From: an uncultured Coriobacteriaceae bacterium
GTDB taxonomy: Bacteria > Actinomycetota > Coriobacteriia > Coriobacteriales > Atopobiaceae
DNA: 64,000 bases
Direction: 5' to 3'
Assembly: GCA_902777325.1 (NCBI GenBank)
Contig: CACYTH010000007.1
Span: 1 to 64,000 of the forward strand
Both the position numbers and the translations under genes were made by a program. The notes under the pieces were generated by a model. The model did not search any database. It saw only the letters and a list, made by a program, of their open reading frames with translations, and had not been told where the DNA came from. Shown here piece after piece: positions 1-64,000 of the stretch; position 1 is the first letter of the stretch, and every line of letters begins with the position of its first letter.

Positions 1-435
1 GTCATCGGCGGTCAGGATGTCGTGGTTGACGTTGAAGACAACCGTGGGGAGGTCGTTGCCCGCGGGAGCGGAGATGACGACCTTCTTGGCGCCGGCGTCA
101 ATGTGAGCCTGGGCCTTGGCCTTGGAGGTGTAGAAACCAGTGCACTCCAGAACGACGTCGACGTCGAGCTCGCCCCACGGGAGCTCTGCCGCGTTGGCCT
201 TGGCGTAGATGGTGATCTTCTTGCCGTCGACCTCGATGAAGTCCTCGCCAGCCACGACGGTGTGGTTGCGAGCATAGTTGCCCTGGGAGGAGTCATACTT
301 CAGAAGGTGAGCGAGCATCTTGGGGGAGGTGAGGTCGTTGATAGCGACGATCTCGGAGCCCTCATGACCGAACATCTGACGGAAAGCCAGGCGACCGATG
401 CGACCAAAGCCGTTGATAGCAACCTTAACTGCCAT
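1..435 (-). CDS. gap: Glyceraldehyde-3-phosphate dehydrogenase, N-terminal part (cut by window edge)
   Basis: Type I GAPDH, the glycolytic enzyme that oxidises glyceraldehyde-3-phosphate to 1,3-bisphosphoglycerate with NAD+ in the cytosol. The visible 145 codons begin [15 protein letters not shown], the N-terminal Rossmann fold with the GFGRIGR loop. They continue through [13 protein letters not shown] and [21 protein letters not shown], which is canonical. The catalytic Cys region lies beyond the left edge. The ATG at 435 has an AAAGGAG ribosome site a few bases upstream. The gene lies 3' of whiA on the same strand, an arrangement seen in many actinobacterial uvrC-rapZ-whiA-gap loci. The 179-bp gap to whiA suggests its own promoter. 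Confidence 0.97.
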
Positions 436-614
436 ACTTTCTCCTTTCGCGAGGCCCCCCGAGGCCGTTCCCCGAGACAGGCCTTAACCAACATACTGGA
501 TGGATGCAGCATACACCCAAACTTGACGCGTCGGCACGCCAAGTCCCCAGACGTGGCCAAATTAATCCGTGTTTGGTAGCTGAGAGTTGAAACGAGGGCG
601 GCAAGCGGGTTGCG
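436..614 (-). promoter_or_regulatory. Leader/promoter region of gap
   Basis: This 179-bp spacer lies between the whiA stop and the gap start. It contains the gap Shine-Dalgarno site, and before that a GC-rich stretch with repeated GGCCTC/GGGGCC blocks that could fold into a hairpin. No convincing -35/-10 pair was found, so a promoter here is inferred from spacing only. Confidence 0.35.
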
Positions 615-1553
615 CTATTGCTGCTCTCGGACCTCCTCGACGATGGCCTTCAGGCGAAGAAGCCTATGGTACATGCCCGATTTCTTGGTTGGCGGCGAGG
701 CCAGCGAGCCAAGGTCGGCAAGCGAGAGCTCCGGATAGGCGCGACGCAACTCGCAGAACTCGCGAACGGCAGGCGGCAGCTTTTGGAGCCCCACCAGACG
801 CTCCGCCTCGGTGATGAGCTCCATCTGGTTGCCGGCCGCGCGCGTCGTGCGCGACAGGTTTGCCGTCTCGGCGTTGACGAGCCGGTTGACGTCGTTCTTG
901 AGCGACTTCACGTGGCGGACGTTCTCGATGGCGCGGGGCGAGCGCTGGGCGCCCATGGCCTTGAGCAGCCGCACCACGTCGTCGAAGCTCTTGAGGTATA
1001 TGGCGTAGGCGCCGCGGCGGCGGTTAAGGCGCGCGACGATCCCCCACTCGCCGATGAGCTCCACGATGTCATGGGCAAACCGCTCGCCGGTGACCGCAAT
1101 CTCGAGGTGGAAGTCACCACGCGGGTCGGCCACGAAGCCGCCGGCCATAAACGCGCCGCGCACGAAGGCCGAGCGGCAGCAACGCCGCTCCAAAAGGCGC
1201 GTGGGCGCGCCCGTCGCCAGGCCGCGGCCGGGCACCAGGATGCCCAGGCGTATGAGGTCCTCCTCGAGCTCGTCCTGCTCCGGAATCTCGATGAGGTAGT
1301 TTCTGGTCTTGTGCAGGTTGGAGTGGCGCACGGTGAGGCGCGTCTCGAGGTCGAACAGCTCGTGCGTGAGCTTGATCATGGCACGCGCCACGGCGCCTGT
1401 CTCGGTGGAGACGCGGATGGAGTAGCGCCCCGGCCCCCTGAACGAGAGGGTGCCGCACACGCGGATGATGGCCGAGAGCTGCGCGTACGCGCAGGTGGGG
1501 CACTCCCCCTCCACGCGCGAGAGCTCGTCTTTTACCTGCGCGGTGAACGACAT
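615..1553 (-). CDS. whiA: WhiA-family DNA-binding regulator
   Basis: WhiA (DUF199) is a conserved Gram-positive regulator. It controls sporulation septation in Streptomyces and division or metabolism in non-sporulating bacteria. The 312 residues match usual family length. An N-terminal LAGLIDADG-like fold (MSFTAQVKDELSRV, then the CPTC and RCCRSAFVRGAFMAGG blocks) is followed by a C-terminal helix-turn-helix (VREFCELRRAYPELSLADLG to KSGMYHRLLRLKAIVEE). The ATG at 1553 sits 3 bp after the rapZ stop, so the two are probably translationally coupled. The yvcK/glmR gene usually found between rapZ and whiA is absent. Confidence 0.95.
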   Translation of the reverse strand: MSFTAQVKDELSRVEGECPTCAYAQLSAIIRVCGTLSFRGPGRYSIRVSTETGAVARAMIKLTHELFDLETRLTVRHSNLHKTRNYLIEIPEQDELEEDLIRLGILVPGRGLATGAPTRLLERRCCRSAFVRGAFMAGGFVADPRGDFHLEIAVTGERFAHDIVELIGEWGIVARLNRRRGAYAIYLKSFDDVVRLLKAMGAQRSPRAIENVRHVKSLKNDVNRLVNAETANLSRTTRAAGNQMELITEAERLVGLQKLPPAVREFCELRRAYPELSLADLGSLASPPTKKSGMYHRLLRLKAIVEEVREQQ

Positions 1554-1556
1554 GGC

Positions 1557-2477
1557 CTACGAGGAGGCGCGCCGCTCGGCGCGGGCGAGGTCGCGGTGGC
1601 TGGTCAGGACGTGGTAGCCCTCGTGGGTGAGGTGCGCCGCCGTGGCCTCGGCGATGGCAACCGAGCGGTGCTGGCCGCCCGAGCAGCCCACGCCCACTGA
1701 CAGGCGGCTCTTGCCCTCGTTGACGTAGCCCGGCATGACGGTGTCGAGCAGGCTGGTCCAGCGCTCGAGGAAGGCCTTGGTCTGCGGGTGCTCGATGACG
1801 AAGTCGCGCACCAGCGGGTCCTGACCCGTGAGCGGCCGCATCTTTGGATCCCAGTAGGGGTTGGGCAGAAAGCGCACGTCAATGATGATGTCCGCCTCCT
1901 CCGGCATGCCGTACTTGAAGCCGAAGGAGAAGACGTGCACCTCCATGAGCTGCTGCTCGCTGAGGTGCGTGAACTCCGCCAGCAGGCGCGAGCGCAGCTG
2001 CTTGGGCTTGAGGTTGGTGGTGTCGATGGTGAGGGTCGCGCGATCGCGCACGGCGGCCAGCTGCTTGCGCTCGCGGCGCACCGCGTCGATGGTGGCCTCG
2101 CCCTCGTGCGCGAGCGGATGCGGGCGACGGTTGAGCGCGTAGCGGCGCAGGAGCACCTCGTCGGAGGCCTCGAGGTAGAGCACCCCATAGCTGAACTCGT
2201 GGGCCTCGAGGCTCTCGAGCGCCTCGTCGAGGTCCTCGAAGAGCTTCTGGCTGCGCAGGTCGCAGACGACTGCCAGGTGCCGGCCGACGCCGGAGGAGAG
2301 CCCGCTCATCTGCGCCACCGAGAGGATCAGGCTGGGCGGCAGGTTGTCGATCACGTAGTAGCCGAGGTCCTCGAAGGTATGCATGGCCTCGGTGCGACCG
2401 GCGCCGGACATACCGCTGATGACGATGACGTCGGGACTGTTGAGCGCAGAGTCTCCTACGCGCGGGCCGTCGGACAT
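1557..2477 (-). CDS. rapZ: RapZ/YvcJ-family nucleotide-binding protein
   Basis: P-loop nucleotide-binding protein of the RapZ family. In E. coli RapZ is an RNase adaptor for GlmZ/GlmY small RNAs; in Gram-positives YvcJ is a GTPase of less clear role. It has 306 residues. The Walker A is near residue 22 (GMSGAGRTEA), ENLPPSLI is represented by DNLPPSLI, and the conserved C-terminal GCSGGQHRSVAIAE block is present. The first 15 or so residues before PDVIVISGMSG look like an unconserved extension, but the ATG at 2477 has a good AAGGAG site. It is followed 3 bp later by whiA. Its 5' neighbour is a phosphatase gene about 108 bp away. Confidence 0.94.
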   Translation of the reverse strand: MSDGPRVGDSALNSPDVIVISGMSGAGRTEAMHTFEDLGYYVIDNLPPSLILSVAQMSGLSSGVGRHLAVVCDLRSQKLFEDLDEALESLEAHEFSYGVLYLEASDEVLLRRYALNRRPHPLAHEGEATIDAVRRERKQLAAVRDRATLTIDTTNLKPKQLRSRLLAEFTHLSEQQLMEVHVFSFGFKYGMPEEADIIIDVRFLPNPYWDPKMRPLTGQDPLVRDFVIEHPQTKAFLERWTSLLDTVMPGYVNEGKSRLSVGVGCSGGQHRSVAIAEATAAHLTHEGYHVLTSHRDLARAERRASS

Positions 2478-2585
2478 GGGACACTCCTTACCAAGGTTTG
2501 ACAGGCTCTAGGATAGCGCAGCCGGTGCGGCGCGGGGGCTGGCAAACGTCCCGCTCCCCCACCCTCCACGCGGCGGCCGCGGCTG

Positions 2586-3377
2586 TTACGCCAGATAGCG
2601 GTCGCGCAGCGCGGCCAGCGTCTGCCCGTCGATGCCGAACTCCTGCTCGAAGTACGCCTCCACGCCGCCGCAGCGCTCGTCGATGGCCGCCATCACGGCC
2701 AGAAGGTCGCTCGCCTTCACGCCGTTGGCCTTCTGCCAGCGCTCGATGAGCTCGGGCGGGGTGTCTGGCGGCATGCGGTCGGCCACCGACTCGATGATGC
2801 TGCGGCGATACTCGTTGGTGAGGAGGAAGTCCTCCATGATCGCCTCGCGCGTCACGCCCAGAAGCAGGCAGATGACGAGCGCGCTCACGCCGGTGCGGTC
2901 CTTGCCCGCCGTGCAGTGGAAGTAGACGGGCACCTCGCCGGCGGCCACGTGCTCCACCAACGCGTGCACGGCCGGGTTGCCGAAGGCCATGCCCACGTAG
3001 AGGCGCTCCATGAAGCTGCCGTCCTCAAAGAGCTGGGGGTCCATCTCCTCGAAGCGCGCTATGGCCTCGGGCGAGAAGTCCACCTCGCTGCCGTCGTCAA
3101 AGCGCATGCCGCCGATGCGCTGGTAGTCCGTGCCCTCCGCGAGGTAGTCCTCGTTGCCCGAGGCCTCCCCCGCCGCACGCAGGTCGAGCACGTAGCGCAG
3201 GCCCATGCCGTCCACGAGGGCGCGCTCCCGCTGGCCCAGGCCCACAAGGGCGCTTCCACGGTAGAAGAGGCCCCTACGCACGGTGCGCCCGTCGTCGGTC
3301 GGCAGGCCACCCAGCTCGCGCAGGTTCAGCTCGGGGGCAAAGCCGGGCACGTAACCCACTGTCTTGGTCAGGTCCAT
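2586..3377 (-). CDS. Tyrosine-type protein phosphatase (Y_phosphatase3-like)
   Basis: A 263-residue dual-specificity or tyrosine phosphatase. The catalytic P-loop HCTAGKDRTGVSA (Cys nucleophile, invariant Arg) is at about residues 154-166. The N-terminal ELNLRELGGLPTDDGRTVRRGLFYRGSAL block is typical of LipA/IphP-like bacterial tyrosine phosphatases that also act on phosphoinositides. No signal peptide is visible, so it is cytosolic. It starts 9 bp after uvrC with a GGAGAG ribosome site, so the two are probably co-transcribed. Its substrate is unknown. It sits inside the usual uvrC-rapZ neighbourhood, possibly as a lineage-specific insertion. Confidence 0.9.
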   Translation of the reverse strand: MDLTKTVGYVPGFAPELNLRELGGLPTDDGRTVRRGLFYRGSALVGLGQRERALVDGMGLRYVLDLRAAGEASGNEDYLAEGTDYQRIGGMRFDDGSEVDFSPEAIARFEEMDPQLFEDGSFMERLYVGMAFGNPAVHALVEHVAAGEVPVYFHCTAGKDRTGVSALVICLLLGVTREAIMEDFLLTNEYRRSIIESVADRMPPDTPPELIERWQKANGVKASDLLAVMAAIDERCGGVEAYFEQEFGIDGQTLAALRDRYLA

Positions 3378-3386
3378 GGGTCTCTC

Positions 3387-5366
3387 CTAGCCGATCTCGC
3401 TGTCGTTCTCGTCCTCCCAGGCGCGGATGGTGCGCCACACCTCCTGCGCCACCGCCTCGGGCACGCCCTTGACCTCGGCGATCTGGGCCGCGCTTGCCGC
3501 ACGCAGCCGCTTGAAGGAGCCGAAGTGGCGCATGATCGCGCGCTTGCGCTTGGGTCCGACGCCCTCCACCTCGTCCAGGATCGAGACGCTCTGCGCCTTG
3601 GTGCGCAACTCGCGGTGGAAGGTGATCGCAAAGCGGTGGCTCTCGTCGCGCACCTGCTTGATGAGGTAGAGCGAGGGAGATCCCGAGGGCAGCACCACCG
3701 GCGTGTCGTCCCAGGGGACGAAGACCTCCTCGTCGGACTTGGCCAGGCCGCAGACCGGGATGTCGAGCCCCAGGGCGGCAAGCTGCTCCATGGCTGCCGT
3801 GAGCTGCGGCTTTCCGCCGTCGACCACCAGCAGGTCGGGAGGGGCGGCCGCAAAGCGCTCGTCGGCCATGTTCTTGGGCCCGTAGCGGCGGCCAAGCACC
3901 TCCTGCATGCTCACGAAGTCGTTCGCCTCGTCGAGCTCGGTGCGGATCTTGAAGCGGCGGTACTGCCCCTTGTCGGGCTCGCCGTTGGTGAAGACCACCA
4001 TGGAGGCCACGGTAAACGCACCGTGGAGCGTGGAGATGTCGAAGCACTCGATGCGCATGGGCGGCGCGTCGAGGGCGAGCGCGCTCTCCAGCTGCAGCAG
4101 AGCCTGGTTGGTGCGCTTGTCGGCGTAGCCCGTGCGCACCATGTAGCGGTTGAGCGCGTGGTGGGCGTTGGAGGCGGCCATCTCCAGGAGGCGGCGCTTC
4201 TCGCCACGCTGGGGCCGGCGCACGCGGCAGATGCGGCTGCGGCGCGTGGTCAGCCACTCGGCGATGAGCTCGGCGTCGGCGAGCTGGATGGGCACGCAGA
4301 CCTCCGCGGGCACGTCGGCCGTCTCGCCGTAGTAGCGCTTGAGGAAGCCCTCGACGAGCTCCTCCTCGCTCACGTCGGCGCCCTTGTTGAGCACGAACTC
4401 GCAGGTGCGCACCACGCGGCCCTCGCGCACCACAAACACGCAGGCCGCCGAGATGGTCTCCTCGCGGTAGAAGCCCACCGCGTCGAGGCTCACGTCGGAG
4501 GAGAGCACGACCTGCTGGTTGTCGTCGAGGCCCTCGAGCACGTCGATGCGGTGCTTGATGCGCCCGGCGCGCTCGAACTCGAGCTCGGCCGCGGCCTCCC
4601 CCATCTGCTCGCGCAGGTCTCCGATGATGGCCGAGCGCCTGCCCTCCAGAAACTGCTCCACCTGCCGGACGTGGCGTCCGTAGTCGGCCGTGGTGATGGC
4701 CCCGCAGCAGGCGCCGGGCCCGCGCCCCACGTGGTAGTCAAAGCAGGGGCGCCCGCGCTCGGCCAGCACCAGGTTGGCCACGGCCACGTCGTCGGGATGC
4801 CCGTCGAGGTAGCGCTTGGTGCGCTTCCACTCCGCGCAGGTGCCGATGCAGATGGGCACCACCTTGCGCAGCGTGTCGATGGTCGCGCGCGCGGCTTTGG
4901 CGTCGGTGTAGGGCCCAAAGTAGCGCGTCCCCTTGCGGTGCTTCTCGCGCGTGTACTTGATACACGGATAGGCGTCCGACTCGGTGATGGCGATGAAGGG
5001 GTAGCTCTTGTCGTCCTTGTAGTCGACGTTGAAGTAGGGGTGGTATTGCTCGATGAGGTTGCGCTCGAGCACCAGCGCCTCGTGCTCGCTGCCGACCACC
5101 ACGTAGTCGAAGCTGCGCACCACCTGCATCATCAGGGGGATCTTGTCGCGGTCGTCCTGCAGGGTCACGTACTGGCGCATGCGGGCACGCAGGTTCTTGG
5201 CCTTGCCGACGTAGATGACCTCGCCCTTGCCGTCCTTCCACAGGTAGCAGCCGGGCTCGGTGGGCACGCGCGAGACCTGCTCGGCAATGCTGGCCAGCCC
5301 CTCGTCCTCGGGACGCGGGGCTTGCATGGTGAAGTCGGGCATGTAGGAGGCGTCGCGTGATGGCAT
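3387..5366 (-). CDS. uvrC: Excinuclease ABC subunit C
   Basis: UvrC makes both incisions in nucleotide excision repair with UvrA (also in this window) and UvrB. In order the 659-residue protein shows a GIY-YIG nuclease domain (PGCYLWKDGKGEVIYVGKAK, about residues 30-50), a UVR motif (AAAELEFERAGRIKHRIDVLE), the RNase H-like C-terminal nuclease (PDLLVVDGGKPQL) and a tandem helix-hairpin-helix end (EGVGPKRKRAIMRHFGS, VKGVPEAVAQEV). The open frame extends 60 codons further upstream, but that stretch lies over the preceding ATP-grasp gene. The ATG at 5366, 1 bp after that gene's stop, is the likely start; ATG 5342 is an alternative. Confidence 0.96.
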   Translation of the reverse strand: MPSRDASYMPDFTMQAPRPEDEGLASIAEQVSRVPTEPGCYLWKDGKGEVIYVGKAKNLRARMRQYVTLQDDRDKIPLMMQVVRSFDYVVVGSEHEALVLERNLIEQYHPYFNVDYKDDKSYPFIAITESDAYPCIKYTREKHRKGTRYFGPYTDAKAARATIDTLRKVVPICIGTCAEWKRTKRYLDGHPDDVAVANLVLAERGRPCFDYHVGRGPGACCGAITTADYGRHVRQVEQFLEGRRSAIIGDLREQMGEAAAELEFERAGRIKHRIDVLEGLDDNQQVVLSSDVSLDAVGFYREETISAACVFVVREGRVVRTCEFVLNKGADVSEEELVEGFLKRYYGETADVPAEVCVPIQLADAELIAEWLTTRRSRICRVRRPQRGEKRRLLEMAASNAHHALNRYMVRTGYADKRTNQALLQLESALALDAPPMRIECFDISTLHGAFTVASMVVFTNGEPDKGQYRRFKIRTELDEANDFVSMQEVLGRRYGPKNMADERFAAAPPDLLVVDGGKPQLTAAMEQLAALGLDIPVCGLAKSDEEVFVPWDDTPVVLPSGSPSLYLIKQVRDESHRFAITFHRELRTKAQSVSILDEVEGVGPKRKRAIMRHFGSFKRLRAASAAQIAEVKGVPEAVAQEVWRTIRAWEDENDSEIG

Positions 5367-5367
5367 G

Positions 5368-6657
5368 CTAGTCGACGTTCGCCTGCTTGCCGCCGGTGTC
5401 CCAGAGGTAGCGCTTGAACTTGCGCACCTGGTTCTGCGTGTAGAGGGCCACCCACAGCTTGTGCATGAGGCCGTCTCTGGGATTGCCCAGCGGGTTGGTG
5501 GCACGACCGTCCCTGTAGGCGGCCAGCACGTCGGCACGCAGGGCATCGTCCTTCACGCTCTTGCGCACGACCTTGGGCGGCACCACCGTGTAGAGGAACG
5601 GCTTGTAGGCGTCCACGCGCGCGACCTCGCGTCGCAGCACGTACTCCTCGACGATCGGCTTCACGTAGTTGACCCCGCCGAGCGTCACGTAGAAGGTGTT
5701 CTTGCCCGGACGCGTGTTGACCTCGAAGAAGCGGTACGAGCCGTCACGGCTGTCGAACTTGATGTCAAAGTTGGCGTAGCCACGATAGCCCACGTGCTCG
5801 AGAAACCTGCTCGCGTCCTCGATGATCTTGTCCACCTTCTCGCCGAGGATGCACACCGGGTTGCCGAGGGCCAGAGGCGAGTGGTCCTGCAGCGCCACGC
5901 GCCCTCCCGACACCACGCGGAGCCTTCCCTCGGCGTCGGAGAAGGTCGTGAGCGAGCGGATGGCATCGTCGTCACCGGGAACAAAGTCCTGCACGATGAG
6001 GTCGTGCTCGTAGGGGCTCGCGCACACGGCCTCGAAGGCCTGAGTCAGCTCCTCGGGCGTCTCGATCTCGTAGATCTTCTTCTTGCCGGGAAACTCGATG
6101 TCGTCCCAGGCGGCGGAGTTGGATGGCTTGGCGATGAGCGGGTAAGGGAACGCGCTCGTGTCGAGCGGCTCGTGCTCGGTCGGGCACGGGATGTACCAGG
6201 TCTTGGGATAGGCGATGCCCAGCTCCTCGCAGATCTCGTAGAAGCGACGCTTCTGGGTGATCTCGTCGAGAAGGGCGAAGTCGATGTAGGGCACCACGTA
6301 CCACTGCTCGAGCTCGGCCTTGTGCAGCGAGATCATGCGCGTGTTCCAGTCGGCCGAGCCGTGCAGGATGGGCACCTTGCCCTCCGCCGCAAGCTGCCTG
6401 CCCAGGTCGAGCAGCGTGGAGATGAGCCCCTCCTCGCTGTTGAGGCCCGGCACCACGCGGTAGTCGCAGAGCTTGCTCGACGAGGTGATCTTGACGTCGA
6501 TCGACGACAGCACCAGAGGGCGGATGCCGTATGCGTCCTGGTAGCAGCGGACGTAGGTGTAGCCAAGGATGTCGGCGCCGCACACAACCGGCTGCAGGCG
6601 GTCCTTCAGGTCCTCCTCGCCGCGGATGAGGTCGAAGTTGGGCGGATAGGTGGGCAT
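5368..6657 (-). CDS. ATP-grasp carboxylate-amine ligase (D-aspartate ligase-like)
   Basis: A 429-residue ATP-grasp enzyme. Visible elements are the lysine-bearing strand PYPLIAKPSNSAAWDD, the acidic IVQDFVPGDDDAIRSLTTF block, and the Mg/ATP-binding FEVNTRPGKNTFYVTLGG near residue 320. The overall form recalls ATP-grasp ligases that add D-Asp to peptidoglycan precursors (Asl type) or related carboxylate-amine ligases; substrate is not determined by what is seen. It lies between uvrC (1 bp downstream) and a DegT-type enzyme. A FemX-like transferase and murJ lie further upstream, so a job in peptidoglycan side-chain or cross-bridge assembly is inferred. Confidence 0.75.
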   Translation of the reverse strand: MPTYPPNFDLIRGEEDLKDRLQPVVCGADILGYTYVRCYQDAYGIRPLVLSSIDVKITSSSKLCDYRVVPGLNSEEGLISTLLDLGRQLAAEGKVPILHGSADWNTRMISLHKAELEQWYVVPYIDFALLDEITQKRRFYEICEELGIAYPKTWYIPCPTEHEPLDTSAFPYPLIAKPSNSAAWDDIEFPGKKKIYEIETPEELTQAFEAVCASPYEHDLIVQDFVPGDDDAIRSLTTFSDAEGRLRVVSGGRVALQDHSPLALGNPVCILGEKVDKIIEDASRFLEHVGYRGYANFDIKFDSRDGSYRFFEVNTRPGKNTFYVTLGGVNYVKPIVEEYVLRREVARVDAYKPFLYTVVPPKVVRKSVKDDALRADVLAAYRDGRATNPLGNPRDGLMHKLWVALYTQNQVRKFKRYLWDTGGKQANVD

Positions 6658-6680
6658 GGAAACTCCTAACAGAGGGTCGG

Positions 6681-7892
6681 TCAGCGGCCTTCGCGCGCTA
6701 TCTCGAGCATGCGCTGGGCAAGGGCGGGGACGGCGGCAGGGTCGATGTCAGTGGGCAGGCCCACCACGCCAGCCGAGAGGCGCGTCGAGACGGGCCAGGC
6801 GTCCGTCCCCTCCCCAAGGCCGTACGGGGTCGGGTCGAGCACGCCCGGCAGCAGCAGCGGACGCGGCCAGGCCTGCGCGTAGTGCCCGAGCGCCGCGGTC
6901 GCGGCGATGGCACGCTCGGCCAGCTCGGTGGTCTCAAAGAATACGGGCATCCGCAGCAGCGGCTGGTCGGCAGCGAGGGTGCGCACGTCGGCCGGCAGCG
7001 GCAGCGGGCAGGTTGCGGGATCTGCGCCAAAGACGCCCAGATAGGCAGCCACGCACGACCTGCGCTGCGCCTCGTTGGAGCCGAGGCCCCCGAGGGCTGC
7101 GGTCGCCTGGTCGCTCACCCAGGCGCTGGGAAGGCAGGGCTCGTGGCGCACGGCCCCGCGGCGCTCCTCGTCAGCCACGGCGGGCTCGAAGGTCCCACGC
7201 CTTGCCTCGCTCTCGCGCATCGCCACCGACACCGCGTGCGGGACGCGCGTGAACACGCGCATCTGGTTGCGGTAGCGCCGGCAGGCGCGGTCGGTGCGGG
7301 CACTGAGCTCGGGCAGGGACGAAAGCGCCGTGCAGATGCTGGAGCGCAGGGTGGGATCGCCCATGCGCGGGCTCACCCACACCGCCCCGCCAAAGTACAC
7401 GCCGGGCAAGACCTTCTCGACGCCAAACGAGTGGATGGAGACGTCGGCGAGCGGCATGCCCTCCTTGTCGCGCGCCATGCGGCCGACGCAATGGGCGCTG
7501 TCCTCCAGCAGCAGCGCGCCAGCCTTGTAGGCCGCGTCGCGCAGCGCCATGGTCTCAATCTCGTCCACGATGCCAAAGGTGTGCTGTGCCACGACGGCGA
7601 GCGTGCGCGCATCGGGATGGGCCAGCGCCGGATCTATGGCCAGGGAGCTCTCCGAGACGTCCACGTAGCGTGGCCTGAGCCCCGCGGCAATGATGGGGTC
7701 GACTGCGGTCACGCAGGTGAAGAGCTGCGTGAGCACCTCGGTGCGACCGGTCGCCTCCCCTGCCGCCGCAAGGACGACCTGCATGCCGTGGCGCGCCTTG
7801 AAGACCGCAAACCAGTCGGCGCGGTCGGTCCCGGTCAGCTCGGCCATCCTCGACAGGAGGCGGTCGCAGGAGGTGGCGACGGATGCGGCCAT
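6681..7892 (-). CDS. DegT/DnrJ/EryC1-type PLP-dependent enzyme
   Basis: A 403-residue fold-type I PLP enzyme. The DegT-like signature EDSAHCVG is followed by DVSIHSFGVEKVLPGVYFGG, whose lysine is positioned as the Schiff-base lysine. The N-terminal FAVFKARHGMQVVLAAAGEATG and PIIAAGLRPRYVDV blocks also fit the DegT superfamily. Such enzymes usually transaminate nucleotide-linked sugars, but the context here (FemX-like transferase 6 bp upstream, ATP-grasp ligase 23 bp downstream) suggests supply of an unusual amino or cell-envelope building block. ATG at 7892. No membrane segment is seen. Confidence 0.75.
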   Translation of the reverse strand: MAASVATSCDRLLSRMAELTGTDRADWFAVFKARHGMQVVLAAAGEATGRTEVLTQLFTCVTAVDPIIAAGLRPRYVDVSESSLAIDPALAHPDARTLAVVAQHTFGIVDEIETMALRDAAYKAGALLLEDSAHCVGRMARDKEGMPLADVSIHSFGVEKVLPGVYFGGAVWVSPRMGDPTLRSSICTALSSLPELSARTDRACRRYRNQMRVFTRVPHAVSVAMRESEARRGTFEPAVADEERRGAVRHEPCLPSAWVSDQATAALGGLGSNEAQRRSCVAAYLGVFGADPATCPLPLPADVRTLAADQPLLRMPVFFETTELAERAIAATAALGHYAQAWPRPLLLPGVLDPTPYGLGEGTDAWPVSTRLSAGVVGLPTDIDPAAVPALAQRMLEIAREGR

Positions 7893-7898
7893 GGGTGC

Positions 7899-8936
7899 CT
7901 ACGCCTCCTTCTTCTGCTCTGCCTTGCCCTGGGCAGCCGCGCGCGACTTGCGGCGCATCGCCTGGAGGCGCACCAGAAGCCCGTAGACATGGGAGCGCAG
8001 CGGGAGGTCCCGGTTGGGGGCGACGTCGGTTATCTCCTTGGAGAACTTGGTCTTGAAGGTGTTGAGGCCCTTGAGGCTCGGGGCGAAGTCGTTGCCGATG
8101 CCCATCTGGTCGTAAGACACGATCCCCTGCTCGGAGAGGGTGCAGCACTCGAAGAAGATGAGGCCGTCGGTCACGAAGTTGCGGTTGGGCACGTCAGCGC
8201 GTGACGCGCCGTAGTAGCGCACGCCGTGCCTGCCGCTCACCGTCGCGATGGTCCAGGTGACCACGCGACCGTCGATGCGGCCCGCAAACACGCGGCAGTG
8301 CTCGGGCCCGAGAATGCGAATCATGTTCTCGTAGTCGGATGCCGGAGCCGGGGCAAAGCCGTCTCGCGCGGCCGTCTCGACCATCACGTCGTAGTACTCG
8401 TCAAACGAGGCGCTCGCCAGCTCGGTCTCGTCCGCATAGGCGGCCGGGCTCTCGCGCAGGGCCTTGCGCACGTCACGGCGGCCACGCGTCTTCATGCGCG
8501 AGAGGATGGCCTCCTCGCCGCCCTCGAGGTCGATGACCACGGTTTGGTTGTAGGGGATCGTCGAGAGCACCGGGCGGCAGGAGGGCAGCTCCGCCTTTAC
8601 CGATATGCGCGCGAACACCTGCTTGCGGTCGCGCTTGCGCAGATAGGCGTGCAGGGCATCGATAAGCTCCTGCTCGTCGGCGGCGTCCGGCTCCATCACC
8701 CACACCGGGCCATGCATGGCACGCAGGTAGTGATAGCCGTGGGTCTTGTAATCGAAAAGCGAGATGAAGGCGACGGGCTGGCCGTCGCGCGAGAAGCGCA
8801 AAGCCCCCCAGGGGGTGCGTCCGTCGATGGTCTGCTCGAGGCGCGCCCAGGCGGACGTCTGCTCTATGGGAAGCTCGAGCCCGAGGCGGGATGCCTCGTC
8901 CTCCATCTGGTCTAGCGTTATGTCTACGATGTCCAC
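7899..8936 (-). CDS. FemX/FemAB-type aminoacyl transferase (GNAT fold)
   Basis: About 345 residues. FemAB-family features include LPIEQTSAWARL near the N-terminus, a central ILSRMKTRGRRDVRKALRE basic helix, a GNAT-like core (AGRIDGRVVTWTIATVSGRHGVRYYGASR) and GLNTFKTKFSKEI near the end. This family moves amino acids from aminoacyl-tRNA onto lipid II or its peptide side chain to build interpeptide bridges. I chose GTG at 8936, which has GGAG six bases upstream; a TTG at 8948 would add four residues but lacks a good ribosome site. It lies 127 bp downstream of murJ. Confidence 0.82.
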   Translation of the reverse strand: MDIVDITLDQMEDEASRLGLELPIEQTSAWARLEQTIDGRTPWGALRFSRDGQPVAFISLFDYKTHGYHYLRAMHGPVWVMEPDAADEQELIDALHAYLRKRDRKQVFARISVKAELPSCRPVLSTIPYNQTVVIDLEGGEEAILSRMKTRGRRDVRKALRESPAAYADETELASASFDEYYDVMVETAARDGFAPAPASDYENMIRILGPEHCRVFAGRIDGRVVTWTIATVSGRHGVRYYGASRADVPNRNFVTDGLIFFECCTLSEQGIVSYDQMGIGNDFAPSLKGLNTFKTKFSKEITDVAPNRDLPLRSHVYGLLVRLQAMRRKSRAAAQGKAEQKKEA

Positions 8937-9063
8937 GCAACACTCCAAGGTTCAAGACTGCTGGTCAATCAGTTTATAGATACTACCGTGACCGCCTGTT
9001 GCGGCGGCGAAAACCCGTGTTAATACAGATTAGCGACCTGCGGGGAGACCCGTCCGAGAAGGC

Positions 9064-10827
9064 TCAGCCGCGACGCATGCCCGGAACAAACCTGCCCAGC
9101 AGGTTGGCGAAGGTGGAGGCCTCGGGCATGTGCAGCGCGATGGCCACGCCATAGGTGACCACCACCGACGGAATGCCCGCGACGACGCAGTACAGCGCGG
9201 CACGCGCCGCCGATCCGCCCACCAGCCCGAGCCTTGCCCCGAGCAGCGCCAGCAGGACGTAGCCCACGCCGGCGCCTGCGGCACCGAGCACCAGCGCCTT
9301 GGTGGTGGAAGCCAGGACGCTGCCCATGCCCATGGGGCCGAGCTGCCTGCGCAGTGACACAAAGGTCACGAGGTCCACCAGCGCAAAGAAGAACACCGAC
9401 GAGAGAGGAACCATCATCAGGCCAAAGACCGGCGTCAACGCCAGGCAGAAGACCACCTGCATGGCGCTTCCCAGCACGATGGCCACCATGAACAGGTTCA
9501 TGCGGCGCAGGGCCGAGCACACCTTCTGCTGGTAGGTGCAGATGCCGTAGAAGGGCAGCGACGCCGCGAGGACCACGAGGTACTCGGCCGTGAGCTGCAC
9601 CTGGTCGGGGCTGAAGCGCCCTCCCGCCATGAGCGTGATCAGCGGCACCGAGAACACCATGAGGTAGAGCATGAACGGCACGAGCATGAACATGATCTTG
9701 GAGGTGCCGAACGCCACGCCGCGCGCCGTGGCCCTGAGGTCGCCCTTGGAGACATAGTTGGAAAGCTCGGTGAACATGGCCGTCGTGATAGGGATCGCGA
9801 AGACCGAGTACGGCAGCGTGTACCAGATGCGGGTGTAGTAGGCGATCGACGAGCCGGAGACCGTGACCGACAGGGCGCTCGAGGTCTGCACCGACACCGT
9901 GATGAACGAGCAGATGGTCACCACCAGCGAGGGAATGCCGATGGAGAGCGTCTCGACAAGGGCGGGGTCATGCCAGTCGATCATCGGGCGCAGGCGAATG
10001 CCGTGGCGCCTGAGGGAGGGCAGCTGCATGAGCACCTGCACGGCCACGCCAAGCGGGTTGCCGATGGCCAACACGAGCAGCGCGAGCCTGGGCGAGCTGT
10101 CGACCAGGTACATGTACCCGAAGAACGAGGCGGTGCAGACGATGTTGTTGAAGATGGGGGCGGCGTTGCTCCACAGGTAGTCGCGCTCGGCGTTGAGCGC
10201 ACCGGAGATGACCGCCGAGAGGGCATAGAGCACCACCTCGATGGCAAAGAAGCGCAGGAACCATGTGGCGAGGTCGAAGTCGAACTCCTCGGTGGCGCCA
10301 AACGACTGGGTCCACACCACCTGGGCCGCAAACACAAACGACAGGAGCGTGACCGCGCCAAGGATGAGCATGACGATGGAGAGCAGGTTTGAGGTGTAGC
10401 GGTTGGCTCCCTCGCGGCCAGAGCGCTCCTTGACCGACAGGTACACCGGCAGGAAGGCCGTGGCCAGCATGCCGCCCATCACGAGCTCGTAGAGCTGGTT
10501 GGGCAGGTTGTTGGCAACCGTGTAGCAGCTGGCGGTGACGGTCACGCCGAGCGCGGCGGCCTGGCCCCACGTGCGCAGGAACCCCGTGAGGCGGCTCACG
10601 ATCACCAGGACGCTCATCATGGCCGCCGAGCGACCGACGCGCTCGGAGTCGTCGCGCATCGCCTGGTCGGACTGGCCCGGGCCTGCGGATCCCTCGGAGG
10701 TAGTGTTGGTTTCGTGGGTTGTTGGTGTCGATACCTTGGAGCCGGCGGGTGCCGATCGGTCGTACGCGCTGCCTCCGTTTTGGCTGGACGCCGAGCCCTC
10801 ATCACGGCGAGCCATGTGTCGTGCCAT
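9064..10827 (-). CDS. murJ: MurJ/MviN lipid II flippase
   Basis: MurJ moves the peptidoglycan precursor lipid II across the membrane. It is a polytopic protein of about 587 residues whose many hydrophobic helices include SAAMMSVLVIVSRLTGFLRTWG at the first helix, a classic MviN start. A roughly 60-residue Ser/Thr-rich cytosolic extension precedes it. An ATG at 10827 with GAGGAG nine bases upstream is preferred over the GTG at 10836, which would overlap the ribosome site. It heads the leftward envelope cluster with the FemX-like, DegT-like and ATP-grasp genes. Confidence 0.93.
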   Translation of the reverse strand: MARHMARRDEGSASSQNGGSAYDRSAPAGSKVSTPTTHETNTTSEGSAGPGQSDQAMRDDSERVGRSAAMMSVLVIVSRLTGFLRTWGQAAALGVTVTASCYTVANNLPNQLYELVMGGMLATAFLPVYLSVKERSGREGANRYTSNLLSIVMLILGAVTLLSFVFAAQVVWTQSFGATEEFDFDLATWFLRFFAIEVVLYALSAVISGALNAERDYLWSNAAPIFNNIVCTASFFGYMYLVDSSPRLALLVLAIGNPLGVAVQVLMQLPSLRRHGIRLRPMIDWHDPALVETLSIGIPSLVVTICSFITVSVQTSSALSVTVSGSSIAYYTRIWYTLPYSVFAIPITTAMFTELSNYVSKGDLRATARGVAFGTSKIMFMLVPFMLYLMVFSVPLITLMAGGRFSPDQVQLTAEYLVVLAASLPFYGICTYQQKVCSALRRMNLFMVAIVLGSAMQVVFCLALTPVFGLMMVPLSSVFFFALVDLVTFVSLRRQLGPMGMGSVLASTTKALVLGAAGAGVGYVLLALLGARLGLVGGSAARAALYCVVAGIPSVVVTYGVAIALHMPEASTFANLLGRFVPGMRRG

Positions 10828-11061
10828 GGGCCCCACTCCTCACTTACTAGCATCTACCTGCATAAACGCAGAAGGTCTCAATAGCGTGTCGCACCGTTAG
10901 TGCCAAGGTGTCGCGACGTGTCGTCGCTCACGTACACAGAGTCTACGCCAACCTTTGGAGGAGGCGCACCGGACGCGTGCTAACATGACATCTTATCCGC
11001 AGCAGGAAGCAACCAACCTACGGCACCCATGCGTGCACGAGACAGAGGGGAAGACGGCTTC

Positions 11062-12243
11062 ATGCTTCAAAGACATCACATCGGAAGGCGCCTTGCGTCG
11101 TGTGCGCTGGCAGCGGCGCTGGTCGCGCAGGGCGCGCCCACCGCCGCACTGGCAGTGACCTCTGCCGAGCTCCAGTCGCAGCTTGACGCCGCGCAGGAGG
11201 AGCTCGACAGCCTCGGGCACCAGGTCCAGGCAGCCGGCGAGGACCTCCACGAGACGCAATACCAGCTCGAGGTCACCGGCGAGCAGATCGAGGAGACCAA
11301 GGGCCTGATCGAGCAGCGCCAGGCCGAGCTGGACGAGGCGCAGGAGATCCTCAGCCGCCGCGTGGCCTCCAACTACAAGGCGGGCAAGACCAGCCTGGCT
11401 TCCATCCTTCTCGCTTCGTCGAGCTTCAACGAGCTTGTCGCCAACGTCTACTACGCCAACAAGGTGTACCAGCAGGACGCCGAGGCCATCGACAGCGTCA
11501 AGGAGGCCCGCACCGCCCTCGAGGAGGAGCAGACGGCCCTAGAGGAGAAGCAGGCCGAGCAGGAGGAGCTGCTCGAGCAGCAGGAGGCCCAGATCGAGCA
11601 GCTCAAGGAGCGGGAGGCCGCACAGGCCGAGTATGTCGACAACCTCGACGCGGAGGTCGCGGCAAAGCTCGAGGAGGAGCGCCAGGCCGAGCTCGAGCGC
11701 CAGCGCAAGGAAGCCGAGGAGGCAGCCGCGCGTGCCGCCGCAGAGGCCGAGGCAGCCGCCAAGCGCGAGGCCGAGGAGGCCGCAGCACGCGCCGCCGCAG
11801 AGGCCCAGGCCCAAGAGTCCGCTGAGGGCTCGCAGGCCGACACCCCGACCGAGGTCACGTCCTCGACGGGCGGCCCCAGCGCATCCCAGCGCAACACCAT
11901 CATCTCGGCCGCCTACACGCAGGTGGGCGTCCCCTACTCCTTTGGCTCTTGCAGCCCCGGGTCGGGCTTTGACTGCTCCGGGTTTGTCATGTGGTGCTAT
12001 GCGCAGGCCGGCATCTCCCTACCGCACTCCTCCGCAGCCCAGTGCGGCATCTCGACAAGCGTCTCGTACTCGCAGCTGCAGCCCGGCGACCTTGTCTTCT
12101 GGATGGGCACCGGCGGCGCGTCCACCGGTGGCAACCACGTTGCCATCTACCTTGGCAATGGCATGATCATCCACGCAAACTACAACGGCGTTGAGGCGGT
12201 CTCGCTCTACAGCGGCGTCACCTCCTACGGCGTCATCGGCTAG
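11062..12243 (+). CDS. Secreted coiled-coil NlpC/P60 peptidoglycan hydrolase
   Basis: About 393 residues. A Sec signal peptide (basic MLQRHHIGRR, then hydrophobic LASCALAAALVAQGAPTAALA) leads into a long coiled coil rich in Glu, Gln and Ala (about residues 35-250), of the RipA/PcsB kind. A C-terminal NlpC/P60 domain follows. Catalytic Cys is in FDCSGFVMWCY, His in GNHVAIYLGNG, and the third polar position is in IIHANYNG. The expected role is cleavage of peptidoglycan peptides during separation or growth. ATG 11062 has GAGGGGAAG upstream; an in-frame ATG at 11029 would put 11 extra polar residues before the signal peptide, so it was rejected. Confidence 0.9.
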   Translation: MLQRHHIGRRLASCALAAALVAQGAPTAALAVTSAELQSQLDAAQEELDSLGHQVQAAGEDLHETQYQLEVTGEQIEETKGLIEQRQAELDEAQEILSRRVASNYKAGKTSLASILLASSSFNELVANVYYANKVYQQDAEAIDSVKEARTALEEEQTALEEKQAEQEELLEQQEAQIEQLKEREAAQAEYVDNLDAEVAAKLEEERQAELERQRKEAEEAAARAAAEAEAAAKREAEEAAARAAAEAQAQESAEGSQADTPTEVTSSTGGPSASQRNTIISAAYTQVGVPYSFGSCSPGSGFDCSGFVMWCYAQAGISLPHSSAAQCGISTSVSYSQLQPGDLVFWMGTGGASTGGNHVAIYLGNGMIIHANYNGVEAVSLYSGVTSYGVIG

Positions 12244-12255
12244 CTGCGAGGCGAC

Positions 12256-12273
12256 GGCCTGCTAGCGCAGGCC
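12256..12273. terminator. Hairpin between convergent genes
   Basis: A 7-bp perfect stem (GGCCTGC/GCAGGCC) with a TAGC loop lies in the 29-bp gap between the NlpC/P60 gene and the end of hisI, which converge here. There is no T-run, so termination is only suggested by placement. Confidence 0.4.
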
Positions 12274-12641
12274 TACAGGACGACCTCGCGATAGAAGCAG
12301 CTGCGATGCCCGGTGTGGCAGGCGGGGCCCGGCGAGTCGACCACGGCCACCAGCGTGTCGGCGTCGCAGTCGACGAGCAGGCGCCTCACCTGCTGCATGT
12401 TTCCGCTGGTGGCGCCCTTGTTCCAGAGCTCCTGGCGCGAGCGCGACCAGAACCACGTGGTGCCCGTCTCGAGCGTGAGACGCAGCGACTCCTCGTTCAT
12501 CCACGCGACCATGAGCACCTCGCCCGTGCCATCCTGCTGCACCACGCAAGGTACGAGCCCAGAGGAGTCGAACTTCACACTCATGTCGCGAGGAGCCACA
12601 GCCTCAACCCGCTCCCCCGCATACGACAGACCCTCAACCAC
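12273..12641 (-). CDS. hisI: Phosphoribosyl-AMP cyclohydrolase
   Basis: HisI opens the purine ring of phosphoribosyl-AMP, step 3 of histidine synthesis. The 122-residue protein contains the family blocks [28 protein letters not shown] and CDADTL, with metal-binding cysteines there and in the terminal [11 protein letters not shown]. It has only the cyclohydrolase; no HisE pyrophosphatase domain follows, and no separate hisE is in the window. The start is GTG at 12641 with GGAGG seven bases upstream. It is the last his gene and is set apart from hisF by 169 bp. Confidence 0.95.
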
Positions 12642-12711
12642 AATTATTCCTCCCAGAACTTGGCCTCGCAGGCTCCCGTACCGCAGGTTTTATAGACTTG
12701 CGACCTCGCTC

Positions 12712-12795
12712 GTGTTGCCCCGCGCGATTTGCGTAGCAGAAGGCCACCTCGACCCTCCACCCACCGAGCGGCGAGCCATGAGCGCGGGGCAACAC
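12712..12795. repeat. 14-bp perfect inverted repeat between hisF and hisI
   Basis: GTGTTGCCCCGCGC at 12712-12725 is exactly reverse-complementary to 12782-12795, with 56 bases between. It fills most of the only sizeable gap inside the histidine operon. It could fold as a long hairpin, act as an internal processing or partial terminator site, or be a small mobile-element remnant. No coding function was recognised in it. Confidence 0.7.
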
Positions 12796-12810
12796 GGCGG
12801 GGCCCAAAGA

Positions 12811-13578
<768 letters not shown>

Positions 13579-13595
13579 TGCTCCTCCTCGTGGTG

Positions 13596-14330
13596 TCAGT
13601 TGGCAGCCGCCAGGGCCTCTTCGAGCGTGAAGGCGCCCTCGTAGAGCGCGCGTCCAGTGATGGCGCCCTCGATGGCGTCGTCGCCAAGCGCGGCTAGGCG
13701 GCGCAGGTCGTCGAGGCTCGCGATGCCGCCGGAGGCGACCACGGCAAAGCCCGCGACCTCGGCGATGTGGCGATAGGCCTCGGCGTCGATGCCCGTCTGC
13801 ATGCCGTCGCGGGCGACGTCGGTAAAGACCAGGTGACGATACCCGAGCGAGACGAGCTCGCCCACCAGCTCGTCGGCCATGACGCCGGCGCCCTCGCGCC
13901 AGCCGTTGACGCGCACGACGCCCTCCTTGGCGGCCACGTCGGCCACCAGCAGGTCGCCGTAGGTCTCGGCGGCCTCGCGCGCAAAGGCGCGGTCGCGCAC
14001 CAGCGCGGTGCCGATGGAGATGCGCTTGGCGCCGGCCGAGGCAAGGCGCTCGATGGCCGCCATGGACCTCACCCCTCCCCCGGTGTCGACGGAGATGCCC
14101 TCCACCTGGCAGATGGCCTGGATGGCGGCGCGGTTGCGCTCGAGGGCGTCCTCGTCCTCCTCGAAGGTGGCGGAGAGGTCCACCACGTGGATCCAGCGGG
14201 CGCCGGCGCGGGCGAAGTCCTCCGCCACGGCCACCGGGTCCTCGGAGTAGACGTCCATCTTGGAGCGCTCGCCACGGGAGAGGCGCACCACCTTGCCCGC
14301 AATGAGGTCGATGGCTGGAAAGACAATCAT
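13596..14330 (-). CDS. hisA: ProFAR isomerase
   Basis: HisA is a TIM-barrel Amadori isomerase that converts ProFAR to PRFAR. It has 244 residues, starting [20 protein letters not shown] with the catalytic Asp in AIDL. The second acid is in [14 protein letters not shown], and phosphate-binding loops are GGGVRS and VASGGIAS. It sits 3 bp after the hisH stop and is the sister fold of hisF next door. Confidence 0.97.
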
Positions 14331-14333
14331 GGC

Positions 14334-14987
14334 CTACCCCCTCACGAAGCGCAGGAAGTTGTACAGGATGCGCAGGCCCGTTGCCGAGGACTTCTCGGGA
14401 TGGAACTGCAGGCCAAAGACGTTGTCCTTCCAGACGCTGGAGGCAAAGCTGCGCGTGTAGTGCGTACGCGTGGCCACGATGTCCTCGTCGACGTCGTCCG
14501 CAAGCGCGTAGGAGTGCGTGAAGTAGACGTTCGAGCCCTCGGGCACGTCCACAAACAGCGGGCACTCCCGGCCGTGCGCGGTCAGATGCAGCTGGTCCCA
14601 GCCCACGTGCGGCACCTTGAGACGGTCGGATTTGAGCCGCGTGACCGAGCCGGAGAGAAGCCCGAGGCCCGGCACCCAGCCGTTGCCCCAGGCGTCTGTC
14701 GTGCTCTCGTCACCGCGGTCGAAGGGCAGCTGAAGGCCCAGGCAGATGCCCAGGAAGGGTACGCCGGCGCGCACCGACGAGACGATGGCGTCGGCCTCGC
14801 CGGAGCTGCGCAGGTAGCTCATCGCGTCCTCGAAGCTGCCCACGCCCGGCAGGATGATGGCGCTCGCCTCGGCAATGGTGCGCGGATCGTCGCTGATGGT
14901 GACCTCGGCACCCACGGAGGACATGCTCCGCGCCACGGAGAGGAGGTTTCCCTTGTGATAGTCGACGACGACGATCTCGTGGGCCAT
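14334..14987 (-). CDS. hisH: Imidazole glycerol phosphate synthase, glutamine amidotransferase subunit
   Basis: HisH hydrolyses glutamine and channels ammonia to HisF. The class I glutamine amidotransferase is 217 residues long. The nucleophile Cys lies in [13 protein letters not shown] (GICLGMQ is usual), the oxyanion region in [12 protein letters not shown], and the His/Glu pair in [13 protein letters not shown] 14987 overlaps the hisB stop (TGATG), a coupled start; a GTG one codon earlier is an unlikely alternative. Confidence 0.96.
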
Positions 14988-15574
14988 CACAGCACCCCCT
15001 TGGTGGAAGGGATGCCCTCGACGCGCGGGTCGGGCTCCACCGCCGCGCGCAGGGCGCGGGCGAAGGCCTTGAAGGTCGCCTCGAGGATGTGGTGCGCATT
15101 CTCGCCGCAGAGCTCGCGCAGGTGCAGCGTGATGCCGGCGTCGCGCGCGAGGCCGACAAAGAACTCGTGTCCGAGCTCGGTGTCGAAGGTGCCCACCTTG
15201 TCAGGGCCGATGGGCACATCCCAGTAGAGCTCGCCGCGGCCGGAGATGTCGATGGCGGCCATGACGAGCGCCTCGTCGAGCGGCACGCACACGTCGCCAA
15301 AGCGGCGGATGCCCGCCTTGTCGCCCAGCGCCGTGCGCAGCGCCTGGCCAAGCGCGATACCCACGTCCTCCACGGTGTGGTGGTCGTCCACCCAGGTGTC
15401 GCCCTCGCAGTGGATGCTGAGGTCGAGCAGGGAGTGACGGCCGAGCGCCGTGAGCATGTGGTCGAAGAAGCCCACGCCCGTCGAGATGTCGCAGGCGCCA
15501 GTACCGTCGAGGTCGAGCGTGATCTGGATGTCGGTCTCGCCCGTCTTGCGCGCGACCGTTGCGGTGCGTGTCAT
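14987..15574 (-). CDS. hisB: Imidazoleglycerol-phosphate dehydratase
   Basis: HisB dehydrates imidazole glycerol phosphate to imidazole acetol phosphate. The 195-residue protein is the dehydratase alone, without the histidinol-phosphatase half found in E. coli. Mn-binding His/Glu motifs are seen at GFFDHMLTALGRH, DDHHTVEDVGIALGQAL, HEFF and ENAHHILEATFKA. Its ATG overlaps the hisC stop by four bases (ATGA). Confidence 0.96.
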   Translation of the reverse strand: MTRTATVARKTGETDIQITLDLDGTGACDISTGVGFFDHMLTALGRHSLLDLSIHCEGDTWVDDHHTVEDVGIALGQALRTALGDKAGIRRFGDVCVPLDEALVMAAIDISGRGELYWDVPIGPDKVGTFDTELGHEFFVGLARDAGITLHLRELCGENAHHILEATFKAFARALRAAVEPDPRVEGIPSTKGVL

Positions 15575-16662
15575 ACGACCTCCTTCAGAATGGAGCCGAT
15601 AGCGTCCACGAGCTCGTCGTTCTCCTCCGGCGTGCCCACGGTGATGCGCAGGCAGTTCTCGAGGCCCTGCGTGGAGGAGAAGTCCCTTACCAGTATGGAC
15701 CTTTCGTCGCGCAGCCGGGCGCGCACGATGGCGGCCTCCGGCATGCGTGCCAGCAGGAAGTTGCCCTGGCTCGGCCAGACGCGCATGCCCTCGAGGCCGG
15801 AGAGCGCCTCGGCCAGGCGCTCGCGCTCGGAGCGGATGCGGCTGATGGTGGGGGTAAAGACCCCGCGCATGGAGGTGACCACCTGGGCGGCCGCCTGGGC
15901 AAAGACGTCTGCCGTGTAGGGCTGTCGCACCGCGCCGAGCACGTCGACCACGTCGGGTGCCGCGAGCACGTAGCCCACGCGCACGCCGGCGAGGCAGAAC
16001 GCCTTGGAGTAGGTGTGCAGGATGACGAGGTTGTCGTAGGTGCCCAGCAGGCCCTCGCAGGAGAGGCCCTCGTCGGCAAACTCCATGTAGGCCTCGTCCA
16101 CCAGCACGATGCCCGGGCAGGTCTCGCAGAGGCGCGCGACGTCCTCGCGGGCGATGACGTTGCCCGTGGGGTTGTTGGGCGAGGTCACGATGACCATGTC
16201 GGCGTTGCGCGCCATGAGCAGAAGCGCGCTCACGTCGACGTCGAAGGTGTCCTCGTCGCGCCAGCAACGCACCACGCTCGTACCGACCATCTTGGAGTAG
16301 ATGTCGTAGACCGTGAAGGTGGGCGGGCAGTCCACCAGGCGCTTGCCCGGGCCGCCAAAGGCGAGGAAGAAGTTGAACAGCAGCTCGTCTCCCCCGTTGC
16401 CCACGCAGACGTTCTCGCGGCGCACGTGGTGCCAGGTGGCAATCTGGTCGCGCAGGACGTTGGACATCGGGTCCGGGTAGCGGTTGGTGGGCGTGGCGGC
16501 AATCGCCTCGTCGATGGCCGCGCGCACCTTGGGCGGCATGCCGTAGGTGTTCTCGTTGGCCGAGAGGTTGATCTTGCACGGCGTGAAGTTGGGGTCGTAG
16601 GGGCTCAAGGCCGCCACGTCGTCACGCACGAGGGAGAGGATGCGCTTGGAGAGGCCCGCCAT
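15571..16662 (-). CDS. hisC: Histidinol-phosphate aminotransferase
   Basis: HisC is a PLP enzyme that transaminates imidazole acetol phosphate to histidinol phosphate. It has 363 residues. Motifs include INLSANENTYG, NRYPDP, the TSPNNPTGN block, LVDEAYMEF with the PLP-contacting Asp, and HTYSKAFCLAGVRVGY with the Schiff-base Lys. It starts 3 bp after hisD and overlaps hisB. Confidence 0.96.
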   Translation of the reverse strand: MAGLSKRILSLVRDDVAALSPYDPNFTPCKINLSANENTYGMPPKVRAAIDEAIAATPTNRYPDPMSNVLRDQIATWHHVRRENVCVGNGGDELLFNFFLAFGGPGKRLVDCPPTFTVYDIYSKMVGTSVVRCWRDEDTFDVDVSALLLMARNADMVIVTSPNNPTGNVIAREDVARLCETCPGIVLVDEAYMEFADEGLSCEGLLGTYDNLVILHTYSKAFCLAGVRVGYVLAAPDVVDVLGAVRQPYTADVFAQAAAQVVTSMRGVFTPTISRIRSERERLAEALSGLEGMRVWPSQGNFLLARMPEAAIVRARLRDERSILVRDFSSTQGLENCLRITVGTPEENDELVDAIGSILKEVV

Positions 16663-16664
16663 CG

Positions 16665-18074
16665 CTAGCCCTCCCCGTTGCCCGAGAGGTTGGGGATGCC
16701 GGGCGCGTCAAGCGTGCGCGGCCAGGCGGTGCGCATGGCGTCCTCGCAGGCAGCGGCGGCGTCCGCAAAGCGCTCCGTGCCCTGCTCGATCAGCTTGCGG
16801 CGCATGCCCACCGAGAGCGCGTGGGCCCAGAGGCCCTCCGCCTGGGCGAGCGCCTGCACCGAGGGGGCGTCCGTGGTCAGGCCCTCGGGCGAGTAGCAGA
16901 TCACGCTCGAGCGCTTCTGGAAGTCATAGACACCGAGGGGGTTGGAGAAAGTTGCCGTGCCGCCCGTCGGCAGCGTGTGGTTGGGGCCGGCCACGTAGTC
17001 GCCCAGGGGCTCGGAGCTCCAGGGACCGGCAAAGATGGCGCCGGCGTTCTTGATGCGGCCAACGAGCTGCATGGCCTCGGGCAGGTGCAGCTCGAGGTGC
17101 TCGGGAGCGATGAGGTTGACCGCGTCGATGGCGGCGTCGAGGGAGTCGCAGGTCACGATGATGCCCTTGTCTTCGAGCGACGTGCGCGTGATCTCCTCGC
17201 GCGGGCTCTGCGACACGAGCCGCTCGATGGCGTCGCACACGGGGGCGGCGAGGCCGGCGCTCGTGGTGACCAGATAGCAGGTGGCCAGCGGGTCGTGCTC
17301 CGCCTGCGCCATGAGGTCGGCGGCCACCACCACGGGGTCGGCCGTCTCGTCCGCCAGCACGCAGACCTCCGAGGGGCCGGCCACCATGTCGATGCCCACG
17401 TCACCGGAGACGTAGCGCTTGGCGGCGGCCACGAAGGCGTTGCCCGGGCCGACGATCTTGGACACCTTGGGGATGGTCTCGGTGCCGTAGGCCACCGCGC
17501 CGATGGCCTGGGCGCCACCCACGGCGTAGACCTCGTCCACGCCCGCGAGCGCCGCGGCAGCCAGCGTGTAGGCCGAGAGCGACCCGTCGCGCTGCGGGGG
17601 CGTCACCATGATGACGCGCTCGACGCCGGCGACCTTGGCGGGAATGACGTCCATGAGCACCGTGGAGGGGTACTGCGCACGGCCGCCCGGCACGTAGACC
17701 GCGGCGGAGGGAACCGGCGTCACCTGCACGCCCAGGAGCGTGCCGTCCGGGCGCGTGGTGAACCATGACTGCTCGCGCTCGCGCTCGTGGAAGTCGCGGA
17801 TCTGGCGGTGCGCCAGGCGCAGGGCATCGAGAAACTCCTGGTCAACCATATCGAGGGCGCCCTCCACCACAGAGCGGGGCACCAGGAAGCTCTCCGGGCA
17901 GGCACCGTCGAAGCGCATGCAGTACTCGCGTACCGCCTCGTCGCCGCGCTCGCGCACGTCGTCCACGATAGCCTGTGCGGAAAGCTCGATGTCGCGCGGC
18001 AGGGCGCCCGCGCGCTCGAGGTCGGCCGTCGTCAGACGGCGGGAACCCGTGATGGCGATCTCACGAATGTTCAT
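16665..18074 (-). CDS. hisD: Histidinol dehydrogenase
   Basis: HisD performs the last two oxidations from histidinol to histidine with NAD+ and zinc. It has 469 residues, slightly longer than usual because of a C-terminal tail after WAHALSVGMRRKLIEQG. Core motifs are VYVPGGRAQYPSTVLM, KIVGPGNAFVAAAKRYV, DMVAGPSEVCVLAD, the catalytic AQAEHDPLA Glu/His and LIAPEHLELHLPEA. It lies 3 bp after hisZG. Confidence 0.96.
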   Translation of the reverse strand: MNIREIAITGSRRLTTADLERAGALPRDIELSAQAIVDDVRERGDEAVREYCMRFDGACPESFLVPRSVVEGALDMVDQEFLDALRLAHRQIRDFHEREREQSWFTTRPDGTLLGVQVTPVPSAAVYVPGGRAQYPSTVLMDVIPAKVAGVERVIMVTPPQRDGSLSAYTLAAAALAGVDEVYAVGGAQAIGAVAYGTETIPKVSKIVGPGNAFVAAAKRYVSGDVGIDMVAGPSEVCVLADETADPVVVAADLMAQAEHDPLATCYLVTTSAGLAAPVCDAIERLVSQSPREEITRTSLEDKGIIVTCDSLDAAIDAVNLIAPEHLELHLPEAMQLVGRIKNAGAIFAGPWSSEPLGDYVAGPNHTLPTGGTATFSNPLGVYDFQKRSSVICYSPEGLTTDAPSVQALAQAEGLWAHALSVGMRRKLIEQGTERFADAAAACEDAMRTAWPRTLDAPGIPNLSGNGEG

Positions 18075-18077
18075 GTC

Positions 18078-19742
18078 CTACTCCTTAGAACCCTTGACGA
18101 TGGCGGAGAGGCGCTCGGCGAGCGCGCGGATGCGCGGGTTGCTGCGGTAGGCAGCCGGCCCGGAGAAGAAGCGCGCCGTGCACTCCAGCACCTCGTCGAC
18201 GACCACGAGGTCGTTCTCGACCAGGGTGGTGCCCGTTGCGGTGATGTCCACGATGCGGTCGGTCATGCCCACGATGGGACCGAGCTCGATGTTGCCGTGC
18301 AGCTGGACGATGTCCACCTGCTGGCCGATGCGGTCGTAATAGGCGCGCGTGATGCGCGGGTACTTGGTGGCCACGCGCACGGTGCCGCGCCAAGCGTAGG
18401 CGCGGTCGGCCGCGCCCACATGCGCGGCAGGCTCTGCCACAACAAAGCGGCAGCCGCCAAAGCGCAGGTCGACGAGCTGCACGAGGTCGACGTTGGCCTC
18501 GATGATGGAGTCGCTGCCGCAGATGCCGCAGTCGGCGCCGCCGTGCGCCACAAAGGCGGGCGCGTCCTGCGCGCGCACGATGACGTACTCCACGTCGCCC
18601 GCCGGCACGATCAGCCGGCGGCCCGGGTTGGCAAGTTCGTCCACGGGAAGCCCCGCCGCCTCCAGCAGCCTGACCGCATCGCGGAAGAGCCCGCCCTTGG
18701 GCACCGCGATGCGCAGCGGACGCTCCGCCACGCGCACGCCCGGCGCAACCACGCCACTCTCGCCCTGCTCGCCCAGGATCTCCTGCAGGCGCTCGAGCGA
18801 GAGCATGAACCCGCAGGCAGCGACGCCGGAGAGGCCGTAGTGCGCAAGCACCGCGTCGTAGCGGCCGCCCGAGGCGATGGCCGCGGTGATGCCCTCGGCG
18901 TAGCCCTTGAAGATGACGCCCGTGTAGTAGTCGAAGGAGTTCATCACCGAGAAGTCGAAGCTCAGCGTGCCCTCGGCCACCAGGTCGCCGAGGTCTGCGA
19001 CAAGGGCGCGCAGCTCGGTGGTGCCCCTGAGCTCGGGCTCGACGCCTACCTCGTCGAGGAGGTCGTCCAGCTCGTCGATGACGCCCTCGTCGCCCGCGAG
19101 GCGCGGAAGGCGCGTCAGAGCGTCGGCGGCCGCGGGGGCGAGGTCGGACGAGCGCACCAGCTCGTCGAGGCCGACGAGGTCGGAGCGATGCACCAGCTCG
19201 AGCACCTGGGCGCGGAACTCGTCGCCCACGTCGCAAGCGTCGAGCAGTGCGGTGAAGGGCGTGACCGACCCGCAGACGATGCGCCACGCCGGCACCTCCA
19301 GGGTGCGCAGGGCCTCGGCGAGAAGGTCGATGACCTCGGACTCGCCCTCGATGCCCTCCCCGCCCACGAGCTCGACGCCGAGCTGCGTGAACTGGCGCGG
19401 CTGGCCGGAGAGGCTCAGCTCCTCGCGCACGACCGGCGCGCTGTAGCGCAGGCGAAGCGGCAGCGTGGCCTCCTGCATGCGGCCGGAGACCATGCGCGCG
19501 ATGGCCAGGGTGATGTCGGGACGCATGACCAGCAGGCTGCCGTCCACGTCAAAGAGCTGGAAGGGAGACTCCGGCACGTGGCCGCCGCGCTCGAGGGCGG
19601 ACTTGTCCTCGAGCAGCGGGGTCTCAACCGGAAGGTAGCCATGAGACGAGAAGCAGGCGCGCACGATGTCGGAGATGCGCTCCCTGGCTGCCGCCTCGGT
19701 GGGGAGAATGTCGCGAAAGCCGCTGGGGGTACCCGTTTGCAC
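18078..19742 (-). CDS. hisZG: Fused HisZ-HisG ATP phosphoribosyltransferase
   Basis: One 554-residue reading frame holds both subunits of the short-form ATP phosphoribosyltransferase, the first histidine-pathway step. Residues about 1-335 are HisZ, the histidyl-tRNA synthetase paralogue that gives feedback control (TGTPSGFRDILPTEAAARE, VMRPDITLAIARM, SFDFSVMNSFDYYTGVIFKG, ASGGRYDAVL). Residues about 343-554 are a complete short HisG (LRIAVPKGGLFRDAVRLL, ADCGICGSDSIIEAN, KYPRITRAYYDRIG, VDITATGTTLVEN). The two are normally separate genes. The likely start is GTG at 19742 with AAAGGAA five bases upstream; the frame continues 55 codons further but that part is not HisZ-like. It is first in the his operon. 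Confidence 0.93.
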   Translation of the reverse strand: MQTGTPSGFRDILPTEAAARERISDIVRACFSSHGYLPVETPLLEDKSALERGGHVPESPFQLFDVDGSLLVMRPDITLAIARMVSGRMQEATLPLRLRYSAPVVREELSLSGQPRQFTQLGVELVGGEGIEGESEVIDLLAEALRTLEVPAWRIVCGSVTPFTALLDACDVGDEFRAQVLELVHRSDLVGLDELVRSSDLAPAAADALTRLPRLAGDEGVIDELDDLLDEVGVEPELRGTTELRALVADLGDLVAEGTLSFDFSVMNSFDYYTGVIFKGYAEGITAAIASGGRYDAVLAHYGLSGVAACGFMLSLERLQEILGEQGESGVVAPGVRVAERPLRIAVPKGGLFRDAVRLLEAAGLPVDELANPGRRLIVPAGDVEYVIVRAQDAPAFVAHGGADCGICGSDSIIEANVDLVQLVDLRFGGCRFVVAEPAAHVGAADRAYAWRGTVRVATKYPRITRAYYDRIGQQVDIVQLHGNIELGPIVGMTDRIVDITATGTTLVENDLVVVDEVLECTARFFSGPAAYRSNPRIRALAERLSAIVKGSKE

Positions 19743-19795
19743 GTAGGTTCCTTTCGTTGCACACCGGGCTTGGGCCCAATGTTGTTGGCTCGGAT

Positions 19796-19813
19796 ACTTT
19801 AGCATGCTAAAGT
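19796..19813. promoter_or_regulatory. 18-bp perfect palindrome before the his operon
   Basis: ACTTTAGCATGCTAAAGT is its own reverse complement and lies 54-71 bp upstream of the hisZG start. A leftward TTGCCG lies 18 bases before TTTAGC, so the palindrome may overlap a weak -10. This looks like a dimeric repressor operator for histidine genes; the TrpR-family HisR/YerC regulators are one guess, not shown by the sequence. Confidence 0.6.
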
Positions 19814-19859
19814 GCCTACCATCACGAAACGGCAAAGCGGTAACGCATAGGTAACGCAA

Positions 19860-19895
19860 CGCGCGAGAGAGCCACACCATGGACCCTCTCGCGCG
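19860..19895. repeat. 10-bp inverted repeat
   Basis: CGCGCGAGAG (19860-19869) pairs perfectly with CTCTCGCGCG (19886-19895) around a 16-base loop. It lies in the 246-bp space between the end of the NlpC/P60 gene and hisZG. It has no T-run; it could end transcription of the NlpC/P60 gene or be part of the his leader. Confidence 0.5.
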
Positions 19896-19988
19896 AATGA
19901 GTGACACGAGTGTCGACGTATGTCATACCCGCTCGGACGCTGTGAGGCAGCCAAGGAGAATTCTACCTAAGCCGCCACCAAAGCCTCA

Positions 19989-21254
19989 TCAGAAGATGGA
20001 GCCACCGCCAATGAACGTCGAGGGGTTGATGGAGCGCACGCTCACGCCACCCCAGCTGGAGTCAAGGAAGCAACCGTCGCCCACGTAGATGCCCACGTGG
20101 CCGATGCCGCTCGTACCGGTAAACACCAGATCGCCGTAGTTGAGGCTGCTGATGCTGGTCTTGATGCCGCCGGCAGACTGGACCTCGGAGTAGAGGCTGG
20201 AGGGCCAGCTCGAGTTGGTCGGACGACCAAGGGCGAAGTCGACCAGGCCAGAGCAGGTGAAGGCGGAGGTGGCGGGGTTGCCCGTCCACACGTAGCCACT
20301 GTAGCGATACGCGGAGCCAATGGCCGTATAGGCCTGCGCCACCATGGCCGAGGCGCTGGAGGTGCTGGACGGCCTGACCGAAGACGTGGGGGCCTCGTAG
20401 CCAGTCGTGGCCTTCGTGCTGGAAGAGGAGCTCGAGGTAGAGGTAGTGGTCTGCGTGTTGGTGTTGGTGTTGGTGTTGGTGTTGTTCTTCTTTGTGGTTG
20501 TGGTGGTAGCCTCGTCGGCCTGAGCGCCATCGTTGTTTGCGGCAGGCTCGTTGGCGGCCTCCTCGGCCTGCTGCGCGGCAAGCCTCTCAGCCTCGGCTGC
20601 AGCAGCTGCGGCCTCCTCCTGTGCTGCCTTGGCTGCGGCCTCCTGCTCGGCGGCGATCTGCGCCTGCAGCTCATCGGAGAGCTGGTCGTAGTAGGACTGA
20701 GCCTCTGCGACGGCCTGGTCGGTCTCCTCCTTCAGGCGCTTCTGCTCGGAGACGAGCTCCTTCTGGCGCTTGGCCTCCTCGGCGTAGGTGTCCTTCTGCT
20801 TGTTGAGCTTGATGGAGAGGTCGTTGACCTCGGCCACCACGTCAGCGTGATAGGAGGCTACCTTGTTGGCGTAGACGAAGCGCGAAACGAGGTCGTCGAA
20901 GTTGGCGGACGTGAACACGATGGACAGAAGGTCGATGTGACCGGACTTGTAGTCCTCCGAGATGACCTCGCTCAGGTGCTCGCGGGCCACCGCGAGGTCG
21001 GCCTCGGTCTGCTCGATGTCCTCGGACGTCTTGTCGAGCTTGTCCATGGTGTCGTTGAGCTCGCCAACCGTCTTCTCGAGCTCGTAGTTGCGCTGCTCTG
21101 CCTCGCCATAAAGCTCGGAGAGATGCTCCTGTGCCTCATTGACCTGGGCCTCGAGGCTACTCGGAACCGCAAATGCGGGGGCGGCCACGCCAACCGTAAG
21201 GGAGACGGCCAGTGCCGAGGCGACGACAGGTTTGAAATAATGCCTTGTATTCAA
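19989..21254 (-). CDS. Secreted coiled-coil NlpC/P60-like protein with Thr/Asn linker
   Basis: The 421-residue protein has a Sec signal (HYFKPVVASALAVSLTVGVAAPAFA) and a coiled coil from about residue 32 to 240. A low-complexity linker follows (Thr/Lys then five Asn-Thr pairs, then Thr/Ser), and then a C-terminal NlpC/P60-like domain. The catalytic Cys is kept but the usual DCSG reads TCSG (SAFTCSGLVDFALG); the His is in GIGHVGIYVGDG. Peptidoglycan hydrolysis is likely, but the substitution next to Cys deserves testing. The start is TTG at 21254 with AGGA upstream; no ATG exists before the coiled coil. Confidence 0.85.
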   Translation of the reverse strand: MNTRHYFKPVVASALAVSLTVGVAAPAFAVPSSLEAQVNEAQEHLSELYGEAEQRNYELEKTVGELNDTMDKLDKTSEDIEQTEADLAVAREHLSEVISEDYKSGHIDLLSIVFTSANFDDLVSRFVYANKVASYHADVVAEVNDLSIKLNKQKDTYAEEAKRQKELVSEQKRLKEETDQAVAEAQSYYDQLSDELQAQIAAEQEAAAKAAQEEAAAAAAEAERLAAQQAEEAANEPAANNDGAQADEATTTTTKKNNTNTNTNTNTQTTTSTSSSSSSTKATTGYEAPTSSVRPSSTSSASAMVAQAYTAIGSAYRYSGYVWTGNPATSAFTCSGLVDFALGRPTNSSWPSSLYSEVQSAGGIKTSISSLNYGDLVFTGTSGIGHVGIYVGDGCFLDSSWGGVSVRSINPSTFIGGGSIF

Positions 21255-21291
21255 GAATCTGTCCTAACGTAGTAGTGATACAGATAGATTC

Positions 21292-21320
21292 ACTTTAGCA
21301 ATCTGTCGCCACTGTTTCAA
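21292..21320 (-). promoter_or_regulatory. Sigma-70-type promoter of the NlpC/P60-like gene
   Basis: On the minus strand TTGAAA (21320-21315) is separated by exactly 17 bases from TAAAGT (21297-21292). This lies about 40 bp upstream of the TTG start of the leftward gene and is a good consensus housekeeping promoter. Confidence 0.7.
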
Positions 21321-21434
21321 AAAAGAATGCTCCTCGGGCCAGTTTGAGCGCCAAATGGCCAAGGTTTTTCACAGGGTCGTCTTATTTGAGTGTTTGGTGT
21401 GTCGGCCTTGTCGAGAATCTGTGTGCAGCTGGCA

Positions 21435-24305
<2,871 letters not shown>

Positions 24306-24367
24306 GGGCGGGGGGTCCCTTTCCACCGGGATACTTGTGCGTCTTACAAGTTTATCCCTAAGGATAG

Positions 24368-24379
24368 GAACAGTTGTTC
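24368..24379. promoter_or_regulatory. LexA/SOS box before uvrA
   Basis: GAACAGTTGTTC matches the Gram-positive SOS operator GAAC-N4-GTTC exactly, with perfect dyad arms. It is placed 63 bp before the uvrA start, so uvrA is probably repressed by LexA and induced by DNA damage. Confidence 0.8.
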
Positions 24380-24451
24380 TCATATTCAGAATCACATGGA
24401 CTGCAGAACCTGTTCGGCGCGGTCCGGGAGCCCCGTCCGACACCCAGGCAG

Positions 24452-25651
24452 TTACAGGCCCAGGAGCTCGTCTATCCGCGAGAGGCGGTCGTTCACGTGG
24501 GCCGAGAGGTCGTCCATCTTGCGCGCGGCCGCGTCCGAGCCTGCCTGCGGGGTGTCCGCCACGCCAATGCCCAGCTCGGTCCTCGAGCCCAAAAGCAGCG
24601 TTGCCACCAGCTCGTCCATGGCCTGCTCGAAGCTCCGGCGCTCCGCCTCGGGCGCGGCGGCCAGTGCCGCCTGCATGGCCTGGCGGTTGGACGACCAGCG
24701 CCGGATGAGCCCGGAGAAGGTCATCTCGCCCGTGGCGTCCACCAGCCAGCCGAGCTGCTCGGCCACGCTGGAGCAGCCCTCGGGCCCCAGCTCGGAGAGC
24801 CAGTCGTTCAGGCGGCGCGTGAGGCGCCAGCTGTCGTAGGAGAGGCCCTGCTCCACCACGAAGTCGTTGCCCCGCACCTCCCACGAGAAGGGCGAGTGCT
24901 GCATGAAGCCCTCCGCGGAGCTGCGCACCACCGTGACCTGCTCCTGGCTGCGCTCGAAGAGCATGCCCACCGTCGACTCGCGCGGCACCACCTTTACGGT
25001 GGGCACGTCGCCATGCCAGCCCGAGGCCTCGCGCAGCGCCGGGTGCAGGCCCGGTCCGTCAAACGAGAAGCACGTGACGATGCGCGCGCGGATGTCGTCG
25101 TCGGCCATCCCCGCGGCGTAGACGGCAAGGCCGCCGCCCTTGGAGTGCCCGCCCACCCAGAGCGGCCCCTCCACCTGCTCGGCCACCTGCCAGAGGTAGG
25201 CGGCGGCCATGCGCTGCGCCGGTATGGCGGCGGCGCAGATGAACCGGAAGTTCTCCTTCCAGCCAAGGGTCGTGTTGTCGGTGCCCATGAAGGCGACGAA
25301 GGTGCCCCCGCCCGGCAGCGCGAAGGACGTGGCCGAGAACTGCCGGCCCTCGTCCGCGTCGGAGTCGGAGAGGTGCAGGCACACGCGCACGTCGGCAAAG
25401 CGCGGCGAGACCGCCAGCGCCTGCAACAGGAGGGACGAGTCGCTCACGTCGTGCACGTTGGCCACCAGCTTGGAGCGGATGGTCCCCTCCCCCAGCTCGC
25501 CCACCCGCACGCCCGCAAGGCTCGCGGTGTCGAGCTCGTCGGAGAAGCGGCAGTACGCGAGCCACGACAGCACCAGCGCGTCCACGCGCGTCAGCTGGCG
25601 CACGTCAAAGCCGTCACGAGCCGAAAGCACATAGTCGACCATCGTTGCCAC
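24452..25651 (-). CDS. DUF2974 (Mbeg1-like) alpha/beta hydrolase
   Basis: The 399-residue protein matches the DUF2974 lipase-like family. The nucleophile elbow [13 protein letters not shown] is near residue 170, preceded by the family block [18 protein letters not shown]. No signal peptide or membrane helix is clear, so it is probably cytosolic. The natural substrate of this family is unknown; esterase or lipase activity is predicted from the Ser elbow. It is separated from uvrA by the SOS promoter region and starts at ATG 25651. Confidence 0.85.
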
Positions 25652-25832
25652 GGGTCTCTCCCCTCGTCGCAGGCATCGTCCGTACCAGCTTACGACAAGG
25701 TGCCGCCTGCGCGCCGCGCCAACCTCGGGCCTTGTCTGCGCATCACGCGCAAACCCGCAAACCAGCCGCTAGCGGCGCGGCCGATTGGGTAGAATCATGC
25801 ACGTTGCTATGCACACAGGGAGAGGAAACAAC

Positions 25833-26678
25833 ATGACTCCAGAGGAAGAAGAGGCCATTCGCCAGCAGTTCGAGGCCTCGCGCAAAGGCGCTCACAAGCA
25901 GGGCCCCGACATGTTCCAGACCAACGAGCACAGCTCCATCAAGCATGTGCTGGGCATCATCTCCGGCAAGGGCGGCGTAGGAAAGTCGCTGGTCACGGGC
26001 ATTCTCGCCACCGAGCTCAGCCGCGCCGGCCACAAGGTGGCCATCCTTGACGGCGACATCACCGGCCCGTCCATCCCCAAGATGTTCGGACTCTCGGGCG
26101 TGCACGCCAACGCCGTGGACGACTTCATCATCCCGTGCGAGTCCGCGGGCGGCATCAAGATCATGAGCACCAACCTGGCCCTCGAGAACGAGACCGACCC
26201 AGTCATCTGGCGTGGCCCCATCCTGGGCAACGCGCTGCAGCAGTTCTACGAGCAGACCATGTGGGGCGACATCGACTACCTGCTGGTTGACATGCCTCCC
26301 GGAACGGGCGACGTAGCCCTGACCGTCTTCCAGAGCCTGCCGATCGAGGGCGTCGTCATCGTCAGCAGCCCGCAGGACCTGGTGCAGATGGTGGTGGGCA
26401 AGGCCGTCAACATGGCCGCCATGATGAACATCCCCGTGGTGGGCCTGGTGGAGAACATGGCCTACTTCGAGTGCCCCAACTGCGGCGAGCGCCACGAGAT
26501 CTTTGGGCCGAGCAGGGCTGCCGAGACCTGCGCCGCCTACGGCATCGACATGCTGGGGCAGCTGCCCATCAACCCCAAGCTGGCCGAGGCCTGCGACAAG
26601 GGCATCTTCGAGCAGACGCTGGCAGAGGGCCTGCTTTCCGACGCCGTCAAGATCATCGAGGAGCACGACGCCAAGTAG
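25833..26678 (+). CDS. mrp: Mrp/NBP35-family Fe-S cluster carrier ATPase
   Basis: A 281-residue P-loop ATPase of the ApbC/Mrp family, which carries and inserts iron-sulfur clusters. The deviant Walker A IISGKGGVGKSLVTG is near residue 46, Walker B is LLVDMPPGTGDVALT, and the cluster-binding CxxC is in MAYFECPNCGERHEIFG. The N-terminal DUF59 domain of larger Mrp proteins is missing. ATG 25833 has GGGAGAGG upstream; the frame is open 16 codons further. A TAGAAT at 25792-25797 could be its -10. Confidence 0.92.
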   Translation: MTPEEEEAIRQQFEASRKGAHKQGPDMFQTNEHSSIKHVLGIISGKGGVGKSLVTGILATELSRAGHKVAILDGDITGPSIPKMFGLSGVHANAVDDFIIPCESAGGIKIMSTNLALENETDPVIWRGPILGNALQQFYEQTMWGDIDYLLVDMPPGTGDVALTVFQSLPIEGVVIVSSPQDLVQMVVGKAVNMAAMMNIPVVGLVENMAYFECPNCGERHEIFGPSRAAETCAAYGIDMLGQLPINPKLAEACDKGIFEQTLAEGLLSDAVKIIEEHDAK

Positions 26679-26704
26679 CGTCTGGCCACACAGAGAGCGC
26701 GTCC

Positions 26705-26745
26705 AAGGCGCAGGCAGCTCAGGTTGCCTGCGCCTTTCTGTTGGC
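26705..26745 (+). terminator. Rho-independent terminator after mrp
   Basis: A 12-bp perfect stem AAGGCGCAGGCA (26705-26716) / TGCCTGCGCCTT (26725-26736) with an 8-base loop is followed by TCTGTTGG. It starts 27 bp after the mrp stop. The converging gene to the right ends at 26770, so it may serve both strands. Confidence 0.8.
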
Positions 26746-26769
26746 CCCGGCGCAGGTGGCCCAGCGGCC

Positions 26770-27294
26770 TCACGCGAAGGACTCGAGCCAGCCCTCCGGG
26801 TCGGTCTCGTAGTCGATGGGCTCGTCCTTCTCCTCCGTCATGGCCTGGTAGTCGTCGCGCAGGATGTAGTAATCCACCGAGTCGTTTGCCACGCGCCCCA
26901 GGGCGGAGCGGAACCGCTGGCCCTTGCGCGGGGACACCTCGCCCGCGAGCACCTTGTGCGCGGCATCGACCACGTCCGCCTCGGTGACCACGCGCTGCGT
27001 GGTGTGCTCCACCTCGCGCGTGACCGCCGCCAGGCGCTGCTGCGAGAGCACGAGCCCGGTGTGCGCCTCCTCGGCACTCTGGTAGGTGCCCACGGAGGAC
27101 GAGCTCTCCTGCACGATCATCTCCTGCTGGCGGCGGCGGTCCTCGTAGTAGGTCACCGGCAGCACGGCCATCCCGCCCATGAGCGCGGGGCCGGCCAGCA
27201 TGAGCGCCGTCAGGAAGGCGCCTATCTGTTCTGGGGTGGGTACCTGTGCCTTGTAGGGCACCCGCAGCCACTGATCGTCGTCAAACCCGTCCAT
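26770..27294 (-). CDS. Hypothetical single-span membrane protein
   Basis: The 174-residue frame has one likely membrane helix at about residues 24-47 (GAFLTALMLAGPALMGGMAVLPVTYY). A charged, mostly helical region follows (EVEHTTQRVVTEADVVDAAHKVL) and ends in an acidic tail. I do not recognise a family. It converges on mrp and faces away from the GntR gene, with 147 bp between the two starts. It is clearly coding in codon use. Confidence 0.6.
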   Translation of the reverse strand: MDGFDDDQWLRVPYKAQVPTPEQIGAFLTALMLAGPALMGGMAVLPVTYYEDRRRQQEMIVQESSSSVGTYQSAEEAHTGLVLSQQRLAAVTREVEHTTQRVVTEADVVDAAHKVLAGEVSPRKGQRFRSALGRVANDSVDYYILRDDYQAMTEEKDEPIDYETDPEGWLESFA

Positions 27295-27387
27295 GTCACC
27301 TCCCGCGTACCGAGCACCCCAAGCCTAGCAGCATTTAGCTCCGCGCGCACGCAACCGCGACGCCATCCGGAACGCTACACTAGTGCC

Positions 27388-27403
27388 TATAATGTGTACA
27401 CAT
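27388..27403 (+). promoter_or_regulatory. -10 box overlapping a 12-bp palindrome before the GntR gene
   Basis: TATAAT (27388-27393) runs into the perfect palindrome ATGTGTACACAT (27392-27403), 39 bp before the regulator start. A repressor bound here would cover the promoter, so autoregulation by the GntR protein is inferred. The -35 is weak. Confidence 0.6.
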
Positions 27404-27441
27404 GTCCCATTTGCCCCGTCGCCGCCAAAGGACCCGCCCGC

Positions 27442-28167
27442 ATGAAGCTCAACGACAACTCGCTCACGCCGCTCTACCAGCAGGTGCTTGACGACATCAA
27501 GGCGCACATCAACTCCGGCTCCTACGCCCCCGGCCAGCGCATCCCCTCCGAGGCCGAGCTCTCGCAGATGTACTCGGTGAGCCGCGTGACCGTGCGCCGC
27601 GCCATCGAGGAGCTCTCCGGCGAGGGCTACCTCACCAAGCGCCAGGGCAAGGGCACCTACGTCAACCAGCGCAAGATGACGCGCAAGATCCGCCAGAGCA
27701 GCGACGTGCAGAGCTTTACCAGCGTCTGCGCGGAGATGGGCATGCGGGCAGGGGCGCACGTGCTGGAGCAGCGCGTGGTACCGGCGCGCGACGAGGAGCG
27801 CCGTCTGTTTGGCGAGGGTTGCGAGAGGCTCGTGTACGTCTCGCGCGTGCGCACGGCGGACGGCATCCCCATCATGGAGGAGCGCAACCTCCTCCCGCTC
27901 GAGGGCTTCGCGTTCCTGCTGGAGGCAGACCTCGAGGACGCGTCGTTCTTCGAGGCCATACGCACCGAGACCGGCCTCGAGCCCCAAACCAGCGGGTCGA
28001 GCACCATAGAGATCGCGCTCGCGGACGCCCAGATGGCAAAGAGCCTGCAGATTGCCGCTGGCGACCCGCTCTTCTACGAGCGCGTCTTCTTTGTGGACCA
28101 GCACGGCAAGCCGCTCTGCCTCTCCAACAAGTACCTCGTGGGATCGCGCTACCAGTTTGACATCTAG
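27442..28167 (+). CDS. GntR/HutC-family regulator (UTRA domain), FrlR-like
   Basis: The 241-residue repressor has an N-terminal winged helix (LTPLYQQVLDDIKAHINSGS, PSEAELSQMYSVSRVTVRRAIEEL, LTKRQGKGTYV; residues 5-75) and a C-terminal UTRA effector domain (about 95-235). This is the HutC/FrlR architecture that senses phosphorylated sugars or amino-sugar derivatives. It heads a same-strand transporter-deglycase-kinase operon, so it probably senses a fructosamine phosphate. ATG 27442 has AAAGGAC upstream; the frame is open much further back into mrp but that part is non-coding. Confidence 0.88.
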   Translation: MKLNDNSLTPLYQQVLDDIKAHINSGSYAPGQRIPSEAELSQMYSVSRVTVRRAIEELSGEGYLTKRQGKGTYVNQRKMTRKIRQSSDVQSFTSVCAEMGMRAGAHVLEQRVVPARDEERRLFGEGCERLVYVSRVRTADGIPIMEERNLLPLEGFAFLLEADLEDASFFEAIRTETGLEPQTSGSSTIEIALADAQMAKSLQIAAGDPLFYERVFFVDQHGKPLCLSNKYLVGSRYQFDI

Positions 28168-28229
28168 CATCGGGCCGGCCCAAGCACCCGCTCACCCCTC
28201 TCCTAGCGTGCGTTCACGTGCATTTGCGA

Positions 28230-28270
28230 TGGAGAACCAATAATACGAGTTAATACGTCTTATCATGTGA
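28230..28270 (+). promoter_or_regulatory. Putative operator/promoter of the fructosamine operon
   Basis: The 171-bp gap before the binding-protein gene contains an AT-rich run of three near-repeats spaced 10 bp apart (TAATACGAGT, TAATACGTCT, TATCATGTGA), within GC-rich surroundings. This is a likely promoter or GntR-regulator site. No exact consensus promoter could be assigned. Confidence 0.45.
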
Positions 28271-28338
28271 CCCATCGGTTGCCTTCCCGTTGCCATGGAG
28301 GGGCGCCCTCTTTATTCGGGCTTGCAAAAGGAGGAAGC

Positions 28339-29208
28339 ATGAACACGCTCTCGAGAAGGAACTTCATCAAGATGGCCGGCGCAGGAATCTTCTCGCTCGG
28401 CATGGCTGGCTGCGGCGGATCTTCTGACGCTGCCTCCGGCGGCGAGCAGTGGGGCGAGGGTGCCACCCTGCGCGTCGGCTCCGACTGCGACTACGCCCCG
28501 CACAGCTGGGTGCAGACCGACGACTCCAACGGTGCCATCGCGCTGGCCGACGGCAGCGGCTACGTGGGCGGCTACGACACCAAGGTCGCGCAGCTGATCG
28601 GCGACACCTATGGCTGGGAGGTCACCTTCATCAAGGTTGACTGGGACGGCCTGATCCCCGCCCTCAACGCCGGCAAGATCGACTGCATCATCGACGGCAT
28701 GGGCGTCACCGAGGAGCGCAAGCAGTCCGTCGACTTCTCCGACTACTACTGGTCCAGCAGCCAGGGCCTGCTTCTGCTCGCCAACTCCAAGTTCGCCAAC
28801 GCCACCAGCCTCGACGACCTCGGCGGGGCCAAGATCGCCGCGCAGCTCGGCTCGATGTGGGAGGCCATGGTCGACCAGGTGCCCAACGTGGACAAGCAGG
28901 AGTCGCTGCCCGACGTCAACACCATCATCCAGGCCATCCGCTCCGGCAAGATCGACGCCACCATCATGGGCGAGACCGAGGCCAAGAGCTGCATCCTCTC
29001 CAACCCCGACCTCGCGTACGTGACCTTCGACGAGGGCAAGGGCTTCGAGGTCGACCTCTCCGACTGCTCCGCCGGCATCGCCGTGGCCAAGGGCTCCGAC
29101 GAGCTGCTCGAGAAGATCAACGCCGTCGTGGCGACCCTCGACCGCGAGAAGCAGGAAGAGCTCATGGACCAGGCCTTCGCGGAGCAGCCGCTCTCCGTCA
29201 GCGAATAG
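28339..29208 (+). CDS. Tat-type substrate-binding lipoprotein of an amino-acid-class ABC importer
   Basis: The 289-residue SBP_bac_3 protein binds polar amino-acid-like ligands outside the cell. The N-terminus has a twin-arginine motif (SRRNFIKMAG) plus a lipobox (SLGMAGC), so it is probably folded before export and then lipid-anchored. The mature part shows typical blocks (GGYDTKVAQLIGDTYGWEV, GLIPALNAGKIDCIIDGMGVTEERK, VDFSDYYW). ATG 28339 has a strong AAAGGAGG. Co-directional permease, ATPase, FrlB-like and FrlD-like genes suggest the ligand is fructoselysine or another Amadori compound. Confidence 0.9.
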   Translation: MNTLSRRNFIKMAGAGIFSLGMAGCGGSSDAASGGEQWGEGATLRVGSDCDYAPHSWVQTDDSNGAIALADGSGYVGGYDTKVAQLIGDTYGWEVTFIKVDWDGLIPALNAGKIDCIIDGMGVTEERKQSVDFSDYYWSSSQGLLLLANSKFANATSLDDLGGAKIAAQLGSMWEAMVDQVPNVDKQESLPDVNTIIQAIRSGKIDATIMGETEAKSCILSNPDLAYVTFDEGKGFEVDLSDCSAGIAVAKGSDELLEKINAVVATLDREKQEELMDQAFAEQPLSVSE

Positions 29209-29219
29209 CCTTGCCTCAG

Positions 29220-29242
29220 GTGCCCGGGACCTCCCCGGGCAC
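29220..29242 (+). terminator. Intra-operon hairpin after the binding-protein gene
   Basis: A 9-bp perfect stem GTGCCCGGG/CCCGGGCAC with a 5-base loop is followed by TTTGCC, 11 bp after the stop. Such a hairpin would let much transcription end after the binding protein and so raise its level over the permease and ATPase. Confidence 0.65.
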
Positions 29243-29271
29243 TTTGCCATCTGCGGTGAAAGGAATCACGT

Positions 29272-30030
29272 ATGGGCGCAACACCAACCTCGTTCACCGG
29301 ATGGGTGTCGTTCCTCCTCGAGAGCTTTGGCCCCCAGTTTGTCAAAGGCACCATCACCACGCTCGAGCTGGCCTTTGCCGGCACCGTGCTGGGATGTCTG
29401 CTCGGCTTTTTGGTGGGCATCGTACAGAGCATCACGGTGGACAGGCACTCCTCCCCCATCTCCCGCGTTCTTGTCAAGGTACTCAAGGCCATCGTCGCCG
29501 TGTACGTGGAGGTCTTCCGCGGCACGCCCATGATGGTCCAGGCCATGGTCATCTACTACGGCTCGGCACAGGCCTACGGCATTGACCTCAACCCGTTTGT
29601 CTCGGGCGTGCTGGTGCTGTCGCTCAACACCGGCGCCTACATGGCCGAGTCGGTGCGCGGCGCCATCACCGGCATCGACCCCGGGCAGCTCGAGGGCGCC
29701 TATGCCATCGGCTTCACGCACGTGCAGGCCATGACGCGCGTGATCATCCCGCAGGCCTTCCGCAACCTGATCCCGCAGATCGGCAACATGTTCATCTCGT
29801 CGATCAAGGACACCTCGGTGCTCAACGTCATCTCCGTCACCGAGCTGTACTTCATCGGCCGCGGCGTGTCGAGCGCGTACTACCGCTTCTTTGAGACCTT
29901 CTTCATCATCTCGATGATCTACCTGTTCCTGACCTTCGTGACCTCTCGCCTGCTGGCGATCATGGAGCGCCGCCTGGACGGCGCGCGCGACTACGAGCTG
30001 GTCACTGACCCCGAGGCGGAGGTGGCGTAG
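29272..30030 (+). CDS. Amino-acid-type ABC transporter permease
   Basis: The 252-residue HisM/GlnP-type permease has several membrane spans, the first near KGTITTLELAFAGTVLGCLLGFLVG. The EAA loop with conserved Gly (PGQLEGAYAIGFTHVQAMTRVIIPQAFRNLIPQI, about residues 135-170) contacts the ATPase. It starts at ATG 29272 and ends directly before the ATPase gene, with zero spacing. It would form a homodimer with the next gene's ATPase. Confidence 0.92.
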   Translation: MGATPTSFTGWVSFLLESFGPQFVKGTITTLELAFAGTVLGCLLGFLVGIVQSITVDRHSSPISRVLVKVLKAIVAVYVEVFRGTPMMVQAMVIYYGSAQAYGIDLNPFVSGVLVLSLNTGAYMAESVRGAITGIDPGQLEGAYAIGFTHVQAMTRVIIPQAFRNLIPQIGNMFISSIKDTSVLNVISVTELYFIGRGVSSAYYRFFETFFIISMIYLFLTFVTSRLLAIMERRLDGARDYELVTDPEAEVA

Positions 30031-30771
30031 ATGGCAGACGCGATCCTGAGAGTCGAGCATCTGGGCAAGAGCTTTGGCGCCCACGAGGTGCTCCGCGACA
30101 TCGACTTCTCCGTCAACAAGGGCGAGGTCATCAGCATCATCGGGTCCTCGGGCTCGGGCAAGTCCACGCTTTTGCGCTGCATCAACATGCTGGAGGAGCC
30201 CAGCGCCGGCACCATCTACTTTGAGGGCCGGCCCATCTCCTACGCGCCTAAGGACAAGAGCGCCTTCCGCGCGCAGGTGGGCATGGTGTTCCAGAGCTTC
30301 AACCTCTTCAACAACATGACCGTGCTCAAGAACTGCATGGTGGGCGTCGAGGTGGTGCGCAAGGACAGCAAGGAGGAGGCGGAGGCCAGGGCCAAGAAGT
30401 ACCTGCGCCAGGTGGGCATGTACGCCTACCAGAACGCCAAGCCCGCGCAGCTGTCCGGCGGCCAGAAGCAGCGCGTGGCCATCGCGCGCGCCCTGTGCAT
30501 GAAGCCCGACGTCATCCTCTTTGACGAGCCCACCTCCGCGCTTGACCCCGAGATGGTCGGCGAGGTGCTCGAGGTCATCAAGGAGCTGGCCAACGAGGGC
30601 ATGACGATGGTGATCGTGACCCACGAGATGCTCTTTGCGCGCGACATCTCCACGCGCGTGGTCTTTATGGACCAGGGCGTCATCGTGGAGGAGGGACCAC
30701 CCGAGCAGCTGTTCAACCACCCCGAGCACCAGCGCACCGCAGACTTCCTCAGCCGCTACCGCAACGGCTAG
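30031..30771 (+). CDS. Amino-acid-type ABC transporter ATPase
   Basis: The 246-residue GlnQ-type ATPase powers the importer. Walker A is [15 protein letters not shown] (about residues 34-48), the signature is [15 protein letters not shown], Walker B is [15 protein letters not shown], and the switch His is in IVTHEM. Its ATG follows the permease stop directly. Confidence 0.95.
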
Positions 30772-30861
30772 GGCCAGGCGCAGAAGCACCGTCAGGCACC
30801 ACGCAAACCGGACCATCCACGGGTGGTCAGTCTCAGCATCTGCAACAACACAGGAGGCACC

Positions 30862-31836
30862 ATGCATATCGACGCACGCGAGGCCGTAACCAGGGCCATC
30901 GCCCAGAAGGGCACCATCGAGCAGGTCTATTGGATCGGATGCGGCGGCTCGCTCATCGACCTCATGCCGGCAGACTACATGCTTAGGGCAGAGTCTGCCT
31001 CCGTAGAGAGCCACGCCCTCACGGCGCGCGAGCTGACCGTGGCCACGCCCAAGCGCCTGGGCGAGCATAGCATGGTGGTGGCACTCAGCCACTCCGGCGG
31101 CACGCCCGAGGTGGTCGAGGCCTGCAGGCTGGCCGCAGAGCGCGGTGCCTACGTGTTTGCCATGACCTCCGAGGCGGGCACGGCCGTGGACGACCCGGCG
31201 TGGGACTGCTACGTATACGACTGGAACGACGACACCCCGCAGCGCGACCTCGACGCCGCGCAGGCGCTGATGGTGTGCGCCGAGCTCATGCGCGCCCAGG
31301 AGGGATACGAGGCATACGATGCCCTCTACCAGGGCATTGACGAGCTGGACGGCGTCATTGCCCACGCGCGCGAGAAGGTGCGCGCGGAGCTCTGCGAGCC
31401 CTTTGCCAAGGCGTGCCAGAAGCACGACTTCTTCTACATCCTTGGCTCCGGGGCCAACTTTGCGCAGACCTACGGCTTTGCCATCTGCTCGCTCATGGAG
31501 ATGCAGTGGCAGCACTGCGCCTACATCCACTCCGCCGAGTACTTCCATGGGCCCTTCGAGTGCACCGAGCCGGGCGTGCTCTACTTCCTGCAGATGAGCA
31601 GCGGCCCCTCGCGCGTGGAGGACGAGCGCGCGCTGGCGTTCCTCAAGACGCACACCGACAGCTACCTGGTGCTTGACGCGCTGGCCTATGGCATGGACCG
31701 CATCGACGAGAGCGTGAGGGCCTACCTCGAGCCCATCATGGTGTACTACATGAACGTTGAGCTGCGTGCGGCGCGCGGGCGCGTGTTTGACCACGACCCG
31801 TCCATCCGCCGCTACATGGGCATCGAGAAGTACTAA
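30862..31836 (+). CDS. frlB: SIS-domain fructosamine-6-phosphate deglycase (FrlB-like)
   Basis: The 324-residue protein has two sugar isomerase (SIS) domains: VYWIGCGGSLIDLMP with VVALSHSGGTPEVVEACRLA in the first, and FFYILGSGANFAQTYGFAICSLMEMQWQ with the HSAEYFHGPFE block in the second. FrlB splits fructoselysine-6-phosphate to glucose-6-phosphate and lysine. Assignment is strengthened by the adjacent FrlD-like kinase. ATG 30862 has CAGGAGG; the frame is open 13 codons upstream. The exact amino acid on the Amadori substrate cannot be read from sequence. Confidence 0.82.
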   Translation: MHIDAREAVTRAIAQKGTIEQVYWIGCGGSLIDLMPADYMLRAESASVESHALTARELTVATPKRLGEHSMVVALSHSGGTPEVVEACRLAAERGAYVFAMTSEAGTAVDDPAWDCYVYDWNDDTPQRDLDAAQALMVCAELMRAQEGYEAYDALYQGIDELDGVIAHAREKVRAELCEPFAKACQKHDFFYILGSGANFAQTYGFAICSLMEMQWQHCAYIHSAEYFHGPFECTEPGVLYFLQMSSGPSRVEDERALAFLKTHTDSYLVLDALAYGMDRIDESVRAYLEPIMVYYMNVELRAARGRVFDHDPSIRRYMGIEKY

Positions 31837-31869
31837 CAGCACAACCGGCACGCGGCGAGAGGGGCTGGC

Positions 31870-32727
31870 ATGGCACGCAAGGTGAGCGTCCTTGGCTTTG
31901 GCGACAACGTGGTGGACATCTACGAGCACACGGGCACCATGTACCCAGGCGGCAACGCGGTCAACTTTGCCGTGGCGGCCAAGCGCTGCGGCGCAGAGCG
32001 CAGTGCCTACATGGGTTACTTTGGCAGCGATGCCGCGGCAGAGCATGTGATCGCCTCCCTTGAGGACGAGGGTGTAGAGCTGGTCAAGTGCAAGCAGCTC
32101 CTGGGCCCCAACGGCGCCGCGCGCGTGACGGTGATAGACGGCGACCGCGTGTTTCTGGGCTCAAACGAGGGTGGCATCCGCGGCGAGACGAGCTACGTGC
32201 TCGATCGCTTTGATCTTGCCTACATCCGGCAGTTTGACGTGGTGCATACGGGCAACTACTGCTTTACCGAGCGCCAGCTGCCCAAGATCCACGATGCGGG
32301 CGTGCCCATCTCCTTCGACTTCTCCGACGACTCCAGCTGGGAGTACTTTGAGCAGATAGCCCCTCTCGTGGACTTCGCCTTTATGTCGTGCAGCGAGCTT
32401 ACCGAGGACGAGACCTGCGAGCAGCTGAGACGCGTACAGGCGCTGGGACCGCGCTACGCAAACGCGACGCGCGGAGCCGAGGGCGCCATCGGGTTTGACG
32501 GTGAGCGTTTCTACCGCCAGGCGCCTGCGCCCGTCGAGCATCTGGTAGACACCATGGCGGCGGGCGACACCTTCCTCACGGGCTTTATCGTGAGCTGGTT
32601 TGACCTTGCCAAGCAGGGTGTGGAGGGACCTGAGCGCGTACAGCAGTCGCTTGAGTTTGCAGCCATTGCAGCGGCCCGTGCCTGCGAGAGCGATGGCTCT
32701 TGGGGGCACGGGGCGCCGGTGGCCTAG
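31870..32727 (+). CDS. frlD: PfkB-family fructoselysine-6-kinase-like (FrlD)
   Basis: The 285-residue ribokinase-fold kinase shows the N-terminal GFGDNVVDIYEHTGTMYPGGNAVNFAV block and the C-terminal PfkB signature DTMAAGDTFLTGF, in which the Asp of AGD is the catalytic base. FrlD phosphorylates fructoselysine at C6, the step before FrlB. It lies 33 bp after frlB and ends the operon. No clear terminator was seen before the convergent gene at 32787. Confidence 0.85.
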   Translation: MARKVSVLGFGDNVVDIYEHTGTMYPGGNAVNFAVAAKRCGAERSAYMGYFGSDAAAEHVIASLEDEGVELVKCKQLLGPNGAARVTVIDGDRVFLGSNEGGIRGETSYVLDRFDLAYIRQFDVVHTGNYCFTERQLPKIHDAGVPISFDFSDDSSWEYFEQIAPLVDFAFMSCSELTEDETCEQLRRVQALGPRYANATRGAEGAIGFDGERFYRQAPAPVEHLVDTMAAGDTFLTGFIVSWFDLAKQGVEGPERVQQSLEFAAIAAARACESDGSWGHGAPVA

Positions 32728-32786
32728 GCTAAGGGCTACTCGTCAGCAGGCAACTCGCTTACCACGCTTTAGCCGCGCGTTTGTGC

Positions 32787-33428
32787 CTAGCGCTCGAAGA
32801 CGATGCAGCCGGCCTGCGTGGGATGGTCGTAGATGAGCTGCTCCGCAGCGGCAGACTTGTGCCTCAGCAGCAAAATCACGATCAGCAGGTCGCCGCCGCC
32901 GGCCAAGGTCATGATGACGCCCACAAACCAAAGCCCAAACGAGCCGATGGCAATGGACACGATGGTGGGGATGATGCCCAGCACCACCATCGGCGCCAGC
33001 GTGCCCACGATATAGCCCGTCTTAGGCAGCGGCGCGGTGCAGACGCAGTAGGGCGTGAGGAACTCCTTCATGAAGCCGAACTCGATGTCGGCCATGCCGT
33101 GCGGCGTAAAGCGGCTCCACGTCAGGCCATGGATCAGCTCGTGCACCACCACCAGGACGAGGACGGCGACAATCGCGATAGGATGCCCGATCGAGCTGAA
33201 GTCGACCTTGTCGACATCGTTGACCAGCATGAACACGACAAACAGCGCGGCGAAGACGGGAATGGAGACCAGAGCCGTGAAGATGTTGGCGCGCACGATG
33301 CCCGTGGTGAGGTCGACCCTACGATAGCCCTGGGCTGCGAGCTCTGCGCTTATCTGGTCGCACCAATCGATGCGGCGCTGCTCCGCCTCCGTGAGCTTGC
33401 GAGACTGCTCCTTCTTTCCAACCGCCAT
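32787..33428 (-). CDS. DUF3267 membrane zincin-like protein
   Basis: The 213-residue integral membrane protein carries a zinc-metalloprotease-type HELIHG motif (His96, Glu97, His100) inside hydrophobic sequence, with helices at about 45-70, 82-100, 130-155 and 158-185. This is the DUF3267 putative zincin family. The substrate is unknown. ATG 33428 has a GGAGG site; an upstream start at 33452 gives a basic extension and is less likely. Confidence 0.8.
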   Translation of the reverse strand: MAVGKKEQSRKLTEAEQRRIDWCDQISAELAAQGYRRVDLTTGIVRANIFTALVSIPVFAALFVVFMLVNDVDKVDFSSIGHPIAIVAVLVLVVVHELIHGLTWSRFTPHGMADIEFGFMKEFLTPYCVCTAPLPKTGYIVGTLAPMVVLGIIPTIVSIAIGSFGLWFVGVIMTLAGGGDLLIVILLLRHKSAAAEQLIYDHPTQAGCIVFER

Positions 33429-33497
33429 GGCGCGCCCCCTCCTGCGAGTCATAGGTTATGCCCGCACATCATAACGCAAACCCACCGAGGGAGCTGT

Positions 33498-33554
33498 CAC
33501 AGGGGGTAACCCCTCTTGGCAGGGCTGCCACAGGGGGTAACCCCTCTTGGCAGG
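33498..33554. repeat. Two tandem 26-bp repeats, each able to form a hairpin
   Basis: The 26-bp unit running from CACAGGGGGTAAC to CTCTTGGCAGG occurs identically at 33498-33523 and 33529-33554, a period of 31 bp. Each copy with its flank folds as CTGCCA...TGGCAG (CTGTCA in the first) around GGGG...CCCC. The second copy abuts the stop of the hypothetical gene at 33555. It may act as a double terminator or a small repeat element. Confidence 0.85.
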
Positions 33555-33998
33555 TTATAGGTCCTTGAGCCAGTCGTGGAACTCGGTCAGCTTGCGGCTC
33601 CGCTCCAGCTCCTCCTCCACCACGGCGGCAACACGCTGCTGGCACTCGCCGGAGAGCTCGCCTGCGGCGGCGTCGTGAACGCCGAGGTTGTAGGCCATCT
33701 GCGCCACGTTTTGCGTGTAGGTGATAAGGCTGATCTCCCTCCTGGGGGCACTGCCGACCGGGCCAAACGCGGCAGCGGAGACCGCCACGACAAAGGACAC
33801 CAGGTCGTCGTCGGTATAGAGGCCCTCGCCCTTGGCCGCGGGCAGCACCAGGAGCTCCGCAAAGAACTTGAGGATGGCCTCCTTCTCGTCGGTGTCAAAC
33901 GTGGGCACGTCGGTCAGGTCGACCGTCTTCTCGCCGTACGTGCCCATCATGCGCTTGATGGCCCTGATCTCGTCGTTGGTAAAGCTACTGAGTTCCAT
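33555..33998 (-). CDS. Hypothetical protein
   Basis: A 147-residue, mostly helical, acidic protein (MELSSFTNDEIRAIKRMM, then FDTDEKEAILKFFAELLVLP). No signal peptide, membrane helix or catalytic motif is seen, and I do not recognise the family. Codon use matches the genome. Its 3' end touches the tandem-repeat hairpins, and about 400 bp of apparently non-coding DNA lies on its 5' side. Confidence 0.6.
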   Translation of the reverse strand: MELSSFTNDEIRAIKRMMGTYGEKTVDLTDVPTFDTDEKEAILKFFAELLVLPAAKGEGLYTDDDLVSFVVAVSAAAFGPVGSAPRREISLITYTQNVAQMAYNLGVHDAAAGELSGECQQRVAAVVEEELERSRKLTEFHDWLKDL

Positions 33999-34399
33999 CG
34001 CATCCTCCGTCCTCTACATGCGGGCGACAACATTACATGACGCCCCCGACATTAATTGGCCGAGACAACCGCGCGCACGCCCCAGCGGCAACGCACAATT
34101 ACTGTCCAGACGCTCCCCTATCTTTGACTCGGCCCGCGTGAGAGAAGCGGAAGATGGCGAGCGAGTACGCCTGGATCGCGGACGTCGGCCTTATGCGCGC
34201 CCGTGCCGGAGACCCCGGCGCGGGCGGGGGCACGGGCCCATGACACGGGGTGTAAAACCTGCGGCCGCAAGCCAGCCCGCACAAGCGCCACCGTCTCCCC
34301 CACCATTTTTCAGCCACAGCCACAACCCCTGCTTCAACCCCTCCCCCAGCGGGTACGATGCACATAAAGGCACGACAGGCCACGGGCATCGGAGAGACC
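33999..34399. other. Gene-free stretch between divergent genes
   Basis: The 401 bp hold upstream sequences for the leftward hypothetical and rightward GTPase genes. A 9-bp inverted repeat GCCCGTGCC (34199-34207) / GGCACGGGC (34229-34237) is the only structure noticed. Short open frames here lack ribosome sites and look random. Confidence 0.5.
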
Positions 34400-35569
34400 A
34401 TGGTGTACGGCAACGTTTTGGTCATCGGCAACTCGGGCGTGGGCAAGTCCACGCTGGTCAACGCGGTCCTCGGCGAGGACAAGGCCGTCGTGGGCGGCGG
34501 CGACGCGGGCGTGACCAAAAGCATCGAGGTCTACGTGAGCAAGGACCCAAAGGTCCCCTTCCGCATCATCGACACCATCGGCTTCGAGCCCTCGCTGGTC
34601 AAGCGCCACAGCGCCATCAAGGCCGTGCGGGACTGGTCCAAGAGGGCCGCCAAGGACGGCGACCCCGACACCGACATCAACGTGATCTGGTTCTGCGTGG
34701 AGGGCACCTCAAAGAAGCTCTTCCCCGAGGCGATCCACGCGCTCTCCAAGGCCACCAAGCTGTGGGAAAGCGTGCCGGTGATTGTGGTCATCACCAAGTC
34801 GTACTCCCAGACCGAGCGCGCGGAAAACATGCGCACGGTGCAAAACGCCTTTGCCAGGCAGAAGAAGTACGCCAAGAACCTCAAGGAGATCATCCCCGTG
34901 GTGGCCGAGGCGTACCCCATCAACGAGACGACCCTCGTGCCGCCCGACGGCATCGACGAGCTCATCGACGCGACCAACCGCCACATGCCCGAGGGCAAGA
35001 CGGCCGCCGAGAAGGACGTGGCCGCCTTCAAGCTCAGGCGCAAGCGCGCGATGGCAAGGGGCCTTGTCGGCAGCTTTACCACCGCGGGGGCCACGGTGGG
35101 CGCCTTCCCCATGCCCGTCGCCGACGCGGTGGTGCTCTCCACGCTCGAGGCGACCGAGGTCAACGCGCTGGCCTCCATCTACGAGATCAAGCGCAACGAG
35201 GCGTCAAAGGAGTTCTTGAGCACCATCATCGAGATGGGAACCGTGAGCGTTGCCGCGCGGGCGGCGATCAGTGCCATCAAGGCCATACCCGGCGTGAACA
35301 TCGCAGCTAGCGTGCTGGACGCGGTGATTGCCGGGTCGTTTGTGGCGGTCATCGGGCAGGGATCGGCCTACGCTTTCGAGCAGGTGTACCTGGGCGAGAG
35401 GTCGCTCGACGACCTGGACTGGCTGCGCAAGCTGATTGAGTCCGAGCTGTCGCGCGGGTTTGTGGGCAAGGCCGCGGGCATCGTCAGGCAGGTCTCCGAG
35501 GGCGAGACGCCCAAGAACGTGAGTGGGCTGATAGCGGAGCTGGTCAAGGCTGCTTTTGTGAGGGAGTGA
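34400..35569 (+). CDS. P-loop GTPase with C-terminal DUF697-like domain
   Basis: The 389-residue protein has G1 LVIGNSGVGKSTLVNAVLG (residues 6-24), a switch II-type G3 IDTIGFEP, and a G4-like VVITKSYSQ where the usual NKxD/TKxD Asp is replaced by Tyr. The C-terminal half has hydrophobic Ala/Gly-rich segments (GSFTTAGATVGAFPMPVADAVVL, SVLDAVIAGSFVAVIG) like DUF697 (YcjF-type) domains and may bind membrane. I chose ATG 34400 with GGAG six bases upstream; ATG 34358 is in frame. Function is unknown; some relatives are stress or defence linked. Confidence 0.75.
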   Translation: MVYGNVLVIGNSGVGKSTLVNAVLGEDKAVVGGGDAGVTKSIEVYVSKDPKVPFRIIDTIGFEPSLVKRHSAIKAVRDWSKRAAKDGDPDTDINVIWFCVEGTSKKLFPEAIHALSKATKLWESVPVIVVITKSYSQTERAENMRTVQNAFARQKKYAKNLKEIIPVVAEAYPINETTLVPPDGIDELIDATNRHMPEGKTAAEKDVAAFKLRRKRAMARGLVGSFTTAGATVGAFPMPVADAVVLSTLEATEVNALASIYEIKRNEASKEFLSTIIEMGTVSVAARAAISAIKAIPGVNIAASVLDAVIAGSFVAVIGQGSAYAFEQVYLGERSLDDLDWLRKLIESELSRGFVGKAAGIVRQVSEGETPKNVSGLIAELVKAAFVRE

Positions 35570-35606
35570 AGGGGGGCCAAAGCCACAAACTGGGCTTACA
35601 ACCATC

Positions 35607-36191
35607 TCACTCGGCTATGGGAAGCTCCTGCAGCCTGCACATACCCGCCCTACCCCATTCGCTGTTCGCGAGTACGCCGAACGCCTTGCGGATGAGCGCA
35701 GCGTGCTCCGGACTCGCGCTGATGGCGAAGTAGTCCCTGACGGAGCTCTTAGGGAAGGTGATGGCTGTGATGTCGCTTGCCTGAGGGACAGCCGCCGCGA
35801 GCTTTTGGCAGATCTCGTCGAAATAGACCTCAGGTTTCTTGCGGCTGCGGTGGTTGTATACCACCACACTCTGGCCCCTGGTTACGTAATCGACAAGCTC
35901 CTCGTAGAACGTGTACTTGGGAGCTTTGGCCGAGCGCTTGCCGACGGACTTCACGAGCAGGCCGTTGTCGGGATCGAGAAAGACGAGGTCGGTCCCCGCA
36001 AGCGCAGCGAGGGCACGGGCATGCCAAGCGGCACGGTCCTCAATAGGTACAACGTCGGAATAGTAAGTCGCTCCAAGAATCAGGCCTGCTTCCTCGAGCG
36101 CGCGAACAGAACGCTCGGCACTGCGCGAGATTGCGAGCAGCGCCTTCGCGAGCTCGGGATTAATTGCGGCCAGCCTCTCGGGTATCAGCAT
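35607..36191 (-). CDS. Hypothetical protein with DPDNG motif
   Basis: The 194-residue frame carries LVFLDPDNGLLVKSVGKRS, VVVYNHRSRKKPEVYFDEI and a C-terminal ITAITFPKSSVRDYFAIS block. It resembles a family of uncharacterised bacterial proteins with a conserved DPDNG, probably a Rossmann-like fold, but looks N-terminally short for it. ATG 36191 overlaps the stop of the preceding gene by 32 bp. It is last in a four-gene overlapping operon led by an XRE regulator. Confidence 0.6.
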   Translation of the reverse strand: MLIPERLAAINPELAKALLAISRSAERSVRALEEAGLILGATYYSDVVPIEDRAAWHARALAALAGTDLVFLDPDNGLLVKSVGKRSAKAPKYTFYEELVDYVTRGQSVVVYNHRSRKKPEVYFDEICQKLAAAVPQASDITAITFPKSSVRDYFAISASPEHAALIRKAFGVLANSEWGRAGMCRLQELPIAE

Positions 36192-36774
36192 TAGTTTCCG
36201 AATGCCGTTTTCCGAAGGGAAGCTTTGGTGTACTGCTTTCTCGCTTCTGCCTCTCCGCCTGCTCGCGAAGGTCTTTGAAAGCGCTCCTGGTGTCACATGG
36301 CAGGTGGTGACTTATTTCGTAAGCATGCCTTTCCCTCGCGTAGGAACAGATGGCCTCAAGATTGTCGTCACTGCTATCCTTGCCGTCCACGTATTTGCCA
36401 AAGACCTTGTAGAAGCGGACATCGTCTTGAGACATCTGCCTTTCGCCTTGTATCGTCCCAATTAGCATGCTTATGTAGTCAACGGCTGCATACTGCATAG
36501 CAAGAGCATCACGTATCTCACCGTCAAGTTTCGCCTTTTTAAACACCTGCCCCAGCTTGAGAGATTGGTATTGGACGATAAGGTTAGCGATTTCGACGTT
36601 CTGCTTTTCGACCGTAGCCTCAAGCCCATCGGCTTTCCGCTCAAGCTTCCTCACACGTTTTTTAAGCTTGTTTACTTCGGGCTGGCGCAGGAACAGACCG
36701 ACAACAATCCCTCCCGCAGCTCCAACAGCACCAGCAACCGCAGCTACCGCTTTATTCTCCATCCATTCCTCCAA
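36160..36774 (-). CDS. Hypothetical membrane-anchored coiled-coil protein
   Basis: The 204-residue protein has one Gly/Ala-rich membrane helix near the N-terminus (VAAVAGAVGAAGGIVVGLFL), then a heptad-rich coiled coil (VNKLKKRVRKLERKADGLEATVEKQNVEI, about residues 34-75). A soluble helical tail rich in Asp and Lys follows. Its start overlaps the upstream gene by 23 bp and its end overlaps the DPDNG gene, so all are translated in series. Function is not recognised. Confidence 0.65.
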   Translation of the reverse strand: MEEWMENKAVAAVAGAVGAAGGIVVGLFLRQPEVNKLKKRVRKLERKADGLEATVEKQNVEIANLIVQYQSLKLGQVFKKAKLDGEIRDALAMQYAAVDYISMLIGTIQGERQMSQDDVRFYKVFGKYVDGKDSSDDNLEAICSYARERHAYEISHHLPCDTRSAFKDLREQAERQKRESSTPKLPFGKRHSETNADTREAGRN

Positions 36775-37795
36775 GTAGCCAGTCTATGTCATCGTGAGGG
36801 ATGAGCGCTGATATACGTTCATAGTCAGCCATCACCTTGTCAGCTCGCTCTATGAGTCGATCGGCCTCTTTGACAACTCGATTCGTATCTCTATTACTCG
36901 CCACAAGCAGAGCTACGGATTCCTTCGCCATCGCAAGTCCCAGAGGATAGTTGATGTACGGAATGCCATTTTGCCTGATGGCTCCAGCGATGGCCTGTGA
37001 GAAAAAGCTCATGGTGTAGGCCAAGGCTCTCACTTGCGCAATCCTAATCTCATCAGTAATGCCTCTGAGCTGAAAGTATGCACTCGTAATTGCAGTGGCT
37101 GCCATTCCGCCAGCGATGTCCTGTGCACGAATAGTCAGCAGGTGCTCGTAAATCGACTCGGCACTGAGCTTGTTTCCGTAGCCCTCTTTTGACAGCTCTT
37201 GTACCAGATCGATCATGTAATTCCATGGTCTACCTTTGTCGTTTGTATAGTCGAAACGCGAAGACCCGGGAAGGGGCAGTCCTTGCTTTGAGCAGGTGTC
37301 GGCAATGAGGTGCCTTACTACCTGTACGATTCCATACAAGCCACGTTGATCGAACATGAGGTAAAACGGGTTGTCATTCACTTCGGCGCCAAAGCTCAGG
37401 GGATCATGACCATAGAAAAGACGATGGAATACTCGCCATGGATCGTCGCCGTCACGCGTGCTGAAGACGTCCATATAGTCACCCTTATGGTGAAGGAGTC
37501 TTCCTAGAACCACTTGAAGGAAGTCGTAGTTGCCCGACTGTTCGCTCGCCGCGTCGTGCACCTCTGCCAACCAACTGCCCAGGTCTTCGCTGGTGCTTAT
37601 GGAAACGCTAGCGAAAGATGAGACCATGCCTACGAGCAAATCCCATCCATCCATATCCGACTCGATGCGGCTAAAGCCGTTCTCGATATCTACAGTTGCA
37701 AGAGCACTCCGTTCTTCGCGAGCGATAGCGTCCTCTACGAGCACGATAGAGTTTTTGTAAGCATCTTCAGCCGAGCTCTCATTCGCTTCGCTCAT
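36752..37795 (-). CDS. Hypothetical protein of the XRE operon
   Basis: About 347 residues, largely helical, with no recognised motif. It has a possible hydrophobic pair of helices (DIAGGMAATAITSAYFQL and ALAYTMSFFSQAIAGAIRQNGIPYINYPLGLAM). GC is lower than in core genes. ATG 37795 overlaps the regulator gene by 17 bp and has a G-rich ribosome site; ATG 37834 is also possible. The overlap on both sides shows coupled translation with its neighbours, implying joint action. Confidence 0.65.
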   Translation of the reverse strand: MSEANESSAEDAYKNSIVLVEDAIAREERSALATVDIENGFSRIESDMDGWDLLVGMVSSFASVSISTSEDLGSWLAEVHDAASEQSGNYDFLQVVLGRLLHHKGDYMDVFSTRDGDDPWRVFHRLFYGHDPLSFGAEVNDNPFYLMFDQRGLYGIVQVVRHLIADTCSKQGLPLPGSSRFDYTNDKGRPWNYMIDLVQELSKEGYGNKLSAESIYEHLLTIRAQDIAGGMAATAITSAYFQLRGITDEIRIAQVRALAYTMSFFSQAIAGAIRQNGIPYINYPLGLAMAKESVALLVASNRDTNRVVKEADRLIERADKVMADYERISALIPHDDIDWLLGGMDGE

Positions 37796-38333
37796 CGCGC
37801 CCCCCGTCTGAACCCTGTTTTCCGCTGCCGCCATTACGCGTCGATTTTCCCATCGTGTTCATTGCCACCGCCACCCCCACCGGAGCTAGCAGCGGACCTC
37901 CTGAGAGCAAGGTCATCATTGCCCCCGCAAGTGCCCCGGCCATCAGGGGCCCTCTTGCCAGGCTGACCAAGGGCACCTTGCCACCATCCTGCGGAACATC
38001 TGTCGTCAACATCGATGTGGCCACACTGAGCGAATCCATCGTTCCTTCGGACTCAACCTCCTCGTCGTCTTCAATCGGGTCATCAACCAATGCAGTAATC
38101 ACCTTCGCGAGCGCCTGGTTCTCACTCGCTGCAATCTCGATGTTGAGCACGTACCTCAGGGCGATGTACTGCGTCTTGGTCAAAGGCGTCTTCCCACGCT
38201 CAAGATTGCTTATAGTCTGACGCGTCACCCCAATCTCATCCGCCAGCTGCTGGGCGCTCCATCCAGCCACCTTACGTATGGTGGCAAGGTTCTCCTGCAT
38301 CCGCCGGATTCTTGCCTCGTCAGATGTGTCCAT
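37779..38333 (-). CDS. XRE-family regulator with C-terminal membrane segment
   Basis: The 184-residue protein has an HTH_3 domain at about residues 12-68 (MQENLATIRKVAGWSAQQLADEIG, VTRQTISNLERGKTPLTKTQYIAL) and an acidic linker. A hydrophobic Gly/Ala-rich stretch (LMAGALAGAMMTLLSGGPLLAPVGVAVAM) looks like a membrane hairpin and precedes a Gly/Ser/Arg tail. A DNA-binding protein tied to the membrane suggests signal-coupled derepression. ATG 38333 has GGGGAGG upstream. It heads the overlapping operon and faces an operator with divergent promoters. Confidence 0.8.
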   Translation of the reverse strand: MDTSDEARIRRMQENLATIRKVAGWSAQQLADEIGVTRQTISNLERGKTPLTKTQYIALRYVLNIEIAASENQALAKVITALVDDPIEDDEEVESEGTMDSLSVATSMLTTDVPQDGGKVPLVSLARGPLMAGALAGAMMTLLSGGPLLAPVGVAVAMNTMGKSTRNGGSGKQGSDGGRDERSE

Positions 38334-38381
38334 GCGCTTCACCTCCCCAGTTGTCGTTCCTGATGTATAGTAGCCCACATA

Positions 38382-38428
38382 TTGTCAAAAAGCAAATTAT
38401 TTGACAAATGGAAAACGATGTGCATAAT
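38382..38428. promoter_or_regulatory. XRE operator with divergent promoters
   Basis: TTGTCAAA (38382-38389) and TTTGACAA (38400-38407) form a perfect 8-bp dyad. Rightward, TTGACA (38401-38406) with CATAAT 16 bases on (38423-38428) makes a promoter for the small acidic gene. Leftward, TTGCTT-N17-TACTAT makes a promoter for the XRE operon. A repressor on the dyad would cover both. Confidence 0.75.
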
Positions 38429-38538
38429 TGCAGGCAGTTGAAAACCGAAGAATGATTAACACGGCCAGTGAGGAAAGGAGCCTATTGAGATAACAGAGAT
38501 GAGGCGATGAATGAACCCAGACAGAAAGAGGTGTAGGT

Positions 38539-38751
38539 ATGACCAAGTACAAGGTTGTCATGCATTACCCGGACGGCGAGGACGACGAGTACGACGAGAC
38601 CTTTGACAGCTACGAGGAGGCTGAGGACCATGGACGCTACCTTTCGTCGTGCTATGACCTCGGCGGTGAGATCCTGAACATGTCAAATCCCGGCGACTAT
38701 CCTTACGACGAGAACGACGAAGGCGCTAGCTACGAGGTCATTGAAGGCTAA
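38539..38751 (+). CDS. Small acidic protein
   Basis: The 70-residue product is very acidic (DGEDDEYDETFDSYEEAEDHG, DYPYDENDEGASYEVIEG), with few basic residues and aromatic Tyr spread along it. It is divergent from the XRE operon, shares its operator, and is followed by a strong terminator. It could be a DNA mimic or a regulator partner, but there is no recognised family. ATG 38539 follows an AGAGGTGTAGGT site. Confidence 0.65.
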   Translation: MTKYKVVMHYPDGEDDEYDETFDSYEEAEDHGRYLSSCYDLGGEILNMSNPGDYPYDENDEGASYEVIEG

Positions 38752-38865
38752 CGACGCAAGGCGGCGTAGCTGCTTATATCAAATATGACAACTAGCACAG
38801 CATTGGAAGTATTTCATCAATTAAGAAATAAACAAATCACGTTGGCCCGCATCGGAAGGCCAAGC

Positions 38866-38910
38866 ATCCTGAGACGCTCAGCAAGGGCGTCTCAGGATTG
38901 TTCTATCTAG
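38866..38910 (+). terminator. Rho-independent terminator
   Basis: A 12-bp perfect stem ATCCTGAGACGC (38866-38877) / GCGTCTCAGGAT (38887-38898), 9-base loop, is followed by TGTTCTATCT. It ends the small acidic gene, 114 bp after its stop. The rest of 38752-38996 shows nothing else. Confidence 0.85.
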
Positions 38911-38996
38911 GCGCTGGCCTCACGCAACTCACGGTTCGCAAACCATCAGCATCTCGACGATATGGCATCCGATACTTGTTCTGCCCTGCCGCAATA

Positions 38997-39746
38997 TCAC
39001 TCTGAATAGATTCGGACAATAGAACACAGTTCTTCGAGTGTTTTGATACAAAACGTTACCTGTCCGTCGCTTTTTGGTACAGCATTGCCCTCTTCATCGT
39101 GCGCAGAGCTGTTACAGTGTTCCTTGGCACTATATAGCTTCTCCAACATTTCAGAATCAAGGTAACCCGCACACTCATCAATTAAGAACGCGAGTTTCTC
39201 ACGTTCACCTTTCCTGCCCATGTTGTGCGCATAGATACATTTCATACCACGTTCAAGTCCTTTTCTGACTTGTATGAGCGCATAAACGTAGGCATCCTTA
39301 GAACCATTCCGGCCATTTCTTCGCTGCTCCTTGGCCTCACGCACGTAACCTTCGATTCTTTGTACAGACTGTTCGTAATAAGACCTGTCGTTCCCCGCCC
39401 GATCGTATCCATCGATATTGAACCCGTCGCGCGCATAGCCAGCCCTGTCATAGCCTTCGCGATCGAATCCGTTTTTGTCAAATCCTTGTCGGTTGTATCC
39501 TTCAACGTCATACCCTCTTCGATCAAAACCCCTACGGTCAAAACCTTCTCGATTGAAGCCCTCTCGATTGAAGCCTTCTCGGTCATATCCCTCACGGTCA
39601 AATCCCTTACCATTAAAACCGTCCGACCCGAAATGAAGTCTGTCGTAGAGTTCTGAAGCAGCGGAGCCTATGGCCGCTCCACCCAGTGCAATAGCCGCAT
39701 AAACAAAAAAGGGCATACCAAATCTTATCCTTCCTGCCAAAGACAT
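38997..39746 (-). CDS. Membrane protein with 16 pentad repeats and HEPN-like C-terminus
   Basis: The 249-residue protein has an N-terminal membrane helix (FGMPFFVYAAIALGGAAIGSAASEL). Sixteen consecutive five-residue units of the form G-[F/Y]-[D/N]-x-x follow at residues 43-122 (for example GFDRE, GYDRE, GFNRE, GYNRQ). A helical C-terminal domain (about 126-249) with RKGLERGMKCIYAHN and HCNSSAHDEEGN recalls HEPN/DUF4145-type domains. The repeat is not the classical A(D/N)LxX pentapeptide fold. Function is unknown; it lies at the left end of the defence cluster. ATG 39746 has a weak ribosome site. Confidence 0.7.
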   Translation of the reverse strand: MSLAGRIRFGMPFFVYAAIALGGAAIGSAASELYDRLHFGSDGFNGKGFDREGYDREGFNREGFNREGFDRRGFDRRGYDVEGYNRQGFDKNGFDREGYDRAGYARDGFNIDGYDRAGNDRSYYEQSVQRIEGYVREAKEQRRNGRNGSKDAYVYALIQVRKGLERGMKCIYAHNMGRKGEREKLAFLIDECAGYLDSEMLEKLYSAKEHCNSSAHDEEGNAVPKSDGQVTFCIKTLEELCSIVRIYSE

Positions 39747-39755
39747 CGTTCTGTT

Positions 39756-39848
39756 TTACAGGATCACATTTGTTGGTTTGGTTTTACAGAAGTAGCTCCC
39801 GTTCCTGTCGCGCTTCGTTGCGTAGAACTCGAGCCTGCCAATCTCCAT
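39756..39848 (-). CDS. Possible 30-residue small ORF
   Basis: ATG at 39848 is preceded by GGAAGG at good spacing. The frame reads MEIGRLEFYATKRDRNGSYF and ends 9 bp before the pentad-repeat gene, in the same frame. It lies 54 bp after the Mrr-like gene. It may be a real small protein, a leader peptide or the tail of a decayed gene; nothing identifies it. Confidence 0.3.
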   Translation of the reverse strand: MEIGRLEFYATKRDRNGSYFCKTKPTNVIL

Positions 39849-39902
39849 GGGGGTGCCTTCCTTGCCGTCTGACTAAACCATCCCGCTGCGACTCATACAT
39901 CC

Positions 39903-40823
39903 CTACTTGTCCTCGAAGTAGTCGCTGTCCACGCGCTTGATCTCCACCACGCTCTCGGTGGCGACGCCTAAGTTGTACTTGATCATCAGGTTTGCAAGCT
40001 TGCGCCCGTCGATGAGCGAAAGCGTGGCATTCGGGTAGCTTTGCGCGTAGTCCATAGCCTCCTGTGTGAAGCTCGAGGTAGTGATGAAGACGCCGTTGCG
40101 GGCCCCGTTGAGCGCTCCCACGAAAGACTGGACTACGGGGCGCCCGATCTTATGGTCCGCCTGATACCGCTTCGCCTGGGTGTAGATGGGCCTGAATCCC
40201 AACTCGTCGGTCGACACCATCCCGTCGATGCCGCCGTCGTTGGAATGTGCAGTAACTCTCCCCTTTCCGTAGCCCATCGCCTCCATGAGGTCCACCACAA
40301 CCCTCTCGAAGAAGTCGGAATCCTTCTCCATGATGAGGTCTAGGAGCTCGTTGCCAAGCGTCTCGTTCATCTCCTCGGCGAGGTCACTGATCTGCTCCTG
40401 CGGCGATTTCTCGTTCGCGTCGGTAGTGACTGGCGGCTTGCCATCGGGAACCGAGGCCCCCTTGCCGCCCTTGTCCGCTCCGACATTCCAAGGGTCACGC
40501 TCGTCAATGAGCTTCCTCAGCTCCTGGTAAAAGTCCGCCCCACTGAGGCCGAGTCCGTGCACCCGCCGTCCCTCATCGTTTACCCGATACACACCACGTG
40601 ACACGCGGTCGATCAGTTTCGCGCGGTTGAGGTAGGAAAGGCTCCATCCGGTTCTGCTCTGGATGACAGGATTCCCTGCTGGGGTCTTCTCGGCGAGGTC
40701 CTCTTTGGTGAGTCCAAGCAGCGTAACGATGTCATCCCTCACCTTGTAGTTGCTACGCTCTTGCCCGTCCTGCATGAGTCCGAGGACGATGCCGAACATG
40801 TCAGTCTGTGTGGGTATGGGCAT
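39903..40823 (-). CDS. Mrr-type restriction endonuclease
   Basis: The 306-residue protein has an N-terminal winged-helix Mrr_N domain (about residues 5-105), a Gly/Lys linker, and a C-terminal Mrr catalytic domain. In the catalytic domain DGGIDG (Asp196/Asp200) and YTQAK (Gln216-Ala-Lys218) give the D...QxK variant of the PD-(D/E)XK nuclease. ITTSSFTQEAMDYA after it is typical of Mrr. This family cuts modified (methylated) DNA. It follows the NADAR gene by 57 bp and starts at ATG 40823 with a GAGGAGTG site. Confidence 0.88.
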   Translation of the reverse strand: MPIPTQTDMFGIVLGLMQDGQERSNYKVRDDIVTLLGLTKEDLAEKTPAGNPVIQSRTGWSLSYLNRAKLIDRVSRGVYRVNDEGRRVHGLGLSGADFYQELRKLIDERDPWNVGADKGGKGASVPDGKPPVTTDANEKSPQEQISDLAEEMNETLGNELLDLIMEKDSDFFERVVVDLMEAMGYGKGRVTAHSNDGGIDGMVSTDELGFRPIYTQAKRYQADHKIGRPVVQSFVGALNGARNGVFITTSSFTQEAMDYAQSYPNATLSLIDGRKLANLMIKYNLGVATESVVEIKRVDSDYFEDK

Positions 40824-40880
40824 TAAGCACTCCTCACGTCTCTACCACTTGCAACTTTGCACTCGTCCAGTATTGCTTGG

Positions 40881-42029
40881 CTAGATTCGTCCCAACCTGA
40901 CCTGCAGCGCCAGCTCGTCCAGCAGCTCGCGCCAACCTGCGATGGGCAGCCTGCAGCCCATGTTGAGGTGCATGGACTCGTCGATGCCGCCAATGGACGC
41001 ATCGACCTTCCTGAGGACGTCGCGCGTCCCGTGCCAGTGCGGAACATGCTGCGCCACAATGGCCGCATACATGAGTGCTGCGGGGCGTGTGGAGGGCACG
41101 CAGGCGAGCTCGAGGAGGCTCATCTGGCAGACATGAGAGTCAGCCAGGCGGTCCATGGGCCATTCGAGCCTGCCATCGATGCTTGACAGCGTCCTCAGCT
41201 CGGAGCGGACTTCCATGAGCGTGATGCCTAGCAGGTTCCTTCCGTGCCACTTGCCCGGGTCGGCAGAATCGGGGTCGTCTTTCCCGATGCCGATGCCCCA
41301 CACCGTGTCCTTTGGCGACGCCTCCGCGAGCACGGCGGAGCCGGTCGAGAGCAGGTCGTTCATCAGCCGCTCGTTCTGGGCGAACTTCTGCCTGAGGCCG
41401 ACCATCATGAGCGGCACTCGCGCCTCGTTCCATGTCGCGTCGCTGTAGGGCTTCACCTGCTTGCCCAGTGCCTTCGCAGCAGCGGGGCTCGTGGTCTCCA
41501 AGACCCTGCCAGCCGTGTCCCAGTCGCGGAAGGCTGCAGCCTTCTGCCACATCATCCAGTGCTCGCTCGTGGGGAACAGGTCGCCAGCGAAACGGAAACC
41601 AGAGTCATGCCAGTTGCTGAGGTAGCCGTCCTTTTCGTACTCGTGGTAGAAGGTGACGACCTTTGGCCGATCCCACGTGCCGTCAAGTTCGGCAAGTCGC
41701 CTTAGCACTCGCAGGAGATAGCCGTCTTCCAGCGAGCCCATAAGTGACCCCTCGCACATGTGGTCAGCCCGGAGCACGAAGGTGAGCAGTGCGACGGTCG
41801 CTTTAAGGTCCAGCGACTCGACGTTCGCGTGCCACAGCTTCTCGCCAGCAATGCCATATCCTTCGAGCGTCGCGAAGTAGTCATGGTCGGTGATGTCCGG
41901 CTCGTAGCAGGCTGGCATGAACTCGCCGTAGAGTACGTCGCCGACCCGCTCAGCCGTGGCTTCCTCGAGGGCGGTCAGGAACCTCGTGACGTTTTCGTAT
42001 CTTGCGGCTGGTCTCGACCCAAGCATCAT
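40881..42029 (-). CDS. DUF6508-like plus NADAR-domain protein
   Basis: The 382-residue protein has an N-terminal region (about 10-120) resembling DUF6508 (LLTFVLRADHMCEGSLMGSLEDGYLLRVLRRL in part). A NADAR domain follows at about 127-280: YLSNWHDSGFRFAGDLFPTSEHWMMWQKA, PAAAKALGKQV, KFAQNERLMNDLLSTG, SPKDTVWGIGIG and WHGRNLLGITLMEVR. NADAR proteins act on ADP-ribose derivatives; some remove ADP-ribose from guanine in DNA as antitoxins. A further 100-residue tail is unassigned. It starts directly after the DUF262 stop with a GGGGAGGAG site, so the pair is tightly coupled. Confidence 0.82.
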   Translation of the reverse strand: MMLGSRPAARYENVTRFLTALEEATAERVGDVLYGEFMPACYEPDITDHDYFATLEGYGIAGEKLWHANVESLDLKATVALLTFVLRADHMCEGSLMGSLEDGYLLRVLRRLAELDGTWDRPKVVTFYHEYEKDGYLSNWHDSGFRFAGDLFPTSEHWMMWQKAAAFRDWDTAGRVLETTSPAAAKALGKQVKPYSDATWNEARVPLMMVGLRQKFAQNERLMNDLLSTGSAVLAEASPKDTVWGIGIGKDDPDSADPGKWHGRNLLGITLMEVRSELRTLSSIDGRLEWPMDRLADSHVCQMSLLELACVPSTRPAALMYAAIVAQHVPHWHGTRDVLRKVDASIGGIDESMHLNMGCRLPIAGWRELLDELALQVRLGRI

Positions 42030-43856
42030 TCATCTCCTCCCCAGCGCGGCACCGAACCCCTCGACCACGTCGTCGCCATCAAGGTTGGTCACCGCCTTTC
42101 CCATCGCGTCGGAGATCAGGTTGATGATGCCCTTGGCGCGCTCGACGAAGTACGCGTCGAAGTCGTCCGCACGCAGCAGCTCAACGTCCACCAGGTGCGT
42201 GGCCATGTACGTCTCGAAGTCGCCCTCTGAGACGTGCTTGTCCTTGATGATCTTTGCCGAGTAGACGCTCGGTGCGACGCCCTTCACCACGCGGTTGGTG
42301 CGCGACGACACCGGGGTCTTGTTGACCACCGAGTTCCAGCGCCTGCGCTGGTAGCCCTGTTTCCTGCAGTAGTCCTGCGGGAAGATGTGGTGGATGTCGA
42401 CGCTCTCATCGTCGTAGAAGGTGAAGTCCATGGGCTTGCCGCTCATGAAGTCCACGGCGCCGTGCTTGAGCACGAGGGCCATGACTCCCTTGTACGCGGC
42501 GCTGAGCCTCGTCTGCAGCGTGAGGAGGCGCGTCGGCTGGAAGTATGCGCGGGTGACGGTGTCGGGCTCCTCGTCTGCACCGTCGGCCCACGCAACCACG
42601 CCGGTGACGTCGTTCGCGTAGCGCGTCTCGTTCGCCCCGCCGTACATCTCGCCCATGACGCCACACCAGTACCAGCGCGAGATCTTCTTGCGAACCTCCG
42701 AGTCGTGCGCCTTGTTGCCGAGGATCGCGTAGATGGCCGAGAGCGGGACGAACTGCGTGGTGTAGGGTATGTCGCGCGTCGAGAAGATTCGCTGCTCGCC
42801 GAGGAAGTGCGCGGCCCTCACGAACCCGTCCTCGACCAGGTCCGCGTACTTCTTGTAGTCGTCGAGCTCGAGCGAGAGCACGTCCTTCTTCTTGCAGCTG
42901 ACGGCGGGGCCTCCCGCCTTCCAGAGCCAGTAGCGGGAGACGAGCGTGATGGCCTGCAGGAAGTCGGTCGACGAGACGCCCGAGAGCAGCCTCGATGCCT
43001 CGCGCATCCTGCCGCGCCTCCCCGTCGTGCCCTTGCTCTCGTCGCCCTCCCAGTCCTCGCGCAGACCGAAGTCGTCCGCCGCGAACGACGCCGTGACGAG
43101 CTCGAACACCGTGAGCGAGACGCCTCCCGTGTTGACGTTCTCGAAGACCTGGCAGACCGCCTCCTTCGGGGTGTCCTTCTCGAGCGTGATGACAGGCACC
43201 TTGTACTGCTGGATGGCGACGAGGACCTGCTGCATGAACCTGTCGACGCGCAGCGTCACGTCCGTGTTCTCGTAGCCGTGGTACTGCTTGCAGCCGTTTA
43301 CCCACTCGATCCACGCGCCGGAGTCGAACACGATGTTGAGCGGGAACATGAGCTCCGCGTACTCGCGCTCCCTGGTGGAGAGGTCCAGGTCAACGTCGCG
43401 GCCGAAGTTCGACTTGAGCATGCGGTCTTCGGGGATGGATAGGATCGCATCCACCGTGTCGACGTCGTCCTTCAGGCACTCCTCGATGTCCAGGTAGTAG
43501 TAGCGCAAGATCTCCTTGCCCTTGTCGGTCCTCGTGGGAACGGGGGTCGAGCAGTACATGGCGTTGTAGATGGAAGTGAGTCGCTGCTGGCCATCGAGGA
43601 CCAGCTGGTCGGGAGTCGCGTCCTTGGTCGCCCCCGTAAAGAGCCTCTTCCTGAAGCGCACCGTGTCGCCCCCGTACTCTAGGAACATCAGGGCGCCCAC
43701 CGGATAAGAGTTCATGATGCTCGCGATGAGGGACTTGATCCTGAAGTCGTCCCAGACCCAGCCTCGCTGGAAGTCGGGCAGCTGGACCGAGCCGTTGTCT
43801 ATCTGCCTTAGCACCTCAGCTATCGATGTGTCGTTTGACTTGAATGATGCTGCCAT
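42030..43856 (-). CDS. GmrSD-like DUF262/DUF1524 protein
   Basis: The 608-residue protein has an N-terminal DUF262 (ParB/GmrS-like) domain with QLPDFQRGWVWDD and the nucleotide-linked VLDGQQRLTS motif (DGQQR at 88-92). The C-terminal DUF1524 HNH-like nuclease has DIHHIFPQDYC (His489/His490) and downstream NSVVNKTPVSSRTNR. This is the layout of GmrSD-type IV restriction enzymes that cut glucosylated-hydroxymethyl DNA and of related anti-phage proteins. ATG 43856 has GGAGAG. It is followed without gap by the NADAR gene and preceded by an unknown gene in the McrBC cluster. Confidence 0.87.
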   Translation of the reverse strand: MAASFKSNDTSIAEVLRQIDNGSVQLPDFQRGWVWDDFRIKSLIASIMNSYPVGALMFLEYGGDTVRFRKRLFTGATKDATPDQLVLDGQQRLTSIYNAMYCSTPVPTRTDKGKEILRYYYLDIEECLKDDVDTVDAILSIPEDRMLKSNFGRDVDLDLSTREREYAELMFPLNIVFDSGAWIEWVNGCKQYHGYENTDVTLRVDRFMQQVLVAIQQYKVPVITLEKDTPKEAVCQVFENVNTGGVSLTVFELVTASFAADDFGLREDWEGDESKGTTGRRGRMREASRLLSGVSSTDFLQAITLVSRYWLWKAGGPAVSCKKKDVLSLELDDYKKYADLVEDGFVRAAHFLGEQRIFSTRDIPYTTQFVPLSAIYAILGNKAHDSEVRKKISRWYWCGVMGEMYGGANETRYANDVTGVVAWADGADEEPDTVTRAYFQPTRLLTLQTRLSAAYKGVMALVLKHGAVDFMSGKPMDFTFYDDESVDIHHIFPQDYCRKQGYQRRRWNSVVNKTPVSSRTNRVVKGVAPSVYSAKIIKDKHVSEGDFETYMATHLVDVELLRADDFDAYFVERAKGIINLISDAMGKAVTNLDGDDVVEGFGAALGRR

Positions 43857-43880
43857 GGGACTCTCCTGTCTCCCAACTGA

Positions 43881-45461
43881 CTAGATCTTCGCGTAAATCC
43901 TGTCCACGCGAACCTTGCGCGTGGGCTTGTGGTACCGCTTTACGAACCTGAGATCAGCCCTCCATCTGCTGACGGCGACCGACATGCGTGGGTTGCTCTC
44001 TCGCTGGGATATGAACCACTCGAGCAGATGCGCGACATCCTGAGCCGACTGGATGCGATTCTCGATGACGAAGGAGATGATGGTCTGGCGCTCCGCCTCC
44101 GAGAGGTCGTCCTGTTGGTTCACGGTGTAGCCGTACATGTGGAGGATGGACTCGGAGGCAAGGTTCCCATAGAGGCCGTCACCCGTCTTCTTGGTGCCAA
44201 GGTCCTTTTCCTCGACTACCTTGCAGCAGATATAGCCTCTCCTTTTGAGGTTTAGGTATGTCTCCTCGCCCATAAAGTGCTTCCTGCACTTCGGGCACCA
44301 GTATGCATCGAACTCCACGGGGATGGGATCACCTCCCACCTTTGGCAGGATCGTGACAGTGGCGCGTATCGGCTCGAGGCTGTGCCCGTTCGTCCTGTGA
44401 GACCCGTAGCTCCTCCTCACCAGAAACTCGTTGACGCGGATGGGTTTTGCCTGCTTGCGAGCAGTCTTTCTTGGCAGCGCGGCTGCCGCTGATTCCGTAC
44501 CAGACGGAGTCTTCCCATACTGCTCGGCCTTCACACAATCATTCTTCGAAAGACCGGCCGTTTGGGCCACCGCTGACGACAGCGCCGCAGTCGCACTTCG
44601 CTCGCTGGCCACGATCCCGCCGGCAGACTTGTAGGCAGCCTCGAACGCCTCAACGGTCTCTCGGCCCGGCTCCAGCACCCCGCACTGCATGGTGTGTAGC
44701 TCGAAGCACTCTCTTTTCGCCTCGACGAAGTTCACCTGCAGGATATTGCAGTGCCGCATGCCATCGTCGTACACGGCATGCACGATGAAGCTCCGCTTGT
44801 CGTCCTTGTGTTTGCACCATACCGCGCGATGCGGGCTGCCGTCCTCTAGACTATCCGTCTTTGGCTCCGACCAGCTCCACTCCTTCGCGGTGGCGCACTC
44901 CTTGAATATCTGCTGCAGGAACTCCTCGAAGCTGTTCAGGAGCAGCTTGGTAGAGCACCCGAGGTAGTACTCTGTCTCGCGCAATGCGACGAACGGGTCC
45001 TGCCTGAAGCCCTCCTCGAGCGAATCCTCGAAGCCCTTCAGGCCCACACGCTTCATGTGGAAGAGGTACTTCTCCTCGTCCATGTTCTTGAAGAAGAGGG
45101 TCAGACGAATGTTTCCCGGCACGTCCAACTGGCTGACGAACGGCTTGTCAGACTCCCTTGCAGCCTGCTCCTTTTCCAGTGGAGTCTGGATGCCAACAGA
45201 CTTGGCTGCCTCGTAGAGGCTGTGCAGCATCTCTTCCTGGTAGGCCTTCTGCTTGAATCTCAGCTTTCCTGATACGAATGAATCGTATAGTGGAAAGGGA
45301 TGGACACCGTGCCCTGGAGACAGCAGCACCTGTATACCGCCTTTGGTGATGCGGGTGACGCGCCCCTCGAGGCCATCATCAGTAACAACTGCCTCGTCGA
45401 TGAGGAGGTTGTTTAGTCTACTGACCTCGAACTTTCCGAGGCGAACCCTTTGTTTAGCCAT
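43881..45461 (-). CDS. Unknown protein in the McrBC/GmrSD cluster
   Basis: A 526-residue protein I do not recognise. The N-terminus (residues 1-75) has an SH3- or KOW-like beta pattern (VVTDDGLEGRVTRITKGGIQVLLSPG). The middle has helical segments and an Ala/Ser-rich linker (about 280-335). The C-terminal half has one CPKC pair (389-392) and a CC pair (412-413) that could bind zinc, then a helical tail. It lies between McrC and the DUF262 gene on the same strand, so a restriction-accessory role is inferred. ATG 45461. Confidence 0.65.
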   Translation of the reverse strand: MAKQRVRLGKFEVSRLNNLLIDEAVVTDDGLEGRVTRITKGGIQVLLSPGHGVHPFPLYDSFVSGKLRFKQKAYQEEMLHSLYEAAKSVGIQTPLEKEQAARESDKPFVSQLDVPGNIRLTLFFKNMDEEKYLFHMKRVGLKGFEDSLEEGFRQDPFVALRETEYYLGCSTKLLLNSFEEFLQQIFKECATAKEWSWSEPKTDSLEDGSPHRAVWCKHKDDKRSFIVHAVYDDGMRHCNILQVNFVEAKRECFELHTMQCGVLEPGRETVEAFEAAYKSAGGIVASERSATAALSSAVAQTAGLSKNDCVKAEQYGKTPSGTESAAAALPRKTARKQAKPIRVNEFLVRRSYGSHRTNGHSLEPIRATVTILPKVGGDPIPVEFDAYWCPKCRKHFMGEETYLNLKRRGYICCKVVEEKDLGTKKTGDGLYGNLASESILHMYGYTVNQQDDLSEAERQTIISFVIENRIQSAQDVAHLLEWFISQRESNPRMSVAVSRWRADLRFVKRYHKPTRKVRVDRIYAKI

Positions 45462-45521
45462 CTAATCCCACCATAAAGTGCTTGCCTCACTCTTGCCGTT
45501 ATCTTGAAAACAAGCCAGGTT

Positions 45522-46598
45522 TTACGGCTTGTCGTCCGTCTTGAAGTGCTCCTCTGCAATCCCATCCAACGTCGCCGCAATTTCCCTGAACTCTCTGTTG
45601 AGATCCAGCGTCCTCACCTCGATGCGGTTGCCACTCATCATGTACGACTGGTCGGGCTGTATCGCCTCGTTGGTCCGCGCGTAGAGCAGCATACCGCACA
45701 CCTCGTGGGGCCTATCACCGAACCCCGCATCGCGGTTCTTCACGTAAGTGAAGACCTGGTACAGGTTCGCCGAGTGCACCGTCCGAGTCTCGTAGCGCCC
45801 CTGCGTACTGTGGTTGTAGAACTTCGCGTCGATGATGAGCACGCGGCTCGGGTCGTCCCTCCGCGCGAGCGTGATGTCGCTCCACATGGTGGGCAGCATC
45901 GCTGACTCCCCGTCATCAAGTGCCCAAGGTATCTGCGGAGCTGACGCATGCAGCTCTTGATGCTCCTGGTCGTAATAATTGAGGATAAACTTCTCGTACA
46001 GTCGATGCAGGTGCTGATCGTCGATGAACTGCGCAAGACGATGCTCCCCCTCGCTTGTGGTAAGCAACATCCCTTCCACCACAAGCTGGCAGATCGATAT
46101 CAACATGCGGTAACTGCGGTCACCCCTGGAGAAGCGGAAGGCGTCCCAGCGAATCTGGCCTGGGTCGACATCCTCCACTCCCGAGAAGTAGGGCATCTCG
46201 CGCCTGAGGGCGTTCCTGTTCCTGTCCTTCACCTTGCCGTGGCGTATGAGCAGCAGACACGTCGCCTTTATCGCCTGATTGAGTGCATTGTCCTCGCTGA
46301 GCTCGTCGTACTCGCAGGCGATCACCCTCCTGCGCGCAAACCTGGCGGCGACGGTACCAGCGACGTCTACCTTGCCACGCAGCGTGGCGAGCTCCTCCTC
46401 GCGGGCGACGTACTCGCGGTGCAGCCCCTGCTTGAGTTGCCTCCCGATGCCTAGGGCGAGGATCGCCGCCAGCAGGTCGTGCACGTGCTCGAAGTCCTCA
46501 GTGGCGAGCCGCTCGTACTCGCCCTGCCTCAGCGCCTGAAAGGCGTACGAGAGCATGTGGAAGAGGTTTCGGATGGGGATGTTGGCTCCCTCCCTCAC
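45522..46598 (-). CDS. mcrC: McrC-type nuclease subunit
   Basis: The 358-residue McrC partner carries the PD-(D/E)XK core WSDITLARRDDPSRVLIIDAKFY, with Asp241 and Asp257-Ala-Lys259. The N-terminal IPIRNLFHMLSYAFQAL and FIDDQHLHRLYEKFILNYY are typical McrBC-subunit C blocks. It joins McrB to cut DNA with modified cytosines. The GTG at 46598 overlaps the McrB stop (GTGA), a coupled start; the frame is open further upstream only over mcrB. Confidence 0.9.
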   Translation of the reverse strand: MREGANIPIRNLFHMLSYAFQALRQGEYERLATEDFEHVHDLLAAILALGIGRQLKQGLHREYVAREEELATLRGKVDVAGTVAARFARRRVIACEYDELSEDNALNQAIKATCLLLIRHGKVKDRNRNALRREMPYFSGVEDVDPGQIRWDAFRFSRGDRSYRMLISICQLVVEGMLLTTSEGEHRLAQFIDDQHLHRLYEKFILNYYDQEHQELHASAPQIPWALDDGESAMLPTMWSDITLARRDDPSRVLIIDAKFYNHSTQGRYETRTVHSANLYQVFTYVKNRDAGFGDRPHEVCGMLLYARTNEAIQPDQSYMMSGNRIEVRTLDLNREFREIAATLDGIAEEHFKTDDKP

Positions 46599-48649
46599 TG
46601 GAACACCCCGCGAAGCGTCGCCTTCCACCTGTCGACCTTGTCCGTGTCGTCGAACCAGTACTCCTCGAGCGTCGGGACGATGTCGAAGTCCACCACCTCG
46701 CGGAGCCACTCGTCATCGCACGTCTCCCGCCCGCACAGGTGGCTGTGGCCGATCTCGAAACCCTTGCCGAGCGTCGGGTCTTGGCGTATCTCCGAGTTGA
46801 GCAGCTGGACCTGCTCCACGAGCTGGTTGAGCGTGTCGCTGTCGAGCCCCTCCTGGTAGGCCTGGAAGACCTCGCTGTCGAAGCCTGGCCTCATCTCGAA
46901 GAAGGCGAAGCGGCGCCTCAGCGCGTAGTCGATGAGCGCCAGGCTGCGGTCGGCCGTGTTCATCATGCCGATGATGTAGAGGTTCTCGGGCACCGAGAAC
47001 TCCTCGTCTCGATAGGCCAGCGTGAGCGGCACCCCACGGTAGGGCTTCTCGATGAGCATCATGAGCTCGCCGAGCACCTTCGAGAGGTTGCCTCGGTTGA
47101 TCTCGTCGATGATGAAGAAGTACTTGTTGCCCGGGTCAGCCTCGGCCTTCTTGCAGAAGCGGTAGAAGACGCCCTCTTTGAGAGCGAACCCCTCGCCGTC
47201 GGGCTTGTAGCCCATAATGAAGTCCTCGTAGGTGTAGCTCTGGTGGAACTGCACCATCTGGATGCGGGAGTCGTCCTTGCATCCCATGATCGACCAGGCC
47301 AGTCGCCTCGCACAGAAGGTCTTTCCAACGCCAGGCGCCCCCTGGAGGATGAGGTTGAGCTTGTTGGTGAGCACGCCGCGAAGCTGCTCGTAGCGCTCTT
47401 CGCTCATGTAGACCTCGCGCAGGAAGTCTGCCTTGGAGTAGGGCTCGGGGCAGTTGTCTTCGTCGGGCTCATCAACCTCTATGAGCGCCGCATCTTCCTC
47501 GTGCCCAACCATGTCGAGAATAGCTGCGTATTCGTCGGCGGTCAGTCGGAACAGACTGCCCTGCTGCTTCACCAGATACTCCATGTTGGCAAGGGCTGGG
47601 TTTCCTTGGATGTCAGAGAACGAAACCGGTTTGGTGAGGTCCTCAGTCTTCTCAAAATAGAGGTAGGTACCGTCCTGCTCTCTGGTGACTCGTCCGAGCG
47701 CGACGACTTGCCTCGTCGGAGACGACGCATAACCCACGATGGGATCGCCAGCCTTGGCATCGAGGAAGTTCTGGAAGATGCGCCGCTTGTGGCCATCATC
47801 GTTGTAGAGCGTGTAAGTGGTCTCTTCATCGCATCCTATGTCCGACCAGCTCCATATCGCAGGCGCAGCATTCAGCCACCAGTAACCGCACTCGTCTTCT
47901 GGCTCAGGTCCGGACTCAACTTCCCCGCCCTCTGGCTGAGGTATTCCATGACCTTTCTTCACCCAGTGCCACACGTAGTGGCCAAAGTCGACGACAAGCG
48001 TGTGAAGGGCCTCGTCATGGTCACAGTTCTCATCAAGCAGCGAGTCAAGAATGCCGCGAAGGTCGGGGTCAGCCGCTAAACGGTCCCGGATCTCACTATA
48101 TGTCGCCTCGTCATTGCGCACGTTTGAGGCGTATGCGCCCCTCTTGATGGGTCGCCCGGTCTTGAATTCCTGCCACAGCGTGCGCGCTATACCAAACTTG
48201 TAGATGTAATGCCTGGTCGGATACCGCAGCCACAGGTATGTGGTGATTGAGTTTTCGTCTTGGTAGTGGCTGTAGCTCTTGCCCTGGGACTCGTTCCAAT
48301 CCTTCGTCTCGTCGCGCCAGACGTCGCACTCCTTCTTGAAGGAGTCAATACGCTCCCACAGGTCCTTGCTCTCGTCGAAGAGATCGACGAGCATGGCTCT
48401 CACGCGATCTGGGTATTGCTCGGCAAAGCCCATGAGCATGCCTGCGGCAAACCTGTTGACGGTTGTCAGGAGGTTGCCGCAGTCCGCAAGGGAGGCTTCC
48501 AACGTCCCCCTCAGGTTCTCAGCATTGATATCAAAGTTGTCTTGGAAGGTCTTAACGGCCACCCATTTATAACGCTCCTCAGGCCAGAACCCAGGCAGGT
48601 CACGCTTGTACGCCTTAAGCCACTCACTAAACCGAGCATCATCAAACAC
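46595..48649 (-). CDS. mcrB: McrB-type AAA+ GTPase with EVE domain
   Basis: The 684-residue protein has a helical N-terminal region (1-250), then an EVE/PUA-like modified-base reader (about 255-400, YWWLNAAPAIWSWSDIG, NFLDAKAGDPIVGYASSPTRQVVALG). A McrB-class AAA+ domain follows: Walker A GAPGVGKT (437-444), DEINRGN (515-521), MNTADRS (563-569) and an arginine-rich YALRRRFAFFEM. EVE probably recognises modified DNA and the motor drives McrC cutting. It starts at ATG 48649, with a gene-free stretch upstream. Confidence 0.9.
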   Translation of the reverse strand: MFDDARFSEWLKAYKRDLPGFWPEERYKWVAVKTFQDNFDINAENLRGTLEASLADCGNLLTTVNRFAAGMLMGFAEQYPDRVRAMLVDLFDESKDLWERIDSFKKECDVWRDETKDWNESQGKSYSHYQDENSITTYLWLRYPTRHYIYKFGIARTLWQEFKTGRPIKRGAYASNVRNDEATYSEIRDRLAADPDLRGILDSLLDENCDHDEALHTLVVDFGHYVWHWVKKGHGIPQPEGGEVESGPEPEDECGYWWLNAAPAIWSWSDIGCDEETTYTLYNDDGHKRRIFQNFLDAKAGDPIVGYASSPTRQVVALGRVTREQDGTYLYFEKTEDLTKPVSFSDIQGNPALANMEYLVKQQGSLFRLTADEYAAILDMVGHEEDAALIEVDEPDEDNCPEPYSKADFLREVYMSEERYEQLRGVLTNKLNLILQGAPGVGKTFCARRLAWSIMGCKDDSRIQMVQFHQSYTYEDFIMGYKPDGEGFALKEGVFYRFCKKAEADPGNKYFFIIDEINRGNLSKVLGELMMLIEKPYRGVPLTLAYRDEEFSVPENLYIIGMMNTADRSLALIDYALRRRFAFFEMRPGFDSEVFQAYQEGLDSDTLNQLVEQVQLLNSEIRQDPTLGKGFEIGHSHLCGRETCDDEWLREVVDFDIVPTLEEYWFDDTDKVDRWKATLRGVFQ

Positions 48650-48942
48650 GGCCGCTCCTTAAAGTTGCGCAATAGATACGTAAGCCCAAACTATTGTCGC
48701 AGAATCGATTGAAGGTTCGACACCCATCCTGCCTAGCGGTCATTCGGCCAAGCCTGTGAAAGGTTGGGGCCGGTAGATTTCGACGATGCCAATTAGTCAG
48801 TTAAGGTCTCGCCTCGCCCACTCGGGTTTGCTGTTCACAGTCATCATCTATTGCAAGCATCATCGCGCATCCGGCTAGGCTCTATGCCACAAACCACATG
48901 CATCACCACCAATAGCCAAGGAGTTTTGCGCACGCCCGCGAG
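48650..48942. other. Gene-free stretch upstream of mcrB
   Basis: The 293 bp carry no convincing ORF. The stretch should hold the mcrBC promoter, though none of consensus quality was identified. Its left-pointing end (48900-48942) contains codons that continue the interrupted gene to its right. Confidence 0.4.
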
Positions 48943-49227
48943 CTACAGCTTGAAGTCGATGCGGTCGGACTCTCCCTGTGCCTTGAGCTCCGCAATCTCG
49001 CCGCGCAGCTGCTCGGCGGTCTCGGCGTTCTTGGCCGCCTCGGCAACCTGCGCCTCCAGGGATGCGATCTTCTCGTCGCGCTCTGCGATCTGCTTCTCGT
49101 AGTCGGGGGTCTCGCCGCCTACCTGCGACTGGCCCTGCTGCGTTTTCTGCTGCTCTTGGCCTTGCTGTTGCGACGTGTCCTGCGCGCCCTGCGTGGCTTC
49201 CTGGCCGCCATTGGTCTCACCGTCCAT
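48900..49227 (-). pseudogene. Truncated phage-scaffold-like coiled-coil gene
   Basis: An ATG at 49227 with AAAGGCGG upstream opens a 94-residue frame: a Gln/Gly-rich head, then a coiled coil (YEKQIAERDEKIASLEAQVA) and LRGEIAELKAQGESDRIDFKL. It ends at a TAG at 48943-48945. Reading through that TAG gives LAGVRKT in the same frame before similarity is lost. As I remember them, phage capsid scaffold-type proteins continue here with a short LAG-R-K block, so this looks like a decayed phage gene with a CAG-to-TAG stop and lost tail. It could instead be a real short protein. Confidence 0.5.
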
Positions 49228-49329
49228 GCTGTACCGCCTTTCGTTTCCTTGGGCGGCCACCAAGAAGGCAGCCCACCAACCTGCGATGAGGTTAGTGGGA
49301 TGTCACAAGCTGCAGAGTATCCGCTGGTT

Positions 49330-50229
49330 CTATGCGGGTGTTAATGCCTCGCCATCATCGGGGCTGTCGTTAATCCCTCCTGGCATGAGTCTCTCCCTGA
49401 ACTCACCAGCATCAATGGGAGTATATTGCCCGTCTTCGTAAAGCTTTCGTCCAAGTATCAGCTCTAGATTTGCAATTTGCATTGAGTCGAATAATTGAAT
49501 ATCGCCTTCGAGAATCCTGTTGACACCATCTATCAGCTCTTCGGACGACAGCCTATTTACTGCCTCTTGCCAGCCTAAATAGCCGCCGGCTATCCCTTCG
49601 TCAGAAATCTGGGCATTTGAAAGCTTCTTGATCCTTTCGGCAAGCATTGAGGCAAGAATCGCAACCTCTACGAGCGTCTTTTGCGCCTCCTCGCTACTCA
49701 TGTTCTCACGGTACCCCTCAAAGGCAGCGTCTAGCTCCGTTGAGATGTCCTTAGGATCGATCTGTAGGCTCGCTTCGGCGAGGCGAAGGGTTGTAGCGCG
49801 ATCAACTTGCTTGCTCTCAGGCTTCTTTCCAATACTCTTGAAGAAGCCAGCTATGCCGCCAAAGAAGCCTTTCACCCCTGGTACCGCAGTTGTTTCCCAC
49901 CAATACCGTACATGTGGAGAGGCCGCTGCAATCAAAGTTAGAAGCATGGCCGCTAAAGCCTCTCCGGCCAACTGAGCTAGTTCCTGCTGCTCGGGGGTCA
50001 GTTCGACTTCGCTGCGCTCGTAGTCGTCATAGGCGTAGTCGTAGTCGTATTGATCTCGCTCAGCGTATCTGTCCCGCAGCTCATCCTCGTCAACCTCTCG
50101 CATTTTTGCATGAGCCTTGAGGTTTCCGTCGTCATCGTAGAGAAGGCCTCGCTTGTAGTCTGGATCGTCGGCGGCATCAGCCATGTGCAAGTCGTCGTCG
50201 TATTCAACTTCAAACAGCTTCTTCGCCAT
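49330..50229 (-). CDS. Hypothetical protein with central hydrophobic region
   Basis: The 299-residue product has a Asp/Tyr-rich acidic head (residues 8-75, DQYDYDYAYDDYERSEVE). A hydrophobic helix near 85-102 (LAGEALAAMLLTLIAAASPHVRYWW) and a Gly/Phe/Lys amphipathic segment (VKGFFGGIAGFFKSIGKK) come next, then a helical C-terminal domain. No family was recognised. It lies 24 bp after the PD-(D/E)XK gene of the RM operon and may belong to it. ATG 50229 has GAAAGG. Confidence 0.6.
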   Translation of the reverse strand: MAKKLFEVEYDDDLHMADAADDPDYKRGLLYDDDGNLKAHAKMREVDEDELRDRYAERDQYDYDYAYDDYERSEVELTPEQQELAQLAGEALAAMLLTLIAAASPHVRYWWETTAVPGVKGFFGGIAGFFKSIGKKPESKQVDRATTLRLAEASLQIDPKDISTELDAAFEGYRENMSSEEAQKTLVEVAILASMLAERIKKLSNAQISDEGIAGGYLGWQEAVNRLSSEELIDGVNRILEGDIQLFDSMQIANLELILGRKLYEDGQYTPIDAGEFRERLMPGGINDSPDDGEALTPA

Positions 50230-50252
50230 GATTTAGCCTTTCGGGATTGGCG

Positions 50253-51479
50253 TTAGGCATGCAGGTCAAAGACCTGGACCGTGACGTGCATGATTCGCTC
50301 GTCGTCTTTATTCTGAATCTTGCAGTACCATTGCGCGTGCTTCGGGCGGCCTTCCTGCACCGAGACCTCGTCAAGTGCGCCCTGTATCGAATCGAGCACC
50401 GTTTCGAAGTTCTTTGCGTTCTTGTTGAAGACTATGACACTGACCTTCGTATCCCTCCACGTGGTGTATGAGAAAAGCTGATCGATTGCCGCGAGGAAAG
50501 CCTTCTTGCCATGCCAGATCTTGCATTCGGCGATGTAAGCGGCATGCCCCTCGAAGGGTACGTTGATGTCGGTCTTGCCCTTCTTGCGAAACGTTTCACC
50601 TGTCGTGTTCTCGTAATGAGTATTTAGGACCGATAGGATATGGTCGCGAAGCTGCTCCTCGCCAAAGCCCTCATACGAACCAGGGGCTTGTTCCATGATG
50701 GAGCAACAGCCGTCGATGATTTCGGTGATGTGCTCATAGTCGACATCGGCGATGCAATACGACGGGCTCTGTTCAGAGGGGCGAGGCATATTGAAAACGA
50801 GTCGCTTTCTAGGGAGAGCGAGGGGCTTTGCCATGGGCACATCCTTCACACGGCGAAGCGGGAGGTTGAGCCCCTGCCGTATGGAGGCGAATTTGTCGAG
50901 TTCGGCAATGCGCTTATCTACCGCTTGCTCGACCTGCTGCCGCAAGGAATCGTTGAACTGTTTGGCATCTGTTCTAATGTGTTCTGCAGCAGCTACGAAG
51001 GCGCCGATTTCTTGCTGAAAGTGCTCTCGGATTCCATCAGCGGTCGCTTCGCGTTGGGTCAGCTCATAGACGAGGACGAAATAGCCGATGCCGTCTTTGT
51101 TCGGCCTATCAAGCCTTTCAACTTCAAACGGCCGCAAGCTATGCGTCATCGGGGTTACTTTGAATAGCTCGGGGTCGCCAGTATATGGGACAGTGCATGT
51201 TGCCTTGAATCCTGCTACGTCAAAATATTTAGGTTCATAAGGGTCCATGCGAGACCAATGGTTGTATTCTTGCAGCGTCTTCTCGTCGAGCTCTAGCTGC
51301 ATATTCTCGGGATAGATGGTGAGACAATCGATCTCGTATTGCGAGATGAAATAGTCGATCCAGGCATCGCGGTCGGTCTTGTCCATCTTCTCGGCCGATA
51401 AAGATGCTATTTCTTGTCGCATCCTCGCATGGTGCGCCTTGAACACATCGACTGTCAGGTTTCCGGCGAAGCATTTCAT
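50253..51479 (-). CDS. Unknown protein with C-terminal PD-(D/E)XK nuclease-like domain
   Basis: The 408-residue protein has a C-terminal restriction-like core: an early Glu in GFGEEQLRDHIL (about 271-282), GKTDINV (Asp304), AAYIAECKIW (Glu318-Cys-Lys320), and the helix AIDQLFSYTTWRDTKVSVIVFN. The N-terminal part is helical with possible coiled coil near 150-200. It starts 10 bp after hsdR on the same strand. It may be an accessory nuclease or a regulator of the type I system. Confidence 0.75.
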   Translation of the reverse strand: MKCFAGNLTVDVFKAHHARMRQEIASLSAEKMDKTDRDAWIDYFISQYEIDCLTIYPENMQLELDEKTLQEYNHWSRMDPYEPKYFDVAGFKATCTVPYTGDPELFKVTPMTHSLRPFEVERLDRPNKDGIGYFVLVYELTQREATADGIREHFQQEIGAFVAAAEHIRTDAKQFNDSLRQQVEQAVDKRIAELDKFASIRQGLNLPLRRVKDVPMAKPLALPRKRLVFNMPRPSEQSPSYCIADVDYEHITEIIDGCCSIMEQAPGSYEGFGEEQLRDHILSVLNTHYENTTGETFRKKGKTDINVPFEGHAAYIAECKIWHGKKAFLAAIDQLFSYTTWRDTKVSVIVFNKNAKNFETVLDSIQGALDEVSVQEGRPKHAQWYCKIQNKDDERIMHVTVQVFDLHA

Positions 51480-51489
51480 GGCAACCAGC

Positions 51490-54400
51490 CTAATCCTCGT
51501 CCGAATTGCAGCGACGGTACACGATGGGCAGCAGGTCGTTGTCCATGATCCTCATGTAGGCGTCGGGGTTCTCGCTGAACTTCTCGTACATGTCGGCGCT
51601 GTCAGAGAGGATGGCCGCGAGCGCCCGCATCATCACGTCGCCGAAGATGGCACGCAGGTCGCCCATGCTGTTGGTGCGGGCCTTGGCCACGAACTCCTCG
51701 TCCTCGCAGATCTTGTCCGCGCACGCCTTGATGATCTTGTCCGCGTCGGTCCACTCGGCGCCAAAGACCTCGTTGAGGTGCTCGATGAGCACGCTCAGGC
51801 GCTCCTCTTCCTCCTCCTTGGCCACGCCCGCGTTGGCGCCTCCGTTGTGGAGCTCCTCGCTCTGCAGCTTGATGGCCTTCGTGCCCTTGTCCTCGATGCG
51901 CAGGTACTCCAGCTCCACCTTGTCGCGCAGGTCGGGCGTGCTGCCGGTGTCCAGGAAGAGCTTCTTCACCAGGAAGCCCGCGTAGACGAACAGCCTGTGC
52001 AGGCCCTCGTCGCCCAGGCTGATCATCTGCGTGATGAACGAGTACGAGCGCAGGAACTTGCGGAGTAGCGCCTTGAACTCGCGCTTGGGCGTGTCGTCCA
52101 GCGCGCACCAGCGGTCCACAGCAGGCTGAAGCCTCGGCTCTATCCGGCGCAGCGCCGCACCCGGGTCCGCCTCGTCGTAGTATGCCTCGGCCACTGCCTC
52201 GACCTCGCTTTGCTCCCAAACGTGGTAGCCCTCGAGTCGCACCTCGAGGTCGTAGATCACGTCAGGGTCGGTCGCGGCGTCTAGCTCGGTCGCCTCGTAG
52301 TAGTTGGCAAAGCTCGCGCGGATGGTGTCCCACGTGTTGGCGAAGTCCAGCACGAAGGTGCGCTTGCCGGGGATGGAGCACGTGCGGTTCAGGCGGCTGA
52401 GCGTCTGCACGGCCGCCACGCCGGTGAGCATCTTGTCCACGTACATGGCGCAGAGCTTGGGCTGGTCGAAGCCGGTCTGGAACTTGTTGGCGCACACGAT
52501 GATGCGTTTTTCGTCGGAGTCGAAGAGCTCGGCTGTCTGGGTCTCCGGCACGCCGTTCACCCTGGCCTCGGTGACCTCCTCGCCGTCCACGTCCAGCTTG
52601 CCGCTGAAGGCCACCATGATCTGGCAGGCGTACCTGTGCCGCTTGATGTAGTCGGCCATCGCCAGGTAGAGCCGGTAGGCCATCGGACGGCTCCAGGTGA
52701 CGACCATGGCCTTGGCCTTGCCGTCGAGCACGCCCTCCACGTCGTTCATGAAGTGCTCGACGATGATCTCGGCCTTCTTTCCCACCATGGCCGGGTTCCA
52801 GTCCACGATTCCCATGAGCGCGCGGTTGGCCTTGGCCTCCTTGTACTTGGGGTCGTCCTGGATCGTCTTCGCCAGCTTGAAGTACGTCTCGAAGCAGGTG
52901 TAGTTCTCCAGCACGTCGAGGATGAAGCCCTCCTCGATGGCCTGCCTCATGCTGTACAGGTGGAAGGGTCGCGGGACGAGCACACCATCCCTGTCGCGCT
53001 TGCACTTGTCGTCGCGCGTACCGAACACCTCGAGCGTCGCCGCCTTAGGGGTCGCCGTGAATGCGAAGAACGACAGGTTCCTGATGTGCCCCTGCGCCCT
53101 CATCTCCTTCGCCAGCTCGTCCTCGTCGTCCCAGGGCTCGTCGTTGTCCAGGTCCTGGTCCATGAGCGCCATCTTCATCTTGGCGTTGGCCTTGCCCGAC
53201 TGCGAGCTGTGCGCCTCGTCGATGATCACGGCGAACCTGCGGCCGGAGACCTTGGTCTCGGAGCAGATGTAGGGGAACTTCTGGATGGTCGAGGTGATAA
53301 TCTGTGCGCCGGAGTTGAGCGCCTCCCTCAGTCCCGCCGAGCCGTCCTCCTCGCTCACACGCACGACGACGCCCTTCTTATGCTCCACCGAGTCGATTGT
53401 CTCGGAAAGCTGGGCGTCGAGGTTGCGCCGGTCGGTGAGGATGACCACGGTGTCGAAGACCGGGTTGTCGCTTTCGTCGTGCAGGGACTGCAGGTGGTGA
53501 GCGAGCCACGCAATGGAGTTGGACTTGCCGCTGCCGGCCGAGTGCTGGACGAGGTAGCTCTGCCCCGCCCCCTTCTCGCGCGCGTCGGCCACGAGCTTGC
53601 GCACGGCGTCGAGCTGGTGGAAGCGCGGGAAGATGACCTTCCTCATGACGTGCTTGTCGGGGTCGTACTCCACGCGCACGAAGCGCTGGACGATGTCGAG
53701 CAGGCTGTCCGGCGCCAGGATCTCGCGGTACAGGTACTCCGTGCGGTAGCCGTGGGGGTTTGGCGGGTTGCCTGCGCCGCTCATGCCGTTGCCCCGGTTG
53801 AAGGGCAGGAAGTGCGACTTGCCGTTCGCGAGCCACGTGCACATCTGCACCGTCTCCGAGTCCAGCGCGAAGTGCACGAGCGTGCGGCGGTTCGGTTTGA
53901 ACAGCGGCTCCTTGGGGCTGCGGTCGGTCTTGTACTGCTTGACGGCGTGCTCGGTGCGCTGGCCTGAGAGGTTGTTCTTCAGCTCCATGGTCACGACGGG
54001 GATGCCATTGAGGAAGAGCGTCACGTCAACGGAGTTGTTGAGGTCGTCGGGCAGCGTGCCGTAGCGCAGCTGCCGCACCAGCTCGAAGCGGTTGGCGCGG
54101 TAGCGCTCCCACGCGTCGGGGTTCTTCTCGGTGGCAGGTCGGAAGAAGCAAAGCCTGAACTGCGCGCCCGGTGCCATCTTGATGCCGTGGCGCAGCACGT
54201 TGAGGACGCCGCCGCGCTCGTCGTGGGGTTCCAGTTCGGAGGCCAGGCGCTTGAGGAAGCGCTCCTGCGTATGCGACCCGTAGAGGCCCTCGATCTTCGC
54301 CCACTCCTCGGGCTGGGTCTCCCTGACGAACCCGACGAGCGAGTCGACTTTGAGGGCCAGCTTTCTGTCGTAGTCGCCCTGCGCCTCCGAGTTGCTCGCG

Positions 54401-54531
54401 AACGTGCGCCAGCCCGCCTTGCGCATCAGCGCCTCGACGTCGTCCTCGAATACCTTCTCCGTCGTCTTGTGCGCCTGCTTGTTCGCGTACTCAACCGATA
54501 CGCGCGGGTTCTGGTCGAAGTATTCCGTCAT
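51490..54531 (-). CDS. hsdR: Type I restriction enzyme R subunit
   Basis: The 1013-residue motor-nuclease shows the N-terminal RecB-type nuclease core VDVTLFLNGIPVVTMELKN (Asp169, Glu183-Leu-Lys185). SF2 helicase motifs follow: Walker A HSAGSGKSNS (332-337) and DEAH (438-441), then FTATPK and later helicase motifs (IIVCANKFQTGFDQP). A C-terminal helical HsdM/S-contact region ends it. It starts 3 bp after hsdS. The full enzyme translocates and cuts unmodified DNA. Confidence 0.95.
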   Translation of the reverse strand: MTEYFDQNPRVSVEYANKQAHKTTEKVFEDDVEALMRKAGWRTFASNSEAQGDYDRKLALKVDSLVGFVRETQPEEWAKIEGLYGSHTQERFLKRLASELEPHDERGGVLNVLRHGIKMAPGAQFRLCFFRPATEKNPDAWERYRANRFELVRQLRYGTLPDDLNNSVDVTLFLNGIPVVTMELKNNLSGQRTEHAVKQYKTDRSPKEPLFKPNRRTLVHFALDSETVQMCTWLANGKSHFLPFNRGNGMSGAGNPPNPHGYRTEYLYREILAPDSLLDIVQRFVRVEYDPDKHVMRKVIFPRFHQLDAVRKLVADAREKGAGQSYLVQHSAGSGKSNSIAWLAHHLQSLHDESDNPVFDTVVILTDRRNLDAQLSETIDSVEHKKGVVVRVSEEDGSAGLREALNSGAQIITSTIQKFPYICSETKVSGRRFAVIIDEAHSSQSGKANAKMKMALMDQDLDNDEPWDDEDELAKEMRAQGHIRNLSFFAFTATPKAATLEVFGTRDDKCKRDRDGVLVPRPFHLYSMRQAIEEGFILDVLENYTCFETYFKLAKTIQDDPKYKEAKANRALMGIVDWNPAMVGKKAEIIVEHFMNDVEGVLDGKAKAMVVTWSRPMAYRLYLAMADYIKRHRYACQIMVAFSGKLDVDGEEVTEARVNGVPETQTAELFDSDEKRIIVCANKFQTGFDQPKLCAMYVDKMLTGVAAVQTLSRLNRTCSIPGKRTFVLDFANTWDTIRASFANYYEATELDAATDPDVIYDLEVRLEGYHVWEQSEVEAVAEAYYDEADPGAALRRIEPRLQPAVDRWCALDDTPKREFKALLRKFLRSYSFITQMISLGDEGLHRLFVYAGFLVKKLFLDTGSTPDLRDKVELEYLRIEDKGTKAIKLQSEELHNGGANAGVAKEEEEERLSVLIEHLNEVFGAEWTDADKIIKACADKICEDEEFVAKARTNSMGDLRAIFGDVMMRALAAILSDSADMYEKFSENPDAYMRIMDNDLLPIVYRRCNSDED

Positions 54532-54534
54532 GAT

Positions 54535-55818
54535 CTAAACCCCTGGAACCTTGAACTTGCCGGTGACGGCCTCGGATATCAGCGACTTGCGATACTCCCT
54601 CAGCTTGTCTGCCATGGATTGCTTGGCATCGATAAGGGAGTCAATTTCGGCGGTCTTGGAGTCGAGATAGGCACCGATTGCAAACTGCTCTTTCCTAGGT
54701 GGCAGCGGCAATGGTACTTGTACGAAATTTGAATACCGCAGGTCTTGACCATCTCGTATATACGTACACGTTCTTTGCAATGACTCAATGTATTTCTGAG
54801 TCTTAAACAGGTATTTGTAATAAGTCGATTCAACCAAGCAACTCCCCTTAAGCACAATGTAGTGCCAAGTCACGCAGCCTGAAATCGAACTCAACTCCAA
54901 ACCGCCTTGGAAACTGCGAAGGCTTATTACGAAATCACCTGGTTCAACATGTTTCCAAGCATCAAGGTTCTTGTCAGCAGCTACCATTCGTTGATTTTCA
55001 AGTGCTATATATTGCGCCTGTGGGATGATTCCATACTTCTGTGAGGCTGCGCATTGCTCGTCATTAGGGTGTCGCAGTTCTTTACCTTCCGCAAATAGAG
55101 TTTTAGACGGATGCACAAGCCACCCCTCGGGTATCTCGCCAATCCACTCGACGCCGGAGTCCTTCAAGGGTGCATCGGGGTCGAGGCCCTTGGTCACGGC
55201 CTCGGAGATGACCGCCTTGCGGTACTCCCGCAGCAGCCCGACCTCCCGCTCGCAGTCCGCGACGAGCGCGTCAATCTCGGTGGTTCTAGCATCGAGATAG
55301 TTAGCAATGATTCCCTGTTCATGAATTGGCGGAATCTGGACTGCGAGATGTTCAAAATCGTGTCTCGATAAATATGTCTGAATCGTGCCCGATGATAGAT
55401 AGTTCAATCTCCTGTCCATCGAGATCATGAGATAGAAGAGAAAGTCTGAATCCAATTCATGTTCAGCTGGTACGCACCCGATAAATGTCTGGTTTGAGCA
55501 AAGAGGCCTTTTCACAATGGCGCAAACACCAAGGTTGCAAGAGCATGAACAAAGCACGGTGCCAATCGGATAGACTTTGAGATTCATCTCAGTAATGAGA
55601 CCATCACTTACGTTCTGTTCCGATTTCGAAGTTGCAATGTACTTGCCATCGAAGTCTTCGATTCTTATCCATGGAATATCCCCATCAAATCTTGTAGGCT
55701 TATCTCTCATGGGAACTATCATGGTGGAATGAGCACCCAGAGGGTGTACATCCCAATGCGAAGGTATCTCGCCAATCCACTCGACGCCAGAGTCCTTGTA
55801 AGCCTCGTACCGCTCCAT
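54535..55818 (-). CDS. hsdS: Type I restriction specificity subunit
   Basis: The 427-residue HsdS has two target-recognition halves. Each is introduced by a near-identical SGVEWIGEIP block (residues about 10-19 and 217-226) and ends in a conserved helix (DARTTEIDALV and DSKTAEIDSLI followed by LREYRK and ISEAVT). The DNA around the two SGVEWIGEIP blocks is a direct repeat of about 30 bp. It lies 2 bp after hsdM and is lower in GC within the recognition domains, as is usual for swapped segments. No second hsdS or recombinase was found nearby. Confidence 0.93.
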   Translation of the reverse strand: MERYEAYKDSGVEWIGEIPSHWDVHPLGAHSTMIVPMRDKPTRFDGDIPWIRIEDFDGKYIATSKSEQNVSDGLITEMNLKVYPIGTVLCSCSCNLGVCAIVKRPLCSNQTFIGCVPAEHELDSDFLFYLMISMDRRLNYLSSGTIQTYLSRHDFEHLAVQIPPIHEQGIIANYLDARTTEIDALVADCEREVGLLREYRKAVISEAVTKGLDPDAPLKDSGVEWIGEIPEGWLVHPSKTLFAEGKELRHPNDEQCAASQKYGIIPQAQYIALENQRMVAADKNLDAWKHVEPGDFVISLRSFQGGLELSSISGCVTWHYIVLKGSCLVESTYYKYLFKTQKYIESLQRTCTYIRDGQDLRYSNFVQVPLPLPPRKEQFAIGAYLDSKTAEIDSLIDAKQSMADKLREYRKSLISEAVTGKFKVPGV

Positions 55819-55820
55819 GG

Positions 55821-57581
55821 CTAGAGCCCCGCCTTCTGCAGCCTCTCGGCGATGCTCGCTTCGAGCTCTCGTATCTCGGCTAGGATCTCGGAGCTTTGCC
55901 GCAGCGGCGTGTACTCGTAGAAGTAGCGCGTGAAGGGGATCTCGTAGCCGACTGTGCCGCCGTCGCGCAGCTCCAGCAGCTGGCCCTTCTTCTGCTTGCG
56001 TGGCTCGATCCAGGCGTCGGGCGCGTAGGGCAGCACCTCACGGGCCATGTACTCCGCCACGTCCTCCTTCAGCGGGATGTTCTCGGTGTCGTTTTTGTCC
56101 TTGTCGGGTACGAGCTTGCCGCGCGCGGTGCGCACGGGCTGGCCGTTCTCGTCGAGTTGCGGCTGTCGTACGTCCACGGTGACGTAGCCGAAGTCGTCGT
56201 TGTCGAAGACCTTGGAGAGCTTGGGGTCGGCCCGGTCGAAGTCCTGGTACAGCTCGACGATGTGGTCGATCTGGTCGTCGGAGAGCTCGTTGCGCTTGCT
56301 GCCCAGGCTCTTGCGCATCTTGGAGTAGATGCCGTTCGCGTTGATGAGCTGCACCTTGCCCTTGCGACGCTCCTCCTTCGTGTTGTCGAGCACCCAGATG
56401 TAGGTAGCGATGCCGGTGTTGAAGAAGAAGTCGTTGGGCATGGCGACGATGGCGTCCACCAGGTCGTGCTGCAGCAGGTAGCGGCGCACCTCGCTCTCGC
56501 CTGAGCCCGCCGCGCCCGTGAAGAGGGGGCTCCCGTTCAGGAACACGGCGACCCTGCCGCCGCCGTCCTCGGGCGGGCGCATCTTGGCCACCATGTGCTG
56601 CACGAACAGCAGCTGCCCGTCGGATATGCGCGGCAGGCCCGCGCCGAAGCGTCCGGCAAAGCCGAGCTTGTCGTGCTCGTCCTTGACCGCCTTCTGCGAC
56701 TTCTTCCAGTCCACGCCGTAGGGAGGGTTGGAGACCTGGAAGGCGAAGGTCTCGTTTGGCATCTGGTCGTCGGCAAGCGTGTCACCCAAGTGCACGTTGG
56801 CGACGTTGCCGCCCTTGAGGATGGTGTCGCTCTTGCAGATGGCATAGGACTGGCCGTTGATCTCCTGCGCGTAGGTGACCACCGTCGCTTGCGGGTTGAG
56901 TTCCGCCACGCGGTCGGCGAAGGTCGTGAGGGCGCCGCCCGTGCCGGCGCACGGGTCGCACACCTTGACGATGCGGTTGGGCTGTGCGAGCTCCTCGGCC
57001 CTCCCCACGACGAGCAGCTCGGCCGCCAGGCGCAGACCGTCACGCGGGCTGAAGTGCTCACCGGCCGTCTCGTTGGAGACCTCGGAGAAGCGGCGGATGA
57101 GCTCCTCGTAGATGTCGCCCATGTCCGCGTTGCTGACCGATGCGGGGCTCAGGTCCACCTGCGGGTTGCAGAAGCGCTCCACCACCAGGAAGAGCAGGTC
57201 GGTGTCGTCGAGGTCCTTGATGACATCGAAAATCTTGAACTTGTCGAAGATATCAGCGATCTCCGGAGAGAAGCTTGTGACGTAATTGGTGAGGTTCTCG
57301 CGGATGCCGTCGGCGTCGGCGAGGAGCCCGCTCATGGTGAACCTGCTGGTGTTGTAGAAGTCCACGCCCGCTGCCTGTTTGAGCATGGTGTCGCGCAGGG
57401 CACCCGGAAGCGGCTTAGCTGCGGCGTCGAGCACCTTCTGCTTGGTGGGCTCGAGCACCACGTCGAGGCGCCTCATGACCGTGAAGGGCAGGATGATGTC
57501 GCCGTACTGGTGCTGCTTGAAGCTGGAGCGTAGCAGGTCAGCCGTTCCCCAGAGGAAGCTCGAAATCTCGGAATGGTTCAT
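55821..57581 (-). CDS. hsdM: Type I restriction methyltransferase subunit
   Basis: The 586-residue adenine N6-methyltransferase has an HsdM_N helical domain (about 1-140), SAM-binding motif I DPCAGTGGALTTF (209-221), and catalytic NPPY in SNPPYGVDWKK (285-288). The C-terminal helical tail carries the YTPLRQSSEILAEIRELE block. It heads the leftward hsdM-S-R operon with a palindrome over the probable promoter. Confidence 0.95.
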   Translation of the reverse strand: MNHSEISSFLWGTADLLRSSFKQHQYGDIILPFTVMRRLDVVLEPTKQKVLDAAAKPLPGALRDTMLKQAAGVDFYNTSRFTMSGLLADADGIRENLTNYVTSFSPEIADIFDKFKIFDVIKDLDDTDLLFLVVERFCNPQVDLSPASVSNADMGDIYEELIRRFSEVSNETAGEHFSPRDGLRLAAELLVVGRAEELAQPNRIVKVCDPCAGTGGALTTFADRVAELNPQATVVTYAQEINGQSYAICKSDTILKGGNVANVHLGDTLADDQMPNETFAFQVSNPPYGVDWKKSQKAVKDEHDKLGFAGRFGAGLPRISDGQLLFVQHMVAKMRPPEDGGGRVAVFLNGSPLFTGAAGSGESEVRRYLLQHDLVDAIVAMPNDFFFNTGIATYIWVLDNTKEERRKGKVQLINANGIYSKMRKSLGSKRNELSDDQIDHIVELYQDFDRADPKLSKVFDNDDFGYVTVDVRQPQLDENGQPVRTARGKLVPDKDKNDTENIPLKEDVAEYMAREVLPYAPDAWIEPRKQKKGQLLELRDGGTVGYEIPFTRYFYEYTPLRQSSEILAEIRELEASIAERLQKAGL

Positions 57582-57624
57582 GGTTTTCGCTTCTCACCCA
57601 TAGATAAATGAACAGTTTAAAACG

Positions 57625-57641
57625 GTTTGATTCTATCAAAC
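57625..57641. promoter_or_regulatory. Palindrome at the hsdM promoter
   Basis: GTTTGAT-TCT-ATCAAAC is a perfect 7-bp-arm dyad 44-60 bp before the hsdM start. On the minus strand it contains TAGAAT, a good -10 with TATTTC 16 bases upstream. This suggests a repressor or methylation-sensitive control of the RM operon. Confidence 0.6.
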
Positions 57642-57798
57642 TGCCCAGACAGAAATACATGCTGCGGATAGGCGCGCTACGTGTGTTTGGGGATGCGAGC
57701 GGCCGTACGACCTTTTTCAGAGAAGAGGGGCGTACGTTGGCTTCGATGCGCCAATGCAAGGCATTCCGTTCAATCTCTATCAGCTGATATAGAGAACA

Positions 57799-57828
57799 AG
57801 GGCATCCCGCCGTGTGGTGGGATGCCCT
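57799..57828 (-). terminator. Terminator of the DUF4230 gene
   Basis: AGGGCATCCC (57799-57808) pairs perfectly with GGGATGCCCT (57819-57828), 10-base loop. On the minus strand the stem is followed by TGTTCTCTAT. It lies about 45 bp after the DUF4230 stop. Confidence 0.8.
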
Positions 57829-57872
57829 CAATTGACTTAGCCTCCGTATGCTTCTGTCTACTGCTATTCGCA

Positions 57873-58526
57873 CTAGCGCCAGCTGAACTCAATCTCATAC
57901 GCGTCGCCCATGGCAGCATTGAACATGCCACTGATGTTCTTTTCTGCATTAGCCATAGCCTCATCATAGATACCGCCTTCGACAGCTTCGGACTGGCTTT
58001 GCTCCTGACACTTCCTCCTGAAATTATCGAAATCCTCAATGTGAATGGGATTGAGGACGTTGTTATGCTCCTCGAGGACGCATGACTTCTCCATGTCGGG
58101 AGTATTCGAGCTGATGACTGGCTGATCCAAAGTGACTGTTATTTTTCTTCCCTTGGTCTCAAATGAGGCGGTTGAAAGATTTACACTCGCCTTAATCGTG
58201 CCAACATATCGATACCAGTAACTGTTCTCCGTGAGAGGAATATTGATACTCGTAAACGGAATCTGATTTGACTTGCTCGCCTTCTCCGTAATGTTGTAAT
58301 TCTGAGATGCACAGACAAGTTCGTTCTGCGACTGAATCCTTTCGAATACGACAGAGGCCGCCACGATGGTCGCCTCATCAGGAACATCGACGGGGTTATA
58401 GTTTTGCCAGAACAAAAGACCCGCAACCCCAAACGCAGCACCAGCCAAAAGGCCAATCAACAAGTATTTGAACCTCAGCTTGAAACCCTTGAGGCGTCCA
58501 CCCTTCTGGCTCGCTTGTTCAGACAT
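57873..58526 (-). CDS. DUF4230-family membrane-anchored protein
   Basis: The 217-residue product has a basic N-terminus, one membrane helix (LLIGLLAGAAFGVAGLLFW, about residues 22-41), then an extracellular DUF4230-like domain. Blocks include VVFERIQSQNELVCASQNYNITEK and YWYRYVGTIKASVNLSTASFE with VTLDQPVISSNTPD. Function of the family is unknown. GC is lower than in core genes. ATG 58526 has GGAGG six bases upstream; the frame begins four codons earlier. It ends with a good terminator. Confidence 0.78.
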   Translation of the reverse strand: MSEQASQKGGRLKGFKLRFKYLLIGLLAGAAFGVAGLLFWQNYNPVDVPDEATIVAASVVFERIQSQNELVCASQNYNITEKASKSNQIPFTSINIPLTENSYWYRYVGTIKASVNLSTASFETKGRKITVTLDQPVISSNTPDMEKSCVLEEHNNVLNPIHIEDFDNFRRKCQEQSQSEAVEGGIYDEAMANAEKNISGMFNAAMGDAYEIEFSWR

Positions 58527-58817
58527 CGAATCCTCCATTAATCTGAGCTACTAAATCTGAAAACTAATAGGCCTTACCATAGCACTCGATGCATATCAGA
58601 TGAACCTCATGCTCATGCTCGAAACGTACGAGTCATTGGCTGTGCGCACAAGCAGCCAACACCAGCAAAAGGCGCAGCTTCCCCCATCCTTCGCCCCATC
58701 CACCCGTCATACTGGTGAGTAGCACCACCATCCCCGAGAAGAACCTACACGGCACTCCCCAGCCCCACACTCGCGTATCCCCGGTCCACCCCTCTCCACC
58801 TGAAGGCAAACCCACCG

Positions 58818-59411
58818 ATGACAACCTTCTACTGGAACCACAACTCCGCCTACTACCCGTGGGTCATAAGGGCAATCCGCGGCTGTCGCCGCGTGCTCGA
58901 CGTCGGCTGCGGGACCGGCGAGCTCGCGCTCATGCTCGCACGCGGCGGCCGGTACGTCACGGGCATCGACCCCTCCGCGGAATGCATCGCAAGGGCAAGC
59001 TCCAACGCAACCGGCGCTAACATGCGCTTCGCCGTCGCATCGTTCGACGACTTCCAGACCGACGACGCCTTTGACGCCATCACCTTCGTCGCGTCCGTCC
59101 ACCACACGGACATGGACGCGGCCATCGCAAAGGCAAAGGCCCTCCTTGCGCCCGGAGGCGCGATCGCCATCGTGGGCCTCGCGTCCCCCTCGTCGCCACT
59201 CGACCGCGCGATCGACGCCCTCCGCGTCATCCCCAGCTGGGCAAGCTCCCGCCTCCACCGCATGAGGACCTCGGAGGAGCTGGGCATCCCCACCTCATAC
59301 GCCATGCCCACGATGGCGCAGGTAAGAGACATCGCGTCAAGGCAGCTGCCCGGCGCCACCATTCGCCCCGCCCTGCACTGGCGCTATCTCCTCTCCTGGC
59401 AGAAGGCCTAG
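58818..59411 (+). CDS. Class I SAM-dependent methyltransferase
   Basis: The 197-residue small-molecule-type methyltransferase has motif I RRVLDVGCGTGELALML (about residues 24-40), motif II acid in VTGIDPSAECIARA, and the motif IV region FDAITFVASVHHTDMD. The rest is short, without a clear substrate domain. The 291-bp upstream gap has no recognised promoter, and the ribosome site (GAAGG, 12 bases away) is weak. Confidence 0.82.
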   Translation: MTTFYWNHNSAYYPWVIRAIRGCRRVLDVGCGTGELALMLARGGRYVTGIDPSAECIARASSNATGANMRFAVASFDDFQTDDAFDAITFVASVHHTDMDAAIAKAKALLAPGGAIAIVGLASPSSPLDRAIDALRVIPSWASSRLHRMRTSEELGIPTSYAMPTMAQVRDIASRQLPGATIRPALHWRYLLSWQKA

Positions 59412-59641
59412 CCGCTGCCCAGCGAGCGTCATCCAAAGCGAGCAGGACCACCGGGCAGCTCGGCGTCCAAGCCCACAAGCTTGTCGAAGCACGTCCCTGC
59501 GCCTCCAGCCCTGCGCCCCACCCCATCCCGCGCTTCTCCCCCGCGGAGATTTGTCTCCCCCACATCCGCCCGCGCGGACTTCTGGCAGAATGACACAGGA
59601 CGACAACAGGGCAGTCGCCAACCACAGAAAGGGCTACCAAC

Positions 59642-60442
59642 ATGAGTGCAGACCTCGACATCAACATCAGCAGGCGCCAGATGCTCAAGCTGGGCGGCGC
59701 CGCGGCCGCCGTCGCCGGCCTCGCGGGATGCGCCCGTGCGGCAGAGGCAAACGCCGACGTAACCGGCATCATCGGCGCCATGGAGAGCGAGGTCTCCGCC
59801 ATCAAGGCCAGCATGGACGACCCGCAGGTCACCACCATCGCGGGCATGGACTTTACCACCGGCACCATCGGCGGCAACGCGGTCACCGTCGTGCAGTCCG
59901 GCATGGGCAAGGTCAACGCCGGCATCTGTGCGCAGACCCTCATCAACGACTTCGGCGCCGCGCGCGTGATCAACACCGGCGTGGCCGGCAACCTCACGAG
60001 CGAGCTCTCCATCAACGACTTTGTGGTCTCCGTCGATGCCGTGCAGCACGACTACGACGTCAGCCCCATCGGCTTCAAGAAGGGCGAGATCCCCTACACC
60101 GGGCTGGTGGCGTTCCCCGCCGACGAGACCCTGCGCCAGCAGGCCGTGGCGGCGGTGCGCGAGGCCGCGCCCAGCTCCAAGGTGCTCGAGGGGCGCGTAT
60201 GCAGCGGCGACCAGTTTATCTCCACGCCCGAGCAGATCGAGGCGATCACCTCCGAGTTCGGCGGCCTCTGCGCCGAGATGGAGGGCGCCGCGATCGCGCA
60301 GGTCTGCCACCTCAACGAGACGCCGTACGTCATCATCCGCGCCATCTCCGACGACTCCGACGGCATGTCCTTTGAGGAGTTCCAGGCCGCAGCCGCCGCG
60401 GAGTGCGCCAGCGCCGTGCTGACGATGATCAAGAGCCTGTAG
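59642..60442 (+). CDS. Exported MTA/SAH nucleosidase-like lipoprotein
   Basis: The 266-residue protein has a twin-arginine motif (ISRRQMLKLGG) and lipobox (VAGLAGC, Cys about 29), followed by a full MTA/SAH nucleosidase domain: IIGAMESEVSAIKA with the catalytic Glu, VVQSGMGKVNAGICAQ, VINTGVAGNL, VCSGDQFI, CAEMEGAAIAQVC and the base-contacting Asp in IRAISDDSD. MTAN is normally cytosolic and cleaves methylthioadenosine and S-adenosylhomocysteine. A surface-anchored form suggests extracellular nucleoside salvage or signal breakdown. ATG 59642 has AGAAAGGG. Confidence 0.88.
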   Translation: MSADLDINISRRQMLKLGGAAAAVAGLAGCARAAEANADVTGIIGAMESEVSAIKASMDDPQVTTIAGMDFTTGTIGGNAVTVVQSGMGKVNAGICAQTLINDFGAARVINTGVAGNLTSELSINDFVVSVDAVQHDYDVSPIGFKKGEIPYTGLVAFPADETLRQQAVAAVREAAPSSKVLEGRVCSGDQFISTPEQIEAITSEFGGLCAEMEGAAIAQVCHLNETPYVIIRAISDDSDGMSFEEFQAAAAAECASAVLTMIKSL

Positions 60443-60467
60443 GACTGCGGGTGCGGAGGCACCAGTC

Positions 60468-60992
60468 TCACACTCGCAGGACGCCCCGCCAGCCGCGGAC
60501 GCCGTAATAGGAGTCGGCACCGTTGTGGAAGGTGAACGTCCTGCCGTAGCGATGCTCGCAGAAGAGCGCCCCGCCGCGCTGGCGCACGTCATCTGGCGTG
60601 AGGACCCAGCTCGAGGTCTTGGTATCAAACTCCATGCGCTGCTGCAGCATGCGGTAGAGCTCCTCGCCCATCAGCTCGACGCCCAGCTCCTGTGCCTGGG
60701 CAATCGCACTTCCGGCGGGAGGGTTCCTCTTGCGCTTGCGGAGAGCCTCGTCATCATAGCAGAGGCTTCTGCGTCCCGCGGGCGACTCCTTCGAGCAATC
60801 GCAAAAGACGAGCTCGCCGCTCTTCTCGTCGACGAGCACCGCTGCCGGCTCGCCGCCCGTCTCCTCCATGCGCGCAAGCACCTCGAGCGCATCGGGATGG
60901 TCCGCCAGGCGCTGCTCGACATACTCCCAGGACAACCCTGGATGGAGCTCTGGACGCTCGTCGAACCGCCTTTTCAGAAGATCACGTGTCAT
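60468..60992 (-). CDS. DUF4256 protein
   Basis: The 174-residue protein matches the DUF4256 family (LKRRFDERPELHPGLSWEYVEQRL, then SGELVFCDCSKESPAGRRSLCYDDEALRKRK and FCEHRYGRTFTFHNGADSYYGVRGWRGVLRV). No catalytic role is known. ATG 60992 has AAGGAG five bases upstream and overlaps the DUF3795 stop, so the two are co-translated. Confidence 0.85.
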   Translation of the reverse strand: MTRDLLKRRFDERPELHPGLSWEYVEQRLADHPDALEVLARMEETGGEPAAVLVDEKSGELVFCDCSKESPAGRRSLCYDDEALRKRKRNPPAGSAIAQAQELGVELMGEELYRMLQQRMEFDTKTSSWVLTPDDVRQRGGALFCEHRYGRTFTFHNGADSYYGVRGWRGVLRV

Positions 60993-61284
60993 TGGCACTC
61001 CTTGCGCTCGTCTGGCCAAACGTCTCGCGAAAGACCCCGTGCATGAGCTCGCCCGCGCGCCCGTGGCTCTCGGATTCGCGGTAGAAGTCATCCATCATGG
61101 GGCAGGGGAAGTCCTCGCACATCCCACAGACTGTGATGCCCCTCTGCTGGCAGCACGCGACGGGTGGGCAGGGATCGTCGTCAGGCCAGACGCTCTCGCG
61201 ACATCCCGGACACGTCCCAGACGCGAGGTCTTTGCAGGCAGAGCAGTCCACCCCGCAATAGCCTATGTGCCGCATGTTGAGCAT
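60982..61284 (-). CDS. DUF3795 cysteine-rich protein
   Basis: A 100-residue, Cys-rich protein of the DUF3795 type: YCGVDCSACKDLASGTCPGC, PPVACCQQRGITVCGMCEDFPC. The regular cysteines probably bind zinc or an iron-sulfur cluster. It overlaps the DUF4256 start by 11 bp. ATG 61284 with GGGAG seven bases upstream is preferred; a second Met three codons on is possible. Confidence 0.83.
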   Translation of the reverse strand: MLNMRHIGYCGVDCSACKDLASGTCPGCRESVWPDDDPCPPVACCQQRGITVCGMCEDFPCPMMDDFYRESESHGRAGELMHGVFRETFGQTSARSANDT

Positions 61285-61408
61285 GCTCCGTCTCCCACTC
61301 CCTGATCGAGGCTTTCAGTCCATGCTCCCCCGCCCCGCCGAAATCGTCAAGTGCGTGCGGGCTTTGGCAGCACGCCGGAGCGGGCCTGGGCTGGGCGGAG
61401 CTCTGCGG

Positions 61409-61438
61409 AAAAAGCCCCTCGCCACAAGGCAAGGGGCT
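61409..61438 (-). terminator. Rho-independent terminator of the small-peptide transcript
   Basis: On the minus strand AGCCCCTTGCC pairs with GGCGAGGGGCT (one G-T pair) around a 4-base loop and is followed directly by TTTTT. It lies about 50 bp after the Nif11-like gene. The rest of 61285-61485 shows nothing else. Confidence 0.88.
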
Positions 61439-61485
61439 CGGCGTACAACGCAGAACAGGGTCTGCCGCCACGTGCGTAAGGCTCG

Positions 61486-61662
61486 TTAGCCGCGGCGCAC
61501 GTCCATGGCATCGATCTCAAAGCCGTGCCTGCGAGCGAACTCCACGGTGACGTCCACCTTCTGGGTGGGATCGGCCTCGGCCACGCGCTCGCGCAGCTTC
61601 TGAGCCAGCTGCGGATCGTCGCTCAGTGCGCGCTGGAACTTGTCGTATGCCCTCTTTGACAT
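61486..61662 (-). CDS. Nif11-like leader-type small peptide
   Basis: A 58-residue protein, MSKRAYDKFQRALSDDPQL then KLRERVAEADP and FARRHGFEIDAMDVRRG. This follows the pattern of Nif11-like domains (helix, DP-x-L, short turn, HGF), which serve as leaders of ribosomal peptide natural products. It lacks a clear core peptide after the leader. ATG 61662 has GGTGGAG close upstream; a start 20 codons earlier is unlikely. It lies 104 bp downstream of a double-glycine peptide gene on the same strand. Confidence 0.65.
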   Translation of the reverse strand: MSKRAYDKFQRALSDDPQLAQKLRERVAEADPTQKVDVTVEFARRHGFEIDAMDVRRG

Positions 61663-61766
61663 GTCTCCACCTCTCGTTTCGGGGTCACGAGGCAAGGCAG
61701 CACGCCTCGCCGGAAACTGCATTTCCCCAACACTTTACTACTGAAGGAAGTGCTCTGCCCAAACTC

Positions 61767-62027
61767 CTAGTGGACACCAAGCGTGGGAATGTTGGACCAA
61801 ATGACCTTGGGGTCAAAGCCCTCGGGGAAGAGGCCCGCGAGCGTGTCGCCGAACGAAGCGAGCAGCTTCTCAAGCGACCACTCGCCCGCAGCGCCGCCCG
61901 TAATCGCCTCGAGCTGCTCGTCGGTCAGCTCAAAGCCCTCCTCCGAGAGAAGCGACAGCACCTCCTGCGCGCTGGTGCACTCCTTCATGCGCTCGAGCTT
62001 GGCCTCGTCAAACATTGCGTTGCTCAT
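61767..62027 (-). CDS. Double-glycine leader peptide (bacteriocin/RiPP precursor-like)
   Basis: The 86-residue product starts MSNAMFDEAKLERMKE and reaches EEGFELTDEQLEAITGG at residues 29-45. That is a typical GG-type leader end, predicting cleavage by a peptidase-containing exporter. The 41-residue remainder is acidic and hydrophobic with Trp49 and no Cys, so a lanthipeptide ring is not possible. ATG 62027 has GAGGAGG. No maturase or exporter is in the window. Confidence 0.72.
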   Translation of the reverse strand: MSNAMFDEAKLERMKECTSAQEVLSLLSEEGFELTDEQLEAITGGAAGEWSLEKLLASFGDTLAGLFPEGFDPKVIWSNIPTLGVH

Positions 62028-62142
62028 GGTTCCTCCTCTGTCGATCGTCCAATTGGTATCACTACGATTATTACGCCGATCCATCAGATTCCGTCTCACA
62101 TGTTTGCGCAATCAAGGCAGGCGGACGCCGGGACCGCCGCCC

Positions 62143-62883
62143 TCACACGAGCAGGTCGTCGACGGATACGCCCTCGGCCAGCACGTCGAGGTCCACGTGG
62201 CCGGCCTCGTTTGCCGCGCCAGCCACCTCGCCCACGTCGCTGTACTGCCACACGGTCCAGCCGCCCTGCGGCCACTCCACCCACGCCGGCCACTTGCGAC
62301 ACGCGACCCACAGGCCGCAATCGTCAAAGTATCCCCGCAGGTAGCGGTCGTAGATGTCGTTACCCGCGTAGATGAGCGGCTTTTGCCCGCACGCAGCCTC
62401 GACGCCATCGACAAACGCCCTGAGCTCGCGGCGCACGTCCTCGGCCGTTGGCGGGTTCTGCTCCTTGTCGCCGTACCACTCCACGTCCACGGCCGGCCTG
62501 AGCGTGCGGATGGCCGGGTCTGCCCAGCTCGCCTTTGCGGCTGCGACAAAGCTCGCGGCTTGGCCGGCGCCCGATGAGTCGAACGAGAAGAAGTGGTACG
62601 CGCCCAGTGCGACATCGCTGCCCTTGGCCCGCGCACACGTTGCCGCAAACTGGCCGTCCACGTACGACGCGCCTTCCGTCGCCTTGGCGTAAACGAACTC
62701 GATGCCCTCGCCCGAGAGCGCGTCAAAGTCGATCGCGCCCTGGTACTCGCTCACGTCCACGCCCCTCACGCCCGCGGGCGGAAAAATCTCGTTGGGACGG
62801 ATGATCTTTGCCTTGACCCCCACGACCAGCGCCACAAACAGGGCCGTGACCACGGCCACGGCAGCCAACATGCGCCTCAGCAT
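62143..62883 (-). CDS. Membrane-anchored or secreted GH25 lysozyme
   Basis: The 246-residue protein has an N-terminal signal/anchor (MLRRMLAAVAVVTALFVALVVG) and a GH25 muramidase domain. The catalytic-site acids are in RGVDVSEYQG and PAVDVEWYGDK, with FVYAKATEGASYVD, ALGAYHFFSFDSS and WVEWPQGGWTVWQYSD as supporting blocks. It hydrolyses peptidoglycan glycan strands. ATG 62883 has GGGGG upstream; the frame continues 48 codons without matching features. Confidence 0.88.
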   Translation of the reverse strand: MLRRMLAAVAVVTALFVALVVGVKAKIIRPNEIFPPAGVRGVDVSEYQGAIDFDALSGEGIEFVYAKATEGASYVDGQFAATCARAKGSDVALGAYHFFSFDSSGAGQAASFVAAAKASWADPAIRTLRPAVDVEWYGDKEQNPPTAEDVRRELRAFVDGVEAACGQKPLIYAGNDIYDRYLRGYFDDCGLWVACRKWPAWVEWPQGGWTVWQYSDVGEVAGAANEAGHVDLDVLAEGVSVDDLLV

Positions 62884-63348
62884 CTGAAACCCCCAAGCCC
62901 GAACGAACCGCGTGCGCACAGGCCCGTTGGACCCGCGCACGTCATGTCGCATCAATTGTAGCTGGTAGAGGCAGCAGTCTCCGCCCCAGCGGCCAACACC
63001 AGTTGCTGGTGCAGAGCTGCAGTGCACACTTCAGCTAGTTCGAGCCAAGACTTGAAGCTAGGCTGGCCCTAACCTGAATTGCCGCAAAAGCCGAGGAAAA
63101 GAAGGCGATATGACCGTCGAGGAGCTGTACGGCAAGGTGCTCGATGGTCATGCGAGTTCTCCTCTCTCGGCATTGGCGCCTTCACGCCATTTACGTGCAT
63201 TGATACTCATTCCATCACGGGTTCGTCTCACGAGGCAGCCTGTGAGAGACAAGATGCGCACGTTTATTCTTCCACACCGAAGGTCATATAAAATGGGTGG
63301 CGCAGGCGGTGCTCCTGCCCATCAGCCCGAGGAGATACACACACGACT
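62884..63348. other. Mostly gene-free stretch with a possible gene-start remnant
   Basis: The 465 bp hold one feature: ATG 63110 with GAAGG just before it, reading MTVEELYGKVLDGHASS, which looks like a genuine gene start. After that it runs into an 80-codon frame of unlikely composition. It may be a truncated gene head. A TATAAA near 63287 could be a -10 for the next gene. Confidence 0.4.
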
Positions 63349-63744
63349 ATGAATACGGGAACGCGGATCCTCTGCGGTATTGTCGGCGGCTTGCTTGTCG
63401 CGATGGCGGCCATGCTGGTGTTCTTTGCAGCCAGCGTTGCCTTTGGCAGCTACTACGAAAACCCGGCAACGATACTCGGAGTCATACCCGGCCCGCTCTT
63501 CACGATGGGAAGGCATCTTGTTGCCCGCTGCTCTCGGGACTACGAGAGGCGGCCTTTGGTAGTCACCATCGGCGACTACCTTGGAGACACCCTGGTCGCC
63601 ATGGCCCTGATTTCTGCCCTGGATGGGGTTTGGGCGAGCGACGCTACGGCGTCAGACGGCGCAACAATGCTGCTGTTGGCCGGGGTTGCCGTCTACGTCT
63701 TCTCGCGTTACCTATCACGGTCCCGTCGCACATCCGGTGAGTAA
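63349..63744 (+). CDS. Small hypothetical membrane protein
   Basis: The 131-residue protein has about three or four hydrophobic segments (ILCGIVGGLLVAMAAMLVFFAASVAFG, then near 75-90 and 106-120), ending in a Ser/Arg tail. No family was recognised. ATG 63349 has GAGGAG but 14 bases away, so the start is uncertain. Confidence 0.55.
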   Translation: MNTGTRILCGIVGGLLVAMAAMLVFFAASVAFGSYYENPATILGVIPGPLFTMGRHLVARCSRDYERRPLVVTIGDYLGDTLVAMALISALDGVWASDATASDGATMLLLAGVAVYVFSRYLSRSRRTSGE

Positions 63745-63840
63745 GCGCCAAACCCAGCCACCGTCGCAAGGTACGGTGAACAAAAGAGCCGATTGCGTCC
63801 CCGAGAGCTGACGCCTCGGGGCAACGCACGCTCGTGACCC

Positions 63841-63871
63841 GCTGACCCGTCAGCCGCACGGACGGGTCAGC
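63841..63871. terminator. 11-bp perfect hairpin
   Basis: GCTGACCCGTC (63841-63851) is exactly complementary to GACGGGTCAGC (63861-63871), 9-base loop, about 97 bp after the small membrane-protein stop. It lacks a clear T-run but is a plausible terminator. Confidence 0.55.
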
Positions 63872-63938
63872 CACCATCTTCGATGTCCCCCGGCAGTTGA
63901 CCTAGCGCGCATCTCCCCCTGCAAGGATAAGCATGTGC

Positions 63939-63984
63939 CTCAAAGGGAACGTCTCCAGCAAAAGCGGAGCCTTCTCCCTTTGAG
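63939..63984. repeat. Compound inverted repeat near the right edge
   Basis: Outer arms CTCAAAGGGA (63939-63948) / TCCCTTTGAG (63975-63984) and inner arms CTCC/GGAG enclose a 9-base loop. It could be a terminator or a structured leader for a gene beyond the window; no ORF reaches it. Confidence 0.55.
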
Positions 63985-64000
63985 AGGCGACAAACTATGC

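Follow-up and report, generated by a model that had tools for sequence, protein, structure and literature searches.

Does the compact set of leftward genes described here form a single functional unit, and what might such a unit do? Mrr, NADAR, DUF262, McrBC and type I restriction-modification (R-M) genes surround this operon in the window (the whole 64,000-nt stretch of DNA that was analyzed), making its setting a defense island. Four leftward open reading frames (ORFs), g1 to g4, span positions 38333-35607 and encode 184, 347, 200 and 194 aa. The first-pass annotation regarded all four as one operon unit and proposed a regulated module, maybe for defense or mobile-element control. The features of the locus are as follows.

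37779..38333, minus strand: g1, leading gene of the operon; a 184-aa helix-turn-helix (HTH) regulator of XRE/Cro type that has an acidic linker and, at its C-terminus, a hydrophobic tail rich in Gly/Ala
36752..37795, minus strand: g2, BnzB-like protein of 347 aa with HRLFYGHD (residues 124-131) and HLIADTCSKQGLPLP (residues 162-176)
36160..36762, minus strand: g3, 200-aa protein with an N-terminal Gly-rich transmembrane (TM) segment (two GxxxG), a coiled coil and, toward the C-terminus, a helical part; its ~10 final codons come from g4 DNA
35607..36191, minus strand: g4, 5′-truncated member of a ~245-aa family (MQ[DN]RY.GDIGD...NWYL...DPDNGL); outside the module
36189..36191, no strand: recombination/deletion junction that connects the 3′ end of g3 with an internal part of g4 and is spanned by the putative g4 ATG
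38382-38407, no strand: dyad TTGTCAAA-10-TTTGACAA with perfect 8-bp arms; candidate g1 operator overlapping both divergent promoters
38539..38751, plus strand: acidic 70-aa protein with its own promoter at 38401-38428
38866..38898, plus strand: strong intrinsic terminator of the acidic gene, with a 12-bp perfect stem

Regulator and promoter region

The gene overlaps had been given as 17, 23 and 32 bp. Those of g1/g2 (17 bp, g2 ATG at 37795) and g3/g4 (32 bp) were reproduced, but 23 bp for g2/g3 is obtained only with a TTG start at 36774. The g3 start is most likely ATG 36762, with which the overlap is 11 bp. Similarly, g1 likely starts at ATG 38333, which has a good Shine-Dalgarno sequence, and not at GTG 38378. 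The GC content is 0.547 in the operon, 0.51 in g2/g3 and 0.667 in the left flank.

The HTH_3 match of g1 (E 8e-10, 39 bits against a curated cut-off of 23) places it in the XRE/Cro-C1 family, and the membrane-like C-terminus noticed earlier corresponds to a hydrophobic stretch at residues 138-158. Its relatives have the HTH and the Gly/Ala-rich hydrophobic tail in common, and lead small operons on plasmids and chromosomes; such tailed relatives were the first genes in L065, L066, L070, L071, L073 and L089.

The dyad was described as lying between divergent promoters. Its perfect 8-bp arms were confirmed; however, it does not separate the promoters but overlaps the -35 box of the rightward one and the -10 box of the leftward one. 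The rightward promoter is strong (11/12 match, 38401-38428), with its -35 box at 38401-38406, whereas the leftward promoter is weaker (9/12 match), with its -10 box at 38401-38396; both boxes are inside the dyad. Of the eight XRE relatives examined, four (window, L070, L073 and L089) have a TTGAC/GTCAA-type dyad overlapping their promoters, each with a shuffle frequency <0.001, although the -35 consensus, itself TTGACA, would supply some of each dyad in any case. Autoregulation of g1 through this dyad is likely. We also considered both arms as -35 boxes, which was ruled out because the leftward arm lies 13 nt from TATACA, not ~17.

Two neighboring genes outside the module

As first described, g4 carries DPDNG. 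Its relatives come from 16 of the 298 class genomes and from a Lacticaseibacillus plasmid; they have ~245 aa, and the full-length ones open with the block MQ[DN]RY.GDIGD..K..LLR.L...GLSIG.NWYL. The window copy lacks the GDIGD/NWYL block of a complete member: without the ~49 N-terminal residues common to all full-length relatives, it begins at about residue 50 and represents the 3′ three-quarters of the protein. The closest relative, a NADAR fusion in L039, shares 67% protein identity. When the DNA of g4 was aligned with this intact gene, the homology set in sharply at 36189, beginning with ten identical bases, and no DNA upstream of this point aligned. Both the ~10 final codons of g3 and the "ATG" of g4 are thus products of a deletion junction, and the 32-bp overlap is a deletion scar, because a g4 remnant was joined to the end of g3. 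Therefore, the four genes did not co-evolve as one operon.

The divergent 70-aa ORF and its strong terminator were also found as described. Its product has 21 D/E against 3 K/R, and the gene is read divergently across the dyad; the protein might be imagined as a DNA mimic or as an antirepressor with g1 as its target, as the first-pass annotation suggested. However, its relatives (47-58% identical, in G056, G041, a Paraclostridium plasmid and the IMG/VR contig L069) were never found with g1-g3 and had no common neighbor; SPFH/zinc-ribbon, HipBA or unrelated plasmid genes stood alongside. We consider such a role very improbable. The acidic ORF has only the intergenic region in common with g1, and is probably an unrelated small neighbor gene. 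Neither g4 nor the acidic ORF is a component of the module.

The g2-g3 pair and its relation to BnzB

A class-wide search with g2 matched 10 of 398 genomes, among them six with clear g2 matches and one (G291) with a degraded fragment; a relative in G112 was 46% identical. Wherever g2 is intact (six genomes, from two families of the same class), a g3 homolog followed directly. The g3 relatives of the five other genomes were 31-36% identical and immediately 3′ of g2, and all six g3 proteins have two GxxxG motifs. The pair adjoins tRNA-Thr and a type IIG R-M gene in G112 and tRNA-Asp in G205, and lies ~3 kb from a type III methyltransferase in G354; these three loci have no HTH leader. In G250 and G341 the surrounding region bears ParA/ParB, and the pair follows a MerR-like HTH gene. 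Thus g1 is absent from the five other loci, two of which have a different HTH gene in its place, and g1, g4 and the acidic ORF were not conserved with the pair across the six genomes. Judged from these gene neighborhoods, g2 and g3 are a conserved pair, present at low frequency in the class on mobile or defense islands. The co-occurrence expected of the whole set held for g2 and g3 (6/6 genomes), but not for g4, a truncated remnant of another family, or for the acidic gene, whose relatives have unrelated neighbors.

Beyond these genomes, a phylum-wide search with g2 returned nothing but the members already found in the same class. Profile searches of genome contigs and viral contigs with g2, g3 and g4 gave no matches, nor did tblastn of g2 against plasmids and phages. 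No family was found for g2 or g4 in Pfam, PHROGs, NCBIfam or PADLOC. For g3, these databases gave only coiled-coil-type matches, including weak, coiled-coil-like ones to the PADLOC BnzB/LmuB models. This agrees with the membrane-anchored coiled coil seen earlier, as g3 has a single N-terminal TM segment (residues 4-26, Kyte-Doolittle 2.15) and, after it, a coiled coil.

Bunzi, reportedly described by Millman et al. (2022) and represented by PADLOC models, is an anti-phage system composed of BnzA and BnzB. A review table gives a TerB domain for Bunzi (PMC10952713), a Salmonella survey found that IncHI1 plasmids frequently carry it (PMC11305592), and in a review of 2026 its mechanism is listed as unknown (PMC12926258).

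Several comparisons connected g2 with BnzB. The motif HR..GHD was present in 18/18 BnzB and 6/7 g2-family proteins (the seventh is a fragment), and H..[AS]D...[QM]GLPxP in 18/18 and 7/7, but in 0 of 18,000 shuffled sequences. The order of the two motifs was identical in both families. In hhalign, the g2 family matched BnzB at 85% with 6 BnzB rows and at 92% (E 6.5e-7) with 18 rows, the E-values being those of single comparisons. A BnzB HMM (HMMER) gave weak scores, yet ranked 7/7 g2-family members above ~210 decoys, and tblastn, run on a small set, aligned 220 aa of g2 with the BnzB of L093 at 24.5% identity (E 3e-4). The PADLOC BnzB model matched 0/7 g2-family members at E<=10; it matched clear BnzB relatives at 1e-53 to 1e-123. 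On the strength of hhalign, decoy-controlled HMMER, tblastn and the ordered motifs, g2 is a remote BnzB homolog. No homology was detectable between g3 and BnzA-type partners, including the Gly-zipper ones and the TM-coil protein of L073; g3 is plausibly another type of BnzB partner (Gly-rich TM plus coiled coil).

The AlphaFold2 (AF2) model of g2, built with BnzB rows, had a pLDDT of 46, too low to confirm the relationship by structure. That of the BnzB of L080 reached 84 and was mostly helical, but searches of PDB and BFVD with Foldseek and comparison with VIA-align gave no convincing match. The best match had a Z of 5.2 over 97 residues, to helical membrane proteins. Therefore, no fold is claimed.

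BnzB profile matches occurred in 50 of the 398 class genomes, some of them weak and in much longer proteins. The partner was a Gly-zipper protein in L111-L121, and in L125-L129 a ~335-345-aa protein that looks TerB-like by eye and that PADLOC calls PDC-M09A, in one case BnzA. In the genus of the window organism, a BnzB with a 334-aa partner adjoins McrBC. Among the IMG/VR contigs, BnzB modules lie inside BREX loci, flanked by BrxC/truncated PglX on one side and by recombinase or transposase genes on the other (L082 and L084), or beside McrBC (L093). BnzB modules are thus defense-associated. The operon of an Acutalibacteraceae phage, NatCom_11578, runs XRE, Gly-zipper protein, TM-coil protein and, three genes past XRE, a 453-aa protein that matches the PADLOC BnzB model (E 4.7e-64); its partner matches BnzA weakly. 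Among 50,697 phages this is the only record with a g1 relative, and its BnzB is one of just three BnzB relatives in the collection.

Compared with Bunzi, the locus has in common the two motifs and profile-level BnzB homology of g2, a membrane-type partner adjoining it, a defense-island setting and a g1-family XRE, which leads some BnzB operons (L073 and L089, in the latter directly before BnzA-like and BnzB genes). However, g2 is ~100 aa shorter than BnzB and unmatched by its model, g3 shows no sequence relationship to BnzA and follows g2 rather than preceding it, and there is no TerB-like partner in the window. Loci combining Gly-zipper, TM-coil and BnzB proteins are found on phages or plasmids (L073, L080, L082 and L089) and on Enterobacteriaceae plasmids (L077 and L078). 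As in the window, glycine-rich membrane protein(s) adjoin the BnzB protein, and in L073 and L089 there is an XRE leader with a hydrophobic tail, but the window lacks the ~180-aa Gly-zipper protein and has only g3. In the G281 locus (L123), a small TM-coil protein (112 aa) is the sole adjacent partner, like g3; however, it is shorter than g3 and upstream, and its neighbor is a true BnzB (PADLOC 4e-63).

A Bunzi-like reading and its rivals

In our best reading of these comparisons, g2 would be BnzB-like and g3 a Gly-rich membrane protein in the BnzA position, where BnzB loci carry Gly-zipper, TM-coil or TerB-like partners; an XRE regulator with a Gly/Ala-rich hydrophobic tail precedes both. The locus would then be a diverged Bunzi-like variant, not a Bunzi member by the PADLOC definition, as neither a match to the BnzB model nor a BnzA-type partner was found here. 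It is, by a small measure, probable that g1-g2-g3 make up an anti-phage module that was acquired horizontally and is a distant relative of Bunzi. The regulated module originally proposed is accordingly retained for g1-g3, given the pairing of g2 and g3 (often near restriction systems) and the BnzB homology, but not for g4 and the acidic gene.

The locus may well work like Bunzi. In the scheme we propose, g1 would repress its own operon through the TTGAC dyad, and contacts of its hydrophobic tail with the membrane or g3 may couple repression to an infection cue. When a phage perturbs the cell, g2, anchored at the membrane by g3, would change state; the Gly-zipper membrane component would then be gated or oligomerize, and the infected cell or the infection would be stopped at the envelope. 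We infer this XRE-controlled, membrane-anchored g3-g2 effector mechanism by analogy.

The module might instead serve a mobile element, in entry or superinfection exclusion or in the stabilization of an integrative and conjugative element (ICE) or phage, with g1 as the element's repressor and g2-g3 as a membrane exclusion pair. Exclusion proteins are typically membrane-bound. Relatives of the 453-aa BnzB are abundant on conjugative plasmids (436 of 493 plasmid records) and also occur in 3 phage records, and the ParA/ParB-bearing regions of G250 and G341 fit as well. However, PADLOC classes BnzB as a defense protein, BnzB-type modules are placed in BREX loci and R-M islands, and no conjugation genes were seen adjoining the operon in the window; we regard this possibility as rather unlikely. 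The sharp deletion junction, the truncated g4 and the g2 fragment of G291 would also suit a decaying locus, broken by recombination and now functionless, but the reading frames of g1, g2 and g3 are uninterrupted over their full length and keep the conserved motifs, which makes decay improbable. Quite improbable, too, is a toxin-antitoxin-like unit, in which g1 would be the antitoxin and repressor and g2-g3 a membrane toxin. The XRE leader, the short overlapping operon and the weak HipB/Y4mF-type matches of g1 would suit it, although these matches are found because the HTH is generic; moreover, g2-g3 has no HTH leader in three genomes, and g1 relatives head unrelated operons.

The locus ties Bunzi to a much more diverged family overlooked by current defense libraries, and the residues kept in both families (HR..GHD, H..[AS]D and GLPxP) are candidate functional sites for mutants to test. 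It also suggests an HTH leader with a Gly/Ala-rich tail as a regulator of such operons. More tentatively, the locus could belong to a separate Bunzi-related immunity lineage, so far in one class only, with a single small Gly-rich TM/coiled-coil partner, a membrane-coupled sensor-repressor with a Gly/Ala-rich tail, and HTH-plus-tail leaders recurring in other BnzB operons (of XRE type in the window, L073 and L089, MerR-like in L093); we consider this possible, and on the doubtful side.

It was through the relatives of g1 that the BnzB operon of NatCom_11578, and hence Bunzi, was reached.

The g4 family and its neighbourhood

Three genes of the window lie around g4, a 5′-truncated member of a family of about 245 aa, and the module g1-g3:

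34358-35569: GTPase with DUF697, convergent with g4
38997-39746: repeat protein with many copies of G[FY][DN]R.G and, N-terminally, a membrane segment
40881-42029: separate NADAR gene, 5 kb from g4 (35607-36191)

The GTPase matched LeoBC weakly (E = 1e-6). In a same-genus genome (G133), a 526-aa protein (L039:7665-9245) was an in-frame fusion of the g4 family (GDIGD...DPDNGL) with a NADAR domain. A common ORF (MGANGLDEYWVPEHVKDYLRKLGF...) often adjoins g4-family genes (loci L041, L045, L046, L047 and L048). Because this ORF resembles a phage structural gene, the g4-family genes may be prophage cargo.

A relative of the repeat protein

A protein 38% identical to the repeat protein (L065:4622-5365) carried a HEPN domain at its C-terminal end (E = 2.8e-5); its operon was headed by an XRE regulator of the g1 type.

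BnzB in other settings

At locus L093, a MerR-like HTH (4952-5440) whose hydrophobic tail is rich in Gly and Ala preceded Gly-zipper, BnzB and McrBC genes, and this leader parallels the XRE-tail leader. The BnzB frame there had one in-frame TAG. In two IMG/VR loci (L082 and L084), BnzB modules were inserted downstream of BrxC and a truncated PglX; these BREX loci were apparently interrupted by Bunzi-like cargo. Among the genomes of Coriobacteriia, the BnzB profile also matched long proteins (open frames of 614-886 aa), which are possibly a larger relative of BnzB.
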